Shown in pieces: positions 1 through 36,646 of a stretch of DNA of 36,646 nucleotides (positions within the stretch are counted from its first letter, which is position 1; each line of letters opens with the position of its first letter). A model generated the notes under the pieces. The model was not told the origin of the DNA and ran no database searches. It saw only the letters and a list, made by a program, of their open reading frames with translations. Both the position numbers and the translations under genes were made by a program. This stretch comes from a virus, in the IMG/VR virus record IMGVR_UViG_3300021437_000057, positions 1 to 36,646 of that record, one strand, 5' to 3'.

Positions 1-7
1 AGCCATA

Positions 8-133
8 TGATACAACTCGCCAGGATGTTACAACCTTGGGTATGTACATCCTGGCCTGTCGTGTTAAGATACCTTTCATCGACACGGAGGTTCTATGCCC
101 GCCCTTGATCTGAATGCTCTCCTTGCCTCCATC
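8..133. repeat. Terminal direct repeat, left copy (circular overlap)
   Basis: Bases 8-133 are identical to bases 36521-36646, the end of the window; base 7 differs from its counterpart (a versus c) and bases 1-6 match again. The repeat carries an early promoter and the first codons of the gene at 95. A contig that repeats its own start usually means a circular assembly of a circular or circularly permuted, headful-packaged genome. A true short direct terminal repeat is less likely because the packaging genes resemble P22. Confidence 0.9.
20..70 (+). promoter_or_regulatory. Early promoter with hairpin/operator, copy 1
   Basis: GTTAC at 27-31, TGTACA (-35 position) at 43-48, a 16-base spacer and TAAGAT at 65-70 preceded by TG (extended -10). 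A 9-base inverted repeat, CCAGGATGT (20-28) and ACATCCTGG (46-54), overlaps the -35. It could be an operator, or the terminator of the upstream gene, which ends at 36523 across the circle junction. The start codon lies 24 bases downstream of the -10. The same arrangement recurs at five other places. Confidence 0.75.
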
Positions 134-490
134 GAGGTGGACGACAAGGCCGTCAACAAGGCCTCGCACTACGCGAATGTCTCCAAGGCCACAAAAGGTG
201 TAAAAGTTCAAACTCCAGAGACTCGCCTGAAGATCAAGATGGCCCGCGCAAGCCAAGTTTTCACGGCTGAATCTCTCGAAAAACAGCGCACCTCGTATGA
301 GAGAACAGTTCAGCCGAGGCGTGAAGCCATCCTAGCCAAGATTGGCACGGACTACGTGTACGGCTCTCCAAAGGGCCGCAACGGCGGCAAAATCTCGCCG
401 ACTTTGACTATTCAAAAGCACGGTCTGTCACCATCGAAGTGGCTCATGGATCATCTGAGTGCTGTCCGGGATAGCGTTACAAGCGTCTGA
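95..490 (+). CDS. Early protein, possibly DNA-binding; paralogue of the gene at 1443
   Basis: 131 aa. The start is set by GGAGG four bases before ATG and by the promoter just upstream. I do not recognise the family. By eye its N-terminus (residues 4-50) aligns with that of the 120-aa product at 1443: both have a LxxLLxSI-type start, then a basic stretch with T-E/P-E and K-I/L. Both also have a KGR segment followed by a helix-turn-helix-like K-x-G-[LV]-S segment near the C-terminus (QKHGLSPSK here). The protein is basic in the middle. Inference: a pair of small nucleic-acid-binding early proteins flanking the AAA+ ATPase gene. The function is unknown. Confidence 0.8.
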   Translation: MPALDLNALLASIEVDDKAVNKASHYANVSKATKGVKVQTPETRLKIKMARASQVFTAESLEKQRTSYERTVQPRREAILAKIGTDYVYGSPKGRNGGKISPTLTIQKHGLSPSKWLMDHLSAVRDSVTSV

Positions 491-493
491 TGC

Positions 494-536
494 GTTACGC
501 TTTACCGATGTACAAGGAGCAAGGGCGTGGTAGTAT
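494..536 (+). promoter_or_regulatory. Early promoter of the AAA+ ATPase gene
   Basis: GTTAC 494-498, TGTACA 509-514, a 16-base spacer and TAGTAT 531-536; ATG follows 26 bases later. It matches the promoter architecture at 20-70, 1820, 19221, 35685 and 36011. It lies immediately after the stop of the preceding gene. Confidence 0.7.
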
Positions 537-562
537 AGCTCTTGTACCAACCGGAGATCCAA

Positions 563-1432
563 ATGTCTAGCTTCAGTCACGAACAGCAAAAGTTCATCAA
601 GCAAGGTGAGCGCAACACCGCGAAGCTTCAGGCGATGGTGAAGCACAGTCTCGGTTTGTCCAATCAAGAGGTTGAGTCCAAGCGCCACACGTACATCTTC
701 AGCCCTCCGGGTGCTGGCAAGACGTACACGGTGCAGTCCATTGCTGATGCCGCCAAGGTGCCGCTCATCAAGATCCAAGGTGCCTCTTCGCTGAACGCCT
801 TCGTGATCAAGCTTGCCACGGCTGTTTATGCGCACCAACAAGGACATCTGTGCTGCCCGAACGGCCTTACCATCTGGATTGACGACTGTGACTCGCTGTT
901 CATGGATGCCGAAGCTCTGAACGTCATGAAGGGTGCCTTGGACGAAGAACGCAACATCGTGTCGTACAACAAGAATCTCACGATGCTGATCAACAACTAC
1001 CTGAAGTCTGAGTCCTCTTCGGATCAGTTCATCGGGATGGCTCTGTCCTCATTTCAAACCTCTGGCTCCGTCGGCCTCGAAATCCCGACAACCAATGTTC
1101 GGTTCATCATCACCTCGAATCGTCAGCTCACCGCTCCCTCTGAAGATCTGAACACCGCCAAGAAGATGCACAGTGCCGCGATTCGGGACCGTGTCTCCTA
1201 CAAGGCCTTCGACCTGAAGCGCAACGAGCAGTGGGGTTGGGTTGCTTCGGTGGCGATGAGCACCGATGTGTACAAGCTCAGTGCCGCCAAGAAGACGGAA
1301 CTCCTCGTCTGGATGTATGACAACTGGGACAACCTGCCTGCCACCTCGATGCGGGCCGTCAAGGAGCTTGCCGCGATGATGGTGAACAACAAGACTGAGT
1401 ACCTCTCCGACTGGGACATGTACCTGAACTAA
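563..1432 (+). CDS. AAA+ family ATPase
   Basis: 289 aa from the ATG at 563, which has GGAG eight bases upstream; an ATG seven codons earlier lacks a site. Walker A is SPPGAGKT at residues 47-54. Walker B is TIWIDDCD at about 103-110. The sensor-1 segment is RFIITSN at about 180-186, and Arg residues near 208-210 (AAIRDR) sit where an arginine finger is expected. Family knowledge: such cytoplasmic ATPases remodel proteins or load helicases on DNA. With no polymerase or helicase gene in the window, a role in replication initiation or helicase loading is plausible but inferred. The gene is flanked by two small paralogous genes (95, 1443), perhaps its partners. Confidence 0.9.
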   Translation: MSSFSHEQQKFIKQGERNTAKLQAMVKHSLGLSNQEVESKRHTYIFSPPGAGKTYTVQSIADAAKVPLIKIQGASSLNAFVIKLATAVYAHQQGHLCCPNGLTIWIDDCDSLFMDAEALNVMKGALDEERNIVSYNKNLTMLINNYLKSESSSDQFIGMALSSFQTSGSVGLEIPTTNVRFIITSNRQLTAPSEDLNTAKKMHSAAIRDRVSYKAFDLKRNEQWGWVASVAMSTDVYKLSAAKKTELLVWMYDNWDNLPATSMRAVKELAAMMVNNKTEYLSDWDMYLN

Positions 1433-1442
1433 GGAGCGCAAG

Positions 1443-1805
1443 GTGTTCAATCTTCAAGAGATTCTGGACTCCATCAAGGACGATGAGACTCTGAACTCAG
1501 CGGTGCACAGAGCAGGCATTGCCGCCGCTCTGACTGGCCGTCGGAGGCTAACCGAGGAGGACAAGGTGAAGCTGGCTGATGGCCGTCGTGCCGCTGGCAC
1601 CACCGAGAAGACTCGTGCCGCGGTTAGCGCCGCAGCCAAGAATCGCCACGAGGCTCATCGGGCTGCGCAGGAGCATCTGTTTCTGGAGTGCATCAACAAT
1701 CCAGTGCTCGTGAAGGGACGGCCTTCGCTTCGTCGAAGTGCTCAGAAGTACGGCGTCTCCACGAAGGCGATTCGAGCCTATGCGAAGCGGATTGGCATTC
1801 TGTAA
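1443..1805 (+). CDS. Small basic HTH-like protein, paralogue of the gene at 95
   Basis: 120 aa, GTG start with TAAGGAG six bases upstream; the SD begins inside the stop codon of the ATPase gene, so the two are probably co-transcribed. The C-terminus (about residues 91-118) resembles a helix-turn-helix of the resolvase/sigma kind, with SAQKYGVSTKAIRAYAKR as the core. The N-terminal 50 residues align by eye with the product at 95. The middle is Arg/Ala-rich and helical. Inference: DNA-binding protein, perhaps delivering the AAA+ ATPase to DNA. No specific family is recognised. Confidence 0.8.
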   Translation: MFNLQEILDSIKDDETLNSAVHRAGIAAALTGRRRLTEEDKVKLADGRRAAGTTEKTRAAVSAAAKNRHEAHRAAQEHLFLECINNPVLVKGRPSLRRSAQKYGVSTKAIRAYAKRIGIL

Positions 1806-1819
1806 CAAGTGCCGCTGTT

Positions 1820-1862
1820 GTTACGCTTCTTCAGTGTACATCCTGGTAAGGTATGTTATAAT
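1820..1862 (+). promoter_or_regulatory. Early promoter with consensus extended -10
   Basis: GTTAC 1820-1824, TGTACA 1835-1840, a 16-base spacer and TATAAT 1857-1862, preceded by TGT (perfect extended -10). The ATG of the next gene lies 26 bases downstream. The segment TGTACATCCTGGT also occurs, apart from its last base, at 43-55 and 36027-36039. Confidence 0.8.
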
Positions 1863-1888
1863 GGATTCATCAACTGGAGAACCAAGCC

Positions 1889-2095
1889 ATGGATCTGATC
1901 ATCATCACGCCGAGGCAGAAGCTCATCGCCGAGAACCTCACGGACAAGACGTTTCGTAAGGCGGCAACTCAGGCTGGCCTCCCGGCCTCGTTCTGCCTCA
2001 AGGGAGTCTGCAGCATGCTGACGGCCACTGGCGCCAAGTCCTTGACGCTCACGATTGATGAGGCTGGCGAACGCTTCGTCAAGCTGGACAAGTAA
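1889..2095 (+). CDS. Small early protein of unknown function
   Basis: 68 aa, ATG with GGAG nine bases upstream, behind the strongest-looking promoter of the window. It is a short alpha/beta sequence with no recognised motif; a Thr/Leu-rich beta-like stretch lies at residues 43-55. Being first in its own transcription unit, it is a candidate host-takeover protein, which is inference from position only. Confidence 0.7.
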   Translation: MDLIIITPRQKLIAENLTDKTFRKAATQAGLPASFCLKGVCSMLTATGAKSLTLTIDEAGERFVKLDK

Positions 2096-2116
2096 TCAAC
2101 CGAAGGATACCAAGCT

Positions 2117-2641
2117 ATGACACCAGGACAACTTCGCGAAGCCGCCAAGGCTGCCGCTCGCAGCGCTCGTCAACAGGCTCGTGCTGAGGCTGCCAAGGCG
2201 ACTCCCAAGGCGAAGCCGGCCTTTCAGCCGTCAATCATGAGCTGTGGTTCGACGACGCTCACCTCGAACGTCTTCACGGTGACCGGCGAGCTCGCCAAGA
2301 TGCGGCGAATCAGCGCTGACGACATCGGCAGCACGGCGCTGAATGCCGAGGACTTCAAGAGCCTGGGCTTCGACGAGTTCGAGGCTGGCTTCTTCATCGC
2401 CGAGGTGCCCTGGGATCCGGTTACGAAGCAGCTCGGCGCCAAGGATGAGGCGCTCGCGAACAAGCTCCTTCACGGAGGCGGACTCAAGGTGACGATGACG
2501 CCGAACTCCATCGTTCTGAGCACGTACTGCACCTTCGACCGAGTACAGGAGCACTACCAGAGCTGTCTGAACGGTCTGTCCTGCCGTCTCATCGGCTTCA
2601 GCACTCCTCGGCACTGCCTCGTGCTTGCCGAGCGCGTCTGA
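2117..2641 (+). CDS. Early protein of unknown function with Ala/Lys/Arg-rich N-terminus
   Basis: 174 aa. It starts 21 bases after the previous stop with GAAGGA upstream, so it is probably co-transcribed with the gene at 1889. Residues 1-35 are a strongly basic, Ala-rich helix (REAAKAAARSARQQAR is part of it), suggesting a nucleic-acid contact or a flexible tether. The rest looks globular and mixed alpha/beta with four Cys (SCGS, TYC, SCL, LSC). I do not recognise the family. Confidence 0.7.
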   Translation: MTPGQLREAAKAAARSARQQARAEAAKATPKAKPAFQPSIMSCGSTTLTSNVFTVTGELAKMRRISADDIGSTALNAEDFKSLGFDEFEAGFFIAEVPWDPVTKQLGAKDEALANKLLHGGGLKVTMTPNSIVLSTYCTFDRVQEHYQSCLNGLSCRLIGFSTPRHCLVLAERV

Positions 2642-2672
2642 AGTTCAACAAGCACCTAACTGGAGATTCAAC

Positions 2673-2999
2673 ATGAAGAGAGTTCTTGCCACTGCCCTCA
2701 TTGGTCTCTCGTGCGCCGCGCACGCGCAGTCCTTCAATGACCTGTCAATGAAGCAGAAGCACTCGTTCTGCGTGACGATGGGAACCTTCGTGAGGAACAT
2801 CGCGACGCAGCATCGCGCCGGCAAGACGATGACCGAGATCAACGAATCCATCGTCGCCTTCACGGAGGACGAATCGGCGGCGCGAATGATGGTCTCCATC
2901 GCCGCCGTGACCATCGAGGACCTCACTGAGGTGCCATCGCGCACGCCGAAGCAGGCCGAGGCAATCGTCTACAAGGCTTGCATGGGTCGCCCGATGTAG
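2673..2999 (+). CDS. Small secreted (periplasmic) early protein
   Basis: 108 aa from the ATG at 2673 (GGAG eight bases upstream); a longer reading lacks a ribosome site. The N-terminus is a clear Sec signal peptide: MKR, hydrophobic VLATALIGLSCAA, then cleavage at AHA-QS. The mature part has two Cys (SFC near residue 31, KAC near the C-terminus), probably a disulfide. Small secreted proteins of this pattern are common in betaproteobacteria, but the family has no function known to me. An early phage product sent to the periplasm could act in superinfection exclusion, envelope-stress control or lysis timing; this is inference. Confidence 0.75.
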   Translation: MKRVLATALIGLSCAAHAQSFNDLSMKQKHSFCVTMGTFVRNIATQHRAGKTMTEINESIVAFTEDESAARMMVSIAAVTIEDLTEVPSRTPKQAEAIVYKACMGRPM

Positions 3000-3054
3000 G
3001 TTAGTTAAGTCACCTTAGACCTAGGAATAGCGCACTCGACGGTTGCCGGCCTGG

Positions 3055-3109
3055 TATAAGATGCTCTCACTGATTCGAACGTCTCAGTGGTCATCTCAGT
3101 GAGATGACC
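3055..3109 (+). promoter_or_regulatory. Candidate promoter and leader hairpin upstream of the gene at 3184
   Basis: TGG-TATAAG at 3052-3060 resembles an extended -10; no convincing -35 is seen. Downstream lie CACTGA (3068-3073) pairing with TCAGTG (3084-3089), and overlapping it GGTCATCTC (3089-3097) pairing with GAGATGACC (3101-3109) around a 3-base loop. The 120-base leader before the ATG at 3184 is unusually long for this phage. It has no T-run, so it is not a clear terminator. Confidence 0.45.
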
Positions 3110-3183
3110 CAGCAGACGAAGGTGCTGATGAACCTGTCACCCATCCGTGTCGTGAGCGTAACTCACCCCTGAGGAAATGCACT

Positions 3184-4278
3184 ATGATCAAGAGTAACGG
3201 CGCCATCAAGGCGGAAGTTGTGGCGTCCCAATTCGGCCTGAAGCTCGTTGGATGCCGAATCCCGATGAGCTTGCTGGTGAATCGAGCGAAGGTGGACGTG
3301 CTGACGTCAGAGGACCCAGAGGACGGCAAGGTTCAGCGCGATACGAGCACAACTCGGAAGAACAAGCTCAAGAAGGATCTTCTTGAGTTGACGGCGATGA
3401 TGAAGGGCGGCGGTGAGCTCATCACCGAGAACTTCCACATTGTCATTCAGAACACCAAGAGGGCCTTCAGGCTCGGCGAGCTCGTGAACCTCACTGAGCT
3501 GCTGCGGGACTCGCACACGTATGTAAGCATCAAGGACGGCGCCGGTCGGTTCTGGTCGCTCGATGAGCTGATTCGCACGGATTCGAGCTGGGCGAACTTG
3601 CTGGTATACGTGCAGTTCTATCTGAATCCCTCGGCGGCAGATGAGATTCGACTGATGGAGATTCTGAATGGGAAGCGCGCTCGCCTCGAGCCGAACTTCG
3701 GCGTGAGTCTCCGGTCGCGCTTCTACACGGTCAGCACAACCGGCATCGAGGGACGCCACGTTCTCTCGAACCTGGCCGTAAGGCTTGCCACGGACAAGAG
3801 CTCTCCGCTCCTCGGTCGGACGAAGTTCTCGTACACGACCGAGGATGGCCTGGATCTCAGCGCCATCGAGGCCGGAATCAAGGTGGCGCTGAGGGAGGTC
3901 AAGATTACCGAGAGTAATGTGCTTCGGCAGGACTACGACGAGCTGTACATGCTGCTTCGTGGGTCCACGCGCGCGCTTGCCGCGTGCACCGATGACCTCA
4001 TCTTCAGCGACGCCGAGTGGCCCAAGTGGGTTCGAGGTGGCGCTGGCGCGATGTTCAAGACGATGCTCACCGGGATGATGATTGGAGCCGTCAAGATCCT
4101 GAATGCTGAGCCGGACATCTCGGAGCGAGTGCTGATTCAGTGCCTTGTTGCTCGATACGGCGCGGTGGCTCGTGCGTTCGTTGTTCAGAGTCAAGCGACG
4201 CGATTCACGAAGCTCGGCGGAGCCGGTGGCATCACCAGGTATGCCGCGCCGTTCTACGCACTGATGAGCAAGGCCTGA
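3184..4278 (+). CDS. Possible DGQHR/DndB-like or ParB-like-fold protein
   Basis: 364 aa, ATG with GAGGAAA upstream. No confident family, but the order of segments recalls DGQHR/DndB and DUF262 proteins. SIKDGAGRFWSLDEL at about residue 117 sits where those families have (V/I)DGQ(H/Q)R-x-x-x-L. A hydrophobic strand and MEILNGKRARLEPNF at about 157-171 sit where they have F-x-x-(I/L)N. NLAVRLATDKSSPLLGRTKF at about 199-218 recalls the later Sp-x-x-g-R segment. The central Q and H/Q are replaced (DGAGRF), so catalysis as in the model families would be doubtful. It is the largest early protein. An anti-restriction or DNA-modification role is speculative. Confidence 0.8.
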   Translation: MIKSNGAIKAEVVASQFGLKLVGCRIPMSLLVNRAKVDVLTSEDPEDGKVQRDTSTTRKNKLKKDLLELTAMMKGGGELITENFHIVIQNTKRAFRLGELVNLTELLRDSHTYVSIKDGAGRFWSLDELIRTDSSWANLLVYVQFYLNPSAADEIRLMEILNGKRARLEPNFGVSLRSRFYTVSTTGIEGRHVLSNLAVRLATDKSSPLLGRTKFSYTTEDGLDLSAIEAGIKVALREVKITESNVLRQDYDELYMLLRGSTRALAACTDDLIFSDAEWPKWVRGGAGAMFKTMLTGMMIGAVKILNAEPDISERVLIQCLVARYGAVARAFVVQSQATRFTKLGGAGGITRYAAPFYALMSKA

Positions 4279-4284
4279 TGCAAC

Positions 4285-4305
4285 GGCGGGTGAAACTCAC
4301 CCGCC
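4285..4305 (+). terminator. Intercistronic hairpin after the gene at 3184
   Basis: GGCGGGTGA (4285-4293), loop AAC, TCACCCGCC (4297-4305), followed by TCTTG. The stem is perfect and GC-rich but has only a weak T-tract. It could be a leaky terminator or a stabilising 3' end between the genes at 3184 and 4321. Confidence 0.5.
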
Positions 4306-4320
4306 TCTTGTGGAGACATT

Positions 4321-4701
4321 ATGACAACAATCGACAATCTGCTCAAGACGAGCGAGGGGTTCGCCGAGAGCTGGTTCCACTGGCTCGAGCTGCAGTATTT
4401 TCATAAGGCGCTCACTGCCGGCGAGCTCAGGCGATACGAGCTCATCTGCGATAGCTTCCAGGTCAAGCGCGGCGCGCTCTGCCTTGAGATTGCCACACAG
4501 GAGAGCGAGGCGCTGCACGGAATCGTTGGCTTCTATCCGGTTCACGAGTACGCTGCGCAGCGTCAGCGAATCGCTCAGGAGTTCAACAAGCTTCGACTGC
4601 AATTCATCAAGGAGATTGAGGCTCAGGTGGACAAGCCAAGAAACGCCATTCCGCTAAGTGTTCTTCTTCGTCGGTGGAATCAAGAGGGAGACGCATCATG
4701 A
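4321..4701 (+). CDS. Small helical protein, first of a tandem paralogous pair
   Basis: 126 aa, ATG at 4321 with GGAGA upstream. By eye it aligns over about 85 residues with the next product: both have F-[AG]-E-S near the start, then WxxxQY or YEEQY, L-T-[AT]-x-E, the segment [YF]-x-x-I-C-D, a G-[AD]-L-C, and a final helical stretch around RIA. The similarity marks a gene duplication. No domain is recognised. The compact, highly charged, helical composition would suit a protein-binding inhibitor, but this is inference. Confidence 0.75.
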   Translation: MTTIDNLLKTSEGFAESWFHWLELQYFHKALTAGELRRYELICDSFQVKRGALCLEIATQESEALHGIVGFYPVHEYAAQRQRIAQEFNKLRLQFIKEIEAQVDKPRNAIPLSVLLRRWNQEGDAS

Positions 4702-4994
4702 TTCTCAATCATCTTGGAGCATTGCCTGACTTCGGCGAGTCAAGACTTGCCTGGTACGAGGAGCAGTATCTTGCGGGACGATTGACGACGCGAGAGCGTC
4801 ACGAGTTCGACCGGATCTGCGATGAGCGCCACGTCCTTCCAGGGGATCTCTGCGGCGATGTCACCGAAGAGATTGTCGCTCGGCTGCAGGAGGCAAGGGA
4901 TGCGTTGAGTCAAGATGAGTTCGCCGAGGAGAGCGAGCGCATCGCTCGGAGTTACTTCGCCTTCTTCGAGCGCCTTCTGCAGCGCCTGAGATGA
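4698..4994 (+). CDS. Small helical protein, second of a tandem paralogous pair
   Basis: 98 aa. Its ATG overlaps the stop of the previous gene (ATGA), with GGGAG upstream, so translation is probably coupled. It is acidic and helical and retains the paralogue signature: FGESRLAWYEEQY near residue 12, RICDERHVLPGDLC at about 43-56. The 3' end overlaps the convergent minus-strand nuclease gene by 43 bases. Function unknown. Confidence 0.75.
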   Translation: MILNHLGALPDFGESRLAWYEEQYLAGRLTTRERHEFDRICDERHVLPGDLCGDVTEEIVARLQEARDALSQDEFAEESERIARSYFAFFERLLQRLR

Positions 4995-5281
4995 GTCGGA
5001 TGCAGGACCTGAGCGCGCTCAGCGACCAGGTACTGATGGAGGCCTTCCGCAAAGGCAAGGATGTTGAAGTCCTTGCCATAGCGGCGGCCGTTTTCTACTC
5101 GACCTAATACGCTATTCTCGGCGCGGCTGATGACGCCTCTGATGACGCCTGACCGATGACAATGATCAAGAACTTCACAGCCAGCGGCGATTGGAAGTCC
5201 TGAGAGGGCACTGACGCCGCCTTGCCGCTCGAGCAGGTCCAGCCTGAACTGCTTGATCTCAGATGCCTTGAGTTGTCTCAT
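4952..5281 (-). CDS. Endonuclease VII-like His-Me finger nuclease lacking zinc cysteines
   Basis: 109 aa. Residues 8-86 fit the recombination endonuclease VII family (T4 gp49 type): KQFRLDLLERQGGVSALSG, then LDHCHRSGVIRGVISRAEN, then a helical LG-x-x-x-N stretch and FAEGLHQYL. D39, H40 and N56 occupy the positions of T4 D40, H41 and N62. The family's two CxxC zinc-binding pairs are missing (ALSG and SRAE occupy those places). Family role: cutting branched DNA before or during packaging. It is last in a four-gene minus operon and overlaps the preceding gene by 23 bases. The C-terminus is very basic (RRCRRRSKKAK), suiting DNA binding. Confidence 0.85.
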   Translation of the reverse strand: MRQLKASEIKQFRLDLLERQGGVSALSGLPIAAGCEVLDHCHRSGVIRGVISRAENSVLGRVENGRRYGKDFNILAFAEGLHQYLVAERAQVLHPTHLRRCRRRSKKAK

Positions 5282-5450
5282 CGAGCTCCTTCAGCTCTCG
5301 CAGGGTCTTCTGAAGCAGCTCGCGCTTCTCGCCGATGAAGGTCTGCATCTCCACGATGAGGGCGCGGAGCTCATCCTGGCGGTTCTTCGCACTGATGATG
5401 TCGTCCAGCAGCGCCTCCTTGCGGGAGAGCAGAATGTCACGCTGGTTCAT
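5259..5450 (-). CDS. Short coiled-coil protein
   Basis: 63 aa, almost wholly charged helix with regular Leu/Ile spacing (ILLSRKEALLDDIISAKN; ELLQKTLRELKELDE), so a coiled coil is likely. The ATG overlaps the stop of the gene upstream (ATGA). It has no signal peptide or membrane segment, so it is not an obvious spanin. It may be an oligomerising partner of the neighbouring nuclease, which is inference from overlap alone. Confidence 0.65.
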   Translation of the reverse strand: MNQRDILLSRKEALLDDIISAKNRQDELRALIVEMQTFIGEKRELLQKTLRELKELDETTQGI

Positions 5451-5737
5451 AGTTCCTTCGGTGTAGGTTCATCGAGCGCTCGAATGCTCGCTTGAAGCTG
5501 AACCAGAGCGCCGGTGCTGGTGACCCAGGCGCGCGCGTAGGTGCGCCGGCCGCTGAGGTCATCGTTCTTCTGGTCATACAGAAGCTCGTCGCGCAGGCTC
5601 TCAAGTTGAAGTTGAAGCTCGTCGGCGGTGATGCTGCTCATAGTTGGTCCCTCTCGGTAGGTTCGGTCGATGTCACGGTCCCAGGCGTCGTTGCATTCCT
5701 TGGAGCCAGCGATGAAGCCGCAGGCTGAGCAGATCAT
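5447..5737 (-). CDS. Small protein with Cys-containing N-terminus and helical domain
   Basis: 96 aa from the ATG at 5737, which overlaps the upstream stop (ATGA). An internal ATG at 5641 with a GAGGG-type site is an alternative giving 64 aa. The longer form begins MICSACGF and continues KECNDAWDRD, a possible incomplete zinc-binding element. The rest is helical (DELQLQLESLRDELLYDQKN). Function unknown. Confidence 0.6.
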   Translation of the reverse strand: MICSACGFIAGSKECNDAWDRDIDRTYREGPTMSSITADELQLQLESLRDELLYDQKNDDLSGRRTYARAWVTSTGALVQLQASIRALDEPTPKEL

Positions 5738-6114
5738 TCGTCCTCCGGCGGATGCAGGATGCTCATCGCGTGCGTGAGCTGCTTCGGCGTCAGGACCAGG
5801 GCGATTCGAGCGGATTCGCAGTGCAGGCGTCCCAGGCGAGTGTGCGGCAGGAAGCGCTCGTACTTCGCCAGGCGCTGCGTCGCCTCGTGCTGACTCGCGG
5901 CCGGCTCGAACCGTGGAATCAGGCCGGGCTCTCCGGGGACCAGAATCGCGCGCCGGCGAATCACGAAGGTCGCTGGCTTCGCGCGGCGACGATCGGTCGG
6001 TGACAGCATCTTGACCTCCTTCTTGAAGGACGCCTTCGAATCGGATAGGTACAGAAGCTCCGTCGGCGTCCGAATGAAGTGTCCGACCAGGCAGGTGATG
6101 ACGGTGAAGTCCAT
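5734..6114 (-). CDS. Early protein of unknown function, first gene of the minus operon
   Basis: 126 aa, basic in the middle (DRRRAKPATFVIRRR). No family recognised. No clear SD precedes the ATG; the upstream bases read GTAAATAGCAGCA, and farther up lies a set of competing stems (6132-6186). It heads the overlapping four-gene operon that ends with the endonuclease VII-like gene. Confidence 0.6.
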   Translation of the reverse strand: MDFTVITCLVGHFIRTPTELLYLSDSKASFKKEVKMLSPTDRRRAKPATFVIRRRAILVPGEPGLIPRFEPAASQHEATQRLAKYERFLPHTRLGRLHCESARIALVLTPKQLTHAMSILHPPEDE

Positions 6115-6119
6115 TGCTG

Positions 6120-6186
6120 CTATTTACGGCCGCCGGGAGATGAGGATTCGGTCCCGAACCTAGAATCCCGGCTGACTCGCCCGGGA
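6120..6186 (-). promoter_or_regulatory. Structured leader with alternative stems before the gene at 6114
   Basis: GCCGGGA (6132-6138) can pair with TCCCGGC (6166-6172). The same TCCCGG (6166-6171) can instead pair with CCGGGA (6181-6186), and GGATTC (44-49 of the 6100 block) can pair with GAATCC (6163-6168). The alternatives exclude one another. The motif GTAAATAG (minus strand, 6127-6120) lies just before the start codon. In the transcript of the minus operon this would be a switchable leader; no promoter could be fixed. Confidence 0.4.
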
Positions 6187-6431
6187 CGGACTGAGCAGGG
6201 CGCTCTCAGGCGCGGCGGAACTCAATGGGCTGCGCTCGCCTGCTGAGCGGAACGGATGCGCCTGGTGCGAACTTTTCGGACGGGTGCATCAGCCAGAGAG
6301 GTCCGTCTCTGATTGCTCCCACACGAGTCGGCGAGCGACCCGGTGGGAGGTGTCATCGGGTGAGATCCACAGCTCAGCGCGAATTGTAGCACTAGTTGCT
6401 GAATAAGGAATTCACCTCGAAGGCGAGTGAC

Positions 6432-6572
6432 ATCGACGAGAGGACTGAGCGAACCGAAGGGGGCGGCGCAGCGGAGCGAAGCCGGCCACTGAGGTGAGCG
6501 AAGTCCTCTCGTCGATTACATTGACTGGCGAAGCGAAGCGAAGCCAGCTCGAAGTCCCTGAGACGAGAGGAC
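6432..6572 (+). ncRNA. Switch-like alternative hairpins (15-bp and 11-bp, sharing one arm)
   Basis: ATCGACGAGAGGACT (6432-6446) is the perfect complement of AGTCCTCTCGTCGAT (6502-6516). A third segment, GACGAGAGGAC (6562-6572), can pair with GTCCTCTCGTC (6503-6513) of the same arm. Between them lies the hairpin CTGGC/GCCAG (6525-6529, 6543-6547) with a GCGAA-rich loop. Mutually exclusive stems are typical of attenuators, antisense-controlled leaders and replication-control RNAs. No expression evidence is available. Confidence 0.4.
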
Positions 6573-6681
6573 GAGTTAAGGCCTGCGCCAACAGCCGCCG
6601 CCTGAGCGGCAGAAGACGAATACCGGCGCCCCCGGAGGGACGCAGTGTTCTCGAGAGGGAGTGCTCGATTCCCTTCGACCA

Positions 6682-6760
6682 GCGGGGATGGCATCGAACT
6701 CATCTGCTAGACGGATGGCGCAGCCAGACGGATTGCAGATGAGTTCGATGGGGCCCCCGC
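6682..6760. repeat. Long hairpin, 16 + 6 bp stem
   Basis: CATCGAACTCATCTGC (6692-6707) pairs perfectly with GCAGATGAGTTCGATG (6735-6750). Outside a 4x4 internal loop, GCGGGG (6682-6687) pairs with CCCCGC (6755-6760). The 27-base apex has a small stem TGGC-GCA-GCCA (6716-6726) flanked by direct repeats of AGACGGAT. No T-run follows, so it is not a simple terminator; a cruciform, primer RNA or packaging/replication signal are possible. Confidence 0.6.
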
Positions 6761-6795
6761 TCCAATGGAGGTCCTAGCAAGAGGTAGATGACGCG

Positions 6796-6854
6796 CTATT
6801 TGGCAGAAGCTCTAGCTCTCTTTATTATCTCTGCCAAATAGACTGGCCAGTCTA
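6796..6854. promoter_or_regulatory. 12-bp stem joined to a 16-bp palindrome, possible operator
   Basis: CTATTTGGCAGA (6796-6807) pairs with TCTGCCAAATAG (6830-6841). The palindrome TAGACTGGCCAGTCTA (6839-6854) begins inside the second arm. Such symmetry suits a dimeric DNA-binding protein. The probable winged-helix protein encoded at 6975, 120 bases downstream, is the obvious candidate, as autoregulator or initiator. This link is inference. Confidence 0.45.
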
Positions 6855-6974
6855 ATTCCAATTTTGAGACTTGAATGCCAGCCCTTAGTACATTTTTGTC
6901 TAACGCGAACCTGATTCGTGCCTGCCTGGAGTCGATACATAGAAGTATTATTGTTCAACATCACCGGAGACGCA

Positions 6975-7529
6975 ATGCGCCGAACGAAGAACCTTCTTGA
7001 TGACATCGACCAGGAGACCGGAGAGATTCGCTCGTTCGGCGAGCTCACTCGGTTCAATAGATTTCTATTCAGAATCATCATCCCAATGCAGTGCCGCATC
7101 ATCGCCGCACAGACTGGGTTCGATGATGCGCCGATGCAGGTGACGGCACGTGAGATTCGAGATGAGTACGGCCTCGCCGCCTCACAGGTCTTCGTGCATC
7201 TCTTCAAGTTGTTGAAGCGCGGCGGCTTCTCGAAGAGGTCAAGAACCGGCTTCAAGTCCAAGTGGGTCAGCAATCGCAATGCAATGCTGAGGTTCGCCGA
7301 GTGGAGCGAGGATCTGACGCAGGAGCGAACCTGCCGCTCGCTGCTGCACTATCTTGAGGCGCACGGCGTTCAGCGCCTCGAGCACGCTGGTCCTCTTGAG
7401 GGCTGGATGGAGCACTCAGCTCGCTCGGCACTGATGCTGAATCGACGTGAGAGCTGGCGACTGGCTCGAGCCGCCGTTCTCAGGCGAACGGTTGAGGAGC
7501 TCGAGCAATACAACGCAACCTATTACTGA
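6975..7529 (+). CDS. Probable winged-helix DNA-binding protein (regulator or initiator)
   Basis: 184 aa from the ATG at 6975, with CCGGAG six bases upstream; a frame 19 codons longer has no site. The start reads LLDDIDQETGEI. Residues about 42-90 look like a winged helix-turn-helix: AAQTGF, then VTAREIRDEYGLAASQ (turn at YGLA), then VFVHLFKLLKRGGF, followed by a basic wing (SKRSRTGFKSK). The C-terminal half is helical. It is first in the operon downstream of the palindrome-rich region, which suggests an origin-binding initiator or an autoregulator. It is not matched to a named family. Confidence 0.75.
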   Translation: MRRTKNLLDDIDQETGEIRSFGELTRFNRFLFRIIIPMQCRIIAAQTGFDDAPMQVTAREIRDEYGLAASQVFVHLFKLLKRGGFSKRSRTGFKSKWVSNRNAMLRFAEWSEDLTQERTCRSLLHYLEAHGVQRLEHAGPLEGWMEHSARSALMLNRRESWRLARAAVLRRTVEELEQYNATYY

Positions 7530-7537
7530 CGGAGAAA

Positions 7538-7852
7538 ATGATGACAACTCAAGAGCTGATGGCAAAGAAGCTGAAGACCGCGAAGAACGAACACCGCGTC
7601 TCAACCAATGTCCTGCGAATTCTCGCTGATCTTCGGAAGTATGTGCCACCAGAAGACTTGCCATTGTTCAATCGTGCGCTCGTCTCGCCTCAAGGTCGCC
7701 GGCAGTCGAAGTCCGCTCAGTCGGTGCTTTTCTGGCAGGACCAAGATGCCGTCGAGCAGTGGATGGGTCGCGACGACCATTACAGCTCAGCAATGATCTA
7801 CAACAACGCCAGAAGTACGAAGACAATTGAAGATGCCGAGGAACACGCATGA
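7538..7852 (+). CDS. Small protein of unknown function
   Basis: 104 aa, ATG at 7538 with ACGGAGAAA directly upstream; the next codon is also ATG. The N-terminus is basic and helical (MAKKLKTAKNEHRVSTN) and the C-terminus acidic. No motif recognised. The operon is tight: 8 bases after the previous stop and overlapping the next gene by 4. Confidence 0.7.
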   Translation: MMTTQELMAKKLKTAKNEHRVSTNVLRILADLRKYVPPEDLPLFNRALVSPQGRRQSKSAQSVLFWQDQDAVEQWMGRDDHYSSAMIYNNARSTKTIEDAEEHA

Positions 7853-8304
7853 ACCCGAACCTGAACTTCGACTTCAACAACGACCTCTACACGCGCAGCG
7901 ATCTTGCCGAGCTCGAGGAGATGCTTCGACTGGAGCGGCTTCACATTGACGAGCTGAACGAGACGACCTACAAGAACAATGAATGGAACAGCGCGCCAGA
8001 AGCTAAAGCCAATAGGCTGCTCATCGCCGTTGAGCTGCTGAAGCAGGGCACGACGCCAGTTCGTCCGTTCCTTGCTCACGGCATCGGCATCCCTGGCGCG
8101 GTAATCTCGCCGAACCAAGACAAGTGGCGCCGTGATGGCAGCAAGGAGTGGATGCACTTCAGGAACCTGTCGCAGTTCGCGCCGATGTCCAATGATGCGC
8201 TCGCCGCATTGATGGAGAAGAAGCGCCGCCTGGACCCGACGAATGACTTCTGGACGAATGAGGCGCGAGTTCGAGCGTGGGCCAAGTCTCGAGGCATGAT
8301 CTGA
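7849..8304 (+). CDS. Protein of unknown function
   Basis: 151 aa; the ATG overlaps the preceding stop (ATGA), so it is probably translationally coupled. The N-terminus is Asn-rich (MNPNLNFDFNN), followed by an acidic amphipathic helix (DLAELEEMLRLERLHIDEL) and a basic Trp-containing C-terminus. No recognised domain. Confidence 0.7.
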   Translation: MNPNLNFDFNNDLYTRSDLAELEEMLRLERLHIDELNETTYKNNEWNSAPEAKANRLLIAVELLKQGTTPVRPFLAHGIGIPGAVISPNQDKWRRDGSKEWMHFRNLSQFAPMSNDALAALMEKKRRLDPTNDFWTNEARVRAWAKSRGMI

Positions 8305-8317
8305 ACCTCGAATCAGG

Positions 8318-8347
8318 TTGTTCGCCTCCCATAGGGCGTGTTATGAT
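8318..8347 (+). promoter_or_regulatory. Candidate promoter for the genes from 8381
   Basis: TTGTTC (8318-8323), an 18-base spacer and TATGAT (8342-8347) preceded by TGT (extended -10). The bases GTGTTATGATG also occur around the -10 at 19258. The GTTAC/TGTACA elements of the early family are absent, so this is a weaker or differently controlled relative. Confidence 0.5.
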
Positions 8348-8380
8348 GGACCTCTCTTCAACCGACGAGGACACTTCGCT

Positions 8381-8584
8381 ATGAATCCAATCCCAACCCA
8401 CGAGAAGCTGCTGCAGCAGCTCGAATCCCTGCAGAAGATGCTCCTCGGCAGCGAGTGCGTCGCGATCCCACGCGAGGTCTGGAACGCGTATCGCTTCGTT
8501 CCTGGGGCCAAGGTGATGTTCATCGACGGGGACTCCATCTGGGAGCTGCGATTGACGCGCGTCAGTCGGGAGGCGCAATCATGA
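8381..8584 (+). CDS. Small protein of unknown function
   Basis: 67 aa from the ATG at 8381, placed 33 bases after the -10 at 8342 with GACGAGG upstream. The sequence has a short helix (EKLLQQLESLQKML) then a beta-rich part with a hairpin-like PGAKVMFIDGDSIWELRLTR. That end would suit a small barrel fold, but no family is recognised. It overlaps the next gene by four bases. Confidence 0.65.
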   Translation: MNPIPTHEKLLQQLESLQKMLLGSECVAIPREVWNAYRFVPGAKVMFIDGDSIWELRLTRVSREAQS

Positions 8585-8769
8585 AGCCATCCGTTCTGAT
8601 TCAGCGCATTCAAGGAGCGACCACGAAGGCCCTGCGTGATGAGCTCGTCGCGGAGCTGCAGGCCCAGATGGATGCCAAGGCCCTGAAGTGCGGCGCGGCC
8701 GGTCGTGCGGCGATGGAGCGCCGCTGGGGCTCTCGTCCTAAAAATAGCGCCGAGATCAGTTCGAAATAA
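8581..8769 (+). CDS. Small basic protein of unknown function
   Basis: 62 aa. The ATG overlaps the previous stop (ATGA) and has GGAGG seven bases before it, which decides the start. It has an amphipathic helix (ALRDELVAELQAQMDAKAL), then GAAGRAAMERRWG and a polar tail. Probably a small nucleic-acid-associated or adaptor protein; function unknown. Confidence 0.7.
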   Translation: MKPSVLIQRIQGATTKALRDELVAELQAQMDAKALKCGAAGRAAMERRWGSRPKNSAEISSK

Positions 8770-8782
8770 GGCGCCATTGAAC

Positions 8783-8829
8783 TTGACGTCGGTGTAAATA
8801 CTCTTGTCTAAACAACGGGAGTATTTACA
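8783..8829 (+). promoter_or_regulatory. Inverted-repeat operator or translation-control hairpin before the gene at 8830
   Basis: TGTAAATACTC (8793-8803) and GAGTATTTACA (8819-8829) form a perfect 11-bp inverted repeat around 15 bases. The second arm ends one base before the ATG and contains part of the SD (GGGAG 8817-8821). As RNA it would hide the ribosome site. As DNA, the arms flank a possible promoter, TTGACG (8783-8788) and TCTAAA (8807-8812), and would be a repressor operator. The 10-base half-site GAGTATTTAC recurs at 35644-35653. Confidence 0.65.
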
Positions 8830-9345
8830 ATGGAGCTTGAGCTGCTGAAGTCCGCACCCGTTCCAGCCACCGACGAGGGCCTGAAGTTCCTTCGAATGTT
8901 CGGCCTGGACATTCGGTCCTTCACGATTACGATTCGCGAGGACGGCACGTTCGTCCTGCCGAACGCGCAGATTCCGATGCGCTTTCAGCCGAAGTACTGG
9001 AAGTTCGTCTCGTACAAGGACCTGCCGCCGGCCACGTACAACTTCATCGCGGTGCCCGGCGCTCGGAAGTCCCTGTATCCGATTGCCGCGTGCTTCGTTC
9101 GCGAGTGCAGTCAATACGAGGCGGCCGAGTTCAGCAAGGACATGTTCCATCTGGCTCCCGAGGAGTACCTGAACGTGTGTCTCAAGGAGTGCCTCTCGGC
9201 CGAGCGCGCCGCGCTGGACGCCGCGATTCAGGAGGTGCAGGCGCCGCTGCCGGAGCCAGTTCTGCCGCCGCTGGTACAGATCGCGCCCGGCGTCTACGTT
9301 TCACAGGAGCTGCTGAATGTACATTCTGTACGCGCTGTCAAGTAG
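8830..9345 (+). CDS. Protein of unknown function under palindrome control
   Basis: 171 aa, ATG directly after the inverted repeat. The first 110 residues look globular, with beta-rich DIRSFTITIREDGTFVLP and several aromatic residues. Residues about 117-150 are helical and acidic. A Pro/Val-rich segment (EPVLPPLVQIAPGVYVSQ) lies near the C-terminus. It overlaps the GIY-YIG gene by 29 bases in another frame. No family recognised. Confidence 0.7.
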   Translation: MELELLKSAPVPATDEGLKFLRMFGLDIRSFTITIREDGTFVLPNAQIPMRFQPKYWKFVSYKDLPPATYNFIAVPGARKSLYPIAACFVRECSQYEAAEFSKDMFHLAPEEYLNVCLKECLSAERAALDAAIQEVQAPLPEPVLPPLVQIAPGVYVSQELLNVHSVRAVK

Positions 9346-9943
9346 TTCGTATCCGAAGGAGATGAAGTACGTTGGCGTGACCGGCCTGTCAGCGTCTCGG
9401 CGCCTGACGGACCTGATCAACAACGCGAAGTACCGCGAGCGTCACGGCCTGCAGCGCTCGCGTCTCGTTCGCTGGGTCCTCGAGGAGCTGAATGCCGACC
9501 GGCGCCCACTGCTGACGATTCTGGATTCGGATGAGGCCAGCGAGCGCCTGGACGAGTGCGCCAAGGAGCTACATCGCGCGTTCAAGGGCTCGCTGCTGAA
9601 TCGCTCGACCGGTCGCATTGGGAAGCCCATCGGCACCGAGGACTCCGCATCCGGTCGGAAGAACAAGCGCGAATCACGCCGCGCTCGTGGCTGTCTGCCG
9701 GAGCTGCTCACGCTGACGCACGCGCAGGTGCACGAGATTACCGTCGCCGTTCGGCGCGAGCAGGGCTTTCCGAATCCAGAGCTGAACTGCGCGCATCCGG
9801 TGAATCGCGGCGCGCGAGAGCGGCATCAGCGCGAGCATCCGGACTGGTTCTTCTACCAGGAGTATCGCAAGAAGCGCGTCGCGCTGCTGAAGAAGGTCGC
9901 CAAGGAGCGCGGTCTGAAGCGCGGCGAGTACAGGTTCTACTGA
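9317..9943 (+). CDS. GIY-YIG family endonuclease
   Basis: 208 aa. The N-terminus fits the GIY-YIG nuclease core: YILYAL as the first strand (GIY position), KYVGVTG at residues 17-23 (YIG position), the conserved Arg in SASRRLTDL (27-28), then a helix and a second strand (PLLTILDS). NRSTGRIGKPIG at about 96-107 leads into a linker, and the C-terminal 80 residues are strongly basic, suiting DNA binding. Family role: metal-dependent DNA cleavage, as homing, restriction or host-DNA-degrading enzyme. Its position inside an operon without a split host gene favours a phage DNA-metabolism role, but a homing enzyme is possible. Confidence 0.8.
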   Translation: MYILYALSSSSYPKEMKYVGVTGLSASRRLTDLINNAKYRERHGLQRSRLVRWVLEELNADRRPLLTILDSDEASERLDECAKELHRAFKGSLLNRSTGRIGKPIGTEDSASGRKNKRESRRARGCLPELLTLTHAQVHEITVAVRREQGFPNPELNCAHPVNRGARERHQREHPDWFFYQEYRKKRVALLKKVAKERGLKRGEYRFY

Positions 9944-10095
9944 GGACGATTGACATTCCCATCTGGACGATGTGGCGGGAACAAGCGGGGTTCAAGACCT
10001 ACGTGTGCTGGTGTCCTCAGGTATCAATCGCCAGCGCCCATCCTGAGGGGTAACGACGAATCGTCCATTGAGCCGGTCCAAGCGTCGCCGGCTCA
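9944..10095. terminator. Nested stems between convergent operons
   Basis: GGACGATT (9944-9951) is complementary to AATCGTCC (10059-10066), enclosing CCTCAGG (10015-10021)/CCTGAGG (10042-10048). Next to it TGAGCCGG (10069-10076) pairs with CCGGCTCA (10088-10095), followed on the plus strand by CCATCTCTTT, a modest T-tract. Placed between the last plus gene and the last late gene, this is a likely bidirectional terminator. The 108-base outer loop has no gene. Confidence 0.55.
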
Positions 10096-10103
10096 CCATC
10101 TCT

Positions 10104-10556
10104 TTAGAACAGCTTGAAGCGCGTCGCCACGGCCCACAGACCGCTGACGGCGGTTGCGACCAATCCCGCGACCCAGTACAGGCGGCCGACGGATTCCGAG
10201 GTCTGCTCCTGCTGCACGGCGAGCTCGGTCAGCAGCTTGTCCTGCTTCTCGTCGAGCTTCTCGGTGCGCACGCGGTACTCCTCGAGCGAGGTGATGCGCG
10301 CGCCCTGAGCAGCCAGATCCTGCAGCGTCCCGGCGATGCTCGTCAGCGTTGTCTGATGAGACTCGCTCGTGAATGCCAAGCGCTGAATGCTGGACGTGAT
10401 GGCCTTCAGGTTCTGATGCTCCTCGGCGACGTGCTCCTTGAGGTCCTTGCTGAGGTCGTCAATCGCCTCCTTCGCGTGCTTCACCGTAATCTCGAGCGCC
10501 GCCATTCGAACGGGCGCGTCCTCGAGGTCCGTCAGGCGACGACGTGGGCTGTCCAT
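10104..10556 (-). CDS. Coiled-coil protein with C-terminal membrane anchor (XhlA-like layout)
   Basis: 150 aa from the ATG at 10556, two bases after the upstream stop (TAAAATG); an ATG seven codons earlier would overlap the neighbour. Long heptad-like helices fill residues about 10-120. One hydrophobic helix, LYWVAGLVATAVSGLWAVA, lies at about 126-144 with a short basic tail (TRFKLF). The layout recalls XhlA-type phage lysis accessory proteins and other tail-anchored coiled coils. As the last late gene it could serve lysis or membrane attachment; it is not a clear canonical holin. Confidence 0.75.
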   Translation of the reverse strand: MDSPRRRLTDLEDAPVRMAALEITVKHAKEAIDDLSKDLKEHVAEEHQNLKAITSSIQRLAFTSESHQTTLTSIAGTLQDLAAQGARITSLEEYRVRTEKLDEKQDKLLTELAVQQEQTSESVGRLYWVAGLVATAVSGLWAVATRFKLF

Positions 10557-10557
10557 T

Positions 10558-10812
10558 TTAGGCATCCACGGCGTCAACGAAGTCCGGCTGCTGCTTCACG
10601 AAGGCGTACAGGGACGGAAGCAGGTCAGCCGCGTACGTCGCCTGAAAGTCCTGCGAGTAAATCGGGGCTTCGCCAGTCTCGCGCGCCGCGGCGCAGGTGT
10701 ACGTGTCAACCACGAAGGAGGTGCTGACCTTGTTCCCGTCGTAGGAGGCAACTCGTGAGTACGCCGCCGGGAACGTGTAGCCGAACTTGGTGAAGGTGCG
10801 AAGAAGTGCCAT
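10558..10812 (-). CDS. Small late protein of unknown function
   Basis: 84 aa, ATG at 10812. Beta-rich N-terminus (FGYTFPAAYSRVASYDGNKV) and helical C-terminus. It lies between a fibre-type gene and the coiled-coil membrane protein, so it is probably a virion or chaperone component, but no family is recognised. Confidence 0.65.
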   Translation of the reverse strand: MALLRTFTKFGYTFPAAYSRVASYDGNKVSTSFVVDTYTCAAARETGEAPIYSQDFQATYAADLLPSLYAFVKQQPDFVDAVDA

Positions 10813-10830
10813 TTTTTGATGTCCTCTTGG

Positions 10831-11520
10831 TTAGACGTAGAAGTTCGGCGCCTTTTGCTTGGTTCCGATGTTCGAGCTCTGGTAGTGCAGGTCAGCAGTG
10901 AAGACGAATGGGTCCGTTGCCGCGCTCAGCGTGTTCGCAGAGAGGCTGAAGGCCAGAATGATGATGCCATCGACCTCGAGGTTCGTGGTGTTCAGCTGCG
11001 AGCCACTGCCGCCGGCAACGCTGATTTGCGCCTCGGCAATCATGTGCTGATACTGCACGGTCGAGGCGGTCTGCACGATTGTGCCGGTCACTGGCGTGCC
11101 GAACGGCGCCTGATTGAAGCCCTTGGCGTAGGACGCCTCGTAAGCCCACGTGACGGCGCCGCTCGCCACTGATGCTGAGTTGTGCGCCCAGTGCACATGC
11201 CAGAACAGATCCGTGCCCGGCGCCCAGTCGTGCGGCATGTGATACACCATGTACGCCGTTCGCGCCGTTCCAGGCGTGCCCAACGAGTTGAACTGATACG
11301 CGCCCAGATTCCCGATGAACGTATTGAATGGCGGCGCCGTGGTGCCAGAGGTTCGCGCGTTCAGGTCCCCGATGATGTCGCGCCACGGGAAGGTCGGACT
11401 GGCATTGTCGACCTTGATACCGTAGCCGGAGGTCTTCGGCAGGTCCAGCATTCCATTGACGCCCATCGTGCCACTTGCAGGCGTGATGATCTCGGTCAGT
11501 TGGTTGGTGTTCAGAGCCAT
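10831..11520 (-). CDS. Beta-rich virion/fibre-associated protein
   Basis: 229 aa. Apparently a beta-sandwich, with the characteristic stretch YHMPHDWAPGTDLFWHVHW at about residues 93-111, seen in phage appendage proteins. The C-terminus is beta-rich (DPFVFTADLHYQS). The ATG directly follows the upstream stop with one base between (TAAAATG), so it belongs to the fibre operon. Likely a receptor-binding or appendage subunit; the exact family is uncertain. Confidence 0.7.
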   Translation of the reverse strand: MALNTNQLTEIITPASGTMGVNGMLDLPKTSGYGIKVDNASPTFPWRDIIGDLNARTSGTTAPPFNTFIGNLGAYQFNSLGTPGTARTAYMVYHMPHDWAPGTDLFWHVHWAHNSASVASGAVTWAYEASYAKGFNQAPFGTPVTGTIVQTASTVQYQHMIAEAQISVAGGSGSQLNTTNLEVDGIIILAFSLSANTLSAATDPFVFTADLHYQSSNIGTKQKAPNFYV

Positions 11521-11521
11521 T

Positions 11522-12748
11522 TTAGCCGCTCACTTTCGTCATTCTGCAGTTCGCCACCCAACGAATCGTAGTGCCTGCCTGGCCGGTGACAGAGATGTTC
11601 GGTCTGCCGTTGGTGGTATCTGCGGTGACATTTACGTCCCAGGTCGCGGCGCCGGCCGTCTGACCGATGAGAGTCTTCGTCACTGTGCCCACGAGGGCGG
11701 TGGTGGCTGCGCCTGCTTCTCTGTTGATGCAGAACTTCAGATTCCAGGCAGAGTAGTCCGTGCCCGTCGAGGACTTCCGAGCAACGATGTCTGCATCGAA
11801 GATGTAGGTGCTGTTGTCGCTTAGCGCAATTTTGCCAGTTGGCGTTGCTGATGACAACTGACCAAAGGCATCCGCCAACCCAAACTCCGTGACGGTTGCC
11901 GTTGTCGTTGACATTCTTAGAATGTAAAATCCAGCAATCGCTGTGCCAAGTGGAGTGCTCGCAAAACTGCCGTTGCCGAAACAAAACTGTCCTGGACCTT
12001 CTGGCAGCGCTGCGGCTCCAATGCCGACTGTCCCAAACCCTGCTACTGGCCAAGTTGCCGCGCTGCCTGCCGCCACATTGATAGCGATTGCGCGCTGTGC
12101 ATTGCTGAGATTTGTCCCGGTGCCTGTCGCGTCAATGACAACCGAGTTACCCGCTGAGGTGGTACTACCACCAATAGCGATGCCGCCGGCAGAGTTTGCC
12201 GCGTTTCCAATAGCGATGCCACCTGCAGAGTTTGCCGTAACGCCAATGGCAATGCCACTTGTGGTAGTATTGACTGCGGCATTTCCAATCGAAATGGCGT
12301 TTGAAGAGTTTCCAGAGATAGACGCATTTGTGCCAAGCGCAATACCACTCGTGCCTGATGTTGTAGCGCCTACGCCAATTGCAATGCTATTAGAGCCAGA
12401 GTAACCTAGATTTTGAAATGCTTGTGCTCCCGCCTTAGCACCTACTCCAATCGCAATACAGTTGGATGCAAGTGTTGGGTCACCAGCAAATGCCGTCGCA
12501 AGACGAAGCGTCGAGCCTGCACCTGCTGCCGGTGCACCCGCGCCAATTGCAATGCTACCCGCGCCTGCTGCAGTGGCTCCACCACCAATAGCAATCGATG
12601 GAGTAGCACCAATCTTGATCACTGCTGGTGGTTGAATCGTGCTCCCATCACCAGAGAAGCCAGCCTGTCCGCCGAACTGACTGGAGACAATCAGCTGCGC
12701 GGCATTAGGCTTGACAGGCGCCTTTGGCGCGAGTTTTCCAAGTGGCAT
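11522..12748 (-). CDS. Fibre with YadA-like (Hep/Hag) head repeats
   Basis: 408 aa. Residues about 50-225 carry nine near-copies of a 12-15-residue unit built on S/G-I-A-I-G-x-x-A, for example SIAIGGGATAAGAG, SIAIGVGATTSGT and GIAIGNAANSAG. Such repeats form the left-handed beta-roll of trimeric autotransporter heads (YadA family). The C-terminal 110 residues (TYIFDADIVARKSS to RWVANCRMTKV) are a separate globular domain of a kind seen at the ends of phage fibres. A trimeric fibre with adhesin-like shaft and distal receptor domain is inferred. The DNA at 12180-12250 contains short tandem copies of the repeat. Confidence 0.85.
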   Translation of the reverse strand: MPLGKLAPKAPVKPNAAQLIVSSQFGGQAGFSGDGSTIQPPAVIKIGATPSIAIGGGATAAGAGSIAIGAGAPAAGAGSTLRLATAFAGDPTLASNCIAIGVGAKAGAQAFQNLGYSGSNSIAIGVGATTSGTSGIALGTNASISGNSSNAISIGNAAVNTTTSGIAIGVTANSAGGIAIGNAANSAGGIAIGGSTTSAGNSVVIDATGTGTNLSNAQRAIAINVAAGSAATWPVAGFGTVGIGAAALPEGPGQFCFGNGSFASTPLGTAIAGFYILRMSTTTATVTEFGLADAFGQLSSATPTGKIALSDNSTYIFDADIVARKSSTGTDYSAWNLKFCINREAGAATTALVGTVTKTLIGQTAGAATWDVNVTADTTNGRPNISVTGQAGTTIRWVANCRMTKVSG

Positions 12749-12760
12749 CAGGTGCTCCTA

Positions 12761-13213
12761 TTAGAAGGTGGCGCCGACGGCGACAATGCTGACCTGCTTC
12801 GCGGCGGTGACTGCTGTCAGAGTCCCAACGTAGAGAGTGCTGCCAGCCGGGACGTAGATGTATCGATTGCCAGAGGTATCCACCGGCAAGCCTGGCGTGT
12901 ACACCATGCGAAGTAGATCAATTGGCTGCGTCGAGGCATTGAAGCCTGAGTTGGCAGGAATAGTTGTCGTCATCAATGGAAAGTTGTAGGTCCCATTGTT
13001 GAGGATGAGCACCAAATCACGACCAGCTGTATCTGAAGAGGACACGGTGAGCGCCTCAACCAGGACGCCATTCGTGCCACCAGCAACGAGTGATACCAGG
13101 TTGGTGGTAACATTGCTCGCTGCAGCAAAGGTGAAGGCGCCGGTTGTGCTCAGGAGCGCAGCGGCGGCCAGAAGTGGAGTCTGCGGAAATGCGGGGGTAG
13201 CGGTAACAGCCAT
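12761..13213 (-). CDS. Small beta-sandwich virion protein
   Basis: 150 aa. Ala/Thr-rich N-terminus, then beta-rich segments (NGVLVEALTVSSSD, DLVLILNNGTYNFPL, RYIYVPAGSTLYVG), a pattern of small phage appendage or decoration proteins. The ATG abuts the upstream stop with no gap (TAAATG). Probably a fibre-tip or baseplate-like subunit; not assigned to a named family. Confidence 0.7.
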   Translation of the reverse strand: MAVTATPAFPQTPLLAAAALLSTTGAFTFAAASNVTTNLVSLVAGGTNGVLVEALTVSSSDTAGRDLVLILNNGTYNFPLMTTTIPANSGFNASTQPIDLLRMVYTPGLPVDTSGNRYIYVPAGSTLYVGTLTAVTAAKQVSIVAVGATF

Positions 13214-15283
13214 TTAGAGGCCTCCTGCGAAGGTGTAAGAGACAAGATCAAGACCACCGGACCCACCGGCGGCAGCCCAGGTTCCGTCGGCGCGAAGGAA
13301 GGTCGTCGTGCCACCACCGCTGGCCGGCACGGCCCCACTGAGCGATGAGGTGAATGCGTTGATCAATGCGGTGAGCTGCGCCTGCGTGAGGTCACTCGGC
13401 GATGCGCTCGAACCAGAGACGTTGCCCTTGACCGTATTGTTCGCCATCGCCGCCAACTTGGCATTCGTAATGGCGGCAGCGGCGACGGTTGCGGCGAACG
13501 AGCCCGTCCCGGATCCGGTGACATCGCCAGTCAATGTAATCGTCTGGTCACCCGTGTTCGTTCCAGAGAGATTCGAACCGGTCACCGTCCCAGTCGCGGC
13601 AACTGAGGACGGCGTGATGGCTCCCAACGAGAGGGACACGGTGCCGCTCGTCGTGATGGGAGATCCGCTGACGCCGATGCCGTTGCTTCCGCCGATGGCA
13701 ACGGAGGTCACGGAGCCAGTGCCCGGCGTGAATCCCAATGCCGTCGTCACATCTCCGGATGTGAGCGTCACCGCGCCGGTGCGCGTGTTGAACGAGGTGA
13801 CGCCGCCAGCTGTCCCATTGGACGCGGCCGTAACTCGACCCTTGCTGTCAATCGTGACGTTCGCATTCGTGTAGCTGCCCGGCGTGACGGCCGTGTTCGC
13901 CAGCGTCGCCGCGAATGAGCCAGTCCCGGAGCCAGTGACATCGCCAGTCAATGTAATCGTCTGGTCACCCGTGTTCGTTCCGGACAGATTAGACCCAGTG
14001 ACGGAGCCGGTTGCCGCAACCGAGGTCGGCGTGATGGCTCCGAGCGAGAGCGCAATCGTGCCGCCCGAGGTGATTGGACCTCCGCTGACGCCGATGCCGT
14101 TGCTGCCGCTGATGTCAACCGAGGACACGTATGAGGTTGGCGTCACCCAATGTGGTGCTCCAGAGCCCTGCGCCGTCAGCACCTGTCCGTAGGATCCGAG
14201 CGAGCCGCCGACGAACAGGCCGCTGATGATTAGGCTCATTGAGCCAGTGCCGTCCAGACTGATGTAGCCGCCGCCGGAGGCCAGCGTCGCGGACCCACTC
14301 GTTCCGGAGTTGTTTCCAGCGCCGAGCGTCAGCGTTGCGCCAGTCCCAGGAGTTCCGCCGGTGCCACCGCCGGCGCTGAGATTCACGGCAACGCCGGACC
14401 CACCGACGCCGTGCGTCGAATCCTGCGCAATGAGGGCAAGACTCACGTTCGAGGACTGAATGGTGTTCCCACTCAGGTTCAGCGCCGACGTGTGCGTGTA
14501 GTCACTCACCGTCAGCGTTCGAGCGCTCCACGTGAGCTCGCTCGAGGCGCCAAATGAGCCAGCATTGTTGAACTGAAGCTGCGTGTCCGAGCCGGCCGGT
14601 CCTGAGATTGGCGTGAATCCAAGCGCCGTCGTCACATCGCCGGATGTCAGCGTCACGGCACCCGTTCGCGTGTTGAATGAGGTGACGCCACCGCCCGGCG
14701 AGGTCCAGGTTCCGTCGGCGCGCAGGAAGTTCGTCGTGCCACCGCCACTGGCCGGCGTCAGGCCCTTCAGCGTCGAGGTGAAGACATCCAGCTCAGCCGT
14801 GACCTGCGTGCTCGTCAGATCCGTCGGCGCCGCGCTGCTGCCGGTGTTGTTCCCCTTGAGCGTGTGCGCCGCCATCGACGCAAGCTTCGAGTTCGTCACG
14901 GCGCCGCTCGAGATTGTCGTACTGAATGAGCCCGTCCCGGTCCCAGTCACGTCTCCAGTGAGCGTAATCGTCTGGTCACCCGTGTTCGTGCCGGACAGAT
15001 TCGAGCCGGTCACCGTCCCGGTCGCAGCGACCGAGGTCGGCGTGATGTTCCCCAGTCCGAGCGCTAGCGTCCCAGCCGTCGTGATGGGACTGCCGCTGAC
15101 CGTAATCCCGTTGCTGCCGCTCGCCGCGACGGACGTCACGGTTCCACCGGTTGCCAGCAGCGTCACGACGCCGGCGGAGTCCTTGACGTAGACCTGCGAG
15201 GAGCCGTTCGTGCCGAACTCGGTCTTGCCGGACGCTGGGTTCGGCGTGCTGATTGGGTCAACATTCTTGGTGACGATTGACAT
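13214..15283 (-). CDS. Long repetitive tail fibre
   Basis: 689 aa, Gly/Ser/Thr/Val-rich and free of Cys. It has three copies of a module with TSVAATG-[TS]-VTGSNLSG (about residues 82, 419 and 558) followed by [15 protein letters not shown]. It also has two copies of [20 protein letters not shown] (about 197 and 491) and recurring SNGI-x-VSG. The N-terminus ([19 protein letters not shown]) may attach to the tail, and FLRADGTW recurs after GGGTT. This is a trimeric fibre shaft by composition. Its DNA contains long direct repeats, so it may vary by recombination. Confidence 0.85.
13518..13564. repeat. Direct repeat in fibre gene, copy A (47 bp identical)
   Basis: 47 bases from gtgacatcgc to gtgttcgttcc are identical to 13935-13981 in the same gene. 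They sit within a roughly 220-base module that recurs less exactly at about 13898-14122 and 14914-15136. Confidence 0.85.
13935..13981. repeat. Direct repeat in fibre gene, copy B (47 bp identical)
   Basis: Identical to 13518-13564, offset 417 bases, in frame (139 codons). Unequal exchange between the copies would delete or duplicate whole fibre modules without breaking the frame. Confidence 0.85.
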
Positions 15284-15288
15284 GCTGC

Positions 15289-15612
15289 TTAGACCTCAAG
15301 AAGTTGGCCGTTGATTTCGAGCGTTCCGTCGACGAGGATTGCCTGCGAGAACAGATTCTGCTTGTTCAGGTTGTTCGTGAATACCTCGCCGCTCGGAATG
15401 TAATACGGCGTCGTTGAATCACTTGCCGCTCCGATGGCGCTCCAGCTGAGCGTGCCCGCGCCATCCGTGGTGAGCACGAAGCCCGAGGTGCCCGGGCCGG
15501 CTGGGAACTTGAAGGTCCATGGCGTGCTGACAACGGACGCGTCAAGATCCAAGTTTCCAACAAGGAACTTGTGCTCTCGGGTGCCCCGCTGTACTGGGAT
15601 GAACTTCTTCAC
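15289..15612 (-). CDS. Short fibre/appendage component
   Basis: 107 aa, GTG start with GAGGGAA upstream. [15 protein letters not shown] and the repeated fibre phrase [16 protein letters not shown] link it to the other fibres. The C-terminus [20 protein letters not shown] resembles the conserved end of small phage appendage proteins (VDGTLxxxGxLxE). Probably assembles with the 689-aa fibre, whose gene follows five bases downstream. Confidence 0.75.
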
Positions 15613-15683
15613 GCAGTTCCCTCAATGGGTGATGGAACAGGAGAGAGCAGTTGCGCCCTCCCCAGCGATTCACCTATTTAGCG

Positions 15684-16373
15684 TCACGCGGCAATGGAGT
15701 ACGAGATGACGACTCGTGCCGAACCCACGGTTGCGCCGCCGGCGGAGTACGTCGCAATCAGCGACTCCGGCGATGCGTCAGCCGGAATGCCTGGGTTCGT
15801 CTGCCAGATGGCGATTTCCTGCAGCGAGTTGTCGCCGGAGCCCATGTACTTCGCCGTGTCGCCGGCGACGCCAATCGAGACGGATGCCGTGCCGTCGAAC
15901 GCCGTGTCCACGATGACGTTGCAGGACAGAATGATGGCATTCGCGGGCAGCGTGAACAGCGTCACCGGAGAGGTATCGCCGAACGAGATTGTCGTCGTGT
16001 CGGACACGTCGGTCGCACCAGAGGCACTGTCGATCCAGGACGTGTTGCCTGAGCCGTCCGTCTTCAGGACCTGATTCGGCGAGCCAGCGCTGGTCGGCAG
16101 CGTCAGCGTCCAGTCCGCCGTCATCCCCGTGCTCGGCCGAGCGACGTTGATCTTCCAGTCCGCTCCGGAGCCGGTCGAATCCGAGTTGATTGTCAGACCC
16201 GTGTTCCCACTTGCCTTGAACGTGTCAGCCGTGACGGCGACGTCAGCCGTGTCACCGGTATTCCGGACCTCGAGGGCGCCGGAGTTGTCCTTGAGACGCG
16301 GACCGGTCTTGCCGATGCGGAAGTAGCCGAGCGTGGTGCCCAGCAGGTCAGCGAAGAGATGCTTGATAGCCAT
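15684..16373 (-). CDS. Tail fibre protein
   Basis: 229 aa. The N-terminus (FADLLGTTLGYFRIGKTGPR) and central TFKASGNTGLTINSD with a fibre-type VLKTDGSGNTSW linker at about residue 105 match shaft sequences. The C-terminal domain (about 120-229) is a beta-rich globular part (ANAIILSCNVIVDTAFDG; VSIGVAGDTAKYMGSG), likely receptor-binding or trimerising. A 71-base gap separates it from the next gene downstream. Confidence 0.75.
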   Translation of the reverse strand: MAIKHLFADLLGTTLGYFRIGKTGPRLKDNSGALEVRNTGDTADVAVTADTFKASGNTGLTINSDSTGSGADWKINVARPSTGMTADWTLTLPTSAGSPNQVLKTDGSGNTSWIDSASGATDVSDTTTISFGDTSPVTLFTLPANAIILSCNVIVDTAFDGTASVSIGVAGDTAKYMGSGDNSLQEIAIWQTNPGIPADASPESLIATYSAGGATVGSARVVISYSIAA

Positions 16374-16378
16374 TTGTA

Positions 16379-17398
16379 TTACCTCTGTTGAAGTTCAATG
16401 GAAATGAGACCCGCGCCTTGAGTTGCTGACCCGGGATTGATGTACAGGTTCACCTGCGTCGGAACTGCGTATTTAGAGGCGCTGGTGCTCTGATAGCCAG
16501 CCGCCTCGTACGGATCAATATTTGTCTGAAGGGATGCGTTATCCACTGAATCCCCAATCGTGAGGACCGCGCCAATCCCGTCGAACGGAATCTCGATGTA
16601 CGTCGTGATTACCTTGACCACGACATCGGCCGGCACCAGAACCAGTGGGAAGATTGGCACGACATTGAACTGGAACGGGACGTCAACCGTGCGACTCGAG
16701 GTCCACGCAAGTCCCGTTGCTGCAGTGCTGTCCGCCGTCAGGGTCTGCCCGTCGACGCCCACTGGCAGCCTTGTGCTTGCCGTCGCATCTCGAACGAAGA
16801 TGTCGCCGGTGGCAATCAATGGCGAGAGCGCCTCGCGCGTCGGTGCCGGATCCGTGAAGGTCAACCCGCCGGTGACGGAGTTGTAGTAGATTTGCGCTCC
16901 AGCCAATGCACTGGAGCTGTTCCACTGCAGTTGTCCGCTGGTTCCGCCAGCCGCTACCGTCGCCGTGATGGGATTGAACGAGAGGCCCGTAACACGCCCC
17001 GCGTGATCCACCGTGAGCGTCGGCGTCAGCGAGGGACCGCCGTACGTCCCTGGGCTGAGGAACACCGAGGCGAGGGACGTGACATTGCTGCCGCTCGCCT
17101 TGATGACGTCGCCCGTGAGCGCCTCGGAGAACTGCGTCCAGGAGCCACCCGCGTCGAAGTACAATACGCCCGTGTCCAGCGCGAAGTACAGCTCACCGAC
17201 CGATGGGACCGGTGGCCTTCCCGCGGCTGGTCCCTGAAACAGCGTCATCGGACCGTAGCTCGTCGCTGAGCCGTCCGTGACGAATCCGGACCCCGACGGC
17301 GGTAGACTTGCCTGTAGCGCGCTCAGAACCGCCAGCCAGCGCCGGTCAATGAGGTTCTTGCTGTCCGTGAACGGGACCTGAACTGGGAACTGAGCCAT
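16379..17398 (-). CDS. Tail fibre protein
   Basis: 339 aa from the ATG at 17398, which overlaps the upstream stop by one base (TGATG). The N-terminus reads VPFTDSKNLIDRRWLAVLSA. The middle has phage-fibre phrases (GELYFALDTGVLYFDAGGSW; DGQTLTADSTAATGLAWTSS). The C-terminus is beta-rich, similar in layout to the product at 15684 (a strand set around VPADVVVKVITTYIEIPFDG). One of several parallel fibres. Confidence 0.75.
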   Translation of the reverse strand: MAQFPVQVPFTDSKNLIDRRWLAVLSALQASLPPSGSGFVTDGSATSYGPMTLFQGPAAGRPPVPSVGELYFALDTGVLYFDAGGSWTQFSEALTGDVIKASGSNVTSLASVFLSPGTYGGPSLTPTLTVDHAGRVTGLSFNPITATVAAGGTSGQLQWNSSSALAGAQIYYNSVTGGLTFTDPAPTREALSPLIATGDIFVRDATASTRLPVGVDGQTLTADSTAATGLAWTSSRTVDVPFQFNVVPIFPLVLVPADVVVKVITTYIEIPFDGIGAVLTIGDSVDNASLQTNIDPYEAAGYQSTSASKYAVPTQVNLYINPGSATQGAGLISIELQQR

Positions 17399-18912
17399 CA
17401 GTACTCCACCCAGCACAGGCCAGCCTGCCCGGCGCCGCCGACGCCGTACGATGAGGTTGTCGTGTGTCCGCCGGCGCCGGGCCCGCCGTAGCCGGTCAGA
17501 TACGGGAATCCGGTGATGACGAAGCCAGTTCCGACGGAGCTGTTCGCGCCGGGCGTGCCACCACCGTCAACCTGCCCGGTTCCGTGCCCACCACCGCCGG
17601 CGTATGCCAGCGTGATGCCGAACGAGGTCTGTCCGCCGTCCTGCGCTGGGATTGACGTCGACGGACCACCCGCGCCACCCGCGCCAATCGCGACGGTGTA
17701 CGCATTGCCAGCCGTGACGGGCAGATACGTGAATGACATCGCGCCGCAGCCGCCGGATACGCCGTCGTGTGGATGCGGATCCGGACCGAAGGTTGCGTAT
17801 CCAGCACTGCCGCCACCGCCACCGCCGATGCAGGTCACCTTGACGTAGGACACGCCCGCCGGACACGTGAACACGCCATTCGAGGTGAAGATCTGCTGTC
17901 CGCGCGGAACGACCGTGCCGGCTGCCGGCAACGGATCCAACAGAATGAACGCTGAGCCAGACCAGGCGACCTGACTGAGTTGTCCGGCGCTGATGTGCAC
18001 GTCCACCAGGGCGCCGCTCGAATCGTACATCTTCAGGGGCTGCGCGCCCACTCCGTTGATGTTCAGCGTACTGGCGCCGGTCGAGGCGCTCGTGAACTTG
18101 ATGAGGTAGTGCTGGTCCGTCGAGTACGAGGTCAACGCCGGACTCAGCGTCACGACGTACGTGTTCACGCCGGTCGCCGTCCAGACCAGCGCGTCTCGCG
18201 CGCGCTGATTCTCGGTCGTGGCGATGCTCGTTGTCAGCGCCGTATTCACCGCATTGATCTTGTTCCCGACGGTGTTCGAGGTCGAGTACGACGCGCTGTC
18301 GAAGAAGCTCACGGCTCCGGCGTCCACGGTCTTCCCATTGACAACGTTCAGCGAGTACTCAGCCAGCGTCAGACCGGAGTTCAGTGGGCTGCCGTCGTTG
18401 ATGATGTCCACGTGCGTGTTCGGCGAGCTGAATGAGCTCCCCGAGACGACGCCGTACGTGTAGTTGCTGGATTGCGTCAGGCGAACGCGATTCCCAACGT
18501 AGAACTCAGACACGTGATTCCCACTGACCAGGAACGAGGTGCCAGTCAGGAACGTTGCCGCGCCGAGCGAGACCCACAGGGATGTTGAACCACCTCCGCC
18601 GCCGGTACTGCCACTTGGCACGCCCAGCGTGTTGTCGAACGTCTGCAGCACCGTGGTTCCGTCGCTCTTGGTCAGGACGAAGTTGTACGCCTCGGCCTCG
18701 GTCAGAAAGAATGCGACGCCAGCCGGCAGCTGTCCGGATGCCGTCAGGACGACCGGATTCGGATTCGCCACGTCGCCGACGGGCGTCGTCCAGGTGTCCT
18801 TCAGAACGCTCGTCGAGCCGGCATCGTAGGTGTAGATGTGTCCGCCGGCAAGTGGATTCCCGTTCAGGTCCTCGAAGATTGGCAGATTGAAGATTGGCGA
18901 CTGAAGCTTCAT
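17398..18912 (-). CDS. Tail fibre/adhesin with head-binding N-domain and glycine-rich C-domain
   Basis: 504 aa. Residues about 1-95 are a tail-attachment-type domain (NGNPLAGGHIYTYDAGST; NPNPVVLTASGQLPAG; SDGTTVLQTFDN). The middle is a helical/beta shaft. Residues about 340-504 form a glycine-rich domain (TCPAGVSYVKVTCIGGGGGG and several GGAGG clusters) like the Gly-rich adhesins of tailed phages, whose loops bind receptors. Its N-domain is duplicated as the separate gene at 18928. Adsorption to the host is the likely role. Confidence 0.85.
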   Translation of the reverse strand: MKLQSPIFNLPIFEDLNGNPLAGGHIYTYDAGSTSVLKDTWTTPVGDVANPNPVVLTASGQLPAGVAFFLTEAEAYNFVLTKSDGTTVLQTFDNTLGVPSGSTGGGGGSTSLWVSLGAATFLTGTSFLVSGNHVSEFYVGNRVRLTQSSNYTYGVVSGSSFSSPNTHVDIINDGSPLNSGLTLAEYSLNVVNGKTVDAGAVSFFDSASYSTSNTVGNKINAVNTALTTSIATTENQRARDALVWTATGVNTYVVTLSPALTSYSTDQHYLIKFTSASTGASTLNINGVGAQPLKMYDSSGALVDVHISAGQLSQVAWSGSAFILLDPLPAAGTVVPRGQQIFTSNGVFTCPAGVSYVKVTCIGGGGGGSAGYATFGPDPHPHDGVSGGCGAMSFTYLPVTAGNAYTVAIGAGGAGGPSTSIPAQDGGQTSFGITLAYAGGGGHGTGQVDGGGTPGANSSVGTGFVITGFPYLTGYGGPGAGGHTTTSSYGVGGAGQAGLCWVEY

Positions 18913-18927
18913 TGGATTCTCCGGTGT

Positions 18928-19218
18928 TTAGAGCGCGCTGACGCCGATGTTCTCGAAGGTCTGCAGCACGGTTGTCCCGTCGCTTCGAGTCAAGACCAGA
19001 TTGTAGCGCAGCCCGACGGTGAGCCAAATCGGCGCCAGCCGACCGGCGCTGTCCAGGATCACCGGATTCGGATTCGGCACGAGGCCAGCGCTGTCCGAGT
19101 ACGAGGTGCTCAGCGTGCTGAATGAGCCGCCCTGATACACGAAGACCTTGTGGCCAGCGGCTGGCTTCCCGTCGTTCGTGAGGAGCTGACCTGTAAAGAC
19201 CGGTGAAAGATTGAGCAT
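18928..19218 (-). CDS. Solitary copy of the fibre N-terminal domain
   Basis: 96 aa, essentially only the attachment domain of the next product. GKPAAGHKVFVYQGGS, NPNPVILDSAGRLAP and RSDGTTVLQTFENIGV match GNPLAGGHIYTYDAGS, NPNPVVLTASGQLPA and KSDGTTVLQTFDNTLGV in order. It ends where the partner continues into its shaft. It may be a cap, an adaptor ring, or a fibre that has lost its distal part. The complete SD-start-stop arrangement argues for a functional protein. Confidence 0.8.
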   Translation of the reverse strand: MLNLSPVFTGQLLTNDGKPAAGHKVFVYQGGSFSTLSTSYSDSAGLVPNPNPVILDSAGRLAPIWLTVGLRYNLVLTRSDGTTVLQTFENIGVSAL

Positions 19219-19220
19219 TT

Positions 19221-19263
19221 GTTACGCTTTCGAGTTGCTGTTCGCCGTAGTGTGTGTTATGAT
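19221..19263 (+). promoter_or_regulatory. Early-type promoter inside the late block
   Basis: GTTAC 19221-19225, ten bases, TGCTGT at the -35 place (19236-19241), a 16-base spacer and TATGAT 19258-19263 preceded by TGT. TTGCTG (19235) with a 17-base spacer is an equally good reading. ATG follows 24 bases later, the same distance as at the early promoters. It points against the surrounding late genes. Confidence 0.6.
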
Positions 19264-19287
19264 GTCAGCATTGTCCGGAGATTCAGA

Positions 19288-19644
19288 ATGCACTTCATGC
19301 TCACCGCCCTCGTTGGTTACGTGTTCTTCCTGGTGTTCATTCAGCCGCTGATTCTGTTCGTGATGTCCTGCTCGGGCTCATCCCTTATGAGTCCTGCCAA
19401 GGCGGAGGCTCGGCGCCTGAAGCGGAACCAGCAGCAGCGGGAGTGGCGCGCTCGACAGCGGGCCCGTCTTGCCAAGGATGGGGCTCCGAAGGCTGCGAGG
19501 GAGATGAGAGCGCTGCTTGCGGCGCAACGAGCGCCGGCGTCACGGCATTCGTCACCGCTCTCGCTGCGGTCTCTGACGCTCCAGCCGGAATCTTCGCAAG
19601 AATCGCCGTCTTCGCCGGAATCAGACCAGCAGCGCCACCGCTGA
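19288..19644 (+). CDS. Single-pass membrane protein with basic tail, antisense-overlapping a late gene
   Basis: 118 aa from the ATG at 19288 (GGAG seven bases upstream). Residues about 4-26 are hydrophobic (FMLTALVGYVFFLVFIQPLI), followed by a Cys and a very basic region (EARRLKRNQQQREWRARQRAR), then a Ser/Pro/Gln-rich tail. The 3' 260 bases lie opposite the end of the ejection-protein gene at 19385, so the tail's composition may be dictated by that gene. Its own promoter and ribosome site support expression. A lysis, exclusion or other accessory membrane function is possible; the extent of the tail is uncertain. Confidence 0.6.
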   Translation: MHFMLTALVGYVFFLVFIQPLILFVMSCSGSSLMSPAKAEARRLKRNQQQREWRARQRARLAKDGAPKAAREMRALLAAQRAPASRHSSPLSLRSLTLQPESSQESPSSPESDQQRHR

Positions 19645-20452
19645 GCATTCCAATCGCGGCGCCCTTCAATGGGTCCCCACCCGAGGCGTACGAGCCCACC
19701 GCGCCGCTCAGGGCGCCAAGCGTGCCACCCACGCCGACCTTGGTTGCGCTGCTCGTCAGTGGTCCGGCGATGAGTCCGGTCCCCGAGGCCAGGTCCAGCA
19801 TCGCCGCCTCGTCCTTGCCATTCGCAATCGCCAGCTTCGGTGCAACCTGCTTCAGGGCTCCACGAGCGCCGCCAATCCCAACGTTCAGCTGACTGATGCC
19901 ATCGTTGATCTGCTTCAGCTCCGCCGGACTTGCGGTGCTTCGCGCCGCCTGAAGCTGTGCGCGCGCGACAATCATCTGATTCAGCTTCTCGGTTGCCGCG
20001 GCCTTCGTCCCCTGATAGTGCTCGCGCAGGGCCTTCTGCAGGTACATCGAGCGTCCCTTATCCACGCCGCGCGCGACGCCGCCGAGCGCAGCGCCGAGTC
20101 CAGCACCAGCCGCCGCGTCGCCGAGGTCCTCGTTCTGCGTGAATCCAGCGACGCCACCTTGAATCGCACCGCGTCCCATCAGTCCGACAAGCCCACCACC
20201 GCCGGTGCCGACGGCTGATTGCAACCCGCCGACGAGATTCCCGCCGTAGTACGCGACCGGATGCTCCTGAGCCAGCTGCTCCTCGGACTGCCGAAGGTCC
20301 GCCAGATTCTCGCCGAACGTGCCGCCATTCACGGCCTGCTTCAGGAGCGCCTGCGGATACTGAATCAGTCCGAGCGTCGCGCCCTTGCCGTAGCCACGAA
20401 CGGCGGCGCCAGCATTCGAACCGAGCTCGTCCAGGAAGTCGCTGAGAGCCAT
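19385..20452 (-). CDS. Ejection (DNA transfer) protein, gp16-position
   Basis: 355 aa, Ala/Gly-rich with glycine-zipper helices (AVGTGGGGLVGLMGRGAIQG; AAAGAGLGAALGGVARG; GVGGTLGALSGAVGSYASGG) that suit membrane insertion. The C-terminus repeats PWQD (HPWQDG and PPWQDS). It is third of three consecutive Ala/Gly-rich proteins in the position of P22 gp7, gp20 and gp16, which leave the virion to carry DNA through the envelope. The start overlaps the previous stop (TAATG). It is shorter than P22 gp16 (about 609 aa). Confidence 0.75.
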   Translation of the reverse strand: MALSDFLDELGSNAGAAVRGYGKGATLGLIQYPQALLKQAVNGGTFGENLADLRQSEEQLAQEHPVAYYGGNLVGGLQSAVGTGGGGLVGLMGRGAIQGGVAGFTQNEDLGDAAAGAGLGAALGGVARGVDKGRSMYLQKALREHYQGTKAAATEKLNQMIVARAQLQAARSTASPAELKQINDGISQLNVGIGGARGALKQVAPKLAIANGKDEAAMLDLASGTGLIAGPLTSSATKVGVGGTLGALSGAVGSYASGGDPLKGAAIGMLSGGAAGLIPAKTAILAKIPAGASETAARAVTNAVTPALVAPQAALSSPSQPSEPHPWQDGPAVERATPAAAGSASGAEPPPWQDS

Positions 20453-21849
20453 TATTGCTCCTTGTAGTTCGCCGAGTTCGCGGCGTCACCGGTGCCGAGC
20501 GCCGAGGTCTTGCCCGTGTACAGGTACGTCTTGCCGTTGCGCTTGATGATGTCACCCGTCTTGCGCATTGTCGGCTGCTGTCCGGTCTTCAGCGTTGGAC
20601 TTGTTGCGACCTCACCCTGCGCCTGACTGACGCGACTGAGACGCGAGCGCTCCGTGGTCAGTGCGTTCTGCACTGCCGCGGCACCATCCGTTCGAAGACT
20701 CAGATTCGTGCCGTTCCGGAGGTTGTACGCCGTGATTGCCGCATCCGCCGAGCCCAATGCTGGATTCTGCGTGACAAGTCGATTGTACGCGTCCTGCGAC
20801 ATCGAGCCGAACTTGCTACCGAAGTTCTGCTGCAGGCTCGGCAGTGCCTTCAGGCCAGCGTCGATGACGTCAACATCGCCACCCGTCTTCGCCTCGGCAC
20901 CCTTGGCCGCAACGCGCTCGCCGGCCGTCGGGATCACGGATGCGGTGAGGTTGCTCGTCGTGCTCAGATGCTGCAGGTTCGCGGCGCTCAGGCGCTTCAC
21001 GCGTCCCCGGTCGGCCGTCGGATTCGCTGCGAGGTAGTCCTCCTGCGCCTGCTGACTGATTTGACTTGTCGGGTCCCGCGCCTCTGGACTCGTCACGCCA
21101 GCCGCACCACCCTGCGCGAGGGACTCACGACCTTGAGCGAGCGACTCCTGCGTCTGCGCGTTGCTGATGGCCTGCTGCGGACTGATGCCGGCCTTCGAGT
21201 TCGTCTGAGCCTGCTTGATGAGATGCGCGCCAACGCCGGCGACATCCACCTGACCGGTCTGTGGATCCACTGGCGGCTGCTCCGGCACGCTCCAGTACTT
21301 CGAGGCGAGACTCCGCGCGGCCTCCTGACCGATGGCCTTGCTGACGACCTCGATGGCGCCGTGCGCCGTCTGAGCCGCCTTCAGTGGGTCCGTCTGAACG
21401 CGCAGCAGATTGTCAACGGGCGCATAGACGCTCTCGGCGAACTTCCGCGCGTCATCGGCCGTCTTGATTTGATTCTGCGCTGTCGTCGCGGCCTTGTCAG
21501 CCAGTCCGAGCACGGTGCCGACATCGTAGCCCTCGGACGCGGCCTGCTTCGTCGCCGTGCCGTAGTCCACGGAGATCACGCCGGACTTCGCGTCCACCGA
21601 CGAGTTCGAGCGCATAATGTCAGCAAGGCGCTTCTTGGCGTCCAGCTCGCGCGTTGCCTGCTCGTTCGCAAGGTCCGTCGCGCGCTGCGCCGAGGCCTCC
21701 GTCGAGAGCTTCTGCTGTAGAATCGCCGGCTGGTACTCGTTCGCCGTCATCAGATTTCGCAGCGTCGCCGCCTTCTGAAGCGTGCCCGCGACATCCACCG
21801 GAGGAACGTTCGCACCCGCGCTGAGCGCGATGTCTGGTTGAATAGCCAT
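20452..21849 (-). CDS. Ejection (DNA transfer) protein, gp20-position
   Basis: 465 aa from the ATG at 21849, which has GGAGAG upstream; a longer frame overlaps the previous gene and lacks a site. Ala/Gln-rich, helical, with coiled-coil stretches (KLSTEASAQRATDLANEQAT) and repeated ESLAQGRESLAQGG. The length is close to P22 gp20 (about 470 aa). The position between the gp7-like and gp16-like genes supports the assignment. C-terminal KRNGKTYLYTGK is beta-like. Confidence 0.75.
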   Translation of the reverse strand: MAIQPDIALSAGANVPPVDVAGTLQKAATLRNLMTANEYQPAILQQKLSTEASAQRATDLANEQATRELDAKKRLADIMRSNSSVDAKSGVISVDYGTATKQAASEGYDVGTVLGLADKAATTAQNQIKTADDARKFAESVYAPVDNLLRVQTDPLKAAQTAHGAIEVVSKAIGQEAARSLASKYWSVPEQPPVDPQTGQVDVAGVGAHLIKQAQTNSKAGISPQQAISNAQTQESLAQGRESLAQGGAAGVTSPEARDPTSQISQQAQEDYLAANPTADRGRVKRLSAANLQHLSTTSNLTASVIPTAGERVAAKGAEAKTGGDVDVIDAGLKALPSLQQNFGSKFGSMSQDAYNRLVTQNPALGSADAAITAYNLRNGTNLSLRTDGAAAVQNALTTERSRLSRVSQAQGEVATSPTLKTGQQPTMRKTGDIIKRNGKTYLYTGKTSALGTGDAANSANYKEQ

Positions 21850-21866
21850 TCGTGTCTCTCCAGAGT

Positions 21867-22883
21867 TTAGGCGTCGAACTGACCGGTGACAGGATTCCAC
21901 CTGCCGCTGAGTCCAGGCGTCGTGATGTTGCTCTTCTTGCCGTTCAGATAGCTGCCGAGCGTGTAGTTGTTGTACGCGGTGTTAAGACCGCCGACGAGCG
22001 CGTTCGTGCTGCCAACCTGACCAGCCGCGGCGCTGGCTGCGCCGGAGGTCAGAAGATTGTTCGAGCTGTTCACGCCGGACATCGTGTTGCTTCCAATCTG
22101 ACCGGCGGCGCCAGCGCCCAGCGTTGCCGCGCTCTGACCGGCCGTCTGTCCGGTTCCAGCGAGCGAGCTCAGGCGATTGAAGATGTCGCTTCGATTCGCG
22201 TTGTACCGAGCGAACGCGTTCCCGTACTCGGTGCTCGCCAGGTCCTGATTGAAGCCAGCGATGTCCTTCAGCGCCTGCCCGCCGAGTCGATTCCCGGTTG
22301 CGGCACGACGAGCATTCAGCCCGCTATTCCCCTGGTCGATACGGAACTGATAGCCCGGATCGATGCCGGCCTTGAGGTCCTCGGCGTTGAACGAATGCGT
22401 GAAGTAATCCGGCGCGAGCGTCTTGCTGGCTCCGGTGAGGTCCGCGTTCGTTGCGCCGTAGTTCAGATTCGCGATGCCGTACGGGTCACTCGAGGAGATT
22501 GGATTCCCCTGCGCGTCCACGGCCTGTCCCTGTGCGTTCACGAACGTGCCCGCCGAGGTTGCGCCGGTCCCAGTCGTTGAGCCAGCCGCCGGAACGTTCC
22601 CGCTGGGCGCCACTGGGACGTCCGATGGATTGTGTGCTGGCCCCAGTCCGAAGCCACCCATCAGGGCGCTCAATGCCAGTTGTCCGCCGCGCTGATAGGG
22701 CGCTTGCTGCAGGACGCCGTTCTTGTACATGTTCGCGGTGAGCGCATTCGTCTCGCGCGTCGCGGCGAGCGTGCTGTCGCTTGCCTGCTTCGCGGCCGCG
22801 GCCTGCGAGTTCCCAGCCTGTCGCGCGCTGTCCGCGCTGATGACTCCGCCGACAACTCCAACTGCAACACCCGCCCACGTCAT
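21867..22883 (-). CDS. Ejection (DNA transfer) protein, gp7-like
   Basis: 338 aa. N-terminal hydrophobic Gly/Val helix (WAGVAVGVVGGVISAD), then an Ala/Gln helix, and the signature DPGYQFRIDQGNSGLNARRA at about residue 182 followed by ATGNRLGGQALK, which is typical of phage DNA-transfer proteins in this position. The Asn/Ser/Ala-rich C-terminus is flexible. The ATG overlaps the previous stop (ATGA). Confidence 0.8.
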   Translation of the reverse strand: MTWAGVAVGVVGGVISADSARQAGNSQAAAAKQASDSTLAATRETNALTANMYKNGVLQQAPYQRGGQLALSALMGGFGLGPAHNPSDVPVAPSGNVPAAGSTTGTGATSAGTFVNAQGQAVDAQGNPISSSDPYGIANLNYGATNADLTGASKTLAPDYFTHSFNAEDLKAGIDPGYQFRIDQGNSGLNARRAATGNRLGGQALKDIAGFNQDLASTEYGNAFARYNANRSDIFNRLSSLAGTGQTAGQSAATLGAGAAGQIGSNTMSGVNSSNNLLTSGAASAAAGQVGSTNALVGGLNTAYNNYTLGSYLNGKKSNITTPGLSGRWNPVTGQFDA

Positions 22884-23464
22884 GTTAGCACCTCAAAATC
22901 AGTCATAGCAAGCTCCTTTGTCTTCTTTCGAAGCGCCTTGTAGTGTTCAGCCCGCTCGGGCTCGGCGATGATGACGTCCTTCTCGATTGCCTCGAGATCC
23001 GTCTCGGTTGTCGGATGCAGCGTGACCCACGTGCAGCCCTCGTCGTCGTGCGTCATCACCACGCGCTTCTCTCCGGCTGGCGAGACGAACGTGTATGGCG
23101 CACTTAGCTCCTGCGCGCCGCGCTCGGTGATACACAGGCAGCGTCCGGTTGTAATCATCACGAGATGCTCAATCGCGTGCCGCTTTCCGACGACAACCTT
23201 GCCCGGCGGAATGTACAGCTCGCGCGAGTACAGTCCGTGCGCGAATCGATGAACCGGCGTCATGCCGTGCTCGTCCAGATGCTGGTCATCAACCGAATCC
23301 GGCATCGAATGCATCGTCTCCTCGAGCGCGTAGATTCCGAGACGAGCGCGCAGCTCGGCATCCGGAACCTCGAGCGCCTCGAACTCAACCAGATTCAGCC
23401 GCTTCGGTCGATTCAGACTTGCGAGCGCCGAGTTATCCGTGCGTGGAATGAGATTCAGGTCCAT
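22880..23464 (-). CDS. Cupin-like virion-associated protein
   Basis: 194 aa. Residues about 85-165 look like a cupin beta-barrel: YIPPGKVVVGKRHAIEHLVM, then GRCLCITERGAQELSAPYTF, PAGEKRVVMTHDDEGCTWVT. The paired His (RHAIEH) and later H in MTHDD occupy metal-site positions of cupins, but activity is doubtful. The position between the gp10-like and gp7-like genes corresponds to gp26/gp14 in P22, so a structural role is more likely than catalysis. The GTAAATAG motif lies just before the start (minus strand, 23478-23471). Confidence 0.7.
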   Translation of the reverse strand: MDLNLIPRTDNSALASLNRPKRLNLVEFEALEVPDAELRARLGIYALEETMHSMPDSVDDQHLDEHGMTPVHRFAHGLYSRELYIPPGKVVVGKRHAIEHLVMITTGRCLCITERGAQELSAPYTFVSPAGEKRVVMTHDDEGCTWVTLHPTTETDLEAIEKDVIIAEPERAEHYKALRKKTKELAMTDFEVLT

Positions 23465-23478
23465 AGTCGTCTATTTAC

Positions 23479-24936
23479 TCAGGCGGTGCCAGCCTCGGTG
23501 TCCAGATAGGCGCTCAGGAACGCAACCTTGACCGGCTCGTCAGTGAAGACTCGAAATACCGCGTCACGCGCTCGTCCGAGCCGCTGCCAGCGCGCCCGCG
23601 CGCGGTATTGCCCAATCTTGCCCATCGAGGCGTAGATTGGATTCCCCCAGGTGAAGCCGCCGTCGCGAGAGATTTGCAGGACGACGCGTGGATTCAGAAT
23701 CGCCGTGCCGACGCCGGGCTGAATGTCCACCTGCAGCGTCTTGTAGAATGTCCAGGCGAGGCCCGTCGTCGAGTGCGGCGTGTCTCGAAGCTTCCGAATC
23801 GGATACACATCATCCAGATAGAAGCTCTGGTCCAGCACGTACAGCTGTCCGTTGCGATAGTCCCCGACGAGGTGCTCGCCGTTCAGGAAGCAGTGCGTCT
23901 GACCAATCCATCGACCCATCACGCCGCCGATGAGCGACTGCCGCTCGGACCAGATTTTGCTGCTCAGGTCATAGATGAATGTCGTGCTGGCACCCGGCAG
24001 GTTCAGCGCGTAGAAGTAGTGCCCGTCCTCCTGCCACGCGAACGCCGTGCTCGAGCTGAGGTCGCCCAGCTCCTGCAGCCGATGCTCGATGGCATGCGTG
24101 CTCACGCGCGTCGGACTCTCATTCTCCATGCTGAACACGACGCCGTCACCCTGGTCGTTCGCACCGAGCCACATGAACGTGCTGGCGATTCGAGCGACGG
24201 TGCCGGCTGCCGTGCAGCCAACGTTCATCGCTCGACCCGGGATTGGCGTGAATGCTCCACTGACCGAGGCTGCCGTTGAATCCGGCGCCCAGACCTCGAT
24301 GGACCTCGAGCCGAGCAGGTACAGCTGCTGATTGTTGCTGATGACGGCGACGAGCGTATCCGGACTCGAGTCCACGCTGAACTCGTTCAGAGATGGCCAG
24401 ATGGTGCTGTCGGGCTCGCTGATGAAGAATCTGCTGACAAGTGGACCCTCGTCGGCGATGAAGTACCCGTTCTGATACGTGCACGTCACGGCGCCATTGT
24501 AAAAGTGCGCATCAACAATCGTCGTGAGCGTGTTCGTGGCCAGATGAAGCAGATACCCATTGGCGCCGTCCGTGAGCAGCACGTCCTCGCCGTTGTCCGT
24601 GATGGATACGAACCCGACGGACGTCGTCAGATTCCCGCTGATGAGGACGGGCGTGCTCTCGGCTGCGGTGAGCGCGTACACCTCGTTCCCGCTGACGATG
24701 ATAGAGCGCTGCGCCGTGCTGATTGTGTACGTCGCGCGAATCGGACCAACCCCAAGATTCTGAACGCGTCGAAGACCAGCGCACGAGTACAGCACGCCGG
24801 GCTCGCCACCCTTGCCGGCGCCGAGGTCGTTCAGCTCGAAGTACATGTTCACCAGGCGCTGCCCATCGAACGTTCGCGACCGAGCCTGATAGCTGCCGCC
24901 AAGGAATGGCCATTGAGACTTGCTTAGCTGTTCCAT
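23479..24936 (-). CDS. Packaged-DNA stabilisation / tail hub protein, P22 gp10-like
   Basis: 485 aa, close to P22 gp10 (472 aa). Long beta-rich protein starting near QARSRTFDGQRLVNMYFEL, with repeated blade-like segments (GNEVYALTAAES; LLTDGANGYLLHLATN; NNQQLYLLGSRSIEVW; DGHYFYALNLPG) suggesting a beta-propeller-like fold. It ends in an all-beta region (RVVLQISRDGGFTWGNP). Family role: sits below the gp4 ring and seals DNA in the filled head. It follows the gp4-like genes as in P22. Confidence 0.85.
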   Translation of the reverse strand: MEQLSKSQWPFLGGSYQARSRTFDGQRLVNMYFELNDLGAGKGGEPGVLYSCAGLRRVQNLGVGPIRATYTISTAQRSIIVSGNEVYALTAAESTPVLISGNLTTSVGFVSITDNGEDVLLTDGANGYLLHLATNTLTTIVDAHFYNGAVTCTYQNGYFIADEGPLVSRFFISEPDSTIWPSLNEFSVDSSPDTLVAVISNNQQLYLLGSRSIEVWAPDSTAASVSGAFTPIPGRAMNVGCTAAGTVARIASTFMWLGANDQGDGVVFSMENESPTRVSTHAIEHRLQELGDLSSSTAFAWQEDGHYFYALNLPGASTTFIYDLSSKIWSERQSLIGGVMGRWIGQTHCFLNGEHLVGDYRNGQLYVLDQSFYLDDVYPIRKLRDTPHSTTGLAWTFYKTLQVDIQPGVGTAILNPRVVLQISRDGGFTWGNPIYASMGKIGQYRARARWQRLGRARDAVFRVFTDEPVKVAFLSAYLDTEAGTA

Positions 24937-24940
24937 TGAA

Positions 24941-25735
24941 TCACCATTGCCGTGGAGTTACGCCGCCCTGAACGTTCTTGTACGCCCAGCTGTTCCCATG
25001 CCGAGTCAATGCCTGACCGGTGTTGCTGACGACGCCCTTCGGGAGTTGCTGATTCAGGCGCTTCACGGCGTCCTCGGCAATCACGGCGGTGGCGAGCAGC
25101 GTCTGGCTTGGCTCCTTGCCGAAGATTGCGGAGACCTCAATCGCCAGCTTCAGGCGCAGATAGCGCTCGTAGCCCGGCGGCAGGTTCAGCTCCTCGTCCA
25201 GCGACGAGTACGAGTTCAGCGGCTCCCACAGCCAGAGCTCAATCGCCTGCTGCTGGGTCGGGATTGGCCACACGCTGATTGTTCGCAGCGGATAGTTCCC
25301 GTTGTCGTAGAACACGGTCGGCCAGTTGTTCGGCATCGTGCGCAGGCCGATCTGGGTCCACTCGTACATCGACAGGGAGGTAAGTGGCGTCGTGACGGTG
25401 CCGGGACCGATATCAATGACGCCCGGCGAGACGATTGGCCACAGCAGCACCTTCGCCTGCTCAATGCGCATTGGACGCTCGGTGACCCAGTCCGCATTCG
25501 TCGGCAGGCCATCGTTCAATGCGGGTCCGAGCGTGTAGTCCTGCTGTCCGGGCACGAACAGATACCGATGCGGCGTGAACGTGTAGATGTTTAGCAAATC
25601 GTTATCAAGCGATGCCAGCAGCGAGTTCAGCGAGTCCAGGCAGACCTGCACGTCATCCGCCGATGGATCTTCGTTCGTGCTGACAACATTCAGCGAGCGC
25701 AGCGAGCCCGTGATTAGGTTCCGAATCGTTCCCAT
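24941..25735 (-). CDS. Head-tail adaptor, gp4-like, intact copy
   Basis: 264 aa. N-terminal helices (IRNLITGSLRSLNVV; DDVQVCLDSLNSLLASLDND), then DLLNIYTFTPHRYLF and PGQQDYTLGPALNDGLP, RPMRIEQAKVLLW, and the C-terminal WPTVFYDNGNYPLRTISVWP, LNLPPGYERYLRLKL, a helix to KRLNQQLP. This is the layout of head-completion/tail-accessory proteins placed after the coat gene (P22 gp4 position). Both halves have separate relatives in the two genes just upstream, so this copy serves as reference for the split one. Confidence 0.85.
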   Translation of the reverse strand: MGTIRNLITGSLRSLNVVSTNEDPSADDVQVCLDSLNSLLASLDNDLLNIYTFTPHRYLFVPGQQDYTLGPALNDGLPTNADWVTERPMRIEQAKVLLWPIVSPGVIDIGPGTVTTPLTSLSMYEWTQIGLRTMPNNWPTVFYDNGNYPLRTISVWPIPTQQQAIELWLWEPLNSYSSLDEELNLPPGYERYLRLKLAIEVSAIFGKEPSQTLLATAVIAEDAVKRLNQQLPKGVVSNTGQALTRHGNSWAYKNVQGGVTPRQW

Positions 25736-25737
25736 CG

Positions 25738-26733
25738 TTAGTATCCCTTCGTCTTCGGAACGTACGCCATTCCGATGATGTCATAGTATGTCCAGGCGTG
25801 TCCGCGTCGCTTCAGCGAGCCAGCCGCCGACGAGCGCTGCGCGATTGGCAGCTGCTGATTCAGCCGCTTCAGATTCGCCTCGGCCTCCGTCGCAATCGAG
25901 ACGACCGTCAGGGCTGGCTCCTTGCCCATCTCGGCAGCCAGCTCCAGAGCGAGCTGATACGTCAGGTAGCGCTCGTAGCCCGGCGGCAGATTCAGCTCGG
26001 AGTTCGGGTCCACGAAGACGTTCAGCGGCTCCCACATCCAGAGCTCAACCGCGTTCACGTCCTGTGGGATTGGCCAGAAGAACAGCGTTCGCAGTGGATA
26101 GTTCCCGTTATCGTAGATTGCTGTTGGCCACTTGTTCCACATTCCACGCAGGCGAATCGACGAGAACTCCTCGTCGGAGAGCTTCTCCAGGTCCAGCCAG
26201 ATTGTGCGCTGGTCCGTCAGAACTGGCGTCTTGACGACGGTGACGAGCTGCGACGCGCTGACGGCGCCCGTTGCGTACGTCACGGTGAGCGTCACGTTGT
26301 ACGCGCCAATCTCGAAGATTTGCGTCTGAGCGCCAGCGCCAGAGGACGTCACGCCGTTCCCGAAGTCCCAGTGGACGCTCAGGGCGCCGCCAGCCAGATG
26401 CGGCACGAACGTAATCTGCTTCGAGTACGAGTGCGCCTGCTGAACCTCGAAGGTCGCCAGCGAGATTGGCAACGGCGTCACCGTGACGGTGCTCTCGGTT
26501 GCCTTGACGGGACTGTTGCCGGTGGCGTACGAGACGTACAGCGTCGGCTGATAGATGCCCGGCGTTGAGTACGTGTGCGGCGTGCTCGCTGGACTTGTAT
26601 TCGAGTCGCTCGTCCCATCGCCCCAGACCCAGAGGTACTCCGTTGCGTCGCCAGTGACGGAGGTCACGGTGCCGATGATGTTCAGTGGACTTGCACCCGA
26701 CGACGGGTCAATGTGAATGGCTGCGAGATTCAT
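25738..26733 (-). CDS. Two PKD-like domains fused to the C-terminal half of a gp4-like adaptor
   Basis: 331 aa. Residues about 8-85 (LWVWGDGTSDSN, then HTYSTPGIYQPTLYV) and 90-170 (VHWDFGNGVTSS, then FEIGAYNVTLTV) are PKD/Ig-like domains. From about residue 175 the sequence matches the second half of the intact adaptor at 24941: WPTAIYDNGNYPLRTLFFWP, LNLPPGYERYLTYQLALEL, KRLNQQLP. There is no adaptor N-terminus; it is in the preceding gene. The ATG has GGAG nine bases upstream and lies one base after the preceding stop (TGAGATG), so both products can be made separately. Confidence 0.8.
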   Translation of the reverse strand: MNLAAIHIDPSSGASPLNIIGTVTSVTGDATEYLWVWGDGTSDSNTSPASTPHTYSTPGIYQPTLYVSYATGNSPVKATESTVTVTPLPISLATFEVQQAHSYSKQITFVPHLAGGALSVHWDFGNGVTSSGAGAQTQIFEIGAYNVTLTVTYATGAVSASQLVTVVKTPVLTDQRTIWLDLEKLSDEEFSSIRLRGMWNKWPTAIYDNGNYPLRTLFFWPIPQDVNAVELWMWEPLNVFVDPNSELNLPPGYERYLTYQLALELAAEMGKEPALTVVSIATEAEANLKRLNQQLPIAQRSSAAGSLKRRGHAWTYYDIIGMAYVPKTKGY

Positions 26734-26734
26734 C

Positions 26735-28381
26735 TCAACGGACTCCGATGTTCGGTTGGCGATTCACGTTGATGTACGTGCTGTCAACCGTGATGCCATC
26801 GTGGTCACCGGCGACGTAGTACTGCTCGCCGTCCGTCGGCGTTGGACCGACGACCACCGTGGCGACCCAGAGACCACCCGGCGAGTCAATCGCGAAGTAG
26901 TCCGTGACCCACAGATGGTCACCCGGCAGCCCTGAGAACAGGTAGTGCGGCTCATAGGTCGTGAAGTCCCCTGGATTCGTTGTCTGCACGTAGTCATAGA
27001 CGGCGCGCGGCTCAGCAAGAGGTGGCAGCGGACCAGCCGTGTTCCCGACGCCGAGCCAGGTGCCGTGCGCATCCGTGCCGTTGCTGATGAGGTACGGATT
27101 CGCCGTCATTCCGTTGATTGGCGTTGTCTGCGGAATCAACGCGCCGACGTCGATTGGAGTCGTCGCGTCAATGAATCCAGTCACGCCGACCTGTCCCTCG
27201 AAGCCATTCCGGAACGAGACCTCGAGCCAGTGGTCATAATGCGGCACGATTGGCGCCGGATGCGTGCCGACCATAATCTTCGCGCCAACCGTGCGCTCCG
27301 GCGAGGTCGCAGATGGACTGAAGCCAGACGTGCCGTTCTTCATGAAGTACATGCCGCCGTTGCCGTTGATGATCACGCCCAGCACGTCGCCGTTGTCGAA
27401 CGTTGGCGCTCCCGTCGTCGGCGTCAGATTGTAGTCTCTCGTCGTCCCATCGGAGCGCCACCAGGTGCTGTAGTCGTTGATGTACGGCGAATCCACGTTG
27501 ATGCCGCCCGTCGTTGGCGCGCAGCCCACGAAGAACAGACCCGTCTGCGGCTTCTTGACGACGACCTCGGCGATATACGCGTTGTTCGCGGCTGGGACGG
27601 CGGTGTTCCCGATTGCCGCTTGCATGTCCTGCGGATTGAAGTACACGTTCAGGGAGTCAACGAACGAGGTATTCGTTGCGACCTGCGTCGTGTCAAAAGC
27701 GCCGCCGAGCTCGGAGTACGTCAGCAGGAACGCATCCATAAACGCCGCGTACTCAGCCCAGTACTGCATCGAGGCCTGCGAAGTGCGCAGCTCGAACGTG
27801 ACGTCCGGCGAGGCGCTCACGAATACCGGTGCCGAGCTGATTGCGTCGCCGAACTCGGTGCCGACAACGCACGAGACGCTGTAGTTCCCGGGAGTGAGAT
27901 ACGTGTGCGTCGGTGCTGCGAGCGAACTTGTGAAGCCATCGCCGAAGTCCCACGAGTAGGATTGCGGCGTATTCGAGCAGGTCACGGACGCACTGACGTG
28001 CAGCTGCACGTTGCCGAGATCTGGAGTGACCGTGACGGCTGCCGTGGGAGTGACAACCAATGGGGCTGGCTCCGTTGCCGTGAACAGCATCAACTTCGCC
28101 TCCTCGATTCGCATCGGACGCTCCGTGACCCAGTCGGCTCCGGTTGGAAGTCCATCCTCGCCGAGCGCCGGTCCGAGCGTGTACGCGTTCTTGTTCGGCG
28201 TGAGCTCAAATCGCTGCGGCACGAACGTGTGAATGTTCAGCAGATCCGCCGATTTGGACTGAATGAGCGCGTCCAGCGCCTCGATGGCATTGGATTGGTC
28301 CTGAGCGGTGGCGTCCTCGTTCGTGCCGATTACATTCAGCAGGCGCAGCGCGTTCGTTGTGAGTTGGTGGATTGTGGTCAA
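26735..28381 (-). CDS. N-terminal half of a gp4-like adaptor fused to PKD and SPRY-like domains
   Basis: 548 aa, TTG start fixed by GGAGG upstream and by alignment of MTTIHQLTTNALRLLNV with the N-terminus at 25735 (MGTIRNLITGSLRSLNV). Residues 1-105 match the first part of the intact adaptor up to RPMRIEEAKLMLF. Residues about 107-190 form a PKD domain (YSWDFGDG, then HTYLTPGNYSVSCVV). Around 330-385 GDVLGVIINGNGGMYFMKNG fits a SPRY-like fold. The remaining C-terminus is beta-rich and unassigned. The adaptor's second half is missing here and present in the next gene. Confidence 0.8.
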   Translation of the reverse strand: MTTIHQLTTNALRLLNVIGTNEDATAQDQSNAIEALDALIQSKSADLLNIHTFVPQRFELTPNKNAYTLGPALGEDGLPTGADWVTERPMRIEEAKLMLFTATEPAPLVVTPTAAVTVTPDLGNVQLHVSASVTCSNTPQSYSWDFGDGFTSSLAAPTHTYLTPGNYSVSCVVGTEFGDAISSAPVFVSASPDVTFELRTSQASMQYWAEYAAFMDAFLLTYSELGGAFDTTQVATNTSFVDSLNVYFNPQDMQAAIGNTAVPAANNAYIAEVVVKKPQTGLFFVGCAPTTGGINVDSPYINDYSTWWRSDGTTRDYNLTPTTGAPTFDNGDVLGVIINGNGGMYFMKNGTSGFSPSATSPERTVGAKIMVGTHPAPIVPHYDHWLEVSFRNGFEGQVGVTGFIDATTPIDVGALIPQTTPINGMTANPYLISNGTDAHGTWLGVGNTAGPLPPLAEPRAVYDYVQTTNPGDFTTYEPHYLFSGLPGDHLWVTDYFAIDSPGGLWVATVVVGPTPTDGEQYYVAGDHDGITVDSTYINVNRQPNIGVR

Positions 28382-28410
28382 GGTCGGTCCTCCAAGTCAC
28401 TATTTACTCG

Positions 28411-28447
28411 AAAGGACACCGATGTCTCCCGACACGGGTGTCCTTTT
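28411..28447 (-). terminator. Strong hairpin between coat/head-fibre and adaptor genes
   Basis: AAAGGACACC (28411-28420) pairs with GGTGTCCTTT (28437-28446). Inside, TGTC (28423-28426) pairs with GACA (28431-28434), with a 2x2 mismatch and a TCCC loop. On the minus strand it is followed by CGAGTAAATAG, with only TTT as tail; the T-run is better on the plus strand (TCCTTTT). Probably a partial terminator limiting tail-gene expression relative to coat, or a block to antisense transcription. Confidence 0.6.
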
Positions 28448-28477
28448 ACAGAGGTCGACGGAGGTCCCGTCGACGGA

Positions 28478-28675
28478 TTAGGCGCCGATGAGGCCCAGCG
28501 CCTGCAGGGCGACCTTCAGCGAGGCGTAGTCAGTGACTGATGCCGCGGTCGGCTGCGCAACCGGAGCGACGCCGAAGAAGCCAACGGTCCCGGTGGAGCC
28601 GCCGACTTGAACTTGAGGGCCGACGAACTGCGTGTCGGAGGTGGTGGTGACTGCTGGAGTCGAGGTCGAGCTCAT
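28478..28675 (-). CDS. Small head-fibre/decoration-like protein
   Basis: 65 aa from the ATG at 28675, which has AAGGAA upstream; a TTG eleven codons earlier is the alternative. The sequence is Ser/Thr-rich at the start, then TGTVGFFGVAPVAQPTAAS and a short helix ending in ALGLIGA. The G-F-F-G-x-x-P-V-x-Q-P pattern next to the coat gene resembles phage head-fibre proteins (phi29 gp8.5-like family). Probably bound to the capsid surface. Confidence 0.7.
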   Translation of the reverse strand: MSSTSTPAVTTTSDTQFVGPQVQVGGSTGTVGFFGVAPVAQPTAASVTDYASLKVALQALGLIGA

Positions 28676-28711
28676 TTTTGGAGTTCCTTTCGAAGATTTG
28701 GTGGTCAAGAT

Positions 28712-28732
28712 GGTGAGGAGGTTATCCTCACC
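28712..28732 (-). promoter_or_regulatory. Hairpin directly after the coat gene
   Basis: GGTGAGGA (28712-28719) pairs with TCCTCACC (28725-28732) around a 5-base loop, seven bases after the coat stop codon. No T-run follows on the minus strand. It may protect the 3' end of coat mRNA or slow readthrough. Confidence 0.45.
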
Positions 28733-28739
28733 GGTTGTC

Positions 28740-29963
28740 TTACGACAGGATTGCCTTCACTGCCAACTGGCTATACAACGGCGCCCAGCCCCCGAGCATG
28801 TCGATACGCATGATGGTCGCGTAGCTGTGGATGTCGAACTGCTTCGTCACGACGCACGACAGACCCAGCTCCGGCACCGAGGCACGGAAGCCAGTTGCGC
28901 CGTCCTGCGGCTCCGGCAGGTCAGCCGTGCCGAACACGAAGGCGTTCTTGTGGAAGCCAATCGCCTCGACGGCAGATGCGCCAGTTGCGCCGAACACGGT
29001 GATTGCGGCGTTGTCAGCCGGCAGCGCATCCACGTTCTGACGTGGGTCACCTGGGCCGATGATCTCCGGCGAGATGCTCAGCGTCTGCGTTGCACCCGCG
29101 CCGTTCTTGGCCGTGACCGTGAACTGCTGCAGATAGCCCTGCGAGACCTTCGTCTGACCATTCACGGCATTCACGCCGGCGATGGTGAACACGGCGCCCA
29201 CGTCGAGCGTCGTTCCGCCGGACCAGCCATCGGTAATCAGGCTGGAGCCAGATTGCGACGCGCCATTCACGAGCGGAGTGCCACCGTACGTGCCGGTCGT
29301 GTACGGCGTGATGAGCTGCTCTTCCATCCAGTCGAACCCGCCGGCGTTGTACACGCGACCACCCTTGTAGCCAGCGCTGATGTCAGCGACCGGATTGAAG
29401 AGCGAGGTCAGGTACTGGAAGCCCAGCGCCATTGCCGCCGGAGTGGCGACGAGGTTCAGCGGCTCACCGACCGGAGCGAGGTTCTCGACGAGCTTCTGAC
29501 GAGCGGCGCCAATCACGCCGAGCACGCCAGCGGTTGTGTTCGGCGCTGAGCCGACGGTGCCCACGGCGTTGTTCGCGTACTGCTTCGCCAGGACGAGACC
29601 GTCATAGTCAATCTCGTTCGCCATCGAGATCAGCGCCGGACGCAGATAGCGGCCAGTGAAGTCATCGATGGACAGCGCGAGGTCCTTCTGGTCCATGACG
29701 AACGCGCGCTGGTACTGCTTGTTCAGCACGAGCGGCAGGCCCTTGTCGTTCAGGGCTTGAATGTCAATCGCGGCGCCATTCGAGAACCGGAACTGAGCCG
29801 GCAGACGCATCGAGGTCGTGTCGCCAATCTTCGCGCCGGTGCGAGCGAAGCGGTCATCGTAGCCGCGATTCACCTTGTTCGTGAAGCCCAGCGAGTTGCT
29901 CAACACTTCGGCAGAACGGTATGATACGTCCGCCATCGTGAGAAAACGATTTGAGGTAGCCAT
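28740..29963 (-). CDS. Major capsid (coat) protein, P22 gp5-like
   Basis: 407 aa, close to P22 coat (430 aa). N-terminus FLTMADVSYRSAEVLSNSLG, then DTTSMRLPAQFRF, and a C-terminal GFHKNAFVFGTADLPEP with MRIDMLGGWAPLYSQLAVK, all in the order typical of P22-type HK97-fold coat proteins. The central region (about 220-300) probably contains the inserted I-domain-like part. ATG with AAGGAAA upstream. Forms the icosahedral shell on the scaffold encoded upstream. Confidence 0.9.
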   Translation of the reverse strand: MATSNRFLTMADVSYRSAEVLSNSLGFTNKVNRGYDDRFARTGAKIGDTTSMRLPAQFRFSNGAAIDIQALNDKGLPLVLNKQYQRAFVMDQKDLALSIDDFTGRYLRPALISMANEIDYDGLVLAKQYANNAVGTVGSAPNTTAGVLGVIGAARQKLVENLAPVGEPLNLVATPAAMALGFQYLTSLFNPVADISAGYKGGRVYNAGGFDWMEEQLITPYTTGTYGGTPLVNGASQSGSSLITDGWSGGTTLDVGAVFTIAGVNAVNGQTKVSQGYLQQFTVTAKNGAGATQTLSISPEIIGPGDPRQNVDALPADNAAITVFGATGASAVEAIGFHKNAFVFGTADLPEPQDGATGFRASVPELGLSCVVTKQFDIHSYATIMRIDMLGGWAPLYSQLAVKAILS

Positions 29964-29988
29964 TTGAATTTCCTTTCAATGAATGAGA

Positions 29989-30624
29989 CTAGAAGTCAAT
30001 CAGGTAGCTTTTGGCGATAAGCCTATGGACACGTTCAGCTGCCCAGTATTCAGTTCGAATCTTTGAAAGCTTCTTGCAGGTTGATTCAGAGACGCCCACC
30101 TTGGCGATGAACTCGTTGCGTGACGCACTCTGTCTCTTTTTGGTCTCATCTGTGAAGGTTCTTCCAAGATTTGGACCGCCTGTCTCTTTCTGTTTCGAAC
30201 TCGCAATGCTCAACTTCTTTCTGGTTTCAGAGCTTGGAGGAGGTCTTAGATAGGCCTTGCGAGATTGCTCAGCCTTTGCCTCTTCGGTGTGCTTTTTACC
30301 CTTGAAAGTGCTTGGTTTTCCCTTCATGTTGTGGCTTATCGCCTCAGAATGAAGTCTTCGAACCCAATCAATTTTTCGTGAATTGTAGCGTCTATTGTGA
30401 GACATTTTTCCGACCGCGTACTTGAGGTCATAGTTGTCTGGATAGAGCTTCACGAGAAGTTCATGAGCAACGAAGTGTTCCCTTGCCGTTAGCCTACGAA
30501 GATTCTCTGGTTCATCATTCCCGCCAATGCAACGCGGAAGAAGATGATGCTTCTCAGAGTATCCTTCCAACTTTCTGGTCCGGGCTCGGTCCATCAGCTG
30601 GTCGTAGATGCGCTGGTAGTTCAT
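29989..30624 (-). CDS. HNH homing endonuclease with NUMOD3-like repeats
   Basis: 211 aa. KHHLLPRCIGGNDEPENLRR and LTAREHFVAHELLVKLYP at residues about 25-62 are a His-Me finger/HNH core with the HH, N and H residues. NMKGKPSTFKGKKHTEEAKA and FTDETKKRQSASR are NUMOD3-like DNA-binding motifs, and a helical DNA-binding end follows. It sits between scaffold and coat genes, is visibly more AT-rich than its neighbours, and has a weak ribosome site. These are the marks of a free-standing homing endonuclease that invaded the morphogenesis operon. Confidence 0.85.
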   Translation of the reverse strand: MNYQRIYDQLMDRARTRKLEGYSEKHHLLPRCIGGNDEPENLRRLTAREHFVAHELLVKLYPDNYDLKYAVGKMSHNRRYNSRKIDWVRRLHSEAISHNMKGKPSTFKGKKHTEEAKAEQSRKAYLRPPPSSETRKKLSIASSKQKETGGPNLGRTFTDETKKRQSASRNEFIAKVGVSESTCKKLSKIRTEYWAAERVHRLIAKSYLIDF

Positions 30625-30659
30625 AGGATTATCGCCATTGTCTTCTAATTGTGCTTCCT

Positions 30660-31454
30660 TTACTTTTTACGGCGCAACGTATCCAACTCTTTCCACTCGG
30701 TGTAGCTTCGTGGAATGTATGTTGATAGGTCCTTCGCGGCCGTGGATCCGGTGCCGCTCACGCTGCTGAGCTTTCCAGGCGCCTTCGTGACGACCTTTGG
30801 AGCTGGCTTCGAGAGCTTCTCTTCCAACTTTCCGAGCTCGGCCAGACGACGGACGGGCGAGAGCTTGTTCAAGCGCTCGTTCTCTTCTGGGTGCTTCGCC
30901 AGGTGGTGCGCAATCTTCGGACCCACGTCGCTCTCGAGGCAGAACTGGATGGTCTCTTGAGTTGTCGGCTCATCGGCCGCATCCTCCATTACATCATCCC
31001 AGTCAGGCAGCTCCTTCTTCGCCGCCTGAACCTTCTGCTCGTAGGCGCTCTGTGCGGAGGTCTGTCGGGCACGAGTGTCCGTCTTCGCCTCGAGCTCAGC
31101 GAGGAGCTCCTTTCGCAGGAACGCCTCTCGCGCCTCGACGTACGCCTCGACGTTCTCGAAGTCATTCAACTTTGGTCTCTCGGTCGGCTTCGCAGCCGGC
31201 TCGCTTGAGAGCTGCGAGCGCAGGAACTTGATTTCGTCCTCTTGTCGCCGCAGCACGTCGCCGTAGCGACGCTCCATTCGTTCAGTCCTCGAGAGCTTCT
31301 TGCGCTCACCTGACGGTTCCTCAGGAGCTTCCTTTGGGTCGTCAGCAGCTTCGGTATCCGTGCCCGCCTCGAGCTCAGGTGGGTTCTCAAGAACAGCTGG
31401 TTCGTCCTTGATCTCTTCATCCAGCACTTCGGCCGGGTTCGTTTGCTCATTCAT
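30660..31454 (-). CDS. Scaffolding protein, P22 gp8-like
   Basis: 264 aa. Acidic disordered N-terminus (residues 1-50), charged helices (ERMERRYGDVLRRQEDEIKF), the conserved-type SDVGPKIAHHLAKHPEENER at about 175-194, and a basic end (EWKELDTLRRKK) that would bind coat as the helix-turn-helix of P22 scaffold does. Position between portal and coat supports the call. It should be absent from mature virions. Confidence 0.85.
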   Translation of the reverse strand: MNEQTNPAEVLDEEIKDEPAVLENPPELEAGTDTEAADDPKEAPEEPSGERKKLSRTERMERRYGDVLRRQEDEIKFLRSQLSSEPAAKPTERPKLNDFENVEAYVEAREAFLRKELLAELEAKTDTRARQTSAQSAYEQKVQAAKKELPDWDDVMEDAADEPTTQETIQFCLESDVGPKIAHHLAKHPEENERLNKLSPVRRLAELGKLEEKLSKPAPKVVTKAPGKLSSVSGTGSTAAKDLSTYIPRSYTEWKELDTLRRKK

Positions 31455-31512
31455 TGTGTCAGTGCTCCGTGACTAGGGAAGCCCTCAATCGGGCAGGTTC
31501 AGTATTTAGCGC

Positions 31513-33597
31513 TTAGTCGATGTTTCCACCGATGTCGGTTGTGTCGCCGCCGATGTCGCCGGTGTCAATCTCGCCGATTGGCTCCGGTCTGCCGGCCTCA
31601 TTCACCTGATGCAGCGCAAGATTCGCCTTGATTGACAACTCCTTCTCGGCGATGTCAAGCTTCCGCGACTCCAGGTCCAGCTTGAGCTTAGTAAGGCGCG
31701 CTTCGACCTCGGCCGTCTGCTCATCAAGCTGCAGCTGCGCCATTCTCTCCTTGTGCGTGAGGTCCGCCTTCGTGAGCTCCAGCGCTGCCGTGTCCTTCAT
31801 CGTCTTGTTCTCGACCTCGAGCTCCTGCGTCTTCAGAGCCGCCTGCTTCAGCTGCTGCTGCGCCTGCGCGACCTGCTGCTGCAGCTGCTGCACCTGCTCC
31901 TTCGGCGCCAGGTCCGTCTTGTCTCCGTCCGCAGCCAGAATCTCCGGTGGAATCGTCGCGCGGATTCGAGCGGCGGCGAGCTTCGCGATTGGCGAATCAA
32001 CCTGCGATGCGACCAGGTCGCCGATGACGTGTCCGGTATCCGGCAGCGCCGTCATAATCGTGCTTAGTGCGTCGAACGCCTCCTGCCGCTTCGAGGCATA
32101 CGCTGGTCCCGTCGTCACGGTCACGGCGTACTTTCCGGACGTGAAGTTGTATCGATTGTTGTTCGTGAGGCTGTTGATGGCGATGACCTCGTCCTCGTTC
32201 GTTGGCTTCACGATGCGCACGATTCGGTCCGTGTCATAAAAGTACGGAATCAGCGCGTTCAGCTCGCGGCCGATTGCCTTGATTGTCAGCAGGAGGTTGT
32301 CAAAGTAGTGATAGGTGCTGCGCGAGGACTGCTCGACGCGATTCGTGATGGCGACGCCAGAGGTCTCGTTGCCCGGACGACCCAGGGACGCGTCGTTCAG
32401 GCCGAACACGAGCTTCAGATCCTCGAGGGACTGCGTGCGCGTCTGAGAGACGCCCTGGAACGCGGCCAGGTCAAGTCCGGAGACGCGAGTTGGCGGCGAG
32501 ACTGGTTGTCCGTTGAGCGCGGTTGGCGTGTAGTCCAGGAAGCCATAGTTGATGCGGTTCGCGTTCGCCCACTTCTCAGAATTGTTCGCGAACTGACCGG
32601 TCGCGCCGACGAAGGAGTTCTTCGGAGCCAGGTCAATCATCTCGGTCTGCCGGGAGACGCTGTAGTTGTACTGGCGCTGCGGGTCCTTCGCCATTCGAAT
32701 CGCGCCGTGCTGAACCTTCTGACCGCCGACGTAGAACGAGTCGCCCGTGACCTTGAAGATTGGCAGGCGAGTGCCCGGCCAGTCAATCGTCTCCAGGACC
32801 TCGGTGGCGTTCAGCGTGTAGCCCTTGATGAGGCAGCGTCGAACCGTGCGCGTCTTCAGAATCACGACGTCATTCGCGGGCTTCTCCTCGACGGTGCGCT
32901 GCTCGAGCGTCGTCGGGTCCAGAATCAGCCAAATCTTCTGATTCTCGTACTCCTTGACCCAGTACTGCGCGACGCGTACCGTCTTGTCCGTGACCCAGTC
33001 GTTCGGCAGACTGAGCAGATTCCACGAGGGCGACTCAAGAAGTTCGCTGAGCTTCGAGCCCTTGAACTGGCGCTGATACGCGTCTCGACTGATGTCGCGC
33101 ACGACGAAGCCCCAGTCCGCGTCCTCGCCGGTCAGGTCCTCGTGCAGCGGGTCAATCAGAATCATCTCCGGATTCGGCACGCCGCGCAGGCGCAGGTCCT
33201 GGTCGAAGGTCTCCTCGTCGCAGTACTCGGTGTCCAGCAGAATGTAACCCTCGCCGGCTGCCGCGGCGTACCACAGGCCATTCTGATAGACGCGCTCGGA
33301 GTCAGAGGCCTGCTCGATGGCGCGAATCAATCCGCCGCGCGCGTCCGCGATGTCCTCGTCGCCGTCTCCGTTCGGAATGACGTTGATGGCCGGATTCGCC
33401 TGACGCGCCTCGGCCGTGATCTGCCGCAGGAACGGATTCAGCAGATTCACGGTGAGTCGAAAGTCATCGTCGTCCGGCGACGATGCCCACTGCTGTCCGG
33501 CGACGAACGAGAGGTCCTCGCGCGCCTCCAGGCGCTGCGTTGAGTACGAGTCCTGCGCGAACTTGAAGCGCTCGAGCGCCTGCTGAATGATGTCCAT
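31513..33597 (-). CDS. Portal protein, P22 gp1-like
   Basis: 694 aa from the ATG at 33597 (AAGGAA upstream); a frame 35 codons longer would overlap the terminase gene. P22 gp1 has 725 aa. Residues about 20-40 (EDLSFVAGQQW) begin the portal core; MILIDPLHEDLTGEDADWGF and GFVVRDISRDAYQRQFKG fit P22-like portals. The end, from about 590, is a long coiled-coil (QQLQQQVAQAQQQLKQAALK) like the P22 barrel, then an acidic Gly/Asp tail. Makes the 12-fold DNA entry channel. Confidence 0.9.
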   Translation of the reverse strand: MDIIQQALERFKFAQDSYSTQRLEAREDLSFVAGQQWASSPDDDDFRLTVNLLNPFLRQITAEARQANPAINVIPNGDGDEDIADARGGLIRAIEQASDSERVYQNGLWYAAAAGEGYILLDTEYCDEETFDQDLRLRGVPNPEMILIDPLHEDLTGEDADWGFVVRDISRDAYQRQFKGSKLSELLESPSWNLLSLPNDWVTDKTVRVAQYWVKEYENQKIWLILDPTTLEQRTVEEKPANDVVILKTRTVRRCLIKGYTLNATEVLETIDWPGTRLPIFKVTGDSFYVGGQKVQHGAIRMAKDPQRQYNYSVSRQTEMIDLAPKNSFVGATGQFANNSEKWANANRINYGFLDYTPTALNGQPVSPPTRVSGLDLAAFQGVSQTRTQSLEDLKLVFGLNDASLGRPGNETSGVAITNRVEQSSRSTYHYFDNLLLTIKAIGRELNALIPYFYDTDRIVRIVKPTNEDEVIAINSLTNNNRYNFTSGKYAVTVTTGPAYASKRQEAFDALSTIMTALPDTGHVIGDLVASQVDSPIAKLAAARIRATIPPEILAADGDKTDLAPKEQVQQLQQQVAQAQQQLKQAALKTQELEVENKTMKDTAALELTKADLTHKERMAQLQLDEQTAEVEARLTKLKLDLESRKLDIAEKELSIKANLALHQVNEAGRPEPIGEIDTGDIGGDTTDIGGNID

Positions 33598-33611
33598 CGA
33601 TGATTCCTTCT

Positions 33612-35039
33612 TTAGAAGCGGCGTCCGACGGTCGGAGTTCCGTTCAGAACCGTATTTAGACGCTGCGGCGTTGAGGCGAGCGCTCGACCGGAGTTCCACC
33701 AATAGCGGAGCGAGTCAAGAGCGTGATCTTCACGCTTGATGACCTTGCCCTTCTCGTCTCGTGAGTACTTTCGGTACTCGGCAAGCAGATTCGTGCACGT
33801 TCGAAAGATTTTGAGACGTCCCTGCTCGAAGGCCTCTGCAATCTCCCACAGCGGACCCTCGACGGCGTTGTTCGCCGGCGTTAGCTTCAAGCCGTGCTCC
33901 GTGTACAAATCCAGCAGCTTCCGACCCTCATCCTGCGTTCTGCCGCGAGCCGCTGGATCCACGGCGCCGGACATCCAGTCACCTCGAGCGCGAATTGCCG
34001 CGGCGTGAATCAATGGACTTGCTTCGCCGAGATAGTGCTCGCTGTAGATGAAGGCGTTGTTCGTCTCGGGATCAATGGCACCCCAGACGGCTGCGGTTCT
34101 GTTCCACCCAACGTCAAGCCCATAGGACTTCTTCCAGAATGGTGGGATTTCGAATGGGTCGATGAAGACAACATCCTCTGGAACTGGATAGATGGCACCA
34201 GCACCAAGAGTTGGAATGCCCTTAGTTCGAGCGTCGCGCTGGAACTTCGGAATGCTGTGAAGAAGTACAGCCTTCGCCTCCTCGGAAAGATGCGGCGCGT
34301 CATCCCAGCTCGCGCGAATGAGGTATCGACCTGGACCGACCTCGCCGGTCGGATGTTGAATGTCCTTGTCGCCAAGATAGTTCGTGACGGTGTCGCTCAC
34401 GCCCTTCAGTGGAGTGAATGTCAGAATCGTGCGACCGTTGCCGGCAACCGTCCGCATCAACGCCTCGGTGTAGATTGCCAGCGGCGGCTCCTCGTCGAGC
34501 AGCAGGCTGATGCCGGGCTTGGACTGCCACGCGTCTCGAGTCTGCTCGTAGGACTTGAAGGTCACGGTCGAGAATCCACCGCTGATGTGCCGAATCCGAG
34601 CGGTTGGAATCGGTGTGTCAGCCTTCTTCGCGTCCTTCAGGGACGCGAAGTCAATGCAATCCTTCGGAATGAAGCCCGTGCCGAACTCGCCGACCTTGCC
34701 GAGCAGACGTCCCTGCAGGTTGTCACGAACCTCGTTCTGACTGACGCCGCCGACCCACCACTCATTCGCGCCGTCGAAGCGATACCCCTCCCACCAGTCT
34801 GGATAAAGACCAGTCAGATGGCACGTGACCTCGAATAGCCCGAACGTTGTCTTGCCGACCTGATTCGCGCACAGCGCGAGCCGCTGACGATAAGTTGCGC
34901 CGGCCTTGAAGGCATCCATCCAGAGCGCGTACTTACTGCGCTCCTCATCGGTGTGAAAGAAGCGCTCGAAGCAGCCGCCCTCGGTCTGTCGCCGAGTGAT
35001 CTCCTCAAGAAGCTCCGTGAGACTGAACGCCGAATCCAC
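33612..35039 (-). CDS. Terminase large subunit
   Basis: 475 aa, GTG start at 35039 with only a weak site (GAAG), five bases after the small-subunit stop. ATPase: ANQVGKTT at residues 58-65 is the Walker A, and ISLLLDEEPP at about 180 is Walker B plus catalytic Glu. Nuclease: YGLDVGWNRTAAVW at about 305, DPAARG and the late DHALDSLRYWW at about 445 supply acidic metal ligands. Role: ATP-driven DNA packaging and headful cutting at the portal. Confidence 0.95.
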   Translation of the reverse strand: MDSAFSLTELLEEITRRQTEGGCFERFFHTDEERSKYALWMDAFKAGATYRQRLALCANQVGKTTFGLFEVTCHLTGLYPDWWEGYRFDGANEWWVGGVSQNEVRDNLQGRLLGKVGEFGTGFIPKDCIDFASLKDAKKADTPIPTARIRHISGGFSTVTFKSYEQTRDAWQSKPGISLLLDEEPPLAIYTEALMRTVAGNGRTILTFTPLKGVSDTVTNYLGDKDIQHPTGEVGPGRYLIRASWDDAPHLSEEAKAVLLHSIPKFQRDARTKGIPTLGAGAIYPVPEDVVFIDPFEIPPFWKKSYGLDVGWNRTAAVWGAIDPETNNAFIYSEHYLGEASPLIHAAAIRARGDWMSGAVDPAARGRTQDEGRKLLDLYTEHGLKLTPANNAVEGPLWEIAEAFEQGRLKIFRTCTNLLAEYRKYSRDEKGKVIKREDHALDSLRYWWNSGRALASTPQRLNTVLNGTPTVGRRF

Positions 35040-35044
35040 CGTTT

Positions 35045-35476
35045 TTACTTCAGGTGCTTCCGAAGCTCGGCCTGCAGCGCCTCAGGAGTAAGGTCTCTTA
35101 GAACCTTGCGGTTCGCCTCGCCCTCCTCCTTCGTCTGCAGCATCTCCTCGCGGTGCTCGACAATCTTGTTCAGCGTCTTCGTGGCATCAAGCTTCGCGGA
35201 CCGGACCTGCGCGCGCTCGACTGGATCATCATAGTTCGCTGGGTCATCGAAGGCGAAGCGCACGAGCTCGCCCATCGCGGCGGCGGCGAAGTCGCACCAG
35301 CCCTCCTGAATGCGCGCCAGGACCTCCGAGTGCGTGTCCAGCGTGTACACCGAGATGCCAAGCTTCGCCGAGATGTGCTTCCGATGCAGATTGAACGTGC
35401 TCGCAAGCGCGTACGCGTACTCCTGCCACTCAGGCGAGGTGCGCTTGTACGGAGTGGATGGCTTCGTGAGATTCAT
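35045..35476 (-). CDS. Terminase small subunit
   Basis: 143 aa. Helical protein with an N-terminal helix-turn-helix-like part (NLHRKHISAKLGISVYTLDT) and an assembly region (RSAKLDATKTLNKIVEHREE), placed directly before the large subunit. Role: recognises the packaging site. Its ATG overlaps the stop of the 40-aa gene upstream (ATGA). Confidence 0.85.
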   Translation of the reverse strand: MNLTKPSTPYKRTSPEWQEYAYALASTFNLHRKHISAKLGISVYTLDTHSEVLARIQEGWCDFAAAAMGELVRFAFDDPANYDDPVERAQVRSAKLDATKTLNKIVEHREEMLQTKEEGEANRKVLRDLTPEALQAELRKHLK

Positions 35477-35595
35477 GCCGCGATTCCCTGCGTGGTCAGC
35501 TTCCGCCGAAGAAGGGCAACCGTGAGCTCAAGCTCGACGGTTCTGGCCTCGAGCTGCTCAAGGCGCGCGAGAATCTCTGAGATGGAGAGCTTCAA
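35473..35595 (-). CDS. 40-aa coiled-coil peptide, TTG start, coupled to terminase small subunit
   Basis: Read by hand: TTG at 35595 with a perfect GGAGG seven bases upstream (35607-35603), 40 codons, TGA at 35475-35473 overlapping the ATG of the terminase gene. The peptide begins MKLSISEILARLEQLEARTV and continues ELELTVALLRRKLTTQGIAA, a leucine-zipper-like amphipathic helix. It is either a leader that couples translation to terminase or a small partner protein. Confidence 0.65.
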   Translation of the reverse strand: MKLSISEILARLEQLEARTVELELTVALLRRKLTTQGIAA

Positions 35596-35643
35596 GATTG
35601 TTCCTCCGATGTTGTTCGGGAAGTCGCCTTGCGCGACGAGATG

Positions 35644-35653
35644 GAGTATTTAC
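35644..35653. promoter_or_regulatory. Copy of the 8819 half-site in the late leader region
   Basis: GAGTATTTAC is identical to ten bases of the inverted repeat at 8819-8828. It lies about 50 bases upstream of the first late gene, between it and the divergent early promoter at 35685. No clear late promoter could be fixed on the minus strand in 35596-35754. Possible shared operator or regulator site. Confidence 0.35.
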
Positions 35654-35665
35654 GCCGGGGAATCG

Positions 35666-35727
35666 GTTACACTCTTGAAAGGTCGTTACAACCTTGAGGT
35701 GTACAAGGTCTGTAGGAGTGATAAGAT
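35666..35727 (+). promoter_or_regulatory. Early promoter with doubled GTTAC element
   Basis: GTTAC at 35666-35670 and again at 35685-35689, TGTACA 35700-35705, a 16-base spacer and TAAGAT 35722-35727, followed by ACC. ATG of the next gene is 27 bases downstream. It is divergent to the late operon, so regulators bound here could affect both directions. Confidence 0.75.
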
Positions 35728-35754
35728 ACCTTTATCGAATCAACTGGACCTCAA

Positions 35755-35994
35755 ATGGACTCCTCTGAACTTTACAACCTGGCTGATTTGACTCGCTCGA
35801 TGCACGACTATGAGATGTCGATGTCCTCCATCGACCAGGAAGATTGCCGCCAGTTCAACGAAATGGACGAGGAAGACCAGGCGAAGTATGCCAATGCCGT
35901 TGCCATCCTGCTTGATGGGATGCTGGACGAGCTCTTGGCTGCTCGTGCCTTGATCAACAAGGCGTTGGAGATGCCTGAACTGCCCGAGGACTGA
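35755..35994 (+). CDS. Small acidic early protein
   Basis: 79 aa, strongly acidic and helical (MDEEDQAKYANAVAIL; DGMLDELLAARALINKALE), ATG 27 bases after an early promoter; the leader TGGACCTCAAATGG resembles that of the next gene. Size, charge and promoter suit a DNA-mimic or enzyme-inhibiting host-takeover protein, but there is no specific match. Confidence 0.7.
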   Translation: MDSSELYNLADLTRSMHDYEMSMSSIDQEDCRQFNEMDEEDQAKYANAVAILLDGMLDELLAARALINKALEMPELPED

Positions 35995-36001
35995 TACAAC
36001 T

Positions 36002-36054
36002 CGCCAGGATGTTACACCCTTGGGTATGTACATCCTGGCCAGGCGTGTTAAGAT
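36002..36054 (+). promoter_or_regulatory. Early promoter with hairpin/operator, copy 2
   Basis: GTTAC 36011-36015, TGTACA 36027-36032, a 16-base spacer and TAAGAT 36049-36054 with extended TG. CCAGGATGT (36004-36012) and ACATCCTGG (36030-36038) form the same stem as at 20-54. From 35993 the block ATACAACTCGCCAGGATG matches 9-27 nearly base for base, so this is a duplicated promoter cassette. Confidence 0.75.
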
Positions 36055-36085
36055 ACCTTTATTGAATCAACAACCGGACCTCAAA

Positions 36086-36523
36086 ATGTCAAACTTCCTC
36101 TTCAACTCCATCAAGCTCCATCCTGCTCGCATCGAAATCAACGTTAGCATGATGTCTCGCACTCAGGCCGCGAACATGCTGCCTGTGCTGTGCGATGACT
36201 ACAACCCAGGCCAAGTCAAGGCCTGGGTTAACTCCTGGGCCCAACGTGGCTTCAAGACGATCACGGTGGTCCAAGTGTGCGACGAGAACGGTGACATCGT
36301 CATCAACCACGTTCCGCAGGACGAAGCTGGCCGACTCCTGTTCAGGGCCTTGACCCACCTCGGGATGAAGAGCTCGGAAGGCACGAACCGCGCCTCCATC
36401 ACAGGTACCAAGGAGCTAGTGGACTTCCGTGAAGTTGAACACGCTTTTGACTTCTTCGAAGGCCATCCCTTCAAGAACGAGTTCATCAAGAGCCTCAAGG
36501 CCCAGTCCGAATCAGCCATCTGA
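36086..36523 (+). CDS. Early protein of unknown function
   Basis: 145 aa from the ATG at 36086, 31 bases after the -10; a longer frame would begin inside the promoter. N-terminal MSNFLFNSIKLHPARIEINV, then a mixed alpha/beta part (AQRGFKTITVVQVCDENGDI) and an acidic/aromatic end. No family recognised. Its stop codon is followed at once by the next copy of the promoter cassette, which leads into the gene at 95 through the circle. Confidence 0.7.
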   Translation: MSNFLFNSIKLHPARIEINVSMMSRTQAANMLPVLCDDYNPGQVKAWVNSWAQRGFKTITVVQVCDENGDIVINHVPQDEAGRLLFRALTHLGMKSSEGTNRASITGTKELVDFREVEHAFDFFEGHPFKNEFIKSLKAQSESAI

Positions 36524-36646
36524 TACAACTCGCCAGGATGTTACAACCTTGGGTATGTACATCCTGGCCTGTCGTGTTAAGATACCTTTCATCGACACGG
36601 AGGTTCTATGCCCGCCCTTGATCTGAATGCTCTCCTTGCCTCCATC
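36521..36646. repeat. Terminal direct repeat, right copy
   Basis: Exact copy of 8-133. Contains the promoter cassette (TGTACA 36556-36561, TAAGAT 36578-36583) and the first 13 codons of the gene at 95, starting at 36608 and cut by the window end. These are the same locus read twice, not a second gene. Confidence 0.9.

Follow-up and report, generated by a model that had tools for sequence, protein, structure and literature searches.

Genes C and B of a P22-type podovirus appear to encode a two-piece head-tail adaptor of the P22 gp4 type whose exchangeable arms, probably host-binding, are displayed at the neck of the virion, a reading to which we assign a probability of about 0.72. The window (the whole stretch of DNA analysed, 36,646 bases) is a single IMG/VR virus record whose portal, coat, scaffold and gp10/Hc3 genes mark it as P22-type, and between coat and Hc3 it carries three ORFs on the minus strand, C, B and A (Table 1), which were found where the preliminary description of this DNA had placed them. 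Head-tail adaptors make up a 12-fold ring exposed to DNA pressure, and are regarded as conserved plumbing. If a ring subunit is indeed made of two chains with display domains at the cut, this joint tolerates cutting and offers a new virion site for host-binding modules, which would account for their swapping and suggests a natural route to two independent domains per ring subunit. The combination of a two-piece ring adaptor with display domains at the cut was not found in the phage records or papers searched, and a literature search for a PKD-bearing head-tail adaptor found none.

Table 1. Features of the adaptor locus and related genes in the window
Feature	Position	Strand	Evidence or detail
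P22-type coat protein, upstream of C	28740..29963	-	PF11651 E 9.4e-30
Gene C, 548 aa, TTG start	26735..28381	-	adaptor N-half + PKD + SPRY + NGF domain
Adaptor N-half in C (helices 1-2, first beta strands)	28073..28381	-	blastp to A E 5e-35; HMM; model
PKD domain 1 in C	27812..28057	-	Pfam PF18911 E 2.3e-13
SPRY-like domain in C; first part of block shared with L052	27266..27811	-	RanBP9/10 SPRY profile match E 3e-5; 73% aa to L052
NGF domain in C; second part of block shared with L052, ends at stop codon	26738..27265	-	recurrent, no known fold match
Gene break	26731..26746	-	GGAG 26743-26746, stop TGA 26735-26737, one base, ATG 26731-26733
Gene B, 331 aa	25738..26733	-	two PKD domains + adaptor C-half
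PKD domains 2 and 3 in B	26218..26733	-	Pfam PF18911 E 1.3e-16, two stretches
Adaptor C-half in B (last beta strands, helices 3-4)	25741..26217	-	52% to A, E 1e-50
Gene A, intact adaptor paralogue, 264 aa	24941..25735	-	phrog_12985 E 2.6e-34; phrog_637 (head-tail adaptor family, weak match) E 9.7e-6; model Z 16.2 to P22 gp4
Loop of A, residues 99-113 between strands 91-98 and 114-121; counterpart of insert and break	25397..25441	-	
Head closure Hc3 / gp10-like, adjoins A downstream	23479..24936	-	phrog_578 E 1.8e-88
Tail fibre C-terminal 174 aa; other outlier common to L052 phage	17398..17922	-	84% aa, fibre N-part 41%

Homology and fold of the two halves

Comparison by blastp showed that the first half of A is repeated in C (64/146 identical residues including the edges, 44%, E 5e-35) and the second half in B (75/145 identical, 52%, E 1e-50), as had been proposed for the 548-aa and 331-aa products, and A is 51% identical overall to C and B taken together. 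Both halves break off in the same loop of A, past the segment AKVLLW (AKLMLF in C), in agreement with the single insertion point claimed earlier. No Pfam match for A was obtained at E 1, and a search of the window's own record found no adaptor pieces beyond A, B and C. The gene order coat - adaptor - gp10/Hc3 is present, as in P22 gp4-type adaptors.

The model of A (pLDDT 84) matched P22 gp4 over 113 residues, and also Sf6 gp7, T7 gp11 and others. In it helices 1 and 2 are contributed by the N-half and helices 3 and 4 by the C-half, and the cut position lies in the hairpin of the loop listed in Table 1. C and B were modelled as a fusion in a single chain, with TGAG read as one residue and an alignment in which no row spanned both halves; alignments of whole split products, which put SPRY segments on the C-half, were discarded. 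This fusion matched P22 gp4 with Z 16.2 over 112 residues (rmsd 2.8, spanning 1-847), its confident N (1-105) and C (727-845) parts joining into the gp4 fold, and most of the inserts had pLDDT of ~25-40. One of the outcomes that the preliminary description named as refuting it was a failure of the two halves to complement each other, and the modelling instead favours their completing one gp4 adaptor fold in silico, with a tethered single-chain model that cannot show separate chains meeting.

In the models, A and the joined halves have a fold like that of P22 gp4, Sf6 gp7 and T7 gp11 (Ad3 class, PHROG 637), and the gene position between coat and gp10/Hc3 is likewise shared. Those adaptors are single chains, whereas here there are two polypeptides with PKD, SPRY and NGF domains at the cut. 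C and B might build a second, separate ring stacked on that of A rather than a mixed ring or one two-piece ring. Tails of podophages can contain between one and three dodecameric adaptors (PMC11784390), and 'dual tubeA' podoviruses, PhiGT1-like and Bcep22-like (PMC10386132), share with the window two adjacent adaptor paralogue genes. However, these dual adaptors are extremely divergent and were joined by genome fusion (PMC10386132), whereas A and C+B are 51% identical with one copy split, and one relative, L015, has only a single split copy. Stacking is a real possibility, at rather less than even odds.

Recurrence of the split among relatives

Using profiles of both halves, we found relatives of the adaptor and classified each locus. 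Complete split copies occur in seven further virus records (L010, L014, L015, L019, L020, L022 and L052) and partial split cases in L011/L012 and L016. Both copies are split in L010, two split pairs and a surplus N-half are present in L014, and the split copy of L015 is its sole copy. Two tandem intact copies without inserts were found in L021, L023/L024, L045 and L051, whereas cultured phages, among others, have one intact copy each. Between L019 and L020, which come from two samples, the break is the same and dN/dS is 0.03 for the N gene and 0.05 for the C gene. The gene split is genuine, recurrent and under purifying selection in the relatives.

As the window retains an intact A, as do L019, L022 and L052, it could be argued that A alone forms the ring and that C (and B) are separate virion adhesins anchored by an adaptor half, for example on the outside of the ring; stand-alone N-halves in L014 likewise indicate that an N-half may be useful by itself. 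This is unlikely, since the four-helix core requires both halves, the adaptor C-half with its helices is retained in nearly all cases, and L010, L014 and L015 have no intact adaptor on their contigs, though the coat-to-Hc3 stretch is present (in L014, the part adjoining Hc3). The halves alone therefore probably form the adaptor in these three, and an intact partner is probably not needed for the split adaptor; the split relatives are all known from metagenomic contigs, most of them incomplete, and an intact copy could sit elsewhere in the genome. In L014 (L018 coordinates 123-1845) the surplus N-half is followed by a gene that starts mid-PKD and carries SPRY without a C-half, and then by a second N-half and an unrelated 98-aa ORF. 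The N-half and PKD piece lacking a matching C-half look like decay or reshuffling.

According to the preliminary description this arrangement is not known from any standard P22-type phage, and nothing similar was found among 50,697 phage records, including any cultured phage searched. A DNA-level search of the phage records and a single-sequence search of viral contigs gave no match, and scanning of bacterial and archaeal genomes yielded no relatives.

The gene break and its translation

The break in the window reads CGT TGA G ATG, so that one base separates C and B, with GGAG 9 nt upstream; the TTG start of C is itself preceded by GGAGG. At 8/9 junctions examined there is a duplex resembling a Shine-Dalgarno pairing (-5.8 to -11.8 kcal/mol, against a median of -3.0 kcal/mol over all ATGs on the window's minus strand), and the junction without one is in L014, at a cut within a PKD domain. 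We propose that C and B would be translated from one mRNA via stop and restart.

B lies in the +1 frame directly at the TGA of C, and a programmed frameshift could join the two genes in some copies into an 880-aa fusion, as in SPP1 gp17.1*, frameshifting being a common route for adding Ig-like domains (PMC9022992). However, at the junctions of the relatives a stop codon is accompanied by a ribosome site and followed after 9-12 nt by an ATG, the frame relation of the two genes is not kept among them, and in L014 a whole other ORF intervenes, which makes a frameshift very improbable. Selenocysteine insertion or stop readthrough was set aside because the next gene is in a different frame and has its own start. 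That the split is an artefact of sequencing or assembly, or marks a duplicate in decay, is hardly tenable, for although every split case is metagenomic and L014 has a PKD domain cut midway and a surplus N-half, the split is repeated in at least seven other records with proper starts and ribosome sites, and these repeats together with the L019/L020 pair refute sequencing or assembly error for the group.

Phage enzyme genes that are split, with products that reassemble, include Aeh1 nrdA, phage 25 gene 43 and T4 topoisomerase (PMC2988022), and the present genes resemble them in having a coding region in two pieces. In those enzyme genes the split was made by, or lies close to, a homing endonuclease or some other insertion, whereas here a ring-forming structural protein is cut and display domains stand at the cut. 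Splitting by a homing endonuclease was rejected for the window, as the C/B break holds one base and no endonuclease gene. The endonuclease of the window is a free-standing homing endonuclease (29989-30624, minus strand; phrog_655 E 1e-48, NUMOD3) between the scaffold and coat genes.

Domains carried at the break

One PKD domain in C (E 2e-13) and two stretches in B (E 1e-16) score above the Pfam threshold, as the preliminary description had expected, and so do PKD domains in relatives; they constitute Ig-fold domains on predicted virion structural proteins. The domain that it had called SPRY-like had no Pfam SPRY match as a single insert sequence, a weak Laminin_G_3 match for one insert being all that Pfam gave; the call was borne out by a profile of six homologous inserts that matched the SPRY domains of RanBP9/10 (E 3e-5) and SPSB3 (E 1e-3). 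The beta region left unassigned there has nothing credible in PDB (best E 0.41), but it is a recurrent domain (NGF), with five copies in four phages. Across the split records the inserts come from one pool of PKD, SPRY-like and NGF domains, with polyproline as well in L015 (Table 2).

Table 2. Layout of split adaptor copies (N and C, adaptor halves)
Record	Layout
Window	N-PKD-SPRY-NGF / break / PKD-PKD-C
L052	N-PKD-SPRY-NGF / break / PKD-C
L019	N-PKD-SPRY / break / PKD-C
L010, first copy	N-PKD-SPRY / break / NGF-PKD-NGF-C
L010, second copy	N-SPRY / break / PKD-C
L015	N-polyPro-SPRY / break / PKD-C
L022	N-NGF / break / PKD-C
L014	N / other ORF / NGF-C; and N / break / PKD-C

The N gene of L015 (5951-6910, minus strand) has >30 prolines between the adaptor N-half and SPRY, a run that resembles a stiff spacer.

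It had been suggested that a paralogue gained domains in a loop and was then divided. Inserts and division do fall at one loop, and insertion may or may not have preceded division. Among the relatives classified, no unsplit large insert was seen at the break loop. Unsplit inserts occur at another loop in PBR31, L027, L028, L038 and L058; in PBR31 (L009:3572-4522), L027 (607-2424) and L058 (3995-5014) this loop precedes the DW..RP motif. The 'tail tubular protein A' of Xanthomonas phage PBR31 (317 aa) and the IMG/VR protein of L027 (606 aa) are alike in being gp4-type adaptors with an insert, and differ in that their insert is at this different loop and never split in the set examined.

Ig-like domains are known in five phage structural protein classes, head-tail adaptors not included (PMC9022992), and phage proteins bearing PKD domains have been proposed as adhesins (PMC13370021). 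The domains at the break are similar to the Ig-like display domains of Fraser 2006, as cited in PMC9022992, and of SPP1 gp17.1* in being Ig-folds on virion proteins that are promiscuous and horizontally spread; they differ in their site of addition, which is here a gene split and not a C-terminal fusion or a frameshift.

As the proposed pieces of a single P22 gp4-type adaptor, C and B would assemble as subunits of the neck ring, which they would either share with A or build as a second ring. The cut in the beta-hairpin loop would give each half a free terminus at that loop, and these termini would bear the PKD spacers and the SPRY/NGF binding domains, protruding at the neck. Being terminal and not nested, the domains could be swapped between phages with the adaptor undisturbed. 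Their likeliest use would be as an accessory host- or glycan-binding collar alongside the tail fibres.

Exchange of the domains and probable exchange of the fibre tip

A tree built from only the adaptor parts does not unite the split copies in one clade (AU p 2e-13); it requires five changes, of which well-supported branches force at least three. The split L022_a groups with the intact L021_a and L051_a (support 100/98), and A and C+B of the window fall in one clade (100/100).

The SPRY-NGF block of the window and that of L052 are 76% identical in amino acids and 76.6% in DNA over 1,081 bp, and the shared block ends exactly at the stop codon of C, that is, at the gene break. By comparison, the N-half, C-half, A, coat and Hc3 are 38-46% identical between the two phages, Hc3, adaptor, coat, scaffold, portal and terminase have amino acid identities of 30-47%, and the remaining structural genes overall are 30-58% identical. 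The fraction of four-fold sites that differ is 0.42 within the block and 0.65 outside it (Fisher p 2e-6), and the GC3 of the block in L052 is that of the window (0.80) and not L052's own (0.64-0.74). As these sites are less diverged and GC3 follows the window, the block is, judging from codon-level comparison, horizontally exchanged rather than under stronger constraint alone. The SPRY-NGF cassette was found in no phage or plasmid record, and among viral contigs in L052 only.

The only other strong outlier among the structural genes of this pair is the C-terminal part of the tail fibre, a putative swapped receptor-binding tip. L019, which is closer to the window in core genes, has neither the shared block nor the shared fibre tip. 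This one phage pair, which is no proof, suggests a role for the neck domains in host binding, jointly with the fibre tip. Whether the split adaptor is a general neck socket, with modules exchanged together with the fibre tip so that adhesins switch as a set upon host change, is a tentative idea, to which we would give a little short of an even chance.

Apart from these, short stretches at 5286-5734 of the window, outside the structural genes, have ~89-90% DNA identity to the L052 record. Besides, a 96-aa ORF (18928-19218, minus strand) matches stretches of L052 and L019 at and just before the starts of their tail-fibre genes and looks like a free-standing copy of the tail-fibre anchor part.
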